Assembly (NCBI RefSeq): GCF_016865485.1
Contig: NZ_AP024452.1
Span: forward strand, 4,548,501 to 4,612,500
Length of the DNA stretch: 64,000 nt
From: Luteitalea sp. TBR-22
Lineage (GTDB): Bacteria > Acidobacteriota > Vicinamibacteria > Vicinamibacterales > Vicinamibacteraceae
Direction of reading: 5' to 3'
The position numbers were made by a program, and so were the translations under genes. The notes under the pieces are model-generated. The model saw only the letters and a program-made list of their open reading frames with translations. It made no database searches and had not been told where the DNA came from. This document shows positions 1 to 64,000 of the stretch, piece by piece. The stretch's first letter is position 1; the number at the start of each line of letters is the position of its first letter.

Positions 1-109
1 GTGGCTTCCCGGGGCTGGGGCTGGGGGATTGGGGAGAACAGGAACTCGAAGCGGCCATTCGGCTCCCAGCGCCCAGTTCCTGCTGCTGCTCTGAACTCCC
101 CGAACGACA

Positions 110-143
110 ACGGGCGGGACTCCCGTGTGGAAGCCCCGCCCGT
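110..143 (-). terminator. Hairpin downstream of rpoC
   Basis: A 12-bp stem (ACGGGCGGGRCT type arms at 110-121 and 132-143, one wobble pair) with a 10-base loop lies about 40 bases past the rpoC stop. It is the strongest structure in the 184 bases to the left of rpoC. No clear run of T follows, so intrinsic termination is inferred from position and stem strength only. The rest of 1-109 is G-rich sequence with no gene that I can support. Confidence 0.45.
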
Positions 144-156
144 CGCGTGTCCGGCC

Positions 157-176
157 GCCGGCTCGGAAGAGCCGGC
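157..176. repeat. GCCGGCTC palindrome, REP-like copy A
   Basis: Perfect 8-bp stem (GCCGGCTC / GAGCCGGC) with the loop GGAA, directly after the rpoC stop. A near-identical element occurs after tuf at 12631-12651. Both are followed, on the minus-strand reading, by AGGGCCGGCTC, so this looks like a dispersed palindromic element that may also act as part of the rpoC terminator. Confidence 0.6.
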
Positions 177-184
177 CCTCCTCG

Positions 185-4402
<4,218 letters not shown>

Positions 4403-4408
4403 GGTGCG

Positions 4409-8755
<4,347 letters not shown>

Positions 8756-8921
8756 ACTTCTCGATTCCCCCGGGTCGGTTCCGCCACGAACCACCCGTCG
8801 CACGAGGTCTTCGGAGGCAAATCACACAAATGGCGAAAGCCGCGCGGCCCTGACGGCCCGACCTGGCGGGGTCGGGCACGCCTCGAGGGGCACACGCGGC
8901 TCGCGAACAAGCCGGACCGTG

Positions 8922-9308
8922 CTACTTGATCTCGACCTTCGCGCCGGCCTCTTCGAACTTCTTCTTGATCGCGTCGGCCTCTTCCTTGGGCACGCCTTCC
9001 TTGATCGCCTTCGGCGCGCCCTCGACCAGATCCTTGGCTTCCTTCAGACCGAGCGAGGTCACTTCGCGGACGGCCTTGATCACGTTGATCTTGTTGGCAC
9101 CGGCCTCGAGGAGGACGACGTTGAACTCGGTCTTCTCCTCGACAGGGGCCGCCGCCGCTGCGCCGCCCGCAGCCGCCACCACCACCGGGGCCGCCGCCGC
9201 GGCCGAAACGCCGAGTTCCGACTCGAGCGTCTTGACGAGCTTGGACAGCTCCATCACCGAGATGTTCTTGATGTACTCGACCACCTGATCCTGCGTCACG
9301 TCTGCCAT
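8922..9308 (-). CDS. rplL: 50S ribosomal protein L7/L12
   Basis: Stalk protein of the large ribosomal subunit, 128 residues, binding L10 as dimers and recruiting translation factors. The N-terminal dimerisation helix is followed by an alanine-rich hinge (about residues 36-57). The conserved C-terminal factor-binding domain contains [10 protein letters not shown] and [10 protein letters not shown]. The gene lies between rplJ and rpoB. The 159-bp gap to rplJ is longer than usual for this pair and holds an inverted repeat. Confidence 0.97.
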
Positions 9309-9352
9309 TGTCCGAATCTCCTTACTGTCGACTATCAGCGCTCTGCGTCCGG

Positions 9353-9426
9353 CTTTCAGCTATCAACGGTCTCCATCGCTGACGTTCCGCATGACCGGGA
9401 CACAGCAGATGCCTGATAGCTGACAG
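9353..9426. repeat. Inverted repeat in the rplJ-rplL spacer
   Basis: The arms CTTTCAGCTATCA (9353-9365) and TGATAGCTGACAG (9414-9426) are complementary over 12 of 13 positions around a 48-base spacer. A further ACTATCAGCG copy precedes the left arm. It could fold in the rplJ-rplL mRNA between the two stalk genes. Confidence 0.55.
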
Positions 9427-9467
9427 CGACCTCGTGTATGACCGCCGGCCGCGCCGGCGATCCCTCC

Positions 9468-9992
9468 CTACTCGCCCTTCTTCTTCTCCACCTGCGACAG
9501 GACGTTCATCAGGTCCCGCGGCGCCGCGCTCAGCACGCTGACGATCTGGACCATCGGGGCCTGCAGCAGGTACAGCAGCTTGGCGTACAGCTCGGGCTTG
9601 CCCGGCATGTTCGCCAGTTCGTTCACGGCGGGACCCGTGACCACGTCGCCCTGCACGACCGCCGCCTTCAGCACGAGGGCCGGGGCCGTCTTGGCAAACG
9701 TCGTCAGCACCTTCGCGAGCGCGACCGGATCGTCGCCGCTGAAGGCGACCGCCGTCGTGCCCGTGAAGTGGGGCGTGAGCGCCTCGAAGGGCGTGCCCGC
9801 CATGGCGCGGCGAGCGAGGGTGTTCTTGACCACCTTGTACGAGCCCTGCACGGCCCGCACCTGCCGGCGCAGTTCGGTGACCTCGGGGACCTTCAGCCCC
9901 TTGTACTCCATCACGATCAGGCTCTCGGCCTTCCCGAAGGATTCCGTGAGCTGGCCGAGTTCCAGTTGCTTGTCAGCGCGAGATACAGCCAT
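9468..9992 (-). CDS. rplJ: 50S ribosomal protein L10
   Basis: Base of the ribosomal stalk, 174 residues, which anchors L7/L12 dimers to 23S rRNA. The N-terminal RNA-binding part has [17 protein letters not shown] and KNTLARRA, both typical of L10. The C-terminal helix that binds L7/L12 follows after the [17 protein letters not shown] segment. The ATG start at 9992 is 11 bases from the rplA stop. There is no long leader here, so any autogenous control would have to act on the polycistronic message. Confidence 0.97.
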
Positions 9993-10003
9993 GGTCTCTC
10001 TCC

Positions 10004-10705
10004 CTACTTGACGAGCGACTCGACATGCGAGGTGTCGATCGCCACGCCGGGGCCCATGGTCGAGCTGACCGTCAGGCTCTTGAGGTACTTGCCCTTGGCC
10101 GCCGCGGGCTTCGCCTTCATCACGCTGTCGAACAGGGCGTGCGCGTTGGCCAGGAGGTTCTCGGTCGGGAACGACACCTTGCCGATCGGCGCGTGCACGA
10201 TGCCGGTCTTGTCCACCCGGAACTCGACCTTGCCCGCCTTGATCTCCTGCACGGCCTTGGTGATGTCGGTCGTGACCGTCCCCGTCTTCGGATTGGGCAT
10301 CAAGCCGCGCGGGCCGAGCACCTTGCCCAGGCGCCCCACCGCCCGCATCATGTCGGGCGTCGCCACGACCGCATCGAAGTCGGTCCAGCCGCCCGAGATC
10401 TTCTCGACCAGTTCCTCGCCGCCCACCGCATCGGCGCCGGCGGCTTCCGCCTCGCGCTGCTTCTCGGGATTGGCGATCACCAGCACCCGCTTGGTCTTGC
10501 CGAGCCCGTGCGGCAGCACCACCGTGCCACGCACCATCTGGTCGGCATGCTTGGGATCGACGCCAAGGCGCATCGCGACCTCGACGGTCTCGTCGAACTT
10601 CGTGTACTTCAGCTTCTGGATGAGGGGAATGGCCTCATCCAGCACGTACGGGCGCTCCTCGACCTGCGCGCGCGCCGCCGCGTACTTCTTCCCGGGAGTG
10701 GGCAT
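10004..10705 (-). CDS. rplA: 50S ribosomal protein L1
   Basis: L1 of the mobile ribosomal stalk at the E site, 233 residues. Family hallmarks are [20 protein letters not shown] near residues 48-67 and the [12 protein letters not shown] motif. The C-terminal half contains [16 protein letters not shown]. In many bacteria L1 represses its own operon by binding the mRNA. Here the 103-bp gap to rplK holds an AATTTGA hairpin, not an obvious copy of the L1 site. Confidence 0.97.
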
Positions 10706-10760
10706 GTGCTACCTCCGTGGTGCAGTCGGCCGACGAGCGGCCTCCCACGTTGTGTCGAAT

Positions 10761-10799
10761 CCCCGTAATTTGAAATGTGAAACCTCAAATTGCGCGGGG
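10761..10799. repeat. AATTTGA-type hairpin between rplK and rplA
   Basis: CCCCGTAATTTGA (10761-10773) faces TCAAATTGCGCGGGG (10785-10799), giving an imperfect stem with an 11-base loop. The AT-rich core stands out in GC-rich surroundings and matches the AATT-type arms seen at 21264, 25395, 30571, 31386 and 45697. Confidence 0.6.
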
Positions 10800-10808
10800 T
10801 ACCACCTG

Positions 10809-11234
10809 TCAGCCGACGACGTCGAGGCCCATCGAGCGGGCCGTGCCGGCCACGCTGCGCATGGCCGCGTCGAGCGACTCGCAGTTCAGGTCGGGCAGCT
10901 TCAGGCGCGCGATCTCCTCGACCTGCGCCTTGGTCACCGTGCCGACCTTGTTCTTGTTCGGCTCGGCCGAGCCCTTGGGCACGTTCGCGGCGCGCTTGAG
11001 CAGCACCGGAGCGGGCGGCGTCTTCAGCACGAAGGTGTACGACCGATCGGCGTACACCGTCACCACCACGGGGATGATGAGACCGTCCTGGCCGGCGGTC
11101 TTCGCGTTGAAGTTCTTGCAGAAGTCCATGATGTTGACGCCCTGCGGACCGAGCGCGGTCCCGACAGGGGGCGCCGGCGTTGCCTTGCCGGCGGCGATCT
11201 GGAGCTTCACGAGTGCTTGAACCTTCTTGGCCAT
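10809..11234 (-). CDS. rplK: 50S ribosomal protein L11
   Basis: L11 of the GTPase-associated centre, 141 residues, standard length. The N-terminal domain shows [25 protein letters not shown] split over the usual segments. The rRNA-binding C-terminal domain contains [12 protein letters not shown] and the closing SMGLDVVG. It is the first ribosomal protein gene after nusG, at a 33-bp distance, in the conserved secE-nusG-rplKAJL-rpoBC order. Confidence 0.97.
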
Positions 11235-11267
11235 GTGTCTTCGAACCGTCCCTGCTGCGTTCCGGGC

Positions 11268-11834
11268 CTAGAGCTTCTCGACCTGCAGGAAGTCGAGCTC
11301 CACCGGCGTGGACCGCCCGAAGATCGTCACCATGACCTTCAGCGTGCTGCGCTCGGTATTGACCTCGTCCACCGTGCCGTTGAAGTTGGTGAACGGCCCC
11401 TCGTTGATGCGCACCTGGTCGCCCTTCTCGAAGTGGTACTTCGGCTTGGGCTTCTCGGCACTCTCGCGCACCTGCGCGAGGATGTTGTCCACTTCTTCGC
11501 GGGTCAGCGGCGTCGGCTTGGCGCCCGCTCCCACGAACCCGGTGACCTTCGGGGTGTTCTTCACCACGTGCCACGCGTCGTCGGTCATCTGCATCTCGAC
11601 GAAGAGATAGCCGGGGAAGATGCGCTTGCGCATCTCGGCCTTGCGGCCGCTGCGCATCTCCATGACCGTTTCCTGCGGCACGAGGACCTCGCCGAACTTG
11701 TCCTCGAGGCCGTAGGCCTGCACGCGCTGCTCGAGCGACTCCTTGACCTTGTTCTCGAAGCCCGAGTACGTGTGGACGATGTACCAGCTGAGCGACGGCC
11801 CCGGCGATGCCGCGCCTTCCTGCACCTCGCTCAT
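11268..11834 (-). CDS. nusG: Transcription termination/antitermination protein NusG
   Basis: Transcription elongation factor, 188 residues, binding the RNA polymerase clamp through its NGN domain and Rho or S10 through its KOW domain. The NGN start [14 protein letters not shown] is at residues 17-30, and the C-terminal KOW segment reads [14 protein letters not shown]. The ATG at 11834 overlaps the secE stop by four bases (ATGA), which decides the start although the frame is open much further upstream through the tRNA-Trp region. Confidence 0.96.
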
Positions 11835-12127
11835 GCCGCCCCTCCGAAGCTGCGGAAGATCCACTCGACGAGCTTGTTGAAGGCTGCGTCGACCGCGAAC
11901 AGGTAGATGCCCATCACCAGCGAGAAGGCGATCACGACGATGGTCGTGGCCTGCACTTCGCGCTGCGTCGGCCAGGTGACGCGCCCGACCTCCTCGCGCA
12001 CCTTGGCAAGGAAATCCTTGCCGCGCGCCCACCAGCCCAGCGGGCCGGCGGTCGCCACCACGGGCGTTTCCGCCTCGCGACGGCCTGCCTGTGCGTCCTT
12101 GACGTTGTCCACCATCGCGGTCTTCAC
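11831..12127 (-). CDS. secE: Preprotein translocase subunit SecE
   Basis: Small membrane subunit of the SecYEG translocon, 98 residues. A cytoplasmic N-terminal part is followed by the conserved amphipathic [20 protein letters not shown] segment and one transmembrane helix ([21 protein letters not shown]). The GTG start at 12127 is preferred because AAGGA lies eight bases upstream; an in-frame ATG at 12115 is the alternative. It overlaps nusG by four bases and follows tRNA-Trp. Confidence 0.93.
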
Positions 12128-12207
12128 GCTGCGGTTCCTTCAGTGCAGACGCCCGGGCGCGCATCGCAGTCGAGGCGATACGCGCTCGGGCCGTCCACCG
12201 GCGGGTG

Positions 12208-12283
12208 TGGCAGGCCAGGAGGGACTCGAACCCCCAGCCCCCGGTTTTGGAGACCGGTGCTCTGCCAATTGAGCTACTGGCCT
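12208..12283 (-). tRNA. tRNA-Trp (CCA)
   Basis: A complete cloverleaf of 76 bases including an encoded CCA tail. The acceptor stem is AGGCCAG/CTGGCCT, the anticodon loop is CTCCAAA with anticodon CCA, and the T loop is TTCGAGT. It sits between rpmG and secE, as in several other phyla. Confidence 0.97.
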
Positions 12284-12352
12284 GTGCAACTCCGCCACCG
12301 GACCCGGCCGGTGGCAACCAACCCTGAGAGCACACGCCGGACCAATCCGGCG

Positions 12353-12502
12353 CTACTTGCTCTCCTTGTGCTCCGTGTGCGACTTGCAGAAGCGGCAGAA
12401 CTTCTTCATGTGCAGCCGCTCGGTCGTCTTCTTCTTGTTGCGCGTCGTGCTGTAGTTGCGACGCTTGCACTCGCCGCACGCGAGCTGAACGATGTCTCTC
12501 AT
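12353..12502 (-). CDS. rpmG: 50S ribosomal protein L33
   Basis: Small large-subunit protein, 49 residues, read directly from the sequence: it begins [12 protein letters not shown] and ends HTEHKESK. Two CxxC pairs (C9/C12 and C36/C39) form the zinc-binding version of L33, so this is the zinc-dependent C+ form. The ATG at 12502 gives the normal length. It lies between tuf and tRNA-Trp, a position often used for rpmG. Confidence 0.95.
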
Positions 12503-12530
12503 GATCGTCTTCTCAACTTCCGGACTACTG

Positions 12531-12561
12531 GCTCAGGGCTTCGGGCTCAGGGCTCAGGGAG
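12531..12561. repeat. GGGCTCA 7-bp tandem repeat upstream of rpmG
   Basis: GGCTCAGGGCTTCGGGCTCAGGGCTCAGGG-type units with a 7-bp period lie in the spacer between tuf and rpmG. The same unit recurs near 55971 between nuoD and gmhA and inside the glycosyltransferase gene at 59187-59372. Confidence 0.6.
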
Positions 12562-12630
12562 CTCGCAGATGCTGCGGCCTCTGGAGGGTTTCTGAGTCTT
12601 GCGCCGAGAGCCGTGAGCCGTTGTCCAGAC

Positions 12631-12651
12631 GGCCGGCTCGGAGAGCCGGCC
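12631..12651. repeat. GGCCGGCTC palindrome, REP-like copy B
   Basis: A perfect 9-bp stem (GGCCGGCTC / GAGCCGGCC) with a 3-base loop lies in the tuf-rpmG gap. On the minus strand it reads GTAGGGCCGGCTC, the same core as the element after rpoC. It may assist transcription ending after tuf, but no T run follows. Confidence 0.6.
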
Positions 12652-12658
12652 CTACCCG

Positions 12659-12683
12659 GTAAGTCGCCGGCGCCGCCGGCGAC

Positions 12684-12687
<4 letters not shown>
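12659..12687. repeat. Palindrome over the tuf stop codon
   Basis: A 14-bp perfect inverted repeat (GTAAGTCGCCGGCG and its complement, one base apart) spans 12659-12687 and contains the TAA stop of tuf. The mRNA would fold right at the end of the tuf reading frame, which may protect the 3' end or contribute to termination. Confidence 0.55.
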
Positions 12688-13871
<1,184 letters not shown>

Positions 13872-13944
13872 ACCGATGGAGTCCCTGTTCGCACCAAATG
13901 AAAACTGCCCGACCACCCACGGCCGGACCACTGCACCCACGAAT

Positions 13945-14020
<76 letters not shown>

Positions 14021-14165
14021 CTTCGAAAAACGCTCACGTGGTTCGCCGCGCCGACCACCGACCGACGCCGCTGAACACTCCCGTCGCCCGCGACACCGGC
14101 TGCCGGGCCGACCGCACACAGGGGCCGGGCCTGACAGCGAACATCGCGAGCGGCGTGACGAAGGC

Positions 14166-14240
14166 TGGAGCGGGAGACGGGGATCGAACCCGCGACCAAC
14201 AGCTTGGAAGGCTGTGACTCTACCACTGAGTTACTCCCGC
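14166..14240 (-). tRNA. tRNA-Gly (TCC)
   Basis: 75 bases with an encoded CCA. Acceptor stem GCGGGAG/CTCCCGC, anticodon loop CTTCCAA (anticodon TCC), T loop TTCGATC. It occupies the glyT position of the conserved tRNA-tuf cluster. Confidence 0.96.
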
Positions 14241-14456
14241 CTTCGCGCTTCGCGCTTCGGCGGGTACGCCCACCCAAGCCCGAATCCGCTTCACTCCGGT
14301 GAGCCTGCGCCCACCCCTTCTCCGAACCGCGATCCCGCCCCGTCCTGCCGGCCAAGGCGGCCCGATGCCAGCCCCACCGCTTTCCCGCACCCGGGTCACC
14401 CCGGTCCCGCTCGTCGCTCGACCTGCGTCGCCGCCCTGGCGGGCTTGCCAGCCGCA

Positions 14457-14483
14457 GTCCGCCGCGCAAGCGCTGTGGCGGAC
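14457..14483. repeat. Hairpin in the tRNA-Tyr/tRNA-Gly spacer
   Basis: GTCCGCC (14457-14463) pairs with GGCGGAC (14477-14483) around a 13-base loop. Both this tRNA spacer and the one before tRNA-Gly have GACGAAGGCTGG at the tRNA 3' flank, so the tRNA genes share a repeated flank. The rest of the 249-bp spacer shows no gene. Confidence 0.45.
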
Positions 14484-14489
14484 GAAGGC

Positions 14490-14576
14490 TGGTGGCGAGG
14501 GGAGGATTCGAACCTCCGAAGGCGCTAGGCCGACAGATTTACAGTCTGCTGCGTTTGACCGCTCCGCAACCTCGCC
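14490..14576 (-). tRNA. tRNA-Tyr (GTA)
   Basis: 87 bases with an encoded CCA and the long variable arm of a class II tRNA. Acceptor stem GGCGAGG/CCTCGCC, anticodon loop CTGTAAA (anticodon GTA), T loop TTCGAAT. It sits in the tyrU position of the conserved cluster. Confidence 0.96.
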
Positions 14577-14674
14577 GAACGACTGTGCGAGCCCATGGGC
14601 CCGCGTGGGACTCGGATTCGGGCGCCCCGCGCCCGCGGACACACCAGGTGCGACCGTTTCCCTGCTCAACTGCT

Positions 14675-14751
14675 TGGAGCTGGCGAAGGGATTCGAACCC
14701 CCGACCGGCTGATTACAAATCAGCTGCTCTACCGGACTGAGCTACGCCAGC
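14675..14751 (-). tRNA. tRNA-Thr (TGT)
   Basis: 77 bases with an encoded CCA. Acceptor stem GCTGGCG/CGCCAGC, anticodon loop TTTGTAA (anticodon TGT), T loop TTCGAAT. It is the first gene of the tRNA-tuf transcription unit, matching E. coli thrU. Confidence 0.96.
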
Positions 14752-14766
14752 CGGACAAAGGAGGAG

Positions 14767-14796
14767 AGTGTAGCACACGGTTCCTGCTCCTCACAA
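14767..14796 (-). promoter_or_regulatory. Candidate sigma-70 promoter of the tRNA-tuf unit
   Basis: Reading the minus strand, a -35-like TTGTGA (14796-14791) and a -10-like TACACT (14772-14767) are 18 bases apart. The -10 ends 15 bases before the 5' end of tRNA-Thr (TGT). Position and spacing fit a promoter for the whole tRNA-tuf cluster. This is read from the sequence, not measured. Confidence 0.55.
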
Positions 14797-14926
14797 GCGC
14801 ACGACCAGTCCTGCGCTTCCGGAGCCCGACGCAACTGCCTCGCTCCCGGCAACCGACGATTCTAGCGCCTTCCGTGGAAACCGACAACCCATGCCGGTCG
14901 ACACCAACGGCACGGCGGACACCGCC

Positions 14927-15655
14927 CTACCGGTCCGCGCTGCGCTGGCGGAGCGCCTCGTAGAGCACGATGCCCGTCGCGACCGAGACGTTCAGGCTGC
15001 TGACGTGCCCGCGCATCGGAAGGGCCGCGATGAAGTCGCAGTGCTCCCGGACCAGGCGCCTCAGGCCCTCCCCCTCCGCCCCGACCACCAGCGCCGTCGG
15101 CGGCCGGAAGTCGATGCGGTCGTAGGGTTGGGCGCCCTCGGCGTCCAGCCCGACCACCCAGACGCCCAGTTCCTTCAACGTCTCGATGGCCCGCACCACG
15201 TTGACGACGTCGACGATCCGGACGTGGGCGAGCGCCCCGGCGGATGCCCGGGCGGCCGCCGGCCCGAGCGCCGCCGCGTGCCGCTCCTGCCTCACCACCC
15301 CCGTCGCGCCCACCGCGTCGGCGGTCCGCAGGATGGCCCCGACGTTGTGCGGATCCTCGACCCCATCAAGTATGACGATCAGTGGTTGGGGGTCCTGTCG
15401 GACCACCTCCTCGAGGCTCCAGCGCCGAGGCGCGTCGCCAAGCGTGGCCAGCACTCCCTGGTGGCGCTCGCCGTCGGCCAGGCGGTCGAGCTCGGCCACG
15501 TCGACGCGCCGCACCGGCACGCCCTTGACCTCGGCCAGCCTGACGATCTCGTTGACGCGCGCGTCGGCCCGCGGCCCGACCCGCACTTCGCGGACGCCAC
15601 CCGCCCGGAGCGCCTCGCGCACCGGATGCACCCCGACGATCACGATCGGTGGCAT
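14927..15655 (-). CDS. rlmB: 23S rRNA (guanosine-2'-O-)-methyltransferase, TrmH/RlmB type
   Basis: SPOUT-class RNA 2'-O-ribose methyltransferase, 242 residues. The N-terminal L30e-like substrate-binding domain starts at VGVHPVREAL. The SPOUT domain contains LDGVEDPHNVGAILRTAD and the knot motif SSLNVSVATGIVLYEALR that binds S-adenosylmethionine. RlmB methylates G2251 in the peptidyltransferase loop; the exact target here is inferred from the family. The ATG at 15655 lies four bases after the gltX stop, so the two genes form an operon. The frame is open further upstream only as an overlap with gltX. Confidence 0.88.
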   Translation of the reverse strand: MPPIVIVGVHPVREALRAGGVREVRVGPRADARVNEIVRLAEVKGVPVRRVDVAELDRLADGERHQGVLATLGDAPRRWSLEEVVRQDPQPLIVILDGVEDPHNVGAILRTADAVGATGVVRQERHAAALGPAAARASAGALAHVRIVDVVNVVRAIETLKELGVWVVGLDAEGAQPYDRIDFRPPTALVVGAEGEGLRRLVREHCDFIAALPMRGHVSSLNVSVATGIVLYEALRQRSADR

Positions 15656-15659
15656 GACG

Positions 15660-17171
15660 TCAGGCCCCCAACAGCGCCGCGGCGCAGATGGCCGCACGCT
15701 CGCGACAGCCGACCACGGGAGCCAGCCCGGCCCCGGCCTGCACCTGCGCGCCGGCCTCGATCGCCGGCACGAGCAGATCGAGCTCGGGGCCACTGTCGGC
15801 GCCGGTCAGCGCCAGGCGGATCGGATGGAACAACGCGCGCCCCTTCTGCCCGGTCCGCTGCCGCACCTGCTGCGCGGCCTCCCGGAACGTCTCCCGCGTG
15901 AGGCGTGGACGGCCGCTCAACTCCTGCGCGAAGGCAACGACCACCTCGCGCCCGGCCCGGGCGGCCTCGGCGCCCTCCGCAGCCAGGTGCTCGACCGTCG
16001 CCGCTGGGCGAGGTGTCTCGAACACCGGGCGCAGCCGCTCCGGCGCGTCGGCCAGCTGGTCCACGGTTCCGGCGATCAGCGGCACGCAGGCGAGCAGGAA
16101 CGCGTCGAGGTCGGACTTGCCAGGCGCGGGTTCGCCGATCACGCCGGCGGCGCGCAGGTGCGGGACCAGGAGCGCCGCGATGCGTGACGGCTCGGCGGCC
16201 TTCACGTAATGCCGGTTCATCCAGGCGAGCTTGTCGGGATCGAACACGCCAGCACTCCGGGTCACGTCCTGCACGCGGAACCGGCGCGCCAGTTCCTCCA
16301 CGGGCACCAGTTCCTCGCCCTGGCCCGGCGACCAACCGAGCAGCGCGAGGTAGTTCACCAGGGCCTCCGGAAGGATGCCGCGCGCCCGGAACTCGCCGAC
16401 GCTCGACGCGCCGTGCCGCTTGGACAGCGGCGCGTGATCGGGCCCGAGCACGAGCGACAGGTGCGCAAACTGCGGCGGCGCCACGCCGAGCGCCTCGTAC
16501 AGCAGGCACTGCCGCGGCGTGTTGGGCACGTGATCCTCGCCACGCACCACCAGCGAGATCCGCATCTCCACATCGTCGACGACGACCGCGAAGTTGTAGG
16601 CGGGGAGGCCGTTCTGCCTGATGAGCACGAAGTCGCCGATCATGCCGATGTCGGTCGTGATCGGTCCGCGGACGAGATCGGTGAACGTGACGGCATCGCG
16701 GGCCGGCACGCGGAATCGAATCGCCGCGGGTTCACCAGCCTCGACACGCGCGCGGCTGGCCGCAGGGTCGAGTGCGCGGCAGGTGCCGGCGTACTGTGGC
16801 GTCCGGCCCTCGCGCAATGCGACCTCGCGCTGCGCCTCGAGATCGGCGGGCGAGCAGAAACAGTGGTAGGCGTGGCCGTCGGCCATCAGGCGCGCGGCGT
16901 ACCCGCGATAGTGATCGAGCCGCTCGGTCTGCCTGTAGGGGCCGAACGCGCCGCCCTTGTCGGGCCCCTCGTCCCAGTCCAGCCCAAGCCAGCGGAGGTC
17001 CTCGAGGATGCCGTCGGCCGACGTGACAGTGGAGCGAACCTCGTCGGTGTCCTCGAGACGCAGGACGAACGTGCCGCCCTGGCCGCGGGCGAGCAGCCAG
17101 TTGAAGAGCGCGGTGCGGGCGTTCCCGACGTGCAGGTGGCCTGTCGGGCTCGGAGCGAAGCGGACGCGCAT
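15660..17171 (-). CDS. gltX: Glutamyl-tRNA synthetase
   Basis: Class I aminoacyl-tRNA synthetase, 503 residues, charging tRNA-Glu (and tRNA-Gln in organisms using the transamidation route). The HIGH-type signature is in RFAPSPTGHLHVGNARTALF near the start, and the KMSKS-type loop appears as PLSKRHGASSVGEF near residue 240. The ATG at 17171 gives the family start. The frame remains open through a 7-bp tandem array for 48 more codons, but those encode only repeated PGAR peptides, so I exclude them. No Shine-Dalgarno sequence is visible because the array begins 12 bases upstream. Confidence 0.95.
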   Translation of the reverse strand: MRVRFAPSPTGHLHVGNARTALFNWLLARGQGGTFVLRLEDTDEVRSTVTSADGILEDLRWLGLDWDEGPDKGGAFGPYRQTERLDHYRGYAARLMADGHAYHCFCSPADLEAQREVALREGRTPQYAGTCRALDPAASRARVEAGEPAAIRFRVPARDAVTFTDLVRGPITTDIGMIGDFVLIRQNGLPAYNFAVVVDDVEMRISLVVRGEDHVPNTPRQCLLYEALGVAPPQFAHLSLVLGPDHAPLSKRHGASSVGEFRARGILPEALVNYLALLGWSPGQGEELVPVEELARRFRVQDVTRSAGVFDPDKLAWMNRHYVKAAEPSRIAALLVPHLRAAGVIGEPAPGKSDLDAFLLACVPLIAGTVDQLADAPERLRPVFETPRPAATVEHLAAEGAEAARAGREVVVAFAQELSGRPRLTRETFREAAQQVRQRTGQKGRALFHPIRLALTGADSGPELDLLVPAIEAGAQVQAGAGLAPVVGCRERAAICAAALLGA

Positions 17172-17183
17172 CGGGACATTATC

Positions 17184-17330
17184 GGGCACCGGGCACCGGG
17201 CACCGGGCACCAGGCACCGGGCGCCGGGCACCGGGCGCCGGGCACCGGGCACCAGGCACCGGGCGCCGGGCACCGGGCGCCGGGCACCGGGCACCGGGCG
17301 CTGGGCGCCGGGCACCGGGCACCAGGATCA
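17184..17330. repeat. GGGCACC 7-bp array with a 42-bp higher-order period
   Basis: Twenty consecutive 7-base units of the type GGGCACC, GGGCGCC, AGGCACC or GGGCGCT, plus one degenerate unit, with no indels. The unit types follow the pattern A A A A B C A C A A B C A C A A D C A A, which contains a six-unit (42-bp) higher-order repeat. The array lies in the 274-bp gap between gltX and the divergent gene at 17446 and sits in the gltX leader. Beyond it (17331-17445) the sequence is G-rich with no gene. Confidence 0.9.
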
Positions 17331-17445
17331 GGGCCTGGGGGCTGGAGGCGGGACTGCGGGCGGGGGCCGGGGGCTCGGGCCCAGCCGGTTCACCAGCCCA
17401 TCACGGGAACCGCGCGACCGCGGGCGCCGTACCTGCCGGCATCCA

Positions 17446-17946
17446 ATGACGAACCTGCTGCCCTTGCTGCGTTCCGGCTGGCTTCGGCTGGCTGTCGCCG
17501 TCACCCTGTCGGCCACCGCAGAAGGGGTCCGAGCGCAGGACCCGCCGGGGCCGCCGCGTTACGTGCCGGCGTCGCAGGAGCTCCACGACACGATCGTGCG
17601 GCTCGACGCCCGGTGGGAAGACGCCTACAACACCTGCAAGATGGACGTGCACGAGGCGCTGATTGCCGAGGATCTCGAGTTCTTCCACGACCTCGGCGGG
17701 CTCAGCACGTCGAAGCGGCAGGTGCTCGAGGCAGTGAAGGCCAACGTGTGCGGGAAGGTGACGCGCGAGCTGCTGCCGGGCAGCATCGAGGTGTATCCCA
17801 TCAAGGACTACGGCGCCGTCCAGATGGGCTATCACCGCTTCCGCAACGTCAACGAACCCGGCGTGGGCCGGTACGCGCGATTCGTGCACGTGTGGCGACT
17901 TGCCGACGGACGCTGGCAGTTGACCCGCGTGATCAGCCTGCACTGA
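17446..17946 (+). CDS. Secreted SnoaL/DUF4440-like protein
   Basis: 166 residues from the ATG at 17446. A hydrophobic N-terminal segment (RLAVAVTLSATAEGVRA) ending in an AxA-type site predicts export. The mature part begins with LHDTIVRLDARWEDAYNTCKMDVHEALIAEDLEFFHDLGG and ends with ARFVHVWRLADGRWQLTRVIS, the cone-shaped NTF2-like fold pattern of DUF4440 proteins. The exact role of such proteins is mostly unknown; some act as small-molecule isomerases. It stands alone between gltX and ispDF, which run on the other strand. Confidence 0.75.
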   Translation: MTNLLPLLRSGWLRLAVAVTLSATAEGVRAQDPPGPPRYVPASQELHDTIVRLDARWEDAYNTCKMDVHEALIAEDLEFFHDLGGLSTSKRQVLEAVKANVCGKVTRELLPGSIEVYPIKDYGAVQMGYHRFRNVNEPGVGRYARFVHVWRLADGRWQLTRVISLH

Positions 17947-17967
17947 CGCCGCCCGACGCGGCCACGC

Positions 17968-19134
17968 TCAGCGTTCGAGCAGGGCTACCGCGTGCACGAT
18001 CATCGCGTCCTCGAGCGCGCTGGTGCCTTCGGGGGTCTTGCCTTTGACACTGATGCGATCGGGCGTGGACGCAAGCGCGCCCGCCAGCGATGCCCGCAGC
18101 GCGTCGGCGATCCTGCCGATCTTCGGGCGATGGCAGATCACGACGAGATCGAGATTGCCCAGCCGCCAACCGGCCGCCTGCACCCTGGCGAAGGCGTCCC
18201 GCAGCAGCGCAAGACTGTCGGCATCCTTGAACGCCGGGTCGGTGTCCGGGAAGAGGCCGCCGACGTCGCCGAGGTTGGCCGCGCCGAGCACGGCGTCGGT
18301 CACGGCGTGGCACACGGCGTCGCCGTCGGAGTGGCCGGCCAGCCCGCGCGCGTCGGGGACGTGCACGCCGCCGATGACGAGGCGGCGGCCGTCGGCGAAG
18401 CGATGCGAGTCGTAGCCGATGCCGATGCGCGCGACCGACAGGACTCGGTCGGCGCCGAGTGCGCGGCGGGCACGGGCGAGGTCGTCCTCGGTGGTGATTT
18501 TCACGTTGTCGGGATGCCCCTCGACCACCTGCACGCGGTGGCCTAGCCGCTCGGCCAGCGAGGCCTCATCGGTCACGTCCACGGGCGAGGTCATGGCCGG
18601 CAACAGGGCGTCGAGCACGTCGCGACGAAAGCCCTGCGGCGTCTGCGCCAGCGCAAGATCCTCACGGGGAATCGTGCCGTCGATCCAGCGCGTGTCGCCG
18701 TCCAGCGAGACGTGCTTGACGGTGTCGTGGACGCGGGCTGCCGCAATCGCGACGCCAGTGCGCGCCGTCGCGTCGATGACCCGATCGATGACCGCGTCGG
18801 TCACGAACGGGCGCGCGGCGTCGTGCACCAGCACCACGTCGACGTCGGGTCCCACGGCAGCCAGTCCTGCCGCCACCGAGTCCTGCCGACGCGCCCCGCC
18901 CGCGACGATGGTGATCAGCTTGCCGCCGGCAGCCGCCGAGGCGAGCACGCGCGCCGCGTCGAGATCGGCGGCGGGCACCACGGCGACCACGCCGCGCACC
19001 CTCGGTGAGGCGGCGCACGCGGCGACGCTGCGCTCGAAGATCGTGCGGTCGCCGAGCGTGAGCCACTGCTTGGCCACGGCGCCGCCCAGACGACGCCCCT
19101 GTCCGCCCGCGGCCACCACGACGTCGACGATCAC
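17968..19134 (-). CDS. ispDF: Bifunctional 2-C-methyl-D-erythritol 4-phosphate cytidylyltransferase / 2,4-cyclodiphosphate synthase
   Basis: A single 388-residue frame joins two MEP-pathway enzymes. Residues 1-230 are IspD: AAGGQGRRLGG with K22 for CTP binding, and VHDAARPF at 103-110. Residues 235-388 are IspF: GIGYDSHRF (D242, H244), GHSDGDAVCHA (H276), and FPDTDPAFKDADS. The start is a GTG at 19134 preceded by GGAG; an ATG upstream is in another frame and ends at once. IspE, the intermediate step, is encoded separately at 32813. The fusion is uninterrupted, with a short linker (RALGADRVLSVA). Confidence 0.93.
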   Translation of the reverse strand: MIVDVVVAAGGQGRRLGGAVAKQWLTLGDRTIFERSVAACAASPRVRGVVAVVPAADLDAARVLASAAAGGKLITIVAGGARRQDSVAAGLAAVGPDVDVVLVHDAARPFVTDAVIDRVIDATARTGVAIAAARVHDTVKHVSLDGDTRWIDGTIPREDLALAQTPQGFRRDVLDALLPAMTSPVDVTDEASLAERLGHRVQVVEGHPDNVKITTEDDLARARRALGADRVLSVARIGIGYDSHRFADGRRLVIGGVHVPDARGLAGHSDGDAVCHAVTDAVLGAANLGDVGGLFPDTDPAFKDADSLALLRDAFARVQAAGWRLGNLDLVVICHRPKIGRIADALRASLAGALASTPDRISVKGKTPEGTSALEDAMIVHAVALLER

Positions 19135-19170
19135 CGATCCCGCTCCATGCGAGTGGTAAGGTACACCGCC

Positions 19171-21261
19171 ATGCGGGACGCGGCACGCCCACTGCTGGCG
19201 CTGGCACTCGTCGGGCTGTTGCTGGGCGCGGCGCTGGTGACGTTCCGCAGTCTCCGGGACATCGACCCTCGCGGACGGGCCTCGTGGGCGGCAGCGCCGG
19301 TCGTGGTGGCGGATGTGCCGACCGATCTGACGGTGTTCCTGCCCGCGTGCGACGTTCGCGCCATCGTCGTGCACCCCGCTCCCGGCACGCAGGGTCGGCT
19401 GGGCATCGACTACTTCCGATACGTCCTCGACAAGCGCGGCGACACCTGGCCCTCGGGCACCGGTGGCGCCGAGGTGCGCGTCGCGGGCGATGCCCCGATC
19501 GCCCTGCCGATGAAGGATGCCGCCGTGTCGTGGCGGCAGGCGCTCACCCTGCGCATGCGGTCGGTGGACGCCGCCGGCCAGCCCGTGGCGGGTCGGCCCA
19601 TCGCGCTCGACGCCGCGCGCCCGGTGTCTCTCGACCTGTTCGAGGACCCGGCGCTCGGGCGCTTCTCGTGCGCGTTCGACGCGGGCAGTCGCGGCCAGGC
19701 ATGGGCCACCCTGGGCGCGGTCGTGATCACGCTCGCCGCGACGGGCCTGCTCGCCGCCGCGTGGCTGGCGCGGGCCGTCGGCGACACGTGGGCGTGGGCC
19801 TCGCCGCGCGCCGCGACGCTGGCCGCCGCGACGATGGTCGGCGCGACAACGCTCGCGTACGCCTTCGTGGTGCCGCCCTTCGAACCGCCGGACGAACTGG
19901 CCCACCTGGAGTACGCGCGCTACGTCGCCACCACCGGCACCCTCCCGCGCGCCGTTCCGCCTCCCGGGGATCCCTGGCGGCCGTCGTCCTACGAATGGGT
20001 GCAGCAACCGCTCTACTACCTCGGGGCGGCCGCCATCCTGAAGGCCACCGGCCTGGACACGCCCGCGCCGGCGCTCGTCGACAATCCCCGCGCGCGCATC
20101 CGCCCGAACGGCACCGAGCCGACGCTGTTCCACCACGGCGCCCCGCCGATGCCGGCCACCGGCCACCAGGCCCTGCGACTGCTCCGCCTCGTATCGTGGC
20201 TGATGGCCGTGGCGACCACGCTGGTCATCGCGAGACTCGTGCGCGCGGTGAGCGCCGACTGGCTCGTGATCGCCACGACCGCCGGCGGACTGGCGCTGAT
20301 GCCGCAATGGGACGCCGTGATGGGCGCTGTCTCCACCGACCCGCCCGCGACGCTGCTGGCGGCGCTCGCGACGCTGGCCGTCGTGCGGCTCGCCCATGGT
20401 CGTGACAGCACGCCCTGGCTGCTGCTCACCGGCGCGCTGATAGGCGCCGCCTACGTCGTCAAGGCCACCGCCGTGTTCCTCGCGCCGATGGCCGTCCTGG
20501 CGTGCGTGCTCGACGCCGCCAATCGCGAGCGGCTCGGCACCGGCCTGCCGACCTCCGACGAACTGTCGCGCGTGCTGGCCAGGGCCCTGCGCCCGGTGCT
20601 GCTGGTGGGACTGGGCATCGCGGCGACCGCCGCGTGGGTGCACGTGCGCGCCTGGCTGGTCTTCGGCGACCCGCAGGCGTTCGCTTTCAAGAAGGCCATC
20701 CTCGAGGCCGGCGGGTTCGTGCCGACGCCCGGGCCGATGCCCTGGACCGGCGCGTTCTGGGCGCAGATGCGCGTGATGGTGTTCGAGCCGTTCTGGGCGC
20801 GCTTCGGCTCCCTCGGCGCCGGGCCGTTCCCGGGCAGCCGCGTGTGGCTGGCCTACGCGGTGGCGTCGGTCGTGATTGTCGGGGCTGCCGTCGCCGGCGT
20901 GCCCGCCTGGCTGCGCGCCGGCTGGCGCGAGGTGCAGGCCGATCGCGGCGGCAAGGCCGCGTGCACGTCGATGGCGCTGCTGGTGTGCGCGACGGGCGTC
21001 GCGCTGGGGCTGGCCGCGTGGGTGGCCGTGAACCTGGCGCCGCGCGCCGACATGGTGGTGCACTGGACGCCGCGCCACATCCTGCCGCTCACCGCGCCCG
21101 CGGCGCTGCTGGTCGCCGCTGGCCTCGAGCGGGTCCGTCATGCTCCGGCGCTGGCCTCACGTGTGATGGCCGTGACGATCGGCGTCACCCTGCTGGCCCT
21201 CGGACTGGCCAGCCTGGGCGTGCTCAAGGCGACGGTGCTGATGTTCCACTTCGGGTACTAG
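19171..21261 (+). CDS. Large polytopic membrane protein, DUF2142/GT-C-like
   Basis: 696 residues from the ATG at 19171 (an in-frame ATG at 19147 is possible but lacks a ribosome site). The first helix (LLALALVGLLLGAALVTF) is followed by a periplasmic domain of about 170 residues. About ten more hydrophobic helices follow. After the second helix comes FEPPDELAHLEYARYVATTG, which resembles the PDE..H motif of DUF2142 and GT-C glycosyltransferases acting on lipid-linked sugars. Function is inferred only from topology and this motif. It diverges from ispDF. Confidence 0.6.
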   Translation: MRDAARPLLALALVGLLLGAALVTFRSLRDIDPRGRASWAAAPVVVADVPTDLTVFLPACDVRAIVVHPAPGTQGRLGIDYFRYVLDKRGDTWPSGTGGAEVRVAGDAPIALPMKDAAVSWRQALTLRMRSVDAAGQPVAGRPIALDAARPVSLDLFEDPALGRFSCAFDAGSRGQAWATLGAVVITLAATGLLAAAWLARAVGDTWAWASPRAATLAAATMVGATTLAYAFVVPPFEPPDELAHLEYARYVATTGTLPRAVPPPGDPWRPSSYEWVQQPLYYLGAAAILKATGLDTPAPALVDNPRARIRPNGTEPTLFHHGAPPMPATGHQALRLLRLVSWLMAVATTLVIARLVRAVSADWLVIATTAGGLALMPQWDAVMGAVSTDPPATLLAALATLAVVRLAHGRDSTPWLLLTGALIGAAYVVKATAVFLAPMAVLACVLDAANRERLGTGLPTSDELSRVLARALRPVLLVGLGIAATAAWVHVRAWLVFGDPQAFAFKKAILEAGGFVPTPGPMPWTGAFWAQMRVMVFEPFWARFGSLGAGPFPGSRVWLAYAVASVVIVGAAVAGVPAWLRAGWREVQADRGGKAACTSMALLVCATGVALGLAAWVAVNLAPRADMVVHWTPRHILPLTAPAALLVAAGLERVRHAPALASRVMAVTIGVTLLALGLASLGVLKATVLMFHFGY

Positions 21262-21263
21262 GG

Positions 21264-21411
21264 AATTTCAGAATTTCAGAATTTCAGAATTTCAGGATTT
21301 CAGGATTTCAGGAATCGCATTGGCTGCGCCTCATCAGCGACGGCCGGACATACAGCGACGCCATCCTCGAGTGAGGGAATGCTGAAAGGCTGACACTCTG
21401 CAATTCCGCAG
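21264..21411. repeat. AATTTCAG 8-bp array with facing CTGCAATTC arm
   Basis: Six 8-base units (four AATTTCAG, two GATTTCAG) fill 21264-21311, starting two bases after the stop of the membrane protein. About 85 bases later CTGCAATTCCGCAG (21398-21411) reads in the opposite sense. The element fills the whole gap between two convergent genes, so it may also serve as a shared 3' structure. Confidence 0.75.
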
Positions 21412-22059
21412 TTACCGTCCCTGCGCGTCGGTAGGCTCCTCCACGCCTCCGGCAAACGTGGCGAGGCGCTCGCGCGTCAGGGCGAGGGCGCGTTCGCCCA
21501 GGGCGCGCGGCATCACTGCGGGGACGTACAACACCACCAGCACGTCGCGCGTGTCCGGAGTGGTCATGGTGCGCGCGGAATCCGAGGTGGGATTGCCGAA
21601 CGGGCCCTGCGCATCGACCAGCGCCAGCCGCCCCTCGACGTTGACGCGGTCCTTGCGGATGCCGTCGTAGCCCTCGCCTGCCGCACCGAGGCGCAGCGTG
21701 ACCGGCCGCTCGACCTTCGCCAGGTCGTACAGGCCGAACGAGATTTGCGTCTCCACCGAGCACCAGTTGACGATGTCGACCAGCCCGTTCACGCGCGGGA
21801 GCGGCTCCCCCTTCCGCACCCGCCGCAGCAAGGCCTCGCTCGACGGGCGCGTCTTGGTGGGGTCGACGCCCATGCGCTTGTACATGGTGCGCGTCGCCGC
21901 GAGCGGTTCCTCGAGGCCGACCGCCGATCGCAGGGCCTCGGCGGCCGCCGCCAACGGCGCGTCGAGCCGCGGATCGTGGGGATGGCAGGTGACGCCGCGA
22001 CGCACGATCACCGCCGGCACCACGATGTCGGCCACGTCCGGGGCGACCTGCAAAATCAC
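21412..22059 (-). CDS. B3/B4 tRNA-binding-domain protein
   Basis: 215 residues. The sequence resembles the stand-alone B3/4 domain otherwise found in the beta subunit of phenylalanyl-tRNA synthetase, where it carries editing of mischarged tRNA. Signatures are the run MYKRMGVDPTKTRPSSEALLRR, GEPLPRVNGLVDIVNWCSVE and the GLYDLAKVE..VTLRLG segment. Free-standing members are thought to act in tRNA or amino-acid quality control, but this is inference. The ATG overlaps the plsC stop by four bases, so it is translated with plsC. Confidence 0.75.
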   Translation of the reverse strand: MILQVAPDVADIVVPAVIVRRGVTCHPHDPRLDAPLAAAAEALRSAVGLEEPLAATRTMYKRMGVDPTKTRPSSEALLRRVRKGEPLPRVNGLVDIVNWCSVETQISFGLYDLAKVERPVTLRLGAAGEGYDGIRKDRVNVEGRLALVDAQGPFGNPTSDSARTMTTPDTRDVLVVLYVPAVMPRALGERALALTRERLATFAGGVEEPTDAQGR

Positions 22060-22793
22060 GCGCCCCCCTGCTGCAGGGCCTCGACGGCCTCGCGCACCTG
22101 GCGCTCGACGACACCCGCCAGCTTGCGCGCCTCACCGACCTCGAGTCCCTCGGTCGGCACCACCGGCAGCACACGCACGCGGACGTGCCCGGGGCAGGTC
22201 ATCAGGCGCCCCTTCAGCATCACGTGACGCGTCCCCTCGATCGCCACCGGCACGATCGGCAGGCCCGCCTCGATGGCGAGCATCACGATGCCGCCGCGGA
22301 ACCGCGCGACACGGCCGTCGGCGCTGCGCGTCCCCTCGGGGAACACGATCAGCGACACGCGCTGTCGCATCAGCTCCTTGATCTGCAGCATCGTCGAGTT
22401 GCCCGGGTTGCTGCGGTCGACCAGGACGTGCCCCGTGCGACTGAGGTGCCAACCCAGGAAGGGGAACCGGCCGAGCGACGCCTTCGCGAGGATGCGCAAC
22501 TGGTACGGCACGTGCCAGAAGATCACCGGGATGTCGTAGATGCTCTGGTGATTGGCCAGGAAGAGGAACGGCCGGTCGCGCGGCAGCGTGTCGAGGCCGC
22601 TGATGTCGACGGTGACCCGGGTGGTCTTCAGGATCAGCCATGCCCAGGCGCGGGCGCAGCCATGCGCGAGGTGGCCCTGGCGGTCCACCAGCACCGACAG
22701 CAGCGACAGCGTCCCGAGGACGATGGTGTAGAGGGCGATGGCGGGGATCAGGTAGAAGACCGTCCGCCACCAATGGAAGGGGGGTACGCGCAT
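22056..22793 (-). CDS. plsC: 1-acyl-sn-glycerol-3-phosphate acyltransferase
   Basis: 245 residues. Converts lysophosphatidic acid to phosphatidic acid in membrane lipid synthesis. An N-terminal membrane segment (FYLIPAIALYTIVLGTLSLL) precedes the catalytic motif NHQSIYD at 81-87 (H82, D87). FPEGTRS at 151-157 and the later VPVAIEGT complete the acyltransferase signature. The gene begins ten bases after the stop of the PIN-TRAM gene and overlaps the B3/4 gene. Confidence 0.92.
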   Translation of the reverse strand: MRVPPFHWWRTVFYLIPAIALYTIVLGTLSLLSVLVDRQGHLAHGCARAWAWLILKTTRVTVDISGLDTLPRDRPFLFLANHQSIYDIPVIFWHVPYQLRILAKASLGRFPFLGWHLSRTGHVLVDRSNPGNSTMLQIKELMRQRVSLIVFPEGTRSADGRVARFRGGIVMLAIEAGLPIVPVAIEGTRHVMLKGRLMTCPGHVRVRVLPVVPTEGLEVGEARKLAGVVERQVREAVEALQQGGA

Positions 22794-22803
22794 CCGGTCG
22801 CGG

Positions 22804-23895
22804 TCAGGTCTGCGGCACGGCCCGTGCCCGGCGGAAGGATGCGGTCTGCGTCCCCGGCACCGTGGGCGCAGCGCCGCTGGCCTCGCCGTCGGTGCGAGTC
22901 GCTTCGAGGGCCGGGTCGATGTAGCGCCCGAAGATCATCTTGCCCGCCGTCGTCTGCAGCACGCTGGTGACGACCACGTCGATGTTCTTGCTGATCATCT
23001 TGCGGCCGTTGTCGACGACCACCATGGTGCCGTCGTCGAGATAGGCGACGCCCTGGTTGTACTCGCGGCCTTCCTTGAGGATGAAGACCTTCATGTACTC
23101 GCCGGGCAGCACGACCGGCTTGAGCGAGTTGGCGAGCTCGTTGATGTTGAGCACGTGCACGCCGCGGAGCTCGGCCACCTTGTTGAGGTTGAAGTCGTTG
23201 GTGACGATGCGCCCCTCGAGCGACCGGGCCAGCTCGATCAACTTGAGGTCGACCTCCTTGACGTCGGGGAAGTCGACGTCGGAGATGACCACGTCGAGGT
23301 TGGCCATCTTCTGGATCTTCTGCAGGATGTCGAGGCCGCGGCGACCGCGGTTGCGCTTCATCGCATCCGACGAGTCGGCGACGAACTGCAGTTCCTTCAG
23401 CACGAACTGCGGGATGACGAGGGTGCCGTCGAGGAAGCCGGTGGCGCAGATGTCGGCGATGCGGCCGTCGATGATCACGCTGGTGTCGAGGATCTTGTAA
23501 TGCTTCTTGGGCGCGGTGGCGCGGAACACGCTGATCAGGCGCGCCGGCTCGAGCCACTCGCCCTTCCGGCCACCGACCACCAGGCCCAGATACGTGAGGG
23601 CGAGCAGGGTGACGGTGTGGAGGAAGGCGACCCGGCTGTCCTGGGTGTCGGCCCAGAACAGTGTGGTGGTGATGGTCTTGGCGATGCTGAGGCCGATGGT
23701 GCCGCCGAGGACGGCGCCCAGCATCGACGACACGGCGGTGTCACGGAGCTGGGTCTCGAACACGACCACGAGCCCGGCCAGCCCCGCCCCGAACAGGACG
23801 TTGACGACGGCCAACTCGTGGACGGGCCTGACCAGCGAGGCCGAATACGCGACCGCGGCCACGAAGAGCACGCGGGCAAACACGAACCACGTCAT
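22804..23895 (-). CDS. PIN-TRAM domain membrane protein (YacL-like)
   Basis: 363 residues. The first 110 residues form about four transmembrane helices. A PIN nuclease domain follows (ILDTSVIIDGRIADI, D137 and D143 as metal ligands, plus IVTNDFNLNK and the LNINELAN segment). A TRAM RNA-binding domain at about 263-326 contains PGEYMKVFILKEG and DDGTMVVVDNGR. The family includes Bacillus YacL, which sits next to isp genes; here ispDF is only about 4 kb away. RNase activity is plausible from the acidic residues but not proven for this family. Confidence 0.85.
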   Translation of the reverse strand: MTWFVFARVLFVAAVAYSASLVRPVHELAVVNVLFGAGLAGLVVVFETQLRDTAVSSMLGAVLGGTIGLSIAKTITTTLFWADTQDSRVAFLHTVTLLALTYLGLVVGGRKGEWLEPARLISVFRATAPKKHYKILDTSVIIDGRIADICATGFLDGTLVIPQFVLKELQFVADSSDAMKRNRGRRGLDILQKIQKMANLDVVISDVDFPDVKEVDLKLIELARSLEGRIVTNDFNLNKVAELRGVHVLNINELANSLKPVVLPGEYMKVFILKEGREYNQGVAYLDDGTMVVVDNGRKMISKNIDVVVTSVLQTTAGKMIFGRYIDPALEATRTDGEASGAAPTVPGTQTASFRRARAVPQT

Positions 23896-23994
23896 GCACG
23901 ACCCCGAATGAATGCTCAGAGAGCCAAGGGACGCGCGCGGAGGATGAACGAGGCGTGTGACGGCCGCGCGACGCCAGGCGACATCATACGCCCA

Positions 23995-25392
23995 TCAATC
24001 CCAACCGATCACCTCGTCGAGGGCTTCGGCAACGGTCCGGACGCCCACCACCTCGCACCCGGCCCCGCCCCGGCCCTGCGCGGCGTCCAGCGACTCGTCG
24101 GGCGCGGCGTTGCCGGCCGGGACGACGCATCGCGTGAAGCCCATCTGGGCCGCTTCCCGGACCCGGAGCAGGGACTGCCCCGTGGCACGCACCTCACCGG
24201 CCAGTCCGACTTCCCCGAAAATGGCCGTCCCTGACCGCACCGGCCGATTCCGGATGCTCGACACCACGGCGGCCACGATCCCGAGGTCGGCCGCCCGCTC
24301 GTCGACGGTGAAGCCGCCGGCGACGTTCACGAAGACGTCCTCCCCGGCCAGGTTCAGGCCGGCCCGCTTCTCGAGGACGGCCAGCAGCAGGGCGAGGCGC
24401 TGCTGGTCGACGCCGTTGGTCATCCGACGGGCGCTCCCGTAGACGGCACTCGACACCAGCGCCTGGACCTCCACGAGGATCGGCCGCGAGCCCTCCATGC
24501 AGCACAGCACGGCGGATCCGGGCGCCCCGACCTGCCGCTCGGCCAGGAACAACGCCGACGGGTTGGGGACCGGCACCAGCCCCGCGCCCGTCATCTCGAA
24601 CACGCCCAGTTCGCTCACCGCGCCGAACCGGTTCTTGACCGCGCGCACCACGCGGTGCGTGTGATGCCGCTCGCCCTCGAAGTACAGCACCGTGTCGACG
24701 ACGTGCTCGAGCACCTTGGGCCCGGCCAGGCCGCCGTCCTTGGTGACATGGCCGACCAACACGGTCGGCAGGTTCCGGCCCTTGGCCGTGAACAGCAGTT
24801 GCGTGGCCGTTTCCCGGATCTGCCCCACGGTGCCCGGGGCCGAGGTGAGCCTGGTCGAGTAGACGGTCTGGATGGAGTCGACGATGAGCAGCGCCGGCTT
24901 CAGGCGTTCGACCTCCTCGAGGATGCGCTCGGTGCAGGTCTCGGCGAGCAGGTACAAGGGCGCACGGCCCACGCCGAGCCGCTCGCCCCGCCCCTTGACC
25001 TGGTGCTCGGATTCCTCGCCCGAGCAGTACAGCACCGGGCCGACGGCCTGCGCGAACTTCGCCGCCGCCTGCAGCAGCAGGGTGCTCTTGCCGATGCCCG
25101 GCTCGCCGCCGAGCAGCACCAGGCTCCCCGGCACCAGGCCGCCGCCGAGCACCCGGTCGAACTCGCCGATGCCCGACGAGATGCGCTCGGCCTGCAGCAT
25201 GTCGACGTCGGCGTAGAGGCGGGCCTGCCCGCCAGCCCCGAGCGTCGGCCTGGCGCCGCCGGCCGGCGGCGGCGGAGTGGCCGCTTCCTCGGCGAAGGTG
25301 TTCCAGGCGCCGCAGTCGGGGCAGCGGCCGAGCCACTTGGGCGATTGCGCGCCGCAGTTGGTACAGGCAAAGACGGTCTTCGGAGCGCGCAT
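23995..25392 (-). CDS. radA: DNA repair protein RadA
   Basis: 465 residues. RadA (Sms) is a RecA-like helicase that promotes branch migration in recombination. It has the N-terminal zinc finger (C10, C13, C24, C27), a Walker A motif GGEPGIGKST at 95-104, the RadA-specific KNRFG at 253-257, and a Lon-like C-terminal domain starting near the VYGSARR segment. The ATG at 25392 is required by the zinc finger. The frame is open upstream into an AT-rich repeat arm that begins only three bases before the start codon. Confidence 0.95.
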   Translation of the reverse strand: MRAPKTVFACTNCGAQSPKWLGRCPDCGAWNTFAEEAATPPPPAGGARPTLGAGGQARLYADVDMLQAERISSGIGEFDRVLGGGLVPGSLVLLGGEPGIGKSTLLLQAAAKFAQAVGPVLYCSGEESEHQVKGRGERLGVGRAPLYLLAETCTERILEEVERLKPALLIVDSIQTVYSTRLTSAPGTVGQIRETATQLLFTAKGRNLPTVLVGHVTKDGGLAGPKVLEHVVDTVLYFEGERHHTHRVVRAVKNRFGAVSELGVFEMTGAGLVPVPNPSALFLAERQVGAPGSAVLCCMEGSRPILVEVQALVSSAVYGSARRMTNGVDQQRLALLLAVLEKRAGLNLAGEDVFVNVAGGFTVDERAADLGIVAAVVSSIRNRPVRSGTAIFGEVGLAGEVRATGQSLLRVREAAQMGFTRCVVPAGNAAPDESLDAAQGRGGAGCEVVGVRTVAEALDEVIGWD

Positions 25393-25394
25393 CT

Positions 25395-26060
25395 GGCAAT
25401 TTGAGATTTGAAATTCGAAATTGGCAAGGGCTTGGCGGCGTGCGCCGCCTTCGCCCTCGAGGTCACGACAGCTTCGCCACGGATGGTCGGCTCGCGGATC
25501 GGGCGATCGCGGACACAACCTGCGCCACTTCCTTGGCTTCGGGACCGAGCTTCGACCATTCTTCGTCGCGCAGCAGCCCTGCCTCTCGCCCCAGGCGCAG
25601 CCAGTACTGCATCTCGCGGGCCTCCTTGGTGGCAATCGCCACCTTGGACGCAAAGTCGGCGCGGGATTGCGCTGCCGTCGCCTCCTCGAGATTCGCTCCT
25701 ATGGACGTGGCGGCGCGAATCATCTGACGCAGGACGACCTCCCTCACCATCCGCACGTAGGACGGGTCGTGGCGAAGGCGTGCCACACGCAGTGCCAGCC
25801 GAAACGCCCGCTCGTGAATCTCGCGTCGCATGGCGACCGGCGGTGCACGAACGGCGCCAGGGATTACTGCTGGCCGCCGCGCCAGAAACGGGCGGCGGCC
25901 CCCACCGTGGCGCAGATACTGCGCTCGTGGGGGCAATTCGAGATTCGAAACTTGAGATTGATCGGCGGCCGGCCTGTCGGCCCTGCCGCTCGACGCATCT
26001 CGCGGGGCGGCGGCGGAGCCGCGCCCCTCGTGAATCTCAAATTTCAAATTTCAAATTGCC
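25395..26060. mobile_element. Repeat-bounded segment carrying a four-helix-bundle gene
   Basis: Inverted 23-bp arms bound this 666-bp segment: 25395-25417 on the plus strand and 26038-26060 on the minus strand both read [20 protein letters not shown], followed by TYG, with only two differences. A third, diverged arm with GGCAATTCGAGATTCG is at 25932-25960. The arms are AT-rich in GC-rich surroundings. The segment lies between radA and alr, and the right arm forms the last codons and stop of alr. Mobility is inferred from the structure; no transposase or target-site duplication is evident. Confidence 0.5.
25463..25831 (-). CDS. Four-helix-bundle protein (S23/Avd-like family)
   Basis: 122 residues from the ATG at 25831. 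The protein is helical throughout. It shows the pattern of the bacterial four-helix-bundle family once called S23 or IVP: REVVLRQMIRAATSIGANLEEATAAQSRADF, then [25 protein letters not shown]. Relatives occur as intervening sequences in 23S rRNA genes and as accessory variability determinants beside retroelements; most stand alone with unknown function. It is transcribed in the same direction as alr and radA. The frame is open further upstream to 26047 but with low-complexity sequence that I exclude. Confidence 0.85.
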   Translation of the reverse strand: MRREIHERAFRLALRVARLRHDPSYVRMVREVVLRQMIRAATSIGANLEEATAAQSRADFASKVAIATKEAREMQYWLRLGREAGLLRDEEWSKLGPEAKEVAQVVSAIARSASRPSVAKLS

Positions 26061-27182
26061 GTATTCGCGTTCGATTCTTGCGCCGAGGCGGCACAGGAGC
26101 TCCCACGGGATGGTGCCGATCGTCGCGGCCACTTCGCGCACGTCGATCCGCTCGTCGCCCTGCCGGCCGAGCAGCACCACCTCGTCGCCCGGCGACACGT
26201 CAAGCCCGGTGACGTCGATCGACATCATGTCCATCGACACGCGCCCGACGATCGGCACCCGGCGGCCGCGGACGAGCACGACGCCGCGGTTGCCGAGCCG
26301 CCAGTCGACGCCGTCGGCATAGCCCGCGGGCACGACGGCCACGGTGCGCGGGCCGTCGGCGCGATGTGACTGCCCGTAGCCGATCCCTTCCCCATCGCGC
26401 ACGCCCTTGACGGCGACGATCCGCGACTGCAACGACAGCACCGGCTCGAGCGGCAGCGTCGTCATGAGCGGCGGCGGGACGATGCCGTAGAGGAGGAGGC
26501 CGGGCCGCACGAAGTCGAGCCAGGTGCGCTCGTCGCGCAGCAGGGCCGCGCTGTTGGCGGCGTGCGCCACCGTCGTGCGCAGCCCGAGGGCAGCCGCGGC
26601 TTCCCTGGCCTCCCAGAAGTGCTGCTGCTGCACGCCGAAGTGCTCGCTCTCGGGCTCGTCGGCGGTCGCGAAATGCGTGTACAGCGCGTCGACGCGCAGC
26701 GCCGGCGCCTGCAGGATGTCGGGCAGCGTGCGGCGGAGATTGTCGTGCCGCAGGCCCAGCCGGTTCATGCCCGTGTCGACCTTCACGTGGCAGCCGAGCA
26801 CCGTGTCGCGGGCAGCGGCCGCCTCGGCAAGGGCGCGGCCGGCCCACGGCGACGAGATGGTCGGGGTGAGACGGTGCGAGAAGATGCCGTCGAGGTCGGA
26901 GATCCCGAGCGCGCCGAACACCAGGATCGGCGCGCCGATGCCCGCATCGCGCAACGCGACGCCCTCGTCGACGTCGGCGCAGGCCAGCATCGCCACGCCC
27001 TCGGCCTCGAGGACGCGGGCCACGTCGGCCGCGCCGTGCCCATAGGCGTTGGCCTTGACCACGCCGATGATGCCGGGCGGACGGCGGCCCGAGGCGAGCG
27101 CGCCCTCCTCGAGCAGCCCGCGGATCGCCCGCACGTTGCCGCGCAGGGCGTCGAGGTCCACCCGCGCCACCGTGTGCCGCAC
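26037..27182 (-). CDS. alr: Alanine racemase
   Basis: PLP enzyme converting L- to D-alanine for peptidoglycan, 381 residues from the GTG at 27182. The cofactor lysine is K43 in VVKANAYGHG; the catalytic tyrosine region GIGYGQSHRA and the PAGYADG motif follow. The GTG start lies one base after the dnaB stop with GGACGAG upstream; an in-frame GTG at 27209 would overlap dnaB. The last six residues (NLKFEI) and the stop are encoded by the AATTTGAA repeat arm, so the natural C-terminus has been altered by that repeat. Confidence 0.93.
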   Translation of the reverse strand: MRHTVARVDLDALRGNVRAIRGLLEEGALASGRRPPGIIGVVKANAYGHGAADVARVLEAEGVAMLACADVDEGVALRDAGIGAPILVFGALGISDLDGIFSHRLTPTISSPWAGRALAEAAAARDTVLGCHVKVDTGMNRLGLRHDNLRRTLPDILQAPALRVDALYTHFATADEPESEHFGVQQQHFWEAREAAAALGLRTTVAHAANSAALLRDERTWLDFVRPGLLLYGIVPPPLMTTLPLEPVLSLQSRIVAVKGVRDGEGIGYGQSHRADGPRTVAVVPAGYADGVDWRLGNRGVVLVRGRRVPIVGRVSMDMMSIDVTGLDVSPGDEVVLLGRQGDERIDVREVAATIGTIPWELLCRLGARIEREYGNLKFEI

Positions 27183-27183
27183 G

Positions 27184-28527
27184 TCAGTACTCGTCCGCGA
27201 CGTCGCCACCGCGCTCGAGGTTCTCGAAGCGCGTGTAGTCGGAGATGAACGCCAGCTTCACGGTGCCCACCGGGCCGTTGCGCTGCTTGGCGATGATGAT
27301 CTCGGCCTCGCCGGTGTCCTCGTCCTCGGGGCCCTTGTAGCGGTCCTCGCGGTAGATGAACATCACGACGTCGGCGTCCTGCTCGAGGGCGCCGGACTCG
27401 CGGAGGTCGGACAGCTGCGGCCGGTGGTCGGCGCGCGCGTCGGGGGCGCGCGAGAGCTGCGACAGGATCAGCACCGGCACGTGCAGTTCCTTGGCCAGGC
27501 CCTTGAGCGAGCGCGAGATGCTGGTGAGTTCCTGCTGCCGGTTCTCGAAGCGGCCCCGCCCCTGCATCAGCTGCACGTAGTCGATGACCAGCATGTCGAG
27601 GCCGTGCTCGGCCTTGAGGCGGCGGGCCTTGGCGCGCATCTCGAGGACGCCGATCGACGCCGTGTCGTCGATGAAGATCTTGGCCATCGACAGCTTCTCG
27701 GCGGCCTGCGCGATCGCCGGCAGGTCGCGCTCGAGGAGCATGCCCTGACGCAGGCGCTGCGAGTCGACGCGCGCCTCGGAGGTGAGCATGCGCATGAACA
27801 GCTGCTCGGCCGACATCTCGAGGCTGAACACGCCGACGACCTTGCCGTGCTCGAGGGCGGCGTTCTGCGCCATGTTGATCACGAAGGACGTCTTGCCCAT
27901 CGACGGGCGCGCCGCGATGATCACCAGGTCGGTCGGCTGCATGCCCGACGTCTTGCGATCGAGGTCGTAGAAGCCGGTCGGCACGCCGGTGACCAGGCTC
28001 TTGAACTGCTGCAGCTTCTCGACGGTGTCCAGCGCCGTGTCCACCAGGTCGGCCAGGGGGCGGAACCCGGTGCCGATGCGGGCGTCGGCGATGCTGAAGA
28101 TGCTGCGCTCGGCGTCGTCGAGGATCTCGCTCGCATCGCGGTCGGCGTCGTAGGCCTCGGCGGCGATCTTGCCCGCCTCGTTGATGAGGCGACGCAGCGT
28201 CGACTTCTCCTTGACGATCTGCGCGTAGTACTCGACGTTGGTCGTGCGCGGGACGCCGTCGACCAGGCGGGAGATGTAGGCGGGGCCGCCCACCTTCTCG
28301 AGTTCGTCCTTGCGATCGAGCGACTCGGAGAGCGTGACGAGGTCGATCGCCGCGCCCTTCTCGCTCAACTGGATCATGTGCTCGAGCAGGACCTGGTGCG
28401 CCTCCCGGTAGAAGTCGTCGGGCTGCAGCACCTCCACCGCCGCGTTGATTGCGTCGTTGCGGAGGAGGATGGCGCCGAGCACGGAGCGCTCCGCGTCCAG
28501 GTTGTGGGGCAGCGTACGGTCGTTCAT
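27184..28527 (-). CDS. dnaB: Replicative DNA helicase DnaB
   Basis: Hexameric 5'-3' helicase of the replication fork, 447 residues. The N-terminal domain begins PHNLDAERSVLGAILL. The RecA-like domain has Walker A ARPSMGKT at 206-213, LVIDYVQLM as Walker B, and LSQLSRAPDARADHRPQLSDLRESGALEQDAD near the end. The ATG at 28527 fits family N-termini. It follows the rplI terminator and directly precedes alr. The rpsF-rpsR-rplI-dnaB order is conserved in many bacteria. Confidence 0.96.
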   Translation of the reverse strand: MNDRTLPHNLDAERSVLGAILLRNDAINAAVEVLQPDDFYREAHQVLLEHMIQLSEKGAAIDLVTLSESLDRKDELEKVGGPAYISRLVDGVPRTTNVEYYAQIVKEKSTLRRLINEAGKIAAEAYDADRDASEILDDAERSIFSIADARIGTGFRPLADLVDTALDTVEKLQQFKSLVTGVPTGFYDLDRKTSGMQPTDLVIIAARPSMGKTSFVINMAQNAALEHGKVVGVFSLEMSAEQLFMRMLTSEARVDSQRLRQGMLLERDLPAIAQAAEKLSMAKIFIDDTASIGVLEMRAKARRLKAEHGLDMLVIDYVQLMQGRGRFENRQQELTSISRSLKGLAKELHVPVLILSQLSRAPDARADHRPQLSDLRESGALEQDADVVMFIYREDRYKGPEDEDTGEAEIIIAKQRNGPVGTVKLAFISDYTRFENLERGGDVADEY

Positions 28528-28561
28528 GGGGTCCCGGCGGGCGGGGAGACAGAGTGTAGCG

Positions 28562-28601
28562 ACAAACGAAAAGCCCGTCACCGTTGACGGGTGACGGGCT
28601 T
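28562..28601 (-). terminator. Rho-independent terminator after rplI
   Basis: On the minus strand AAGCCCGTCACC and GGTGACGGGCTT form a perfect 12-bp stem with a 7-base loop, followed by TTCGTTTGT. It lies 57 bases after the rplI stop and upstream of dnaB, so it separates the rpsF-rpsR-rplI unit from dnaB-alr. It is the clearest intrinsic terminator in the window. Confidence 0.88.
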
Positions 28602-28658
28602 CGTGTTCCCGGGCGGCGTGCCGGGCGCGGTCGGGAGACCGCGCCGTGCCCATGTGCC

Positions 28659-29132
28659 TCAGGCCTGGGCGGGCGCCTCGCCGCCGCCCTCGGCGGCGAC
28701 ATGCACCTTCACCTGCGCGGTGACCTCGCGGTGCAGGCGCACCGGCACCGCGTACTCGCCGACCGCCTTGATGGCCTCGGGGAGCTGGATCTTGCGACGA
28801 TCCACCTCGAAGCCCTGCTTGGCGAGCGCCTCGGCGATGTCGGCCGAGGTGACCGAGCCGAACAGCTGCTGGTTCTCGCCGGCACGACGGGTGAGCGTGA
28901 CCTCGGTCTGCGCGAAGCGCGTCGCGAGGGCCTGGGCCACCGCGCGCTCCTCGGCCGCCCGGGCCGCCGCCACCTTCTTCTCGTGCTCGATCTGCTTCTT
29001 GTTGCCTGCCGTGACCGCCAGGGCGAGCTTGCGCGGCAACAGGTAGTTGCGCGCGTAGCCCGGGGCCACCTTCACCACGTCGCCACGCTCACCGAGGTGC
29101 TCGACGTGCTCCTTCAGGATCACTTCGATCAT
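28659..29132 (-). CDS. rplI: 50S ribosomal protein L9
   Basis: 157 residues. The N-terminal rRNA-binding domain begins MIEVILKEHVEHLGERGDVVKVAPGYARNYLLP in the usual form, with the glycine-rich turn GERGDVV. A long central helix (KKQIEHEKKVAAARAAEERAVA region) connects to the C-terminal domain with QLFGSVTSADIAEAL. The C-terminus carries a short alanine-rich extension. It follows rpsR by 11 bases. Confidence 0.96.
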   Translation of the reverse strand: MIEVILKEHVEHLGERGDVVKVAPGYARNYLLPRKLALAVTAGNKKQIEHEKKVAAARAAEERAVAQALATRFAQTEVTLTRRAGENQQLFGSVTSADIAEALAKQGFEVDRRKIQLPEAIKAVGEYAVPVRLHREVTAQVKVHVAAEGGGEAPAQA

Positions 29133-29143
29133 CGTCTCGCTCC

Positions 29144-29464
29144 TCAGTCCGTCGCGTAGGGGAGCAGCGCCAGGAAGCGCGCCCGCTTGATGGCGACCTG
29201 CAGCTTGCGCTGGTACTTGGCGCTGGTGCCGGTCAGGCGGCGCGGCTGGATCTTGCCGCGCTCGGGAACGAACTGGGAGAGCAGACGCACGTCCTTGTAG
29301 TCGACGTAGTCGATCTTCTCCGTGCGGAACTTGCAGACGCGCTTGCGGCGGAACCCGCCGCGGCGCCCGCCGCCCCCGCCACCACTGCGCTCGCCGCGCG
29401 GTCCGCCACTGCGGCCGCCACGGCCGCCACGATCATCGCCCTGCATCGGGTTGTCGGTGCTCAT
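29144..29464 (-). CDS. rpsR: 30S ribosomal protein S18 with a glycine/arginine-rich N-terminal extension
   Basis: 106 residues, compared with about 75 in most bacteria. The conserved core starts at [19 protein letters not shown] and includes the [15 protein letters not shown] loop and [13 protein letters not shown]. The first 40 residues are an extension rich in RGG and GGG runs, resembling RGG-type RNA-binding tails. The ATG at 29464 directly abuts the rpsF stop. An internal ATG seven codons in would still leave most of the extension. Confidence 0.95.
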
Positions 29465-29908
29465 CTAGACCTCCGCGTCGTCCTGGTTCTCGAGTGCCGC
29501 CTGCTTGGCCATCAGTTCCTCGGGCGTGGGCTCCGGGGGGAGTCCGCGCGCCACGCGGCGCCGACGGGTCTCGTCGTCGCGGCGCGCCTTGGCGCGGGCG
29601 GCCTTCTGGAGCTCCTCGTCGACGCGGACGATGAGGTGGCGGATGATCGTGTCGTTGACCTTCAGGCGACGATCGAGTTCCTTGACGGACTCGCCCGCGG
29701 CGCTGAAGAGGAGGACGACGTAGTGCCCTTCCTTGTGGCGCCCGATCTGGTAGGCCAGGCGCCGGCGGCCCCACACGTCCGCCTTGTCGATGGTGCCGTT
29801 CGCCTTGGTGACGATGCCCTCGATCAAGGTCTGCAGCTCGGTGAGCTGGTCCTCGGTCGCTTCGGGCGAGGCGATGTAAACGAGTTCGTACTGCTTCTGT
29901 GCTGCCAT
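29465..29908 (-). CDS. rpsF: 30S ribosomal protein S6
   Basis: 147 residues, binding partner of S18 on the small-subunit platform. The core ferredoxin-like fold is visible: QYELVYIASPEATEDQL, VWGRRRLAYQI and GHYVVLLFSA. A charged C-terminal tail of about 45 residues (ARAKARRDDETRRRRVARG onward) extends beyond the usual 95-100 residues. The ATG at 29908 has AAGGAGG eight bases upstream. The frame is open upstream but lacks support. Confidence 0.95.
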   Translation of the reverse strand: MAAQKQYELVYIASPEATEDQLTELQTLIEGIVTKANGTIDKADVWGRRRLAYQIGRHKEGHYVVLLFSAAGESVKELDRRLKVNDTIIRHLIVRVDEELQKAARAKARRDDETRRRRVARGLPPEPTPEELMAKQAALENQDDAEV

Positions 29909-29991
29909 TCGGCCTCCTTCTGGCCTGAACGGTCCGCCGTAGCCCGCTCGCGCAGCGAGCGCGGTGGGCGAAGGTGGACAAGGAGGACACG

Positions 29992-30558
29992 TCACACCTG
30001 CGGTGACGCGTTGAAGACCTGCATGGTCTTCTCGATGCCATCGCGTGCGAAGCACTCGACGGCGTCGGCGGCCCTCACGACCGCCTCGTCGATGGCCGGA
30101 CGGATGTCCGGCGGAATCATCGACAGGACGTGATCGGCCAGGTCACGCCGCGGATCCCCGCGGCCCACCCCGATGCGGAGCCGAGCGAACTGCTCCGTGC
30201 CGAGCACGCCGATGATCGACTTGAGGCCGTTGTGGCCCCCGGCCGATCCCGACGGCCTCGCCCGCAGCTGTCCTGCCGGCAAGGCCACCTCGTCGACGAC
30301 CACGATCAGGTCCTCGACGGGAATCTTGAAGAACCGCAGCAGGTCGCCGACGGCGCCCCCACTGCGATTCATGAACGTCAGTGGCTTGACGAGCAACAGG
30401 CCCGCCCCCCGCACCCGCGCCATCAGCGCGTCGGCCGGGGCGCTCTCGAACGCCACCCCGTGCCGCGCCGCCAGCGCGTCCACCGTCATGAAGCCGACGT
30501 TGTGCAGGGTGTCCCGGTACTTCGGACCGGGATTGCCGAGGCCAACGACCAGCTTCAC
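29992..30558 (-). CDS. pth: Peptidyl-tRNA hydrolase
   Basis: 188 residues from a GTG start. Frees tRNA from peptidyl-tRNA dropped by the ribosome. Signatures are VGLGNPGPKYRDTLHNVGF (catalytic histidine in LHN), FMNRSGGAV, VVVDEVALPAGQ (catalytic aspartate) and GGHNGLKSI. It sits between rplY and rpsF in the common prs-rplY-pth-rpsF order, separated from rplY by an AATT-type repeat element. Confidence 0.95.
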   Translation of the reverse strand: MKLVVGLGNPGPKYRDTLHNVGFMTVDALAARHGVAFESAPADALMARVRGAGLLLVKPLTFMNRSGGAVGDLLRFFKIPVEDLIVVVDEVALPAGQLRARPSGSAGGHNGLKSIIGVLGTEQFARLRIGVGRGDPRRDLADHVLSMIPPDIRPAIDEAVVRAADAVECFARDGIEKTMQVFNASPQV

Positions 30559-30570
30559 GAGCGCATCCCG

Positions 30571-30669
30571 AAAATTCCAGAAGTTCAGAATGTCAAAATC
30601 TCAACACCAACGACGCGCTTCGCAGCGCACTGGAGGTGGTGCAATTCTGCAATCCTCAATTCTGCAATT
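30571..30669. repeat. AATT-type facing-arm element between rplY and pth
   Basis: A left arm of CAGAAGTTCAGAATGTCA type (30571-30603) faces a right arm of TGCAATTCTGCAATCC and TCAATTCTGCAATTG (30640-30669), with about 36 GC-rich bases between. Read in complement, the right arm is CAGAATTG repeated, so the arms are imperfect inverted repeats. It fills almost the whole 113-bp gap. Confidence 0.7.
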
Positions 30670-30671
30670 GC

Positions 30672-31304
30672 CTACTTGTCCTTGTCCGTCTTGCCCTTCT
30701 TGGCGACCTCGGGTTCGGCAGTCGCCGCGCCCGCGGCCTCGTCGCTGCCGACGCGAGCGCCGACCACGTGGACGATCATCATGTCGGCCGAGCTGACCGG
30801 CGTCCACTTCTGGCCAGCCGCCACGTCCTTCACGTGCACGCCGTCGCCGATCATCATGCCGGTCACGTCGATGTCGATGTGCTCGGGGATCTCGGTCGGC
30901 AGGCTCTCGACCTCGATCTCGCGGTGCACGAAGTCGAGCACGCCGCCCTGCACCTTCACGCCCTTCGGCTCGCCGTGCAGGCGGACCGCCACCTTCACCT
31001 GGACCTTCTTCTCCAGGTTGACGCGGTAGAAGTCGGCGTGGAGCAGCTGGTGGGTGACCGGCTGCAGCAGGAAGTCCTTCACGATGACCTTGGTCGTCGT
31101 GCCGTCGACCTTGAGGTCGATCAGGGTGTTGAGGCCGGCCTCCGAGTGCAGGAGCCGCGACAGCTCCTTGGGGCTCACGGCGACGGCCTGCGCGGGCTGG
31201 CTGCCACCGTAGACGACGGCGGGAATCTGGCCCTTCACACGGAGGCGGCGGGCTTCGTTCTTGCCGCGCGACTCGCGCACGACGGCTTCGAGGGTCGTAT
31301 CCAT
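30672..31304 (-). CDS. rplY: 50S ribosomal protein L25/general stress protein Ctc
   Basis: 210 residues, the long TL5/CTC form that binds 5S rRNA. The N-terminal L25 domain contains ESRGKNEARRLRVKGQIPAVVYGG and the RVNLEKKVQVKVAVRLHGEPKGVK region. The C-terminal beta domain ends with a lysine-rich tail (VAKKGKTDKDK). The ATG at 31304 gives the standard MDTTLEAVVRES start. It is downstream of prs, as in many genomes. Confidence 0.94.
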   Translation of the reverse strand: MDTTLEAVVRESRGKNEARRLRVKGQIPAVVYGGSQPAQAVAVSPKELSRLLHSEAGLNTLIDLKVDGTTTKVIVKDFLLQPVTHQLLHADFYRVNLEKKVQVKVAVRLHGEPKGVKVQGGVLDFVHREIEVESLPTEIPEHIDIDVTGMMIGDGVHVKDVAAGQKWTPVSSADMMIVHVVGARVGSDEAAGAATAEPEVAKKGKTDKDK

Positions 31305-31385
31305 TTCTGTCTCCTACTCTCGATCGGTCCGCTTGCGCCCGCGGCGCGGGCTTCGGCGGGACGGACCTACCATTGGTGAACCACT

Positions 31386-31490
31386 CAATTTCAGAATTTC
31401 AGAATTTCAGAAAGTTCGGAATTTCATGCACAGGGTCTCGGCTCGACGGGCCGACGTGGTCCTGCAATTCTGAACGTCTGCAATTCTGCA
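31386..31490. repeat. AATTTCAG/TGCAATTCTG facing-arm element between prs and rplY
   Basis: Three exact AATTTCAG units and degenerate ones occupy 31387-31425. TGCAATTCTG occurs twice at 31463-31490 in the opposite sense. About 35 GC-rich bases lie between. It has the same build as the elements at 21264 and 30571, and occupies most of the 202-bp gap. Confidence 0.75.
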
Positions 31491-31506
31491 CTTACTGAAG
31501 TTCCCT

Positions 31507-32454
31507 TCACACGAACAACGACGAGACCGAGGTCTCCTCGTGGATGCTGCGGATGGCCTGGCCCAGCAGCCGGGCCACCGTCAGGCACTCGATCTTGCTC
31601 GAGGAGGCGCAGGCCTCGCTCTGCGGGATCGTGTTGGTGACCACCAGCTTCTCGATCGGCGACTGCTCGATCCGCTCGATGGCCGGCCCCGACAGCACGC
31701 CGTGCACCGCACAGGCGATGATGCGCTCGGCGCCGTTGGCCTTGAGCGCCTGCGCCGCCTTCACGATCGTGCCCGCCGTGTCGATGATGTCGTCCTGCAG
31801 CACGCACGTGCGGCCGCGGACGTCGCCAATCACGTTCATCACCTCGGCGGCCCCCGTCTCCGAGCTGCGCCGCTTGTCGATGATCGCCAGGTCGGCGCCG
31901 ACGCGCTTGGCGTAGGCCCGCGCCCGCTCCGCGCCGCCGGCGTCGGGCGAGACCACCGTCACGTTCGGGAACTTCTGCCGCGCCAGGTAGTCGATGATCA
32001 CCGGCGCCGCGAAGAGGTGGTCGACCGGGATGTCGAAGAACCCCTGAATCTGGGCCTTGTGCAGGTCCATCGTCAGGATGCGATTGGCCCCGGCGGCGCT
32101 GAGCAGGTTGGCCACCAGCTTGGCCGAGATCGGCACGCGGGGCTTGTCCTTGCGGTCCTGCCGCGCGTAGCCGTAGTACGGAATCACCGCCGTGATGCGC
32201 GAGGCCGACGATCGCCGGAACGCGTCGATCATGACGCACAGTTCCATGATGTTGGCGTCGACCGGCCGCGACGTCGGCTGCACGATGAAGACGTCGGTGC
32301 CCCGGATGTTCTCGTCGATCTGGAACGAGACCTCGGTGTCGGGGAACCGCTGCAGGCGAGCCTGCCCCGGCGCCACGCACAGGAACTCGGCAATCTCCTG
32401 CGCGAGTTGTGGGTGGGCACTGCCCGAGAACACCTTCAAGTTCGATCGCGCCAT
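31507..32454 (-). CDS. prs: Ribose-phosphate pyrophosphokinase
   Basis: 315 residues, normal length. Makes PRPP from ribose 5-phosphate and ATP for nucleotide, histidine and tryptophan synthesis. Motifs are KVFSGSAHPQLAQEIA, PYYGYARQDRKDKPRVPISAKL, DLHKAQIQGFFDIPVDHL and the PRPP loop DIIDTAGTI. The ATG at 32454 fits family starts; the open frame continues 22 codons into the tRNA-Gln flank. It follows tRNA-Gln and ispE in the common ispE-prs order. Confidence 0.96.
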   Translation of the reverse strand: MARSNLKVFSGSAHPQLAQEIAEFLCVAPGQARLQRFPDTEVSFQIDENIRGTDVFIVQPTSRPVDANIMELCVMIDAFRRSSASRITAVIPYYGYARQDRKDKPRVPISAKLVANLLSAAGANRILTMDLHKAQIQGFFDIPVDHLFAAPVIIDYLARQKFPNVTVVSPDAGGAERARAYAKRVGADLAIIDKRRSSETGAAEVMNVIGDVRGRTCVLQDDIIDTAGTIVKAAQALKANGAERIIACAVHGVLSGPAIERIEQSPIEKLVVTNTIPQSEACASSSKIECLTVARLLGQAIRSIHEETSVSSLFV

Positions 32455-32505
32455 CGCCGTCCGTCGAAGTCCCTGCTGCCGATCACTGCCGCGCCCGCGC
32501 CTGCC

Positions 32506-32562
32506 CTTCCGGCCGGCCAACTCCCCACTCGGGAACTGGCTGGGGCGGAAGGATTCGAACCT
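32506..32562 (-). pseudogene. Duplicated 3' end of tRNA-Gln
   Basis: A 57-bp segment at 32506-32562 repeats 32601-32657 with three mismatches, at an exact offset of 95 bases. It contains the tRNA-Gln CCA, acceptor 3' strand and most of the T arm, plus 31 bases of downstream flank. The anticodon and D arms are missing, so it is a tRNA fragment and not a gene. It lies just upstream of the prs start. Confidence 0.75.
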
Positions 32563-32631
32563 GCGCCGACGCGACAGGCGTCGGTGCGTGACCCAGAAAC
32601 CTTCCGGCCGGCCAGTTCCCCGCTCGGGAAC

Positions 32632-32706
32632 TGGCTGGGGCGGAAGGATTCGAACCTTCGAATGCGGGATTCAAAGTCCCGTGCCTTACCGCTTGGCGAC
32701 GCCCCA
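32632..32706 (-). tRNA. tRNA-Gln (TTG)
   Basis: 75 bases with an encoded CCA. Acceptor stem TGGGGCG/CGCCCCA, anticodon loop CTTTGAA (anticodon TTG), T loop TTCGAAT. It lies between ispE and prs on the same strand. A truncated second copy of its 3' end follows 95 bases downstream. Confidence 0.96.
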
Positions 32707-32812
32707 GTGTCGGCCAAAGACGCGCCGGGCATTCCCGGCGACGTGCCTGCCGGGGTGCGCAAACCGATAGCCTACACGAACAAGGGCAGAAAGGGCAAAA
32801 GGGCGACGCGCC

Positions 32813-33664
32813 TCACGCGAGCGGCACGCAGCGCGTCGCCTCCTCATACGCGGCGCGCGAGAGCAGGTGCGTGCGCCAGATTCGGGTGCCCTCGGGCCAG
32901 CCCACCTCGAGGGCCGCCAGGTCGACGTCGGGGCTGAACACCCCGAAACAGGCCGAGCCGCTGCCCGACATGGCGGCCAGTCTGGCGCCGCCGGCGCCGA
33001 GCCGGGCCACGATGGCCTCGATCTCGGGGTGACGGGCGGCCACCGGGCGTTGCAGGTCGTTGGTGAACGCGCCGGCCCCACCCGCGTCGGGCACCGCCGG
33101 CGCCTCGTCGTACCACCGATACGCGTCCCGGGTGGAGACGCCGAAGGGCGGACGCACCAGCAGCACCTGCCCTGGCGGGTGATCGGGCAGCGGCGTCAGC
33201 GCGTCGCCGATGCCTTCCCCGCGCATGGTGCCGCCCCAGGCGAAGAACGCCACGTCGGCGCCGAGCGGACGCACCACCTCGGCCACCTGGTCGCGAGTGA
33301 CCACCCGACCTGCTGCGGCGGCGACCAACCGGGCGGCCGCCACCGCGTCGGCACTGCCGCCGCCGAGGCCGGCTTCTGCCGGGACGTGCTTCTCCAGCCG
33401 CAACTGGTACCCCTCGAGCGGGACGTCGAGGGCCGCGGCCATGGCCTCGGCGCCGCGCCAGGCGAGGTTGCGACGATCGAGCGGCACGCCCGGGGTGTCG
33501 CACTCGAGCCCGAAGTCACCCGGCCGCCGACGCAGGATCACGCGGTCGGCCAGGGCCACGGCCTGCAGCACGGTCGACAGCAGGTGATAGCCGTCGCCTC
33601 GCAGACCGCGCATCCGCAGGTCGAGGTTGACCTTGGCTGGCGCCAGGGTCGCCCAGCCCGCCAC
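32813..33664 (-). CDS. ispE: 4-diphosphocytidyl-2-C-methyl-D-erythritol kinase
   Basis: GHMP kinase of the MEP isoprenoid pathway, 283 residues. PAKVNLDLRMRGLRGDGYHLL carries the catalytic lysine (K11), and GLGGGSADA at 99-107 is the ATP loop. The closing SGSGSACFGVF is the third GHMP motif. The GTG start at 33664 lies one base after the stop of the lipoprotein gene; another GTG at 33685 would overlap it. It works between the two activities of ispDF at 17968. Confidence 0.94.
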   Translation of the reverse strand: MAGWATLAPAKVNLDLRMRGLRGDGYHLLSTVLQAVALADRVILRRRPGDFGLECDTPGVPLDRRNLAWRGAEAMAAALDVPLEGYQLRLEKHVPAEAGLGGGSADAVAAARLVAAAAGRVVTRDQVAEVVRPLGADVAFFAWGGTMRGEGIGDALTPLPDHPPGQVLLVRPPFGVSTRDAYRWYDEAPAVPDAGGAGAFTNDLQRPVAARHPEIEAIVARLGAGGARLAAMSGSGSACFGVFSPDVDLAALEVGWPEGTRIWRTHLLSRAAYEEATRCVPLA

Positions 33665-33665
33665 G

Positions 33666-34466
33666 TCAGCGTTGCCGGAGTTCACGCGAGGTCCGCAGGT
33701 CGGCGAGGGTGACCTCACGGGTCCCCGCCGGGATGGCGACGTCGAGCGCCCCGGGCGGCAGCGCCGGCAGCGCCTCGGGGCCATCCACGGCGAACGCCGC
33801 GTCGGTGACGACGCGCCCTGCCTCGACGCGCCGCAGGCGGATCGCCGTCGGCCAGGCGGCGTCGGCGCGCGTGTAACTCACCTCCCAGGCGCCATCGGAG
33901 GCAGCCACCACGACTGGGCGACCACCGGCTCGACCGCGCAGCCAGATGACGCGGGCCTTGTCGACGGTGACGCGCGTCCACTCGCCGGGGAACGTGGCCG
34001 CCTGCCGCACGGTTCGCCCAGCCACCCCACACCCCGCGACGAGGGCCCGCAGATCCGCAGGTCCGAACGGCACCCCGACGACGGCGTCGAGCAGTTCGGC
34101 GGGGTCGGCACCGCGCGCGACGGCCGGCTCGCGCGGCAACAGCAGCACGGCCTGCCCGGGCCTGCCGGCCAGCACGAAGACCGGCGCGCCGAAGGGGGCG
34201 ATGCCCTCGAGGCGCACGCTGTCGCCGGAGACGCCGGCCTGCAGCGTGCCTCGCACGCGCTCGCCGTCGATGCGGCCCGACAGGCGGAGATCCACCGTCA
34301 GTGCCTCCGGCTCGGTGCACGCAGCCGCGACAAGCGCCTGCACGGCCGCCAGGTCGGCGACGGGCGCGCCGCTGCCGGCCGGTGTCTGCACGACGACCTT
34401 CGGGGCGCACCCGGCCAGGCCGAGCAGCAGCGTCGCCGCGATCAGGGCCTTACGGTTTGCGGGCAC
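33666..34466 (-). CDS. Predicted outer-membrane lipoprotein, LolB/DUF4292-like
   Basis: 266 residues from the GTG at 34466. The N-terminus has two basic residues, a hydrophobic stretch and a lipobox LAGC (ALIAATLLLGLAGCAPK), so a lipid anchor is expected. The rest alternates beta-strand patterns (VDLRLSGRIDGERVRGTLQAGV, VRLEGIAPFGAPVFVL) that resemble LolB-type barrels which bind lipid chains. No catalytic motif is seen. It overlaps the end of the TPR gene by 17 bases and precedes ispE, so the three are probably one operon. LolB lies next to ispE in proteobacteria, which fits. Confidence 0.65.
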   Translation of the reverse strand: MPANRKALIAATLLLGLAGCAPKVVVQTPAGSGAPVADLAAVQALVAAACTEPEALTVDLRLSGRIDGERVRGTLQAGVSGDSVRLEGIAPFGAPVFVLAGRPGQAVLLLPREPAVARGADPAELLDAVVGVPFGPADLRALVAGCGVAGRTVRQAATFPGEWTRVTVDKARVIWLRGRAGGRPVVVAASDGAWEVSYTRADAAWPTAIRLRRVEAGRVVTDAAFAVDGPEALPALPPGALDVAIPAGTREVTLADLRTSRELRQR

Positions 34467-36375
34467 GGGAGATCTTGGCCCTGATGGCGGCTGGATCGAT
34501 GGACTCACCGTCGCCGGCCAGCGCCCGCTCCCAGGCGGCCACCGCGCCAGCTTCGTCCTTCAGGGCGAGCAGCACGTCCCCGAGGTGATCCTGGATCACG
34601 GAGTTGGTGCGTGACAGCCCGGCCGCGCGCTCGAGCTGCGTGCGCGCTTCGGGGAGCTTGCCCTGCTTGTAATAGGCCCAGCCAAGGCTGTCGAGGTAGG
34701 AGCCGTTGTCGGGATCCTCCTCGAGCGCCTTGCCGATGAGCGCAACGGCTTCCTCCAACGGCCCGCCGTCCTCCACCAGCATGTAGCCGAGGTAGTTCAG
34801 GGTCGGCGCGTGCCCCGGCTCGACCTCGAGGGCCTTGCGGAATGCGGCCTTGGCCTCGGCGCGCTTGCCGAAGCGCTCGAGAATCGCGCCCCGCTGGAAC
34901 CAGTAGATCACCTGGGTGCCGAAGCCCTTTTCGGCCTGGTCGAGCAGCGTCATCGCCCGCGCTTCGCGGCCGGCGTCGGCAAGGGTGGTGGCCAGGGCCA
35001 GGGTCACCGACGGGTCGTCGGGGCGCTGGGCGCGCTCGGCTTCGAGGATGGCGATGGCGGCATCGGGTTGCCTGGCGCCGATGTAGGCCTGTGCGAGCAG
35101 GCGCCCCACCTGCAGGTCGCCGGGACGCGCGGCGCGCACTTCCTTGCCGAGCGCGATGGCGCGGTCGAAGCGCCGGGCCATGACGAGCGTCTGCAACAGG
35201 TACGCGTCGATCATCGGGTCGGGCCGCGCGGCGCGCGTCCGCTCGAGCATGGCAATCGCCTGTTCGGGCTGCCCGAGCGCCATGTGGGCGCTGGCCAAGC
35301 GCATCGCCACGCCGAGGGCCGACTGCGGGTTGCCGACGGCCCCCTTCTCGACGACCGGCGTGAGCACCTCGACGACCCTGGCGTGGTCGCCCCGGTCGGC
35401 GTAGACCTGCGAGAGGATGACCGGGCCGCGGACGTCGGCCGGCGCGATCTTCATCAGGGCTCGCGCGGTCTCCTCGGCAGCGGTGCCGTCGCCGAGTTCG
35501 CGCTGCGCCTGGGCGAGCAGGTAGCGGGCCTGCAGGTCGGTGGGGCGGTCCGCGATCACCTGCTCGAGCACGGTGCGCGCGGCGGCGGGCTGGTCGGCGC
35601 CGAGCAGCGCCGTGGCCTGGCGCATGCGGAGTTCCACGGCCGACGGGTTCTCCTGCGCGGCCAGCCCATACGCCTCGGCGGCCTCGCGCCATCGCCGGGC
35701 CCGCTCGAGCATCTCGGCCTGCTGCAGGCGCGCCCGGAAGAACCGCGGCTCGACGTCGAGCACCTCGCCGAGGACGCGCAGCCCCTCGTCGGGCTGCCCG
35801 GTCCGTTCGTAGGCCTGCGCCAGGAGCAGGCCGGCCTCGATGGCGCCGTTCTCACGCTCCCAGGTGACACGCAGCACGCGCGCGGCATCGGCGGGACGGT
35901 CGGCCTGCAGGTACAGCCGTCCGAGCACCACGGGCACGTTCAGGTCGTAGCTGCGGCCGGCCACGGCCTTCTCGAGGTGCCCGATGGCGGTGTCGATGGC
36001 GGCGCGGTCCCGCGGCGCGGCCGCCTCGCCCTGCATGACCGACGCAGGCACCGACAGCATGCCGAGCATCCAGTGCGCATCGGCGCTGTCGGCGTCGAGG
36101 GCCAGCGCCCGCTCCGCCGCCTTGCGCGCCTCGGCGATCCGATCGTTGCGCGCATAGAGTTGCGCGAGTTCGGTCAGGATGGCGGGCGAGGCATCGAGGG
36201 TGGACGCCTTCTCCAGGGCCGCGATCGCCCCGGCGGCGTCGCCGCCGGCCTCGAGGCGCCGGGCCTCCAGGAACGCCTGGTAGGCCTCTCCGCGGGTGGA
36301 GGTGCGGGGCGCGGGCGCGGACGCAGGTCCGGGCTGGACCGCCAGCGTCAGGGCCAGCAGGGCGATGGGGAGCAT
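34450..36375 (-). CDS. Secreted TPR-repeat protein
   Basis: 641 residues from the ATG at 36375. A signal peptide (LPIALLALTLAVQPGPASA) is followed by a near-continuous array of 34-residue TPR helical hairpins. Examples are AIAALEKASTLDASPAILTELAQLYARNDR and RAEAKAAFRKALEVEPGHAPTLNYLGYML. TPR arrays mediate protein contacts, often in envelope assembly or secretion. The neighbouring lipoprotein and ispE suggest an outer-membrane role, but no partner can be named. The frame is open upstream to 36564 without support. Confidence 0.8.
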   Translation of the reverse strand: MLPIALLALTLAVQPGPASAPAPRTSTRGEAYQAFLEARRLEAGGDAAGAIAALEKASTLDASPAILTELAQLYARNDRIAEARKAAERALALDADSADAHWMLGMLSVPASVMQGEAAAPRDRAAIDTAIGHLEKAVAGRSYDLNVPVVLGRLYLQADRPADAARVLRVTWERENGAIEAGLLLAQAYERTGQPDEGLRVLGEVLDVEPRFFRARLQQAEMLERARRWREAAEAYGLAAQENPSAVELRMRQATALLGADQPAAARTVLEQVIADRPTDLQARYLLAQAQRELGDGTAAEETARALMKIAPADVRGPVILSQVYADRGDHARVVEVLTPVVEKGAVGNPQSALGVAMRLASAHMALGQPEQAIAMLERTRAARPDPMIDAYLLQTLVMARRFDRAIALGKEVRAARPGDLQVGRLLAQAYIGARQPDAAIAILEAERAQRPDDPSVTLALATTLADAGREARAMTLLDQAEKGFGTQVIYWFQRGAILERFGKRAEAKAAFRKALEVEPGHAPTLNYLGYMLVEDGGPLEEAVALIGKALEEDPDNGSYLDSLGWAYYKQGKLPEARTQLERAAGLSRTNSVIQDHLGDVLLALKDEAGAVAAWERALAGDGESIDPAAIRAKISRARKP

Positions 36376-36511
36376 GGATCGATTATGCCGGGAATGCCGC
36401 GCCCGCCGGCAATGCCGGTCGGATGCCACGCCCGCGACGCACACGCACGGGGGCCGGCCGGGGGCAGCCGGCACGAGGCGGCGAGCGAACCGAGAGGTTA
36501 TAGTCGCCGCC

Positions 36512-37597
36512 GTGCGCGTGCTTCTGGTCCGGTTGCGCCTCATCGGCGACGTGGTCTTCACCACCCCCGTGATCGGCGCGCTCCGGCGGGCCTTGCCCGA
36601 CGCCCACCTGAGCTACCTGATCGAGCCGGCCGCCGCGCCGGTGGTGCGTCACCATCCCGGCCTCGATGAGGTGATCCTGGCGCCGCGCACCCGCGGCTGG
36701 CGCCGGCTGCGCGACGACTGGCGGCTGGGAACGCAGCTCCGGCGAGAGCGGTACGACGTGGTGCTGGACCTGCACGGCGGCCCGCGGGCTTCCCTGCTCA
36801 CCTGGCTCAGTCGCGCGCCCAGGCGCATCGGCTTCGACGTGCAGGGCCGCCACTGGATGTACACCGACGTGGTGCCCCGCCCTCGCGAGATCCGGCCCCG
36901 GCACTCGGTGGAGAACCAATGGGACGTGCTGCCCGCCTTCCTGCCCGACCTGCCGCCACCGACTCGCGAGACCGATCCCGTCGTGATGGTCCACGACCCG
37001 GCGGCCGAGGCCAGCGTCGACGCCTGGCTCGCAACCGAGGGGCTGTCGGGGGACCACCGGCTCATCGTGGTGCACGTCAGCGCGGGCAACGCCTTCCGGC
37101 GCTGGCCGTTGACCTCATTTGCCGAGCTTGCGGTCCGGCTCACCGCGCGGGACGCCAAACGTCGTATCATCCTGACGTCCGGACCGTCGGAAGCGGCTGC
37201 TGCCGCCGATGTGGTCCGCCTGGCGCGTGAGCGCCGGCCCTCGTCGCCGGAGGCCGTACGGACCTGCGGGGACATGTCGTTGGACCAGCTGCACGCCCTG
37301 ATCGGCCGGGCGGCGCTCTACATCGGCGGGGACAGTGGGCCCCTGCACGTGGCTGCCACGACCAGGACGCCCATCGTCGGGCTGTACGGGCCGACGCTGC
37401 CGGTGCGATCCGCACCGTGGCGCGACCCGAGGTACTTCAGTGCGGCCGTCGACGTCGGGGCCCTGCCCTGCCGGCCGTGCGAACAACGCGTCTGCGCACC
37501 CGGCGACTTCCGGTGCCTGGCGCACATCACCGTCGACGCGGTCGCCGAAGCCGCCGAACGGGCGCTCACGCCCGCGGCGCCGGACCGGGCCGATTGA
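36512..37597 (+). CDS. ADP-heptose:LPS heptosyltransferase family protein (GT9)
   Basis: 361 residues from the GTG at 36512 (VRVLLVRLRLIGDVVFTTPVIGALR). The N-terminal Rossmann domain has the GT9 start and VVLDLHGGPRASLL. The C-terminal nucleotide-sugar domain shows VVHVSAGNAFRRWP and GDSGPLHVAATTRTPIVGLYGPT. Such enzymes add heptose to the LPS inner core. A C-terminal CRPCEQRVC cluster is common in this family. It begins a plus-strand group with the ligase and heptose kinase. WaaC, WaaF or WaaQ cannot be told apart by eye. Confidence 0.85.
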   Translation: MRVLLVRLRLIGDVVFTTPVIGALRRALPDAHLSYLIEPAAAPVVRHHPGLDEVILAPRTRGWRRLRDDWRLGTQLRRERYDVVLDLHGGPRASLLTWLSRAPRRIGFDVQGRHWMYTDVVPRPREIRPRHSVENQWDVLPAFLPDLPPPTRETDPVVMVHDPAAEASVDAWLATEGLSGDHRLIVVHVSAGNAFRRWPLTSFAELAVRLTARDAKRRIILTSGPSEAAAAADVVRLARERRPSSPEAVRTCGDMSLDQLHALIGRAALYIGGDSGPLHVAATTRTPIVGLYGPTLPVRSAPWRDPRYFSAAVDVGALPCRPCEQRVCAPGDFRCLAHITVDAVAEAAERALTPAAPDRAD

Positions 37598-37616
37598 GAA
37601 GGATGTCGAGCACGAC

Positions 37617-38801
37617 GTGACCGCGCCGGCACTGCGAACCGCCCGGATGGACCGACTCGAGACGCTCTCGTTGTCGGTGCTCCTGTGCTTCGTCGCGGCG
37701 CTGCAGCTCTCGGTCGCCGCGTCGGGCGTCCTGCTGGCCCTCACCCTGCTCTGCTGGGGGGCCCTCCTGGTGCTCCGCGAGGAACAACTCGAGGTTCCCG
37801 CGTTCTTCTGGCCGCTGGCCGCCTACGCCGCCGTCACCCTGGTCTCCAGCACCGCCTCGGTGGATCCCGGCCTCAGTCTCGTCGACTCCAAGCAACTCGT
37901 GCTGTTCCTGATCGTGCCGCTGGTCTACCGGCTGGCGCGTGGGCACCGGGCGCACCTGTTCGCGTCGGTGATCATCGCGGTCGGCGCGGCAAGTGCGCTG
38001 GTCGGGTTGTTCCAGTACGGGTTCCTGCACTTCGACAACCTCGGCCGCCGGCCCCAGGGCGCGCTCACCCACTACATGACCTACTCGGGGTCGCTGATGC
38101 TGGTGGCGTGCGTGGCCGCGGCCCGGCTGCTGTTCGGCAGCCGCGATCGCGTGTGGCCGCTCCTGGTGCTGCCCGCGGTGCTGGTTGCCCTCGGCCTCAC
38201 GTTCACGCGCAGCGCCTGGGTGGGCGTGTGCGTCGGCATGGCCGTGCTGCTGGCCCTGCGCGACCGTCGCCTGGTCGCGGCGGTGCCCCTGGCGCTGGCG
38301 CTGGCGGTGATCCTCGCTCCGGCCAGCGTGACCGACCGCGTCTACTCCATCTTCGACATGAAGGACCCGACCAATCGCGATCGCGTCGCGATGCTGAAGT
38401 CCGGCGCGGCGATGGTCGAGGACCATCCGCTCACCGGCGTCGGGCCCGACCAGGTGAAGGCCGTCTACCACCAGTACCGCGTGCCCGAGTCCGTGCAGCC
38501 GCTCAACGTGCACCTGCACAACGTGCCCATGCAGATCGCGGCCGAGCGCGGGTTGCCGGCGCTGATCGTGTGGCTCTGGTTCGTCGGCCTGGTCGCGCGC
38601 GACCTGTACCGCCGCGTCTGCCGCAGGACGGGCGCGACGCGGGCGCTCGCCGCCGGGGCCCTCGCCTCGTTGGCCGCGATGCTGGGCGCGGGCCTGTTCG
38701 AGTACAACTTCGGCGACTCCGAGTTCCTGATGCTCCTCCTGGTGGTGCTCACCCTGCCGTTCGCGGCCGAGCGGCCGGAGTCGATCACCCGGCACATCTG
38801 A
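37617..38801 (+). CDS. O-antigen ligase/polymerase (WaaL/Wzy-like) membrane protein
   Basis: 394 residues from the GTG at 37617; an ATG at 37647 is an alternative. About ten hydrophobic helices flank one larger periplasmic loop. That loop carries MLKSGAAMVEDHPLTGVGPDQVKAVYHQYRVPE and LNVHLHNVPMQIAAERGL, the pattern of the Wzy_C domain, whose histidine and arginine residues are used in joining glycan chains. It lies 19 bases after the heptosyltransferase and before the heptose kinase, so a role in LPS or capsule assembly is likely. Confidence 0.82.
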   Translation: MTAPALRTARMDRLETLSLSVLLCFVAALQLSVAASGVLLALTLLCWGALLVLREEQLEVPAFFWPLAAYAAVTLVSSTASVDPGLSLVDSKQLVLFLIVPLVYRLARGHRAHLFASVIIAVGAASALVGLFQYGFLHFDNLGRRPQGALTHYMTYSGSLMLVACVAAARLLFGSRDRVWPLLVLPAVLVALGLTFTRSAWVGVCVGMAVLLALRDRRLVAAVPLALALAVILAPASVTDRVYSIFDMKDPTNRDRVAMLKSGAAMVEDHPLTGVGPDQVKAVYHQYRVPESVQPLNVHLHNVPMQIAAERGLPALIVWLWFVGLVARDLYRRVCRRTGATRALAAGALASLAAMLGAGLFEYNFGDSEFLMLLLVVLTLPFAAERPESITRHI

Positions 38802-38812
38802 GTCCCGCCCGC

Positions 38813-39784
38813 GTGCGCTCCCTCGTCGACGACTTCGCAGGCCGTCGCGTCCTCGTGGTCGGGGACGTGATGCTCGATCACTTCCTCTTCGGCCGCGTGC
38901 AGCGCCTCTCGCCCGAGGCGCCCGTGCCGATCGTCGAGTACGCCCGCGACGAGTACCGCCCGGGGGGCGCGGCCAACGTCGCGACCAACCTCGCTGCCCT
39001 CGGCGCCGTGGTGCACCTGGTCAGCGTGGTCGGCGAGGACGAGGCCGCCGACCGGTTGCGGACGGGACTGGCCCGCGCCGCCGTCGCGGCCGACTCGCTG
39101 GTCGTCGATCCGACCCGCCCGACGACGCGCAAGCTGCGCATCGTGACGCAGCGCCAGCAGCAGGTGGCGCGCGTCGACTTCGAGAGCGATGCCGACGTCA
39201 GCGAGGAGGTGGCGGCGACGCTCGGCGACCGCCTCGCGGCGCGGGCCGCCGAAGCCGACGTGATCCTGATCTCGGACTACCTGAAGGGCGTCATCACGGC
39301 CAGCGTGATGGCGCGCGTCCTGGCCGTGGCCCGCGACCGGAACCTCGACGTGCTCGTCGATCCCAAGATCCCGCACCTGGATCTGTATCGCGGCGTGACG
39401 CTGGTGACCCCCAACCAGCTGGAGGCCGAGACGGCGGCGCACGCCCGCATCCGATCGGACGCCGACGCGCGCGACGTCGCGCGGCGCCTCAAGTCGATGC
39501 TGCAGTGCGAGTCGGTGGTGGTGACCCGCGGCGAGCACGGGATGTGGGTCCTGGACGGCAGCGTGGAGCCGGCCGTCGAGGCCAACTTCGCCGCGACGGC
39601 CCTCGAGGTGTCGGACGTGACCGGCGCCGGCGACACGGTGATTGCCACGCTCGCCCTCGCCCTCGCGGCCGGCGCGACGTTGCTCGACGCCGCCCGGCTG
39701 GCCACCACCGCCGCGGGCGTGGCGGTGAGCCGGTTCGGTGCCGTCGCCGTCACGCGCGACGAGTTGCTGGCGAGACTGCCGTAG
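38813..39784 (+). CDS. hldE: D-glycero-beta-D-manno-heptose 7-phosphate kinase
   Basis: 323 residues from the GTG at 38813. This is the PfkB-type kinase half of HldE (RfaE1). Signatures are [43 protein letters not shown], and [16 protein letters not shown] with the catalytic aspartate. It makes heptose 1,7-bisphosphate after GmhA, which is encoded at 55982. The adenylyltransferase half is absent, so this is a stand-alone kinase. It starts 11 bases after the ligase gene. The stop is followed by a GTAGGGCCGGCC repeat. Confidence 0.9.
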
Positions 39785-39888
39785 GGCCGGCCTTCGTCAT
39801 TCGGCCTTCGGCCTTGGCAGGCGTCCCCAAGGGCGACGCCTACCCTCTTCTACCTTCGTCTTCCGAGCCCTGAGCCGTAAGCCCGACG
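39782..39888. repeat. Repeat-filled intergenic region between hldE and purH
   Basis: The 105-bp gap between two convergent genes starts with GTAGGGCCGGCC (as in the palindromes near 157 and 12631). It continues with TTCGTCATTCGGCCTTCGGCC and ends with GAGCCCTGAGCC units. The complement of the middle part, GCCGAAGGCCGAATGACGAA, recurs almost unchanged inside the glycosyltransferase gene near 59286-59313. Confidence 0.6.
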
Positions 39889-39889
39889 C

Positions 39890-41479
39890 TCAGTGCCGGA
39901 AGTGCCGCCGGCCGGTGAACACCATCGCGATGCCGTGCTCGTCGGCCGCCGCGATCACCTCTTCGTCGCGCACCGATCCCCCGGGCTGCACGACGGCGGT
40001 CGCGCCGGCGGCCGCGATCGCGTCAAGCCCGTCCCGGAACGGGAAGAACGCGTCGGAGGCGACCACCGAGCCCTTCAGGTTGCCCTCGCCGGCCTTCATC
40101 ATCGCCACCTTCACCGAGTCGACGCGGCTCATCTGGCCGGCGCCGACGCCAAGCGTGCGATCGGCGGAGGCGAACAGGATCGTGTTCGACTTCACGTGCG
40201 CGCACACGCGCCAGGCGAACCGCAGGGCCTGCCACTCCTCGGCCGTCGGCTGACGCTTGGTCACCACGCGCAAGCCCGCGCTCTCGGCCGACCACGGCTG
40301 GCTGGCCTCGATCACCCGATCGCGCTGCTGCACGAGCGTCGCGCCGAGAATCGACCGCCACTCGAGCGCATCGGCCGACGCCAGCGCCGCGAAGTCCGCG
40401 GTCACGACGCGGAGGTTCGCCTTCCTGGAGAGGACCGCCAGCGCCGCCGGTTCGACCGACGGCGCGACCACGGCCTCGATGAAGGTCGTGACGATCGCCT
40501 CGGCGGTGGCGACGTCGATCGCGCGGTTGAGGCCGATGATGCCGCCGAAGGCCGACAGCGGATCGGCCTCGCGGGCGCGGACGTAGGCATCGGCGGCGTC
40601 GGTGCCGGTGGCCACGCCGCACGGGTTGGTGTGCTTGATGACGCTGGCCGCCGGCTCGGTGAACTCGAGCACGATGCGCGCCGCGGCATCGAGATCGAGC
40701 AGGTTGGTGAAGCTCAGTTCCTTCCCCTGGTGGATCGTCACGTTGCCGAACCCGGTGGGCCCGTCGGCGTACCACGCGGCGGGCTGGTGCGGGTTCTCGC
40801 CGTAACGCAGCGTCCGGATGCGCGAGAGCGATCGCGTGACGGCCTCCGGGAACGGCTCGCGATCGGCGGTCGGGATGCGCGTGCCGCCCTCGTCGCTCAT
40901 CGTGACGTGCGCAAGTTCCGACGCGATCATCTGGTCGTAGGCGCCGGTATGGGCGAAGGCCTTGCGCGCGAGCTCGAATCGCAGCGCCTGCGGCACGGCG
41001 CCGGCGGCGAGTGCCTCGAGGACGCGCGGGTAGTCGGCCGGGTCGACCAGGACCAGCACGTCGCGGAAGTTCTTGGCAGCCGCGCGCACCATGCCGGGAC
41101 CGCCGATGTCCACCTGCTCGATCAGGCCCGGCACCGTCGTGGACGGGTCAGCGGCCGCCTTCGCGAACGGGTAGAGGTTGACCACCACGAGATCGATGAG
41201 CGGGATGCCGTGCTCGGCCAGTGAGGCGAGATGGTCAGGCTTGTCGCGGCGCGCCAGGATACCGCCGTGGACGCGGGGGTGCAGCGTCTTGACGCGGCCG
41301 TCGAGCATCTCGGGAAAGCCGGTGATTTCCGACACCTGGCTGACCGGCAACCCCTCGGCCTCGAGCGCCCTGGCGGTGCCGCCGGTGGAGAGGAGGTGGA
41401 AGCCGAGGTCCGCCAGCCCGCGCGCGAAGGGCGCCAGGCCGGTCTTGTCGGACACGCTGATCAGGGCGTACGAAGACAT
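39890..41479 (-). CDS. purH: Bifunctional AICAR transformylase/IMP cyclohydrolase
   Basis: 529 residues. Performs the last two steps of de novo purine synthesis. The N-terminal IMP cyclohydrolase domain has [33 protein letters not shown] and [16 protein letters not shown]. The transformylase domain has [35 protein letters not shown] and [17 protein letters not shown]. The ATG at 41479 gives the normal start. It diverges from the cold-shock gene. Confidence 0.96.
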
Positions 41480-41508
41480 AGGGGTAGGAAAGTAGGGGTT
41501 TACGTGGC

Positions 41509-41538
41509 TTGACACTGCTGAGCAGGCGTCGCTATCCT
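41509..41538 (+). promoter_or_regulatory. Candidate sigma-70 promoter of the cold-shock gene
   Basis: A perfect -35 TTGACA (41509-41514) and a -10-like TATCCT (41533-41538) are 18 bases apart. Transcription would start near 41545, giving a 5' leader of about 120 bases before the ATG at 41665. Long leaders are typical of cold-shock mRNAs. Confidence 0.7.
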
Positions 41539-41664
41539 TGCCGGCGCCGGACAGCCAGATGAGCGAAATTCGAAGGTTTCCGGTGTAACCGTACGCCTGG
41601 GCCCTTGGCGGCCGAGCGTACCTTCTGCCGGTCGGCCGGCAGCGAAGCAAGGCAGGTCAGCACC

Positions 41665-41874
41665 ATGGAACGCATCACGGGCAAGGTCAAGTGGTTCAAC
41701 AACGCCAAGGGCTACGGGTTCATCGAGCGCGAATCGGGGAGTGACGTGTTCGTCCACTTCTCCGCCATCCAGGGCGCGGGCTTCCGCACGCTCGAGGAGG
41801 GCCAGCCGGTCGAATTCGAGATCGTCGACGGTCCGAAGGGACCGCAGGCCGGCAACGTCACGAAGGTCAGCTAG
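41665..41874 (+). CDS. Cold-shock domain protein
   Basis: 69 residues. Single-stranded nucleic-acid chaperone with an OB fold. RNP1 KGYGFI is at 15-20 and RNP2 VFVHF at 28-32, within [15 protein letters not shown] and [10 protein letters not shown]. The sequence belongs to the CspA/CspC group. A sigma-70-like promoter and a leader of about 120 bases lie upstream, and a strong hairpin follows the stop, so it is a monocistronic unit. Confidence 0.95.
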
Positions 41875-41890
41875 GCTCGCGCCGCCGGAC

Positions 41891-41918
41891 CCGTGGGCGG
41901 CCCGCCGCCCGCCCACGG
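41891..41918. terminator. Terminator-like hairpin between convergent genes
   Basis: CCGTGGGCGG (41891-41900) and CCGCCCACGG (41909-41918) form a perfect 10-bp stem with an 8-base loop. It lies 16 bases after the cold-shock stop and between convergent genes, so it could end transcription from both sides. No T run is present on either side. Confidence 0.5.
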
Positions 41919-41956
41919 ACACCCGCCTTACCACCCCTCCTCGCGCTGCGTTCTCC

Positions 41957-42550
41957 TTACGCATCCGGTTCATCGGCGCCCCCGACCTTCACGGCCTGCG
42001 CCGTCAGGTTGACGTGGCCGTCCACCCGCGTGACGCGGAACCACACCTGGTCGCCGGGGTGCCGCTCCTGCAGCGTCCGCACCTGATCGCGGACCATGCC
42101 GGCGAACCTGTGGAAGGGCACGACCTCGCGCCCCTCGTCTCGCCTCGCCTCCATCAACGCCTCGTAGAGCGCGCGCAGCTTGTCCGACTCGTGCAGCGGG
42201 TCGCTGAGGCGCGTGGCGTGCACCACCTCGGCCGCCCCGGCAGGGGGCGAGGCCGGCGACGGCCGCTGGAAGGGCCCGCCGCGCCCCTCTTCCCTGGCCC
42301 GCACGCCGCGATCCCACAGGTCGCAGAACGAGGAGTACCGCGCCTGCAGCGTCGAGAACTGGAAGCGCAGCACCGCGCTGTCGAAGTACGCGCGGTCGAA
42401 GCGCTTGAAGGTGCGGTCGAGCGCCGCTCGGCTCTCCAGCGGCGGGCGGCCGGTCCGCCCGGAGAAGTACATGGTGTACTCGGCCTCGACCTTCTTCAGT
42501 TGCACCGACAGGGCCTGCAACTCACGTTCGAGGGCGCTCGGCTGGGGCAC
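41957..42550 (-). CDS. Uncharacterised protein, MXAN_5187 C-terminal-like
   Basis: 197 residues from a GTG at 42550. The N-terminal half is a predicted coiled coil (LERELQALSVQLKKVEAEYTMYFSG). It is followed by RTGRPPLESRAALDRTFKRF and FQFSTLQARYSSFCDLWDRGVR, which look like the MXAN_5187 C-terminal family known from myxobacteria. A proline-rich linker then leads to a helical region and a final beta segment (DQVWFRVTRVDGHVNLTAQAVKVG). No enzyme motif is visible. It follows the 42586 gene by 35 bases. Function unknown. Confidence 0.65.
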   Translation of the reverse strand: MPQPSALERELQALSVQLKKVEAEYTMYFSGRTGRPPLESRAALDRTFKRFDRAYFDSAVLRFQFSTLQARYSSFCDLWDRGVRAREEGRGGPFQRPSPASPPAGAAEVVHATRLSDPLHESDKLRALYEALMEARRDEGREVVPFHRFAGMVRDQVRTLQERHPGDQVWFRVTRVDGHVNLTAQAVKVGGADEPDA

Positions 42551-42585
42551 GGCGGTCGGGGCCTTCCGGGCGCGCGCGGCGCGCC

Positions 42586-43035
42586 TCAGCGGGGCAGCAG
42601 GAACCAGGTCAACGGCAGCCAGAGCTCCCGAGCGAACGGCACCGGGCGGTCGTCGACCAGCACCTCGCAGCCGGGATACCGGCCGACGATCGCGAACAGG
42701 TCGCGCAGTTGCGTCGCCTGCCCGGCGTAGAAGCGGGCGCGCACGCGGAAGCCCTCCCCGCTGCCCACCTCGCGGTACTCCGCCGACGCCCTGGCCAACT
42801 GCACGGCGGCATCGAAGTCCGGGCCGGCAAAGCGGGGGAACACCAGCGTGAACGAGAACGGGATGTCGGCCGCCCCGAACAACGCGGTGCGCAGGTCGGG
42901 ATCGAGCGCCGCGAGTTCCTCGGGCGTCGGCTCCTCGGTGAGATCGACGTACGGCCAGAACCGCTCCTGCGGCTGGTAATCCGGCAGCGCGGGTGCGTCG
43001 GTCCGGGGGGGCGTGGAGGCGGGCGTGTCGGTCAT
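42586..43035 (-). CDS. Hypothetical protein
   Basis: 149 residues from the ATG at 43035. The start is a proline- and threonine-rich segment. A compact mixed alpha/beta domain follows: DIPFSFTLVFPRFAGPDFDAAVQLARASAEYREV, RVRARFYAGQATQLRDLFAIVGRYPGCEVLVDDRPVPFARELWLPL. I do not recognise the family. It is upstream of the coiled-coil gene at 41957 and probably co-transcribed with it. It diverges from selA. Confidence 0.7.
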   Translation of the reverse strand: MTDTPASTPPRTDAPALPDYQPQERFWPYVDLTEEPTPEELAALDPDLRTALFGAADIPFSFTLVFPRFAGPDFDAAVQLARASAEYREVGSGEGFRVRARFYAGQATQLRDLFAIVGRYPGCEVLVDDRPVPFARELWLPLTWFLLPR

Positions 43036-43123
43036 GCGCAACGGGCACGGGCCCTGGCCCGTCCCGGTGGCGCGACGCCCCGGCGGACAGGGCCGCCCGC
43101 GGGTGGAATGGTAGCATCGCGGC

Positions 43124-44548
43124 GTGTCACGGGCGCGGCTGATCCCGGCAATCGACGTGCTGCTCGGGCTCCCGGCTGCCGGGCCCCTGGCCGAACGCCA
43201 CGGGGCCCGCGCGTTCCGCGCCGCGCTCGAGGCGGCGGTGGCGCGCGTGCGCGCGGCCCTGCTCGCCGGCGACGACGAAACGGACTCGCGGGACGCCGTC
43301 GCGGCGCGCATCCTCGAGGCCACCGCCACCGCGCTCGACGCCGCGGCGCGCCCCTCGCTCCGCGCGGCCATCAATGCCACCGGCGTGGTGATCCACACCA
43401 ACCTGGGTCGGGCGCCGCTGGCCCGCACGGCCCTCGACGCCATGGCGGCCGTCGCCGCCGGCTACAGCACCCTGGAGTACGACATCGTCACCGGCGGCCG
43501 GGGCAGCCGCCACCTGCATCTGGATGCCCTGCTGGCGGAGGCGACGGGCGCGGCGGCCGGCGTGGCCACCAACAACACGGCCGCAGGGCTGACGCTCGCG
43601 CTCGCCGCCATCGCGGCGGGGCGAGAGGTGATCATCAGCCGCGGCGAACTCGTGGAGATCGGCGGCGGCTTCCGCGTCCCCGACATCCTGCGGGGCTCGG
43701 GGGCGCTGCTGCGCGAGGTCGGGACGACCAACCGGACTCGCGTCGCCGACTATGCCGCCGCGATCACCGATCGGACCGCCGCAATCCTCCGCGTCCACCC
43801 GTCGAACTTCCGGATGGAGGGGTTCACGGCACGGCCGTCGCTCGGTGAGCTCTCCGGCGTCGCCCGCGGTCTGGGCGTGCCCGTGATCGAGGATCAGGGC
43901 AGCGGCTGGCTCGGGTTCGACCTGTTCCCTGACGGCACCTTCCCGCCCGAGGCGCGCGCCGTGCTCGCGCATGAGCCGGCGGTGCGCGAGAGCATCCGCG
44001 ACGGCGCCGACGTGGTGGCGTTCAGTGGCGACAAGCTGCTCGGGGGACCGCAAGCGGGGTTGCTGGTGGGCCGTGCCGACCTGCTGGCGTGCATCAGGAA
44101 GCATCCGCTCATGCGCGCGGTCAGGGTGGACAAGGTGACCTACGCGGGCCTCGACGCCACGCTGCGGGCGTTCCTGGCGGGTCGTGCCGGCCGGGAGGTT
44201 CCCGTCATGCGGATGCTGGCGCTCTCCGACGAGGCCCTGGAGACGCGTGCGCGGGTGCTTGCCCGTCGACTGGACGAGGCCGGCGTGGCCTGCGAGACGG
44301 CCGCCGGACTGTCGACGATCGGCGGGGGATCGACGCCAGGGGCGACGCTGCCGACGACGCTGGTGCGACTGCGGACCTCGTCGCCTGACGCCCTCGCGGC
44401 GGCGCTGCGGCGGGGCGACCCGCCGGTCATCGCCCGGGTCCACGACGGCGCCGTGTGCCTCGACCCGAGGACGATCGGCGAGGCCGAGGAGGATGCGCTG
44501 GTGCAGGCGGTGTCGACCGCTCGAGGCCGGCGCGCGGTGCCGTCCTGA
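43124..44548 (+). CDS. selA: L-seryl-tRNA(Sec) selenium transferase
   Basis: 474 residues from a GTG. PLP enzyme that converts Ser-tRNA(Sec) to Sec-tRNA(Sec). Motifs include INATGVVIHTNLGRAPL, EYDIVTGGRGSRH, and FSGDKLLGGPQAGLLVG with the cofactor lysine. The later MRAVRVDKVTYAGLDATL segment is typical. No selB, selC or selD is seen in the window. The frame may extend a few codons upstream, but the GTG gives the usual length. Selenoprotein synthesis is implied if the other genes are present elsewhere. Confidence 0.93.
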   Translation: MSRARLIPAIDVLLGLPAAGPLAERHGARAFRAALEAAVARVRAALLAGDDETDSRDAVAARILEATATALDAAARPSLRAAINATGVVIHTNLGRAPLARTALDAMAAVAAGYSTLEYDIVTGGRGSRHLHLDALLAEATGAAAGVATNNTAAGLTLALAAIAAGREVIISRGELVEIGGGFRVPDILRGSGALLREVGTTNRTRVADYAAAITDRTAAILRVHPSNFRMEGFTARPSLGELSGVARGLGVPVIEDQGSGWLGFDLFPDGTFPPEARAVLAHEPAVRESIRDGADVVAFSGDKLLGGPQAGLLVGRADLLACIRKHPLMRAVRVDKVTYAGLDATLRAFLAGRAGREVPVMRMLALSDEALETRARVLARRLDEAGVACETAAGLSTIGGGSTPGATLPTTLVRLRTSSPDALAAALRRGDPPVIARVHDGAVCLDPRTIGEAEEDALVQAVSTARGRRAVPS

Positions 44549-44552
44549 TGAC

Positions 44553-44573
44553 GGCGGCGTGGGACCCGCCGCC
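44553..44573. terminator. Hairpin after selA
   Basis: GGCGGCG (44553-44559) pairs with CGCCGCC (44567-44573), 7 bp with a 7-base loop, starting five bases after the selA stop. It lies between the convergent selA and rfbB genes. No T run follows, so the terminator role is tentative. Confidence 0.35.
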
Positions 44574-44630
44574 CGGCAAGAGTGGGGCGCCCGTCACGGC
44601 GAGCGATGCGTGCGGCGCGCGTCGACTGGC

Positions 44631-45692
44631 TCAGGCGCCGTAGTGCGCGGTGACCCACTCGCGGTAGGAGCCGCTGGTCACGTGCAGCACCCAGTCCTGG
44701 TGGTCGAGGTACCACTGGACCGTCTGGCGCATCCCGGCCTCGAAGGTGTGCGAGGGCTCCCAGGCCAGTTCGGTGCGGATCTTCGTCGGGTCGATCGCGT
44801 AGCGCCGGTCGTGACCGGGACGATCGCGCACGTAGGTGATCAGGTCCGAGTACCGGCCGTCGGGACGCGGCTGCAGCTCGTCGAGGATGCCGCACAGCGT
44901 GTGGACGACGGCGATGTTCTGCCGCTCGCTGTTGCCGCCGACGTTGTAGGTCTCCCCCACCCGACCGGCGTCGAGCACGCGCACGATCGCCGAGCAGTGA
45001 TCCTCCACGTACAACCAGTCGCGCACGTTCTTGCCGTCGCCGTAGACCGGCAGCGGCTTGCCCGCCAGGGCGTTGTGGATGATCAGCGGGATCAGCTTCT
45101 CGGGAAACTGGTACGGCCCGTAGTTGTTGGAGCAGTTGGTCGTGAGCGTCGGCAGGCCGTAGGTGTGGTGGTACGCGCGCACGAGGTGATCGGACCCGGC
45201 CTTGGAGGCCGAGTACGGGCTGTTGGGCGCGTACGGCGTCGTCTCGGAGAACGCCGGATCGTCGGCGCCCAGCGAGCCGTAGACCTCGTCGGTCGAGACG
45301 TGCAGGAAGCGGAACGCGTGGCGGGCGTCGCCGTCGAGCGAGGCCCAGTAGGCCTTGACCTCGTCGATCAGCGCGAAGGTGCCGACCAGGTTGGTCTCGA
45401 CGAAGGCGGCGGGGCCGTGGATGGAACGATCGACGTGGCTCTCGGCCGCGAAGTTGACGACGGCCACCGGCTGGTGCTCACGCAACAGGCGCGACACCAC
45501 GGCACGATCGCCGATGTCGCCGCGCACCAGTTCGTGCCGCGGGTTGCCCTCGAGTACCGCCAGGTTCTCCGGGTTGCCCGCGTACGTCAGCTTGTCGAGG
45601 TTGACGACCCGCCCCTCGCGGCGCGCGAGCCAGTAGTGCACGAAGTTGGCGCCGATGAAGCCGGCGCCGCCGGTCACAAGGATCGTGGCCAT
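44631..45692 (-). CDS. rfbB: dTDP-glucose 4,6-dehydratase
   Basis: 353 residues. Extended short-chain dehydrogenase that makes dTDP-4-keto-6-deoxyglucose for rhamnose and other deoxysugars. It shows the NAD loop [24 protein letters not shown], the TDEVYGSL catalytic segment and [16 protein letters not shown] with the YxxxK pair. The remaining rfb genes are not in the window. It is downstream of nuoN on the same strand with a 54-bp gap holding an AATT-type hairpin, and is probably a separate unit. Confidence 0.95.
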
Positions 45693-45696
45693 CGAG

Positions 45697-45721
45697 AATT
45701 TGAAACTTGAACTTCCAAATT
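45697..45721. repeat. AATTTGAA hairpin between nuoN and rfbB
   Basis: AATTTGAA (45697-45704) faces TTCCAAATT (45713-45721) around a short spacer containing ACTTGAAC. It is a short member of the AATT-type repeats. Confidence 0.55.
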
Positions 45722-45746
45722 GGACTGGTCTAGCGGCCGAAGGTCG

Positions 45747-47183
45747 CTAGAACAGTCCCTGCACGCTCTGCACCGCGAGGTTGATCACGCGGGTCGGGAC
45801 GACACCGAGGTAGAAGATGGCCAGCGTCGCGATGGCCAGGCCGGCCACGGCGCTGCGCGGCACCGCGGGCGCCGGGTCGATGGCGACCTCGTCGGACATG
45901 TACATGAGCACCACGATGCGCAGGTAGAAGTACACCGAGATGACGCTCGTGAGCACGCCGATGATCGCCAGGGCGTAGTAGCCCTCCTGCACGGCCGCGG
46001 CGAACACGTACCACTTGGCCACGAACCCGGCCGTCGGCGGCAGGCCGCCGAGCGACAGCAGGAAGATGGTCATGACCGCCGCCATGCCGGGACGGCGGTG
46101 CCACAGGCCCGCGAAGTCGCGCACGTTGTCGTGCGGGTGGTCCTCGGTCGACAACAGGGCCATCACGCCGAAGGCCGCGACGTTGGTGATCCCGTACGAG
46201 GCCAGGTAGAACAGCATGCCGGCCTTGCCGACCGAGTTGGCGGCGATGAGGCCGACCAGCAGGTAGCCACCGTGCGCGATGCTCGAGTACGCCAGCATGC
46301 GCTTGACGTTGCCCTGCGCCACGCCGACCGTCGTGCCGAGCACCATCGTCGCGACGGCCAGCGCCGAGACGATCGGGGCCCACTCGGCGTGCATCGGCTC
46401 GAAGGCCGACAGGAACACGCGGATGAAGGCGGCGAAGGCGGCGGCCTTGACGCCGGTGGACATGAAGCCGGTGACCAGGGTGGGCGCGCCCTCGTAGGCG
46501 TCGGGCGTCCACATGTGGAACGGTACGGCCGACACCTTGAACGCGAAGCCGACCAGCAGCAGCGCGAGGGCGAGGATCACCATCACGCTCGGCGCGTTGA
46601 CCTGGCTGGCCAGGGTCGCGGCGACCTGCTCGAGGCGGGTGCTGCCGACGACACCGTAGGTGAACGCGACGCCGTACAGGAAGAACGCGCTCGAGAACGC
46701 CCCGAGGATGAAGTACTTGAACGACGCCTCGGCGCCGGCCTCGCTGCTGCGGCGGATGCCGGTCAGCACGTACACCGACAGCGACATCACCTCGAGGGCG
46801 AGGAAGATCACCAGCAGGTCGCTGGCGCCGGCCATCAGCATCATCCCGGAGATGCCGAAGAGCATCAGCGTGAAGTACTCGCCGGCCGGGATGCGTTCCC
46901 GCTCGACGACCGACGTCGAGAACAGGATCGTCAGGATGCCGATCGCGCACAGCGTGACGTTCAGGAACAGCGCGAAGTTGTCGGCGCGCATGACGCCGAA
47001 GCCGGTGAGGTCGCGGCCCCACAGCAGCATCGAGGCGATGGCGGCGCCGGTGAGCCCGATCAGGCCCAAGCCGCCCAGCGGCACCTTCTCGCCCTTCGGC
47101 TGGAACGACTCGGCCACCATCGTCACGATCGCGGTGAGCGTGACGATGAGGGTCGGCATGATGGCTTGCAGGTCGGTCATCAT
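45747..47183 (-). CDS. nuoN: NADH-quinone oxidoreductase subunit N
   Basis: 478 residues. One of the three antiporter-like proton-pumping subunits of complex I. About 14 transmembrane helices are visible. Conserved segments are GAFSSAFFLYGVAFTYG, FAFKVSAVPFHMWTPDAYEGAPT with the functional lysine, and AYSSIAHGGYLLVG. The ATG at 47183 overlaps the nuoM stop by four bases. It is the last gene of the nuo cluster. Confidence 0.96.
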   Translation of the reverse strand: MMTDLQAIMPTLIVTLTAIVTMVAESFQPKGEKVPLGGLGLIGLTGAAIASMLLWGRDLTGFGVMRADNFALFLNVTLCAIGILTILFSTSVVERERIPAGEYFTLMLFGISGMMLMAGASDLLVIFLALEVMSLSVYVLTGIRRSSEAGAEASFKYFILGAFSSAFFLYGVAFTYGVVGSTRLEQVAATLASQVNAPSVMVILALALLLVGFAFKVSAVPFHMWTPDAYEGAPTLVTGFMSTGVKAAAFAAFIRVFLSAFEPMHAEWAPIVSALAVATMVLGTTVGVAQGNVKRMLAYSSIAHGGYLLVGLIAANSVGKAGMLFYLASYGITNVAAFGVMALLSTEDHPHDNVRDFAGLWHRRPGMAAVMTIFLLSLGGLPPTAGFVAKWYVFAAAVQEGYYALAIIGVLTSVISVYFYLRIVVLMYMSDEVAIDPAPAVPRSAVAGLAIATLAIFYLGVVPTRVINLAVQSVQGLF

Positions 47184-48787
47184 CGGGCTGCCTGCTCCGA
47201 GATCACTGAGGGGAGGCTCCGCTCGGCGAGCGGGCCGCTCGCGGCCGGAACGGGCCGCGGCGTGGTGAGGGGCACGGCCCCGGCGAGGGCGGGCCGTTGC
47301 GCGTGCAGGCGCTGCACCAGCCGGTCGACCGAGGGCGCCATCGGCGCCAGGAACACGTTCGGGAACACGCCCATGACGATGGCGAGCACCAGAATCGGTC
47401 CGAGGGCGGCCCACTCACGCGGCTCGAGGTCGTGCAGGTCCTTGTTCTTGGGGTTGGTGAGCGGCCCGTAGTTCACGCGCTGGAACATCCACAGCATGTA
47501 CACGGCCGAGAGGATCACGCCGGTGGCGGCGACGGCGGCCAGGGCCGGGCGCCAGCGGTAGCCACCGAGCAGCGACAGGAACTCGCCGATGAAGCCGTTG
47601 AGGCCGGGCATGCCGATCGACGAGAGCGTGACGATCAGGAACGCGGCGACCAGCTTCGGCGTGACGTGCTTCAGGCCGCCGTACTCGGCGATCTGGCGGG
47701 TGTGGCGCCGGTCCGAGAGCATGCCGACGATGAGGAACAGGCCGCCGGTGCTGATGCCGTGGTTGAGCATCTGGTAGATGGCGCCCTCGAGGCCCTGGAC
47801 GTTGGCCGCGCAGATGCCGAGCACGATCACGCCCATGTGGCTCACCGAGGAGTAGGCCACCAGCTTCTTCATGTCGGGCTGCACCATCGCGACCAGCGCG
47901 CCGTAGACGATGCCGATCACCGCCAGGGTGCCGATCCAGGGCGCCACCTGCAGCGCCGCGTCGGGGAACAGCGGGAACGCGAAACGGATCAGGCCGTAGG
48001 TGCCCATCTTCAGGAGCACGCCGGCCAGGATCACCGAGCCGGCGGTCGGCGCCTGCACGTGCGCGTCGGGCAGCCACGTGTGGAACGGGAACAGCGGCAC
48101 CTTGATCGCGAAGGCGAGCGCGAAGGCGAGGAAGAACCAGAGCTGCGTCCGCGGGTCGAGCGAGAGCTGGTACAGCTGCAGCACGTTGAAGCTGTACTGC
48201 CCCGTCGCCTGGGCGTGGATCACCGCCAGGCCGATGATGGCGATGAGCATCAGGACGCTGCCCGCCATCGTGTAGAGGATGAACTTGACCGCCGCGTACA
48301 CCCGCTGGTCGTAGCCCCAGATCCCGATGAGGAAGTACATCGGAATGAGCATCGCGTCCCAGAAGATGTAGAAGAGGAACAGGTCCAGCGACAGGAACAC
48401 GCCGAGCATGCCGGTCTCGAGCGCCAGGATGAAGAAGGAGAACTCCTTCACCTTCTTCTCCACGCCGTGCCACGAGGACAGCAGGGCGAGGGGCGTCAGG
48501 AACCCGGTCAGGACGACCAGCCACAGGCTGATGCCGTCGACGCCCAGGTGGTAGTCGATGCCGAACGCGGGAATCCACGCCACCCGCTCGACGAGCTGGA
48601 AGTCGGCCGAGACGGGGTCGAAGGCGCGCCAGACCGCGAGGGTCAGCACGAACACCACCAGCGAGATGGCGAGCGCGACGTTGCGCACCAGGCCGTTCCG
48701 CTCGCCGTCCTTGTTGGGCAGGGCGAGCAGCAGGAGCGCGCCGATGAGCGGCGCGAAGACGGTGAGGGTGAGGAGCGGGAAGGTCAT
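47180..48787 (-). CDS. nuoM: NADH-quinone oxidoreductase subunit M
   Basis: 535 residues, a membrane pump subunit of complex I. Conserved motifs include FFILALETGMLGVFLSLDLFLFYIFWDAMLIPMYFLIG split over two helices, AIKVPLFPFHTWLPDAHVQAPT with the transport lysine, and AYSSVSHMGVIVLG. The C-terminal tail is alanine- and proline-rich and longer than usual. It overlaps nuoL and nuoN by four bases each, showing tight coupling. Confidence 0.96.
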   Translation of the reverse strand: MTFPLLTLTVFAPLIGALLLLALPNKDGERNGLVRNVALAISLVVFVLTLAVWRAFDPVSADFQLVERVAWIPAFGIDYHLGVDGISLWLVVLTGFLTPLALLSSWHGVEKKVKEFSFFILALETGMLGVFLSLDLFLFYIFWDAMLIPMYFLIGIWGYDQRVYAAVKFILYTMAGSVLMLIAIIGLAVIHAQATGQYSFNVLQLYQLSLDPRTQLWFFLAFALAFAIKVPLFPFHTWLPDAHVQAPTAGSVILAGVLLKMGTYGLIRFAFPLFPDAALQVAPWIGTLAVIGIVYGALVAMVQPDMKKLVAYSSVSHMGVIVLGICAANVQGLEGAIYQMLNHGISTGGLFLIVGMLSDRRHTRQIAEYGGLKHVTPKLVAAFLIVTLSSIGMPGLNGFIGEFLSLLGGYRWRPALAAVAATGVILSAVYMLWMFQRVNYGPLTNPKNKDLHDLEPREWAALGPILVLAIVMGVFPNVFLAPMAPSVDRLVQRLHAQRPALAGAVPLTTPRPVPAASGPLAERSLPSVISEQAAR

Positions 48788-50964
48788 CGCGCGAGGAAGT
48801 ACCCCAGGACCAGCAGCGCGCCCGTGAAGAGCGACGCCGCGTAGACGCGCACCGAGCCGGTCTGCAGCAGGCGCAACGCGCCGGCCGACTCGCGCACCAG
48901 ATGACCCGTGCCGTTGACGGCGCCGTCGATGATCCTGGCGTCGACCGTCTTCCAGAGCACGGAGGAAGACCCATCACGCAGCGGGTGCACGATCGCCGCG
49001 TCGTAGATCTCGTCCACGTAGTACTTGTTCAACAGGAGGCGGTGGAGGGGCGCCAGGCTGCGCGCCGCGCCGTCGGCCGCCTCGGGCCGCTGCAGGAAGA
49101 AGAATGCCGCCAGGCCGATGCCGACGAAGGCCAGCACCGTGGACACGCCCATGAGCGTGAGCTCGGTCTGCGTCTTGGCGGGATCGGCGTGTTCCGCTGC
49201 CGCGCCGTGCTCGCTGGCCGGGGCCTCGTGGCCACCGTCAGCCACGGCAGGCGCGCCGTGGTCCATCGCCGGCATCGCGTGGTCGCCGGCCGGCGCCCCG
49301 TGATCGCCGCCAGCGACGGCCGGGCCGTGCGCCGCAGCCGCCGGATGGAAGGCCGGGTGCAGGAAGGTCTCGATGGCGTTGCTGCCGCCGAGCGCGTGCG
49401 GCACGCCGACGTAGCCAGCCGCGACCGAACCGAGCGCCAGCAGCACCAGCGGCCCGGCCATCGCCCACGGCGACTCGTGCGGCGCGCCGTGGTGGCCGTG
49501 CCCATGCGAGTGGTCATCGTGCGCGGCGTGGGTGTCGTGCCCGTGCCCATGCGCGTCGTGGCCGTGTGCCGCGCTCGCCCCGAGCGGAGTCGAGGGGTGG
49601 GCGTCATGGCCGTCGTGGCCCGCCACCTCGAACCGCTCCTTGCCGTGGAACGTCATGAAGATGAGGCGGAACATGTAGCAGGCCGTCAGCAGGCCCGTGA
49701 GGGCGCCGATGGCCCACAGGCCGGTGTGGCCCGTGTAGTAGGCCTGGAACAGGATTTCGTCCTTGCTGAAGAACCCGGCCAGGCCGGGCACGCCGGCGAT
49801 GGCCGCCGCGCCGATCACGAACGTCCAGTAGGTGATCGGCATGTACTTCTTCAGCCCGCCCATCTTCCGCATGTCCTGCTCGCCGGCCATCGCATGGATG
49901 ACCGAGCCGGAGCCGAGGAACATCAGGGCCTTGAAGAACGCGTGCGTGTAGAGGTGGAAGACGCCGGCCGAGAAGGCGCCGACGCCCATCGCCAGGAACA
50001 TGTACCCGAGCTGCGACACCGTCGAGTACGCGAGCACGCGCTTGATGTCGTTCTGCACCAGGCCGATCGTGCCGGCCATCAGCGCAGTCAGCGCGCCGAT
50101 CACCGCCACCACCTGCATCGTGTGCGGCGCGTGCGCGAACAGCTCGGCGTTGCGGCCGATCATGTACACGCCCGCGGTCACCATCGTCGCCGCGTGGATG
50201 AGGGCAGAGACCGGCGTCGGCCCCTCCATGGCGTCGGGCAGCCAGACGTACAGCGGAATCTGCGCCGACTTGCCGGTGGCGCCGATGAAGAACAGCAGCG
50301 TCGTGATCGACAGCACGCCCCAGGTGAGCTCGACGGGCATCGTCGCGACCTTCTGCGCGATGGCCGTGAAGTCGAGGGTGCCGAAGGTGACGAACGCGCC
50401 GAACATGCCGAGGATGAAGGCGAAGTCACCGATGCGGTTGACGATGAACGCCTTCTTGCCGGCATCGGTGGCCGACTTCTTGGAGAACCAGAAGCCGATG
50501 AGCAGGTAGGAGCAGAGGCCGACGCCCTCCCAGCCCACGAACATGATCGGGAAGCTGGCGCCGAGCACCAGCGTGAGCATGAACGCGACGAACAGGTTCA
50601 GGTACGAGAAGTAGCGCGCGTACTCGCCGTCGCGCTCCTCGTGCATGTAGCTGGTCGAGTAGATGTGGATCAGCGAGCCGATGCCGGTGATGACCAGGAT
50701 CATCACGGTCGAGAGCGGGTCGAGGCGCAGCGCGAAGGGGACGGTGAAGTCGCCCGACGACATCCACGTGAAGACCGTCTGCTCGAGGACGCGCTGGTCG
50801 GCCGGGGCGCCGAAGATCTGCGCCGCCGCGGCCAGCGACAGGCCGAACGACGCCAGCAGCGCCGCGACGGCGACGCCGCCCGACACGGCCTTGGGGAGCT
50901 TCCGGCCGAGGAACGCGTTGATCAGGAACCCGATGAACGGGGCGAGGATGATGAACAGGAGCAT
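48784..50964 (-). CDS. nuoL: NADH-quinone oxidoreductase subunit L with histidine-rich insertions
   Basis: 726 residues from the ATG at 50964; an in-frame GTG at 50985 is less likely. The largest pump subunit of complex I, with GWEGVGLCSYLLIGFWF, KSAQIPLYVWLPDAMEGPTPVSALIHAATMV and a long C-terminal lateral helix region. Two low-complexity segments interrupt the C-terminal third: residues about 450-497 with 16 histidines (HGHDAHGHGHDTHAAHDDHSHGHGHH split around), and about 537-594 with repeated DHGAPA units. These are unusual for NuoL. The gene overlaps nuoM by four bases. Confidence 0.95.
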   Translation of the reverse strand: MLLFIILAPFIGFLINAFLGRKLPKAVSGGVAVAALLASFGLSLAAAAQIFGAPADQRVLEQTVFTWMSSGDFTVPFALRLDPLSTVMILVITGIGSLIHIYSTSYMHEERDGEYARYFSYLNLFVAFMLTLVLGASFPIMFVGWEGVGLCSYLLIGFWFSKKSATDAGKKAFIVNRIGDFAFILGMFGAFVTFGTLDFTAIAQKVATMPVELTWGVLSITTLLFFIGATGKSAQIPLYVWLPDAMEGPTPVSALIHAATMVTAGVYMIGRNAELFAHAPHTMQVVAVIGALTALMAGTIGLVQNDIKRVLAYSTVSQLGYMFLAMGVGAFSAGVFHLYTHAFFKALMFLGSGSVIHAMAGEQDMRKMGGLKKYMPITYWTFVIGAAAIAGVPGLAGFFSKDEILFQAYYTGHTGLWAIGALTGLLTACYMFRLIFMTFHGKERFEVAGHDGHDAHPSTPLGASAAHGHDAHGHGHDTHAAHDDHSHGHGHHGAPHESPWAMAGPLVLLALGSVAAGYVGVPHALGGSNAIETFLHPAFHPAAAAHGPAVAGGDHGAPAGDHAMPAMDHGAPAVADGGHEAPASEHGAAAEHADPAKTQTELTLMGVSTVLAFVGIGLAAFFFLQRPEAADGAARSLAPLHRLLLNKYYVDEIYDAAIVHPLRDGSSSVLWKTVDARIIDGAVNGTGHLVRESAGALRLLQTGSVRVYAASLFTGALLVLGYFLAR

Positions 50965-50978
50965 CGCGTCTTGTCGCC

Positions 50979-51281
50979 CTACCACTTCAGGGAGGTGAAG
51001 GCATCGGGCGTGAGCGTCTCCCGGTGCCGGAACAGGGCGATGACGATCGCCAGGCCGACGGCGGCCTCTGCCGCCGCCACGGTCATCACGAAGAACGTGA
51101 TGATCTGGCCCTCGACCGACCCGTTGAAGCGCCCGAGCGCCACGAACGTCAGGTTCACGGCGTTGAGCATGATCTCCACCGACAGCAGCAGCGTGATCAG
51201 GTTGCGCCGCAGGAAGATGCCGGCGGTCCCGATGCTGAACAGCAGCGCGGAGAGAAGCAGGTAGTGATTGAGCGTGATCAT
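50979..51281 (-). CDS. nuoK: NADH-quinone oxidoreductase subunit K
   Basis: 100 residues, three transmembrane helices, the standard size. The pattern begins NHYLLLSALLFSIGTAGIFLRRNLI and continues with LLSVEIMLNAVNLTFVALGRF, with the conserved helix-2 glutamate in SVEIM. A second acidic residue is in AAAEAAVGLAIVIALFR. It lies between nuoJ and nuoL. Confidence 0.96.
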   Translation of the reverse strand: MITLNHYLLLSALLFSIGTAGIFLRRNLITLLLSVEIMLNAVNLTFVALGRFNGSVEGQIITFFVMTVAAAEAAVGLAIVIALFRHRETLTPDAFTSLKW

Positions 51282-51297
51282 CGGCGGATGTCCGGGC

Positions 51298-51813
51298 CTA
51301 GACGGTCTTCTTGGCCAGCACCACGGCGCCGACCATGGCGACGAGGATGAGGATCGAGGTGACCTCGAACGCGAAGGCGTGGTCGCGGAACAGCATGACG
51401 CCGATGTCGCGGACCGAGGCGACCCGCGCAGCGGCCTGCGGGTCGTTGACGAAGGGCACCGCCCCGAGCCGGCTGAGCGCCCACACCAGCATCGTGCCCA
51501 TGCCGAGCGCGAGCACCGCGCCGAACGCCTTGACGCCGCCGGGAATCGGCAGCTGGGCGCCCGGGGCGACGTCCTCCCGCGGCGCGTTGAGCAGCATCAC
51601 CACGAAGAGGAACAGCACCATGATGGCGCCGGCGTACACGACGATCTGGGTGACCGCGACGAACGGCGAGTCGAGGCCCACGTAGAGGCCGGCCAGCGAG
51701 ATGAACGACCCGATGAGCAGCAGCACGCTGTACATCGGATTGCGCTGCCCGATGACCCCGAGCGAGCAGATCAGCGAGATGGCGGCGAACAGGTAGAAGA
51801 GCCAGGGGGCCAC
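51298..51813 (-). CDS. nuoJ: NADH-quinone oxidoreductase subunit J
   Basis: 171 residues from a GTG at 51813, five transmembrane helices. Signatures are LICSLGVIGQRNPMYSVLLLIGSF and TQIVVYAGAIMVLFLFVVMLLN, which contains the hinge helix of the membrane arm. The GTG lies five bases after the nuoH stop. In most clusters nuoI separates nuoH from nuoJ; here it is absent. Confidence 0.94.
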   Translation of the reverse strand: MAPWLFYLFAAISLICSLGVIGQRNPMYSVLLLIGSFISLAGLYVGLDSPFVAVTQIVVYAGAIMVLFLFVVMLLNAPREDVAPGAQLPIPGGVKAFGAVLALGMGTMLVWALSRLGAVPFVNDPQAAARVASVRDIGVMLFRDHAFAFEVTSILILVAMVGAVVLAKKTV

Positions 51814-51818
51814 GGGTC

Positions 51819-52862
51819 TCAGCTCCAGTAGAGGACGCCGGCGGCCGTCACCAGCAGGTTGACGATCGAGAGCGGCAGCAGGCGCTTCCAGCCGAAGTCC
51901 ATCAGCTGGTCGTAGCGGTAGCGCGGGAGCGTCCAGCGCATCCAGATGTAGAAGAACAGCAGGAAGGCGAGCTTGCCGATGAACCACAGCGGCCCCAGCC
52001 AGTCGGGCAGGCCGGGCATGTAGAAGCCGCCCAGGAACAGGCTCGTGGCGACGCCGCACACCACCACCATGTTCACGTACTCGGCCAGGAAGAACAGCGC
52101 GAACGACATCGAGCTGTACTCGGTGTGGTAGCCGGCGACCAGTTCCTGCTCCGCTTCAGGGAAGTCGAACGGCGCGCGGTTGGTCTCGGCGATGCCGGCC
52201 ACGAAGAAGATGAAGAAGCCGACCGGCGCGAGGAACACGTACCAGCGCGGCACCGGGATGGCGTTGAACAGCCACCACACCCCGGCCTGCGCGTCGACGA
52301 TCTCGCGCAGCGACAGCGTGTTGGCGATCACCAGGACCGACGCCAGCGACATGCCGTAGGCGAGCTCGTAGCTGACCATCTGCGCCGAGCTGCGCAGGCC
52401 GCCGAGCAGCGAGTACTTGCTGTTGGAGGCCCAGCCGGCCAGCACGATGCCGTAGATGCCCATCGAGGTGATGGCGAACACCACGAGCACCGCCACGTTC
52501 AGGTCGGCCACCTGCAGCGGCACCGGCTTCTCCAGCAGCCCGAAGAACGTCGTCGGCGGGCCGAACGGGATCACGGCGAATGCCGCGAAGGCCGTCGTCG
52601 CCGAGAGGATCGGCGCCAGGTAGAACAGCCACTTGTCGGCGGCGACCGGACGGAGCTCCTCCTTGAAGATCAGCTTGACGATGTCGGCAAGCGGCTGGAG
52701 GAGGCCCAGGGGCCCCGTCCGGTTGGGGCCGACGCGCTGCTGGGCCCAGCCGGAGATCTTGCGCTCGAAGTACACGAGCACCGCTGCGGAGATCTGCAGC
52801 GCGAAGAAGACCACGCCGATGAGCGAGATCTGGAAGACGAGACTGGGAGTGATCGTCGGCAC
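51819..52862 (-). CDS. nuoH: NADH-quinone oxidoreductase subunit H
   Basis: 347 residues from a GTG. Forms the quinone pocket with NuoB and NuoD. Signatures are ERKISGWAQQRVGPNRTGPLGLLQPLADIVKL, GWASNSKYSLLGGLRSSAQMVSYEL and AETNRAPFDFPEAEQELVAGYHTEYSSM. About eight transmembrane helices. The start lies 12 bases after nuoF; the usual intervening nuoG is missing. Confidence 0.96.
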   Translation of the reverse strand: MPTITPSLVFQISLIGVVFFALQISAAVLVYFERKISGWAQQRVGPNRTGPLGLLQPLADIVKLIFKEELRPVAADKWLFYLAPILSATTAFAAFAVIPFGPPTTFFGLLEKPVPLQVADLNVAVLVVFAITSMGIYGIVLAGWASNSKYSLLGGLRSSAQMVSYELAYGMSLASVLVIANTLSLREIVDAQAGVWWLFNAIPVPRWYVFLAPVGFFIFFVAGIAETNRAPFDFPEAEQELVAGYHTEYSSMSFALFFLAEYVNMVVVCGVATSLFLGGFYMPGLPDWLGPLWFIGKLAFLLFFYIWMRWTLPRYRYDQLMDFGWKRLLPLSIVNLLVTAAGVLYWS

Positions 52863-52874
52863 GGACTCTTCTCG

Positions 52875-54179
52875 CTAGTGCGCGCCGACGGGCTCGGCCG
52901 CGCGGAAGTCGCTCGTCACGGGCGACTCGCCCGTCGTGATGTAGGCCTCGTACTCGGCCCGGAAGTGCTGGATGGTGCTCAGCACGGGCGCGATCTCGGC
53001 ATCGCCGAACGGGCACAGCGTCTTGCCGCCGATGTTGTCGCACACGCTGAGCAGCAGCTCGACGTCGCGCGGCTCGCCGTCGCCGCGCTCGATCTTGTCG
53101 AGGATCTTGTACAGCCAGTCCACGCCCTCGCGGCACGGCGTGCACTTGCCGCACGACTCGTGCTTGTAGAAGTGGATCAGATTCTTGGCCGCCCACACCA
53201 TGCTGGTCGTCTCGTCCATGACGATGACGGCCGCCGAGCCGAGCATCGAGCCGGCGGCGACCATCCCGTCGAAGCTCAGGTGCGTGTCGAGCTTGTCGGG
53301 CAGCAGCACGGGCGTGGAGGAGCCGCCGGGGATCACGGCCTTGATCTGCCGGTCGTGGCGCATGCCGCCGGCGTAGTCGTAGATCAGCTGCCGGAGCGTC
53401 GTGTCCATCGGCGCCTCGTAGACGCCGGGCTTCTTCACGTGGCCGCTGATGCAGAACAGCTTCGGCCCGGTGTTCTTCTCGGGCCCGATCGAGGCGAACC
53501 ACTCGTGGCCCTTCTCGATGATCAGGGGCACGTTGCAGATCGTCTCGACGTTGTTGACCACCGTCGGGCAGCCGTAGAGGCCGACGACGGCCGGGAAGGG
53601 CGGCTTGAGGCGGGGCTGCGCGCGCTTGCCCTCGAGTGACTCGATGAGCGCGGTCTCCTCGCCGGCCTCGTACGCGCCGGCGCCGCGATGGATCCAGATG
53701 TCGCAGTCCTCGCCGGAGCCGAGGATGTTCTTGCCCACGTAGCCGGCCGCGCGCGCCTTGGCGAGTTCGGCCTCCATCTGCTTCTGCACGTGGTAGAACT
53801 CGCCGCGGATGTAGATGTAGCAGGTCCTGGCGCCGATGGCGCGGCAGGCGATCACGCACCCCTCGAACAGCAGGTGCGGGTTGCGCTCCATCAGCACGTG
53901 ATCCTTGAACGTGCCCGGCTCGCTCTCGTCGGCGTTGACGCACAGGTACTTCGGCTTGGGGTTGTCCTTGGGCACGAAGGACCACTTCAGGCCGGTCGGG
54001 AAGCCTGCGCCGCCGCGGCCGCGCAGGCCCGACTTCTTGACGCTGTCGACGATCGCGTCGGGCGCCATGCCGAGGGCGGTGCGCAGGGCCTGGTAGCCGC
54101 CGTGCTGCACGTAGAAGTCGAGCGTGTAGCCGTTCGGCTCGTCGACGTACTTGGTCAGGACCGGTTCGAACGTGGGCAT
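52875..54179 (-). CDS. nuoF: NADH-quinone oxidoreductase subunit F
   Basis: 434 residues. The NADH-oxidising subunit with FMN and a 4Fe-4S cluster (N3). RGRGGAGFPTGLKWSF is the FMN/NADH loop, and GAGAYEAGEETALIESLEGK follows. ESCGKCTPCREG plus a later cysteine (VCDNIGGKTLC) bind the cluster. It lies three bases after nuoE, so the electron-input module NuoEF is encoded here. Confidence 0.96.
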   Translation of the reverse strand: MPTFEPVLTKYVDEPNGYTLDFYVQHGGYQALRTALGMAPDAIVDSVKKSGLRGRGGAGFPTGLKWSFVPKDNPKPKYLCVNADESEPGTFKDHVLMERNPHLLFEGCVIACRAIGARTCYIYIRGEFYHVQKQMEAELAKARAAGYVGKNILGSGEDCDIWIHRGAGAYEAGEETALIESLEGKRAQPRLKPPFPAVVGLYGCPTVVNNVETICNVPLIIEKGHEWFASIGPEKNTGPKLFCISGHVKKPGVYEAPMDTTLRQLIYDYAGGMRHDRQIKAVIPGGSSTPVLLPDKLDTHLSFDGMVAAGSMLGSAAVIVMDETTSMVWAAKNLIHFYKHESCGKCTPCREGVDWLYKILDKIERGDGEPRDVELLLSVCDNIGGKTLCPFGDAEIAPVLSTIQHFRAEYEAYITTGESPVTSDFRAAEPVGAH

Positions 54180-54182
54180 GGC

Positions 54183-54788
54183 CTAGGTACGCTCCTTCAC
54201 GAGGTGGCACCCGGAGAGGGCCGCGAGGCCCCGGGTCCGCAGGCCCTCGATGAGGGCCGGGACGTCCTCGGGCTGCTGGCACTCGTGCCAGTGCTCGTTG
54301 TTCACCATGATCACGGGCGCGCGATCGCACGCCCCGAGGCACTCGAACTCCATCACCGTGAACAGGCCATCGGCGGTGGTCTCGTTGGGCTGCACGTGCA
54401 GGTGCTTGCAGAGGGCCGCGGTCACCTTCTCGGCGCCGTTGAGGGCGCACGACAGCGTGCGGCACACCTGCAGGACGTACTTGCCCACCGGCCTGGTGAA
54501 GAACATCACGTAGTAGGTGACGACGTCCTCGACCTCGGCCGTCGTGCAGCCGATCACCTCGGCGACGTGGCGCATGGCGTTGAGGGTGACGTGCCCCTGC
54601 TGCGCCTGCACCATGTACAGCGCCGAGATGATCGCCGACTTGCGGCGCTCCGGCGGGTAGTGGGTGCAGAGCTCCTCGAGCTGTGCGCGGTGCTCCGGCG
54701 TGAACGCGAACGCGGGCCCCTCCTCGGGGATGAAGCGTTCGCTCTTGTGCCAGCCCTCGCCGTAGGGCATCTGCGGGTGGAAACTCAT
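54183..54788 (-). CDS. nuoE: NADH-quinone oxidoreductase subunit E
   Basis: 201 residues. Thioredoxin-like 2Fe-2S subunit. The four cluster ligands are C109, C114, C150 and C154. The helical N-terminal domain shows YPPERRKSAIISALYMVQAQQGHV. The C-terminal part is slightly longer than in E. coli. The ATG overlaps the nuoD stop by four bases. Confidence 0.95.
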   Translation of the reverse strand: MSFHPQMPYGEGWHKSERFIPEEGPAFAFTPEHRAQLEELCTHYPPERRKSAIISALYMVQAQQGHVTLNAMRHVAEVIGCTTAEVEDVVTYYVMFFTRPVGKYVLQVCRTLSCALNGAEKVTAALCKHLHVQPNETTADGLFTVMEFECLGACDRAPVIMVNNEHWHECQQPEDVPALIEGLRTRGLAALSGCHLVKERT

Positions 54789-55966
54789 CGATCCGAATCT
54801 CCCATCACGACGTCAACCGAGCCGATCACCGCGATGACGTCCGCGATGAGGCCGCCGGCGATCAGCTTGGGCAGCGCCTGCAGCGCCAGGAACGTCGGCG
54901 GGCGCGACTTGACGCGCACCGGCCGGTTGGTGCCGTCGGACACGACGTAGAAGCCCTGCTCGCCGCGCGGGCCCTCGATCGGCACGTAGGCGTCGCCGGC
55001 CGGCACGGTGAAGCCCTGCGAGTAGATCAGGAAGTGCTGGATGAGCGCTTCCATCTCCGAGTAGACCTTGTCCTTGGGCGGCGGCACGATGCGCGGGTCG
55101 TCGACGCCCCACTCGCCGGTCGGGGTGATGCGCGCGATCGCCTGCTTGCAGATCTTCCAGCTCTCGCGCATCTCGGCGCAGCGCACCTGGTAGCGCGCGT
55201 AGACGTCGCCCACCTCGCTGGTCGGGACGTCGAAGTCGTAGGTCGCGTAGGTCAGGTACGGGAAGACCTTGCGCACGTCGTACTTGACGCCGGAGCCGCG
55301 CGCGATCGGCCCGAGCAGGCCCCAGTCGAGCACGTCCTGCTTGGTCAGGATGCCGACGCCCTTGGTGCGGCCGATCCAGATCGAGTTCTTGGTGAGCATG
55401 CCCTCGTACTCGTCCATCTTCGCGGGGAAGCGGTCGAGGAAGGCAGTGACGGCCTGGTGGAAGCCGTGCGGCAGGTCCTCGCGGAGGCCGCCGACGCGGA
55501 TGTAGCTCGGGAACAGCCGGAATCCGGCGAGCATCTCGTTGATGTTGAGCAGCAGCTCCCGCTCGCGGAAGCAGTACATCATCATCGTGATCGCGCCGAT
55601 CTCCATCCCGTGGGTGCCGAGCCACACCAGGTGGCTCATGATGCGCTGCAGCTCCGCGATCAGCACGCGGATGTTCTGCACGCGCTCGGGCACCTCCACG
55701 CCGAGCAGCTTCTCGACGGCGAGCACGTAGGCCAGCGCGTTGGAGTGTGGCCCGAGGTAGTCCATGCGCTCGACGAGCGGGACGATCTGCTGCCACTTCT
55801 TCTGCTCGGCCGTCTTCTCGATCCCGGTGTGCAGGTAGCCGATCGTGGGCTGGGCGCTCACGATCTGCTCGCCGTCGAGCTCGACGACGAGGCGCAGCAC
55901 GCCGTGCGTGGCGGGATGCTGCGGCCCCATGTTGACCGTCATCGTTTCGGTGCGGATTTCAGCCAT
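54785..55966 (-). CDS. nuoD: NADH-quinone oxidoreductase subunit D
   Basis: 393 residues. The 49-kDa subunit at the quinone site. MNMGPQHPATHGVLRL-like start (VNMGPQHPATHGVLRLVVELDGE), GYLHTGIEKTAEQKKWQQ, MDYLGPHSNALAY and the closing VIGSVDVVMGDSDR all match the family. The gene lies after gmhA, which separates it from nuoC by about 600 bp. A GGGCTCA repeat lies in the 15-bp gap. Confidence 0.96.
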   Translation of the reverse strand: MAEIRTETMTVNMGPQHPATHGVLRLVVELDGEQIVSAQPTIGYLHTGIEKTAEQKKWQQIVPLVERMDYLGPHSNALAYVLAVEKLLGVEVPERVQNIRVLIAELQRIMSHLVWLGTHGMEIGAITMMMYCFRERELLLNINEMLAGFRLFPSYIRVGGLREDLPHGFHQAVTAFLDRFPAKMDEYEGMLTKNSIWIGRTKGVGILTKQDVLDWGLLGPIARGSGVKYDVRKVFPYLTYATYDFDVPTSEVGDVYARYQVRCAEMRESWKICKQAIARITPTGEWGVDDPRIVPPPKDKVYSEMEALIQHFLIYSQGFTVPAGDAYVPIEGPRGEQGFYVVSDGTNRPVRVKSRPPTFLALQALPKLIAGGLIADVIAVIGSVDVVMGDSDR

Positions 55967-55981
55967 ATACGGGCTTCGGGC

Positions 55982-56587
55982 TCAGGGCTCAAGGCGCTGA
56001 CCGGACTCGCCGGCCAGCGCGCGTTCCACTTCGTCACATACCGCGTGCAGCACCGTCAGGTGCACTTCCTGCACGCGGGCGGTGTCGGACTCCGGCACCG
56101 CAATCACCTCGTCGGCCTCCGCGCCGAGCGGGCCGGGGTTCGCCCCCGTGAGCGCCACCACGTGCAGTCCGCGCGCCCGGCCGGCCCGGGCCGCCGCCAC
56201 CACGTTGGGCGACCGCCCGCTCGTGGAGATGGCCAGCAGCACGTCGCCGGGCCGCCCGAACGCCTCGACCTGCCGGGCGAAGATCCGGTCGAAGCCGTAA
56301 TCGTTGCCGACCGCGGTCAGCGCGCTCGTGTCCACCGTGAGCGCCATCGCCGGCCATGCGGCCCGCTCGCGACGGAAGCGTCCGGTGAGTTCCGCGGCGA
56401 AGTGCTGGCACTCGGCCGCACTGCCGCCATTGCCACACGCGAGGACCTTCCCTCCGGCGGCGAGCACTGCCGCGACCTGCGAGGCGGTCCGCGCCACTAC
56501 CGGCCCGAGCACCGCCGCGGCGCGGCGGTGCGCGTCGGCCGCCGCCTCGATCGCCGCGACGCCGCGGGCTTCGGCCGGGTCGGTCAC
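55982..56587 (-). CDS. gmhA: Sedoheptulose 7-phosphate isomerase
   Basis: 201 residues from a GTG. SIS-domain enzyme making D-glycero-D-manno-heptose 7-phosphate, the first step to ADP-heptose. Motifs are GNGGSAAECQHFAAELTGRF, MALTVDTSALTAVGNDYGF, and AISTSGRSPNVVAAARAGR. The GTG overlaps the nuoC stop by four bases, so the gene is embedded and translationally coupled in the nuo operon. Its partners, the heptose kinase and heptosyltransferase, lie at 38813 and 36512. Confidence 0.9.
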   Translation of the reverse strand: MTDPAEARGVAAIEAAADAHRRAAAVLGPVVARTASQVAAVLAAGGKVLACGNGGSAAECQHFAAELTGRFRRERAAWPAMALTVDTSALTAVGNDYGFDRIFARQVEAFGRPGDVLLAISTSGRSPNVVAAARAGRARGLHVVALTGANPGPLGAEADEVIAVPESDTARVQEVHLTVLHAVCDEVERALAGESGQRLEP

Positions 56588-57177
56588 TGCACGTTGAATC
56601 CGGCGCTCGCGCTGGCAGCGCGCCGCTGCCGCTCGATGTTGCGCACGAACTCCTCTTCGGTGACCTGGATGGCCTCGCCGATGTCGACGGCCTTGTGGAT
56701 CTGCACCGGGTAGTCCTTGCGCGCCGGGTGCCCCTCCCAGTCCTCGGGCATCAGCAGGCGCCGCAGGTCCGGGTGGCCTTCGAAGGCCACCCCGAACAGG
56801 TCGAACACCTCGCGCTCGTACCAGTTGGCGTTCGGGTAGATGCGCACGATGGTCGGCACGCTCGGCGTCTCGCCGCCGACGCGCACCTTGACGCGGAGCC
56901 GCTGCGCCGGGGGCACGCCCGCGCCCAGGGCCTCCGGCCCCATGGACACGAAGTGGTAGACCACCTCGAAGCGCGGCTCACGGGGCCAGAAGTCGGCGGC
57001 GGTGCACTCGGCCAGCGCCTGGAACTGCAGCGCCGGGTGCTCGCGCAGCTGCCGGGCGACGCGCTCGATGTCGGCGGCCGGCACCACGATCGCCGGCTGG
57101 TCCGGCGCGGGCACCTCTTCGATGGTCACGTCCGGCAGGGCCTGCCGGAGGGCATCCAGTCGCGTTGCGAAGTCCAT
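56584..57177 (-). CDS. nuoC: NADH-quinone oxidoreductase subunit C
   Basis: 197 residues. The 30-kDa subunit of the peripheral arm. Signatures are ADFWPREPRFEVVYHFVSM, NANWYEREVFDLFGVAFEGHPDLRRLLMPEDWEGHPARKDYPV split in two. It is separate, not fused with nuoD. It starts five bases after nuoB and overlaps gmhA by four bases. Confidence 0.95.
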   Translation of the reverse strand: MDFATRLDALRQALPDVTIEEVPAPDQPAIVVPAADIERVARQLREHPALQFQALAECTAADFWPREPRFEVVYHFVSMGPEALGAGVPPAQRLRVKVRVGGETPSVPTIVRIYPNANWYEREVFDLFGVAFEGHPDLRRLLMPEDWEGHPARKDYPVQIHKAVDIGEAIQVTEEEFVRNIERQRRAASASAGFNVQ

Positions 57178-57181
57178 GCGA

Positions 57182-57658
57182 TCAGCCGAAGTTGACCAGC
57201 GGCTGGCGCGACCGGGCCATCTTCCGCTGCAGTTGGACGATGCCGTAGATCAGGGATTCGGGCCGCGGCGGGCAGCCGGGCACGAAGACGTCGACCGGCA
57301 CCACCTGATCGACCCCCTGCACGATGGCGTAGTTGTCGAACACCCCGCCGACCGACGCGCAGGCCCCCATGGAGATGACCCACTTGGGCTCGGGCATCTG
57401 GTCGTAGACGCGCCGGAGCGCCGGGGCCATCTTCCGCGACAGCCGGCCGGCGACGATCATCAGGTCGGCCTGTCGCGGCGAGCCGCGGAACACCTCGGCG
57501 CCGAAGCGCGCCACGTCGTAGCGATTGGCGGCCATGGCCATCATCTCGATGGCGCAGCAGGCCAGGCCGAACGCCACCGGCCAGATGGCCGAGCGGCGGG
57601 CCCAGCCCACCAGCTTGTCGACCGTGGTCGTGAGAACGGGAATTTCGATATCAGCCAT
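57182..57658 (-). CDS. nuoB: NADH-quinone oxidoreductase subunit B
   Basis: 158 residues. Carries the terminal 4Fe-4S cluster N2 that passes electrons to quinone. Ligands are seen in [33 protein letters not shown] and [14 protein letters not shown]. It lies after nuoA with a 44-bp gap and before nuoC. Confidence 0.96.
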
Positions 57659-57702
57659 GACTGCAGCAGTCCGTCAGCTCTTTCGACACCGGGGCGGGAC
57701 GG

Positions 57703-58065
57703 TCAGTCCCGCGTGTTCCAGTCGAGGGCGCCCTTGCGCCACACGTAGACATAGCCGGTGATCAGGATCAGGAAGAAGACGAGGATCTGCACGAACCCGG
57801 TCCACTGCAGTTCGCGCAGGGCCACGGCCCAGGGATAGAGGAACGCCACCTCGATGTCGAACAGCAGGAAGATCATCGCCACGAGGTAGAACCGCACCGA
57901 CATGCGCTCGCGAGCGTCACCCACCGGCGGCATGCCGCACTCGTAGGGCGCCAGCTTCTCGGCCGTCGGGTTGCGCGGCCCGAGGTACTGCGACAGGAAG
58001 ACGTTGCCCGCGGCGAAGGAGAAGCCGAAGGCCATCAGCAGCAGAATCGGAACCCAGCCGTCCAT
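57703..58065 (-). CDS. nuoA: NADH-quinone oxidoreductase subunit A
   Basis: 120 residues, three transmembrane helices. PYECGMPPVGDARERMSVRFYLVAMIFLLFDIEVAFLYPWAV is the family signature, with the conserved cysteine of the loop. It is the first gene of the nuo cluster, followed by nuoB. The promoter must lie in the 491-bp repeat-rich gap upstream; no clear site is seen. Confidence 0.96.
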   Translation of the reverse strand: MDGWVPILLLMAFGFSFAAGNVFLSQYLGPRNPTAEKLAPYECGMPPVGDARERMSVRFYLVAMIFLLFDIEVAFLYPWAVALRELQWTGFVQILVFFLILITGYVYVWRKGALDWNTRD

Positions 58066-58237
58066 GCGTGTAGGTCGCCGCGCCGCGGCGGAGGTGGCGC
58101 TTGTGAAAAGTCGCGCAAGCGTGGCCGTGCGTGCCCATCACGCGCGCCCCCGCTGTCGGTCCCGCCGGCGCCTGCCGCAGGCGGGGCTCGATCCCGTAGA
58201 TGCTAGCCCGCTTACGCACTCATCTGCAATGCATTCC

Positions 58238-58269
58238 GGGAGTCGGGAGTCGGGAGTCGGGAGTCGGGA
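58238..58269. repeat. GGGAGTC 7-bp tandem array
   Basis: Four exact GGGAGTC units and a partial fifth, in the nuoA upstream gap. Confidence 0.85.
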
Positions 58270-58285
58270 ACCGCACGCAGACTCC

Positions 58286-58341
58286 GGGCACCGGCCAGCG
58301 GGCACCGGGTACCGGGCGGCGGGCACCGGGCAGCGGGCACC
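58286..58341. repeat. GGGCACC-type 7-bp tandem array
   Basis: Eight consecutive 7-base units: GGGCACC (four copies) alternating with GGCCAGC, GGGTACC, GGGCGGC and GGGCAGC. It uses the same unit as the array before gltX at 17184. Confidence 0.85.
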
Positions 58342-58453
58342 AGGAGGCCCGGAGCGCTGGCATCGCGGCAATGGGGGCCGGGCCCAGAGTCCGTCGCCAT
58401 GCCCGCCGAGCCCAACGCGCCGCTCTCTCGATGCTCTCAGAGCCCTGAGCCTC

Positions 58454-58495
58454 GAGCCTTGGGCCTTGGGCCTTGGGCCTTGGGCCTTGGGCCTG
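58454..58495. repeat. GGGCCTT 7-bp tandem array
   Basis: Six 7-base units: GAGCCTT, four exact GGGCCTT and GGGCCTG, followed by degenerate CTCGAGCC sequence. Confidence 0.85.
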
Positions 58496-58540
58496 ACGTG
58501 CGCCGGGAGCCTCGAGCCTCCACCCTCGAGCCGCCCGAGT

Positions 58541-58550
58541 ACAGTACTGT
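58541..58550. promoter_or_regulatory. Perfect palindrome ACAGTACTGT
   Basis: A 10-bp perfect palindrome seven bases before the glycosyltransferase GTG. The position suits an operator, but no regulator is nearby and the match may be chance. Confidence 0.3.
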
Positions 58551-58556
58551 GCTGTC

Positions 58557-60134
58557 GTGCGCCTCGCCTGGTTCTCGCCCCTGCCCCCGGTGCACTCGGG
58601 GATCGCGGCCTACAGCCTCGATGTCCTGCAGGGACTCGCCGGCCACCACGCCATCGACCTGTACGTCGAGGATCGGGTCTGGCAAGCCGCCGGCGGGCAC
58701 CTGCACGCCGGCCGGGGCCCACTGACCGTCCCGCTGGAAGGGCCGCTCGGGTTGCCCCTCCTCCGCGCCTACGACTTCCCCGTCGCCCAGGAGCGCCAGC
58801 CGTACGACCTCATCGTCTACCAGATGGGCAATGCCGCCTGCCATCGCTACCAGTGGCCCTACCTGCTCCGGTGGCCCGGGCTGGTCGTGCTGCACGACGC
58901 CGCGCTCCACCACGCGCGTGCCCACGCCCTCTTGAGTGACCGGCGAGACGACGACTACCGCGCCGAGTTCCGCTTCAACCATCCCGGCGTCGACCCACGG
59001 GTCGCCGACTTCGTGGTCGCCGGCCTGGAGGGGTCGCCCTACTACCTGTGGCCGATGCTCCGGACGGTGATGTGTGGCGCGCGGGCGGTCGTCGTGCATG
59101 GGGAACCGTTGCGGCAGGCGCTGGCCGAAGAGTTCCCCGGTACGCCCATCCGGGCGGTGTCGATGGGGGTGCCGGACCCGTGGGCAGGCTCGGAACCCAG
59201 GGACGCGGGCTCAGGGCCCAGGGCTCAGGGCTCAGAGAGCACGCTGAATGGCTCAGGGCTCGGGGCTCAGGGCTCAGAGAGCCTGCCGAAGGCCGACGGC
59301 CGCATGACGAAGGCCGAGGCAGGCTCAGGGCTCAGGACTCAGGGCTCAGAGAGCCTACCGAAGGCCGATAGTGATGTGGTCGTGGCTGCCTTCGGCGTGA
59401 TCACGCCCGAAAAGCGCATCCTGCCGATCCTGCGCGCCCTGCAGGTGTTGAGGGCGGACCTGCCGGCGGTGCGGCTGCGGCTGGTGGGCGAGATCGGCGA
59501 GCACTATGCGCTCTGGCAGGACGTGGCCCGGACCGGCACGCGCGACCTGCTCGAGGTGACCGGCTACGTGGACGACGACCGACTGGCGGCCGAGTTGCGC
59601 GGAGCCGACGTGTGCCTCTGCCTGCGCTGGCCCACGGCGCGCGAGACCTCCGCGTCGTGGCTCCGCTGCCTGGCGGCCGGCAAGCCGACCATCGTGCCCG
59701 ACCAGCTGTCGACCGCCGACGTGCCGACGCTCGACCCGCGGCACTGGACGCTCAAGCACGACCGGACCGACGCCGCGGCAGTGTTCCAGCCGCCGTCGCC
59801 GACCCGGGCCGTCGCCGTCTCGGTGGACCTGCAGGACGAGCAGGACATGCTCGTCCGGGCCCTTCGGCGCCTGGTGATCGACGCCGACCTCCGCGCGTCG
59901 CTGGGCCACAACGCCCGCGGCTGGTGGGAGGCGCGCCACACGCTGCCACGCATGCACCGCGACTACGAGGCAGCGCTGACCTGGGCCGCCGCGCAGCCGG
60001 TGCCCGACCGGTGGCCGGCCGATGCCCCGGCTCACCTGCATCCCGACACGAGCCGCTGGGCCCGTGCGCTCGTCGCGCCGTTCGACGTCGATGTCGACAT
60101 CCTTGAAAGCGGCTCGACCAGCTCAGGCCCCTGA
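58557..60134 (+). CDS. Glycosyltransferase (GT4-like) with a repeat-derived insertion
   Basis: 525 residues from a GTG. The N-terminal GT-B domain begins RLAWFSPLPPVHSGIAAYSLDVLQGL and contains VVLHDAALHHARAHALL. The C-terminal domain contains VAAFGVITPEKRILPILRALQVL, VTGYVDDDRLAAELRGADVCLCLRWPTARETSASWLRCLAAGKPTIV, the GT4 pattern of nucleotide-sugar binding. Residues about 211-272 are low complexity (GSGPRAQGSES, SLPKADGRMTKAEA) and come from an in-frame DNA repeat, between the two domains. The sugar and acceptor are unknown. Confidence 0.82.
   Translation: MRLAWFSPLPPVHSGIAAYSLDVLQGLAGHHAIDLYVEDRVWQAAGGHLHAGRGPLTVPLEGPLGLPLLRAYDFPVAQERQPYDLIVYQMGNAACHRYQWPYLLRWPGLVVLHDAALHHARAHALLSDRRDDDYRAEFRFNHPGVDPRVADFVVAGLEGSPYYLWPMLRTVMCGARAVVVHGEPLRQALAEEFPGTPIRAVSMGVPDPWAGSEPRDAGSGPRAQGSESTLNGSGLGAQGSESLPKADGRMTKAEAGSGLRTQGSESLPKADSDVVVAAFGVITPEKRILPILRALQVLRADLPAVRLRLVGEIGEHYALWQDVARTGTRDLLEVTGYVDDDRLAAELRGADVCLCLRWPTARETSASWLRCLAAGKPTIVPDQLSTADVPTLDPRHWTLKHDRTDAAAVFQPPSPTRAVAVSVDLQDEQDMLVRALRRLVIDADLRASLGHNARGWWEARHTLPRMHRDYEAALTWAAAQPVPDRWPADAPAHLHPDTSRWARALVAPFDVDVDILESGSTSSGP
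59187..59372 (+). repeat. GGGCTCA repeat block inside the glycosyltransferase gene
   Basis: About 186 bases of GGGCTCA-type 7-bp units and CCGAAGGCCGA blocks. Two 39-base copies (59259-59297 and 59331-59369) differ at three positions and are 72 bases apart, a multiple of three, so the frame is kept. The same CCGAAGGCCGA/ATGACGAAGGCC units occur in the intergenic region at 39782-39888. Confidence 0.85.
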
Positions 60135-60181
60135 CGCGCAAGACGGGCCAGCGCCCGCGTCCCGGACTCCGACGACTCGGG

Positions 60182-60793
60182 TCACGGGGAGGACGAGGCG
60201 TCAGTCCCGGTGATCTCGACGGTCGGCGCCCCGGTGCACCGGGCCGGGCAGCCGGGCCAGTCGCTCCCCCGGTACCGCCCGAGGACGGTCCCCACCGCGA
60301 CGATGACGCGGAAGAGCACCGGCTGCAGGCACGGCGCCATCACCAGCACCTGCTGCGTCCTGGCGTGCCGCAGCGCGGCATGCGCGAGATAGAAGGGCGA
60401 CGGCCTTCCGGCCGGGCTGGCGTTGAGTACCTCGAACATCGCCTGCAGGTAGCGGTCGAGGTCGACGATCGGCGTGACCACGCCCTCGAAGCGCAGGAGT
60501 TGATCGCCCGCATTCCACCACCGGTGGGCGGCGCCGCGCGGCAATCGGGCCTGCCCGCCGGCCGGGACAGTGAAGGTGCGTCCATCCAGCAGGACCGACA
60601 GCGTGCCGGCGAGCACGCGCCCCTCCTCGTCCTCGGCGTGATGCACGTGCAGCGGCGGCCCCTCGCTGCGCGGTGGCAGCGTGCCCCGCAGTTCGAGCCA
60701 CTCATGGTCACCGCGGCGCAATCGGCGCAACGCCAGCCGCTCGCCTGTGTGGCGGTTCTCCAGGTGCAGGAAGGCCTCGTCGGGGTGGGGCAT
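60182..60793 (-). CDS. Cupin-domain protein
   Basis: 203 residues. The beta-barrel cupin core shows PPLHVHHAEDEEGRVLAGTLSVLLDGRTF (metal-binding histidines and glutamate of motif 1) and PRGAAHRWWNAGDQLLRF (motif 2). A helical C-terminal domain (LDRYLQAMFEVLNASPAGRPSPFYLAHAAL) follows. Substrate is unknown; cupins range from isomerases to dioxygenases and sugar-binding regulators. It is convergent with the glycosyltransferase and divergent from thiS. Confidence 0.75.
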   Translation of the reverse strand: MPHPDEAFLHLENRHTGERLALRRLRRGDHEWLELRGTLPPRSEGPPLHVHHAEDEEGRVLAGTLSVLLDGRTFTVPAGGQARLPRGAAHRWWNAGDQLLRFEGVVTPIVDLDRYLQAMFEVLNASPAGRPSPFYLAHAALRHARTQQVLVMAPCLQPVLFRVIVAVGTVLGRYRGSDWPGCPARCTGAPTVEITGTDASSSP

Positions 60794-60941
60794 GCCGGGC
60801 AGGATGACCGAGGCTACGAGGGATGGCCCCGCCGGTCAATCACCATGATCGCGGCGAACACGCGACACGGAGCCGGGCGATGTTGCTATCCTCGCAGGTG
60901 TGCCCGGCGCGCGTCCTGGCCCGGTGCTCCTCCATCCGCCC

Positions 60942-61142
60942 GTGACCATCCAGCTCAACGGCGAACGCCACGAACTCCCCGAACCGCTCACCGTCGACGC
61001 GCTGCTCTCGCGGCTCGACATCGACCCGCGACGCGTCGCCGTCGAACTCAACGAACTCGTCGTCAGGAAAGCCGCCTACGCCGAGACCGTGATTCGGGAG
61101 GGCGACGCGGTCGAAGTCGTCAATTTCGTGGGTGGGGGCTAG
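60942..61142 (+). CDS. thiS: Sulfur carrier protein ThiS
   Basis: 66 residues from a GTG at 60942. Ubiquitin-like carrier that delivers sulfur for the thiazole ring of thiamine. It starts MTIQLNGERHELPEPLTVDALL and ends GDAVEVVNFVGGG, with the C-terminal GG that is thiocarboxylated. ThiG, its partner, is encoded at 62585; a membrane protein gene lies between. The frame is open 14 codons further upstream without support. Confidence 0.92.
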   Translation: MTIQLNGERHELPEPLTVDALLSRLDIDPRRVAVELNELVVRKAAYAETVIREGDAVEVVNFVGGG

Positions 61143-61143
61143 A

Positions 61144-63370
<2,227 letters not shown>

Positions 63371-63381
63371 TTGGCGCGCCG

Positions 63382-64000
63382 ATGTCCGACGTCCGCTTCA
63401 CCCGCTCGATCGACAAGGCCCACCTCGCCCGCCTGAAGGCGGCGCGGGAGGAGGCCGACGCTGCGTACAACGCGGCGCTGTCGGCGCTCGACGCGGCGCT
63501 GCCCGCAGTGCCGGAGATGCCGCACCCGGCCGCACCGGCCGACGAGGCACAGGTCACCACGCTCAACGAGCGCTACGCGGTGCTTTCGGCGGCTCCCGTC
63601 GTCGGCGGCCTGAAGGGCCTGCTGCTCAAGCCGGTGCTCGCCGTGGTGGCCCCCTACCTCGCGCGGCAGGAGGCGTTCAACGCGGCGCTGGTCGATCACG
63701 TCAATCGGAACGTCGCGGCGGAGCGGTCGGTGCGCGAGAGCCAGGCCGCGCTGATCGAGACGCTGCGCATCGAACTGGAGCGGCTCGCCACCTTCCACTC
63801 CGCGCTCATCGTCTACCTGCAGCAGCTCACGCCGTACGTCGACACCAAGGACTACGAGTTCGACGGGTTGGCCATGCGGCGGCTCGAGGACGTCGGCGAG
63901 GCCGTCGACACGCTGCACCACCGGACCGTCGGCCCTGGCGGCGCGATCAGCGGGGTGGGCGACGAGTTGAACAAGCGCCTCGAGCGGCTGGCCGTGCACG
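63382..64000 (+). CDS. Hypothetical protein, N-terminal part (runs off the window)
   Basis: At least 206 residues, open to the right edge. The ATG at 63382 is 11 bases after the thiG stop. The N-terminal 90 residues are alanine-rich helices (HLARLKAAREEADAAYNAALSALDAA). A hydrophobic segment follows (KGLLLKPVLAVVAPYLARQEAFN), then a helical region (AALIETLRIELERLATFHSALIVYLQQLTPYVDTKDYEFDGLAMRRLEDVGEAV). Such N-terminal coils precede methyltransferase or glycosyltransferase domains in other proteins, but that part is outside the window. I do not assign a function. Confidence 0.75.
   Translation, partial: MSDVRFTRSIDKAHLARLKAAREEADAAYNAALSALDAALPAVPEMPHPAAPADEAQVTTLNERYAVLSAAPVVGGLKGLLLKPVLAVVAPYLARQEAFNAALVDHVNRNVAAERSVRESQAALIETLRIELERLATFHSALIVYLQQLTPYVDTKDYEFDGLAMRRLEDVGEAVDTLHHRTVGPGGAISGVGDELNKRLERLAVH

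Follow-up and report, generated by a model that had tools for sequence, protein, structure and literature searches.

The spacer between prs and rplY holds two short tandem arrays that face each other across a GC-rich core, and elements of the same build lie elsewhere in the surrounding DNA. What kind of element is this, and what accounts for its matched arms? We addressed these questions in the window, the whole 64,000-nucleotide stretch of DNA analyzed here (C1:4548501-4612500 of genome G000, a single contig of 6,468,984 bp). Coordinates below follow the numbering of the window.

The prs-rplY element and its family

The facing 8-bp arms that the first-pass annotation described at 31386 to 31490 are real, with AATTTCAG units starting at 31387 and TGCAATTC/TGCAATTCTG units running to 31490. 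Tandem Repeats Finder detected period 8 at both 31387 to 31426 and 31462 to 31490. The element is unstranded and consists of a left arm, (AATTTCAG)n, of period 8 with a decayed inner end (31386 to 31426), a GC-rich core whose minus-strand reading aligns with a diverged core consensus (31427 to 31461), and a right arm, (CTGCAATT)n, which faces the left arm and lies 16 bp from the prs stop codon (31462 to 31490). Both neighboring genes, prs (31507 to 32520; PF13793/PF14572) and rplY (30672 to 31304; PF01386/PF14693), are on the minus strand. On the opposite strand the right unit reads GAATTGCA, which differs from the left unit, GAATTTCA, at a single base in each unit; the inverted repeat formed by the two arms of the named copy is therefore near but not exact. 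The same build is also present at the two other places proposed for it. An ORF-less sister element occupies the rplY/pth spacer (30571 to 30669), 2 bp from the rplY stop codon and with one terminator-like minus-strand stem in its core; a second extends from stop codon to stop codon of two convergent genes (21264 to 21411), its right arm badly decayed. Neither is assigned to a strand. Rfam, run over the whole window at gathering scores, returned six tRNAs only. Two 61-nt copies that are 93% alike and 95 bp apart (32505 to 32565 and 32600 to 32660) were also noted; the latter overlaps a tRNA at 32635 to 32706, and the former may be a partial copy of the 3′ part of the tRNA.

The exact two-unit word GAATTTCAGAATTTCA has 18 matches in the 6.47-Mb genome, against none for a reversed control. 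These matches correspond to 12 sites, all of which were examined. At 11 of them an inverted partner is arranged inward with a score of 15 to 21, while reversed or complemented control arms scored 4 to 12; the twelfth (L004) has a weak partner in an outward arrangement (score 11, controls up to 8). The 12 sites thus support the view that inverted arms of 8-bp period form a repeated family. Arms standing singly and in random orientation, which had been named as evidence against this view, were absent for the GAATTTCAGAATTTCA unit, but partnerless arrays turned out to be common for other units, as described below.

Among the ten genomes searched, the octamer pattern was confined to one genus, with 18 matches in G000, 25 in G001, 12 in G004, and 1 in G002; there were none in G003, G005, G006, G007, G009, or G021. 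When 16.5 kb of the window was compared with six relatives, seven places in G001 gave alignments that cover 90 bp or more of the named element (71 to 80% identity), the best being the rplY-pth spacer and not the orthologous one. In the prs-rplY spacer itself, G001 has arms with an unrelated core, G004 has remnants, and G002 and G003 are without arms. In the rplY-pth spacer, G001 has 8-bp arms that enclose a different core, G004 has a 7-bp pair, and G002 and G003 have no arms; in the spacer orthologous to the 21264 element, G004 has arms around a different core, and G003 has no element. Copies of the element are dispersed, in that a given spacer is occupied in some congeners and unoccupied in others. 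The empty spacers are too diverged for exact boundaries, and a target-site duplication was not established from them. In G005, the prs-rplY spacer (L069, 2540 to 2684) has a different palindrome, GCAGGCGTTTAGGCCTGCC...GGCAGGCCTAAAGGCCTGC, in the orthologous position. We read the named feature as an ORF-less member of a family, found at the level of the genus, of dispersed elements that are short (about 80 to 150 bp) and palindromic; taken whole, with the dependence on IVP proteins set out below, this reading seems to us evenly balanced between right and wrong. The family build is best explained with (GAATTTCA)n and (TGAAATTC)n as the arms and, between them, a diverged CACCACCGCCAACC..TCGA..GGTTGGCGGTGGT palindrome of about 34 nt as the core.

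The first-pass annotation held that the cores differ and that the arms, not the core, define the family. Cores do differ at the same spacer in congeners, but they are related above chance: among 25 cores from three species, 44 of 300 pairs had z scores above 3, compared with 6 of 300 for doubly shuffled cores. These 25 were retained from 27 chosen by eye out of 42 rows, many of the other rows being the same element on the opposite strand; two strings were not located, and the core of the 21264-21411 element was excluded for its length. Core length was 30 to 37 nt in 19 of the 25, and recurrent words include CACCGCC and GCCAACC. The cores diverge fast yet appear to form one family.

RNA folding gave z scores of −2.8 to −8.1 for nine of ten copies besides the named one, the exception being L009 (−1.8). 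The named copy scored −4.2 on the plus strand and −1.8 on the transcribed strand. RNAalifold, applied to an alignment of 16 of the 25 cores, found no pairs and no consensus structure. This result, together with the poor fold of the transcribed strand of the named copy, leaves a conserved or selected RNA hairpin unsupported. Two terminator-like sites occur in 30400 to 32600, where 1.1 are expected; one of them, at 30613 to 30630, is in the core of the sister element, and the named element has none.

The octamer family is best explained as part of a wider class of facing 7- to 8-bp arrays in which the repeat word varies and the two arms match. Arm sequence does not define this wider class either, since the unit varies by locus and only the architecture is common. 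In sampled DNA, an inverted partner was clearly recognizable no more than 350 bp away for 17 of 68 arrays of period 7 or 8 in G000 and for 18 of 75 in G001; reversed controls gave 7 and 3 and complemented controls 4 and 0, respectively. With only a quarter to a third of the arrays paired within this distance, many arrays of other units are single or have a decayed or distant partner. The window itself contains further period-7 arrays, none of them assigned to a strand. A GGGCACC period-7 array (17180 to 17308) has no convincing facing partner (best score, 14 to 15) and belongs to the class by period only, and repeat detection placed GGGAGTC, GGGCACC, and GAGCCTT period-7 arrays in a single spacer (58235 to 58496). 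The 17180-17308 array overlaps the start of a predicted gene (15660 to 17315) and would there be translated as a repeat peptide. On an NPL-UPA2 contig (L209), five period-7 arrays with differing units lie within 3.7 kb, beside an IVP fragment.

The arrays are mostly intergenic (82% in G000 and 90% in G001, versus 9% and 13% of all bases). By the counts of a home-made gene finder, on which all these position figures rest, arrays occupied 10/26 and 13/36 convergent spacers of at least 60 bp in G000 and G001, respectively, 23/109 and 29/99 tandem spacers, and 8/46 and 8/38 divergent spacers. In tandem spacers, the median distance from the array to the upstream stop codon was 18 bp in G000 and 19 bp in G001, and 17 of 23 and 19 of 29 arrays, respectively, were nearer to that stop than to the start codon that follows.

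Matched arms around S23p/IVP genes

The same build surrounds a protein-coding gene in the window. The element at 25398 to 26058 has three unstranded period-7 arms around a PF05635 gene and a hairpin core. Repeat detection and the sequence itself identified an outer arm of AATTTGA type (25398 to 25427) and a third arm, (AATTTCA)n, that faces the other two (26034 to 26058); the second arm, approximately CAATTCGAGATTCGAAACTTGAGATTG, was recognized from the sequence beside the gene (25935 to 25958). Between the second and third arms lies a GC-rich hairpin core (25959 to 26033), which with these arms folds at −78.8 kcal/mol (z, −8.1). The 23S_rRNA_IVP (S23p, PF05635) domain is on the minus strand at 25514 to 25819 (68.3 bits versus a cut-off of 33.8), in an ORF at 25463 to 26047 for which the gene finder gave 25463 to 25831.

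G000 has six PF05635 matches, five of them above the cut-off. Each of these five genes is near facing arms, and the unit is different each time (GGGAGTC, GGCAGTC, GGCTCAG, AATTTGA, and ATGACTC). The sixth, weak match (L024) has no arms within 400 bp; it is enclosed by matched arms of about 95 bp that are 1.5 kb apart (score 71, versus 16 to 21 for eight control loci), so that all six matches lie between matched arms. The L024 arms (222 to 317 and 1767 to 1865) are nearly perfectly inverted, and more than 1 kb of the DNA that they enclose is unaligned with G004 here, as if extra DNA had been taken up. In G001, an IVP gene (L214) lies inside arms of GAATTTCA, the unit of the named element itself.

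The left 350-bp flank of each IVP locus was compared with the reverse complement of the right flank at loci from G000, its order, and other phyla. The input was 49 of 51 IVP loci (L208 and L209 were left out), of which 47 were kept; most PF05635 matches of the wider surveys lie outside this set. With the 95th percentile of mismatched pairs as the threshold, 37 of 47 loci reached or exceeded it in the complementarity of their own flanks, compared with 1 of 41 when the flanks were shifted 900 bp outward. These counts include two loci of nearly the same sequence (L030 and L194, 99%), and L024, whose arms lie beyond 350 bp, is scored as a miss. The median score was 24 for own pairs and 11 for mismatched pairs, and 25 of 47 loci reached the 99th percentile. 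Against the link, the flanks of 10 of the 47 loci fail, and no more than 23 of the 47 own pairs rank first in their row. At 17 plasmid loci, mostly cyanobacterial and taken from 29 records with an IVP match, 10 pass and none of the 17 shifted flanks do. The 5′ arm was purine-rich in 32 of 39 loci (kept from 40 chosen for clear arms).

On plasmids of Anabaena sp. 90 (L233), Pseudanabaena galeata (L235), and Picosynechococcus PCC 7003 (L242), IVP genes are found within CRISPR operons, twice between cas6 and cas4 and once between cas10 and cmr3; IVP genes in cas loci were reported earlier, as the available part of that study records (PMC3936711). At L230, an IVP gene lies between two ribonucleotide reductase genes. 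Derivation of ORF-less copies from IVP elements by internal deletion was considered and set aside: comparison of the internal ends of IVP elements with ORF-less cores gave weak likeness in two of four subterminal tests and none in the other two.

Nine IVP sites have the same neighboring DNA in two or three of G000, G001, and G004. IVP protein identity had a median of 57% between members of the same site (46 to 81%) and 30% between different sites (maximum, 61%), with overlapping ranges; these medians include two pairs from site F, whose G001 member (L216) was assigned by position and protein identity only. In 10 of 19 same-site pairs, those for which it was computed, dN/dS was 0.11 to 0.32, indicating that the IVP gene is kept by purifying selection. 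The arm unit, meanwhile, changes on both sides of the gene: one site is GTCATGA-type in G000 and GTCATTG in G001, and the radA-alr site has AATTTGA in G000 and GAATTTCA in G001. Over 16 pairs, with site F and single-species sites excluded, the median normalized arm match was 0.56 within an element, a figure favored by the choice of arms through that same alignment, versus 0.42 for left arms and 0.32 for right arms between species. In the G000-G004 pair of site D, one of the 16, the match between the left arms of G000 and G004 is better than that between left and right arms inside either element. These sites provide a natural case in which two inverted arms evolve together while the enclosed gene is conserved. 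Since the IVP genes lie at shared sites in congeners, no IVP copy was seen moving. In a family-mate, the radA-alr site (L229, G005:C8:95718-100950) spans about 5.2 kb rather than 0.7 kb, which would suit an insertion hot spot.

Arrays, IVP genes, and rival explanations

PF05635 was found in 30 of 40 relatives and, across the phylum, in 62 of 119 genomes. We sampled 621,095 bp from 30 IVP-positive genomes and 670,983 bp from 27 IVP-negative genomes and found 59 period-7/8 arrays in the former and 3 in the latter. At least one array was present in 19 of 30 IVP-positive genomes and 2 of 27 IVP-negative genomes (Fisher, 1.9e-5); 11 of the 30 positive genomes had no array in the DNA sampled. For genomes with at least 10 kb sampled, the counts were 16 of 23 and 2 of 26, and IVP count and array density were correlated (Spearman, 0.73). 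Three runs of order-1 Markov sequence predicted 2.7 arrays in the positive set and 1.7 in the negative set, which places the IVP-negative genomes at chance level. Periods 5, 10, 11, and 13 were near zero. Kinship was handled solely by contrasts within the three families sampled with both kinds of genome, and each of these families shows the same tendency (with versus without IVP, 9 arrays in 80 kb versus 0 in 26 kb in f10, 2 in 40 kb versus 0 in 38 kb in f23, and 2 in 5 kb versus 2 in 80 kb in f4). Further, the arm units of 14 IVP loci of G000 and G001 resembled the arrays of their own genome more than those of the congener (Wilcoxon, 0.0009) or of other genomes (0.0002), the window's own IVP arms having been removed from the arrays. 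The same architecture therefore brackets PF05635 genes in several phyla and, in the sampled genomes, is rarely seen without such genes. The link between arrays and IVP genes is a correlation, and a third cause could underlie both.

The strongest rival remains a purely mutational origin, in which strand slippage at 7 to 8 nt and template switching at palindromes make the matched arrays in whatever spacer, and IVP genes merely reside in spacers of this kind. We consider this unlikely, though it deserves serious attention: the arms match point by point at several loci and change together, the unit differs between loci, and no conserved RNA fold was found, all as such a process would produce. It fits poorly with the chance-level count (3 arrays in 671 kb) in IVP-negative relatives of similar GC content and the same order or phylum and with the near absence of periods 5, 10, 11, and 13. 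Nor does slippage alone give a core consensus across unrelated sites or presence and absence at orthologous spacers. A role useful to the host at 3′ ends, with the elements acting as bidirectional terminators, mRNA 3′ stabilizers, or Rho-related signals behind stop codons, would explain their position 18 to 19 bp (median) behind stops in tandem spacers, their highest frequency in convergent spacers (10/26 and 13/36), the folding of nine of ten copies besides the named one (z, −2.8 to −8.1), and the location of one of the region's two terminator-like sites in the core of the 30571-30669 sister. Arrays also lie in divergent spacers (8/46 and 8/38), however; the named element lacks a terminator-like site, the region has two against 1.1 expected, and congeners without the element at prs-rplY and rplY-pth have these genes intact. 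On balance we find such a role improbable.

Mobilization by a Y1 (PF01797) transposase, as for REPIN/RAYT-type elements, would suit paired, intergenic elements of about 100 bp, and PF01797 was found in all 11 IVP-positive array-bearing genomes searched. It was also found in four of nine IVP-negative genomes, including G013, G024, and G028, in which no array was seen, and G000 has just two matches, low but above the cut-off (best E, 1.3e-5). The presence of this transposase thus does not discriminate array-bearing from array-free genomes, and we rejected it as the helper. REP units are conserved in sequence, whereas the unit here differs between loci of the class, though it is common within the AATTTCAG family. 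With neither a Y1 gene where, and only where, there are arrays nor a sequence-conserved unit across copies, this origin is very doubtful. Spread by reverse transcription is brought to mind by the resemblance of PF05635 to Avd of diversity-generating retroelements, according to the part of PMC10053308 that was available. The reverse transcriptase that defines those systems has no PF00078 match in G000, nor in G001, G004, and seven of eight other array-bearing genomes; as this helper was not found in 10 of the 11 array-bearing genomes searched, the reading is largely refuted and we give it almost no weight.

Known systems and a proposed mechanism

ORF-less forms of rRNA IVSs exist. The 23S rRNA IVSs of Coxiella, Leptospira, and Salmonella resemble the class described here in having a terminal inverted stem, an S23p/PF05635 ORF inside, tandem heptamers (in the case of Coxiella), and both ORF-bearing and ORF-less forms. 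In the accessible portion of PMC4990558, the rRNA IVS is described as a hairpin insert, with an S23p ORF in some species, whose stem is cut by RNase III; that of Coxiella has a terminal 28-bp stem and up to three tandem heptamers upstream of the S23p ORF. The pentameric structure of S23p/IVP proteins has been solved, and the same source describes these proteins as lacking a known function (PMC4990558). Unlike IVSs, the copies here lie between protein genes, and the named copy, in the prs-rplY spacer and thus outside rRNA, is by membership not an IVS. Its complementary termini are predicted to form a stem, as in an IVS (z, −4.2 on the plus strand and −1.8 on the transcribed strand); the S23p/IVP ORF is absent from it but present in the 25398-26058 element and inside the GAATTTCA arms of G001. 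RNase III excision belongs to the IVS; for the elements here, no conserved fold was found.

Facing arrays have precedents outside rRNA. In Xanthomonas, GGGAATC heptamers form convergent facing pairs, 70 in Xcc and 75 in Xac, mostly intergenic and near the ends of ORFs, as described in the available text of PMC4692102; that text contains no mention of IVP and 0 occurrences of "four helix." An IVP protein whose structure is known (2gsc, XCC0516; E, 1.6e-41) occurs in X. campestris. The Xanthomonas arrays are like ours in being convergent pairs of short, tandem, intergenic arrays. They differ in having one G-rich 7-nt unit (GGGANTN), studied as a quadruplex, whereas the named family is 8-nt and AT-rich and the class has many units; G-rich 7-nt units do occur elsewhere in G000. 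The STRR are heptamer repeats of cyanobacteria. They and the TAACTGA repeats of Beggiatoaceae are intergenic 7-nt arrays as well, but are described, in the portion of PMC4679880 at hand, as direct, with one indirect case in Beggiatoa, in contrast to the facing class here. On Nostoc and Calothrix plasmids, IVP genes lie between matched arrays. As far as the available parts of these papers go, reports of heptamer arrays are scattered and name no cause (PMC4692102, PMC4679880). MITEs and REPINs share with the present class its short, palindromic, intergenic, dispersed, and ORF-less nature; the class is unlike them in lacking a conserved terminal sequence and an assigned transposase. Earlier papers have described both the facing heptamers of Xanthomonas and the heptamers within a single rRNA IVS, that of Coxiella. 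A search of the open-access literature, with subscription papers and preprints outside it, found no paper linking IVP genes with facing arrays.

The explanation that we prefer, although we put it no higher than an even chance, is that the named feature is a hairpin element of IVS-like type, with no ORF of its own and dependent on IVP supplied in trans. The element would work like a 23S rRNA IVS, as a parasitic hairpin with an IVP-coding form of about 650 bp and an ORF-less form of about 100 bp. IVP-coding copies would supply the protein, which may recognize the paired or hairpin arms by their shape and periodicity and not by their sequence, and which could in trans help ORF-less copies to arise or spread, preferentially just behind stop codons. 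Arms paired in RNA might then be cut, as those of rRNA IVSs are by RNase III, so that neighboring genes tolerate the elements. The arms would lengthen by slippage of whole units, and copying between the arms would maintain their likeness. What the DNA shows is the architecture, the dispersal, the filled and empty sites, the link to IVP genes, the selection on IVP, and the joint change of the arms; the steps themselves, whether they concern an activity of the IVP protein, cleavage of RNA at these sites, or copying from arm to arm, are inferred.

The parsimonious view is a single class of hairpin element that includes coding and ORF-less forms, in rRNA as well as outside it, and whose likely trans factor is IVP. 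More tentatively, and with doubt prevailing, PF05635 proteins may be the trans-acting factor of a single bacteria-wide, sequence-agnostic hairpin system that both makes and keeps matched facing arrays of 7- to 8-nt words. If this is true, the heptamers of cyanobacteria and Xanthomonas, the 23S rRNA IVSs, and the AT-rich octamer pairs of G000 would have one cause, and a protein family with a crystal structure but no known role would have a function. If arrays occur only where there are IVP genes, and these genes lie between matched arms, the role of the IVP proteins and the cause of the heptamer arrays come down to a single question that can be tested.
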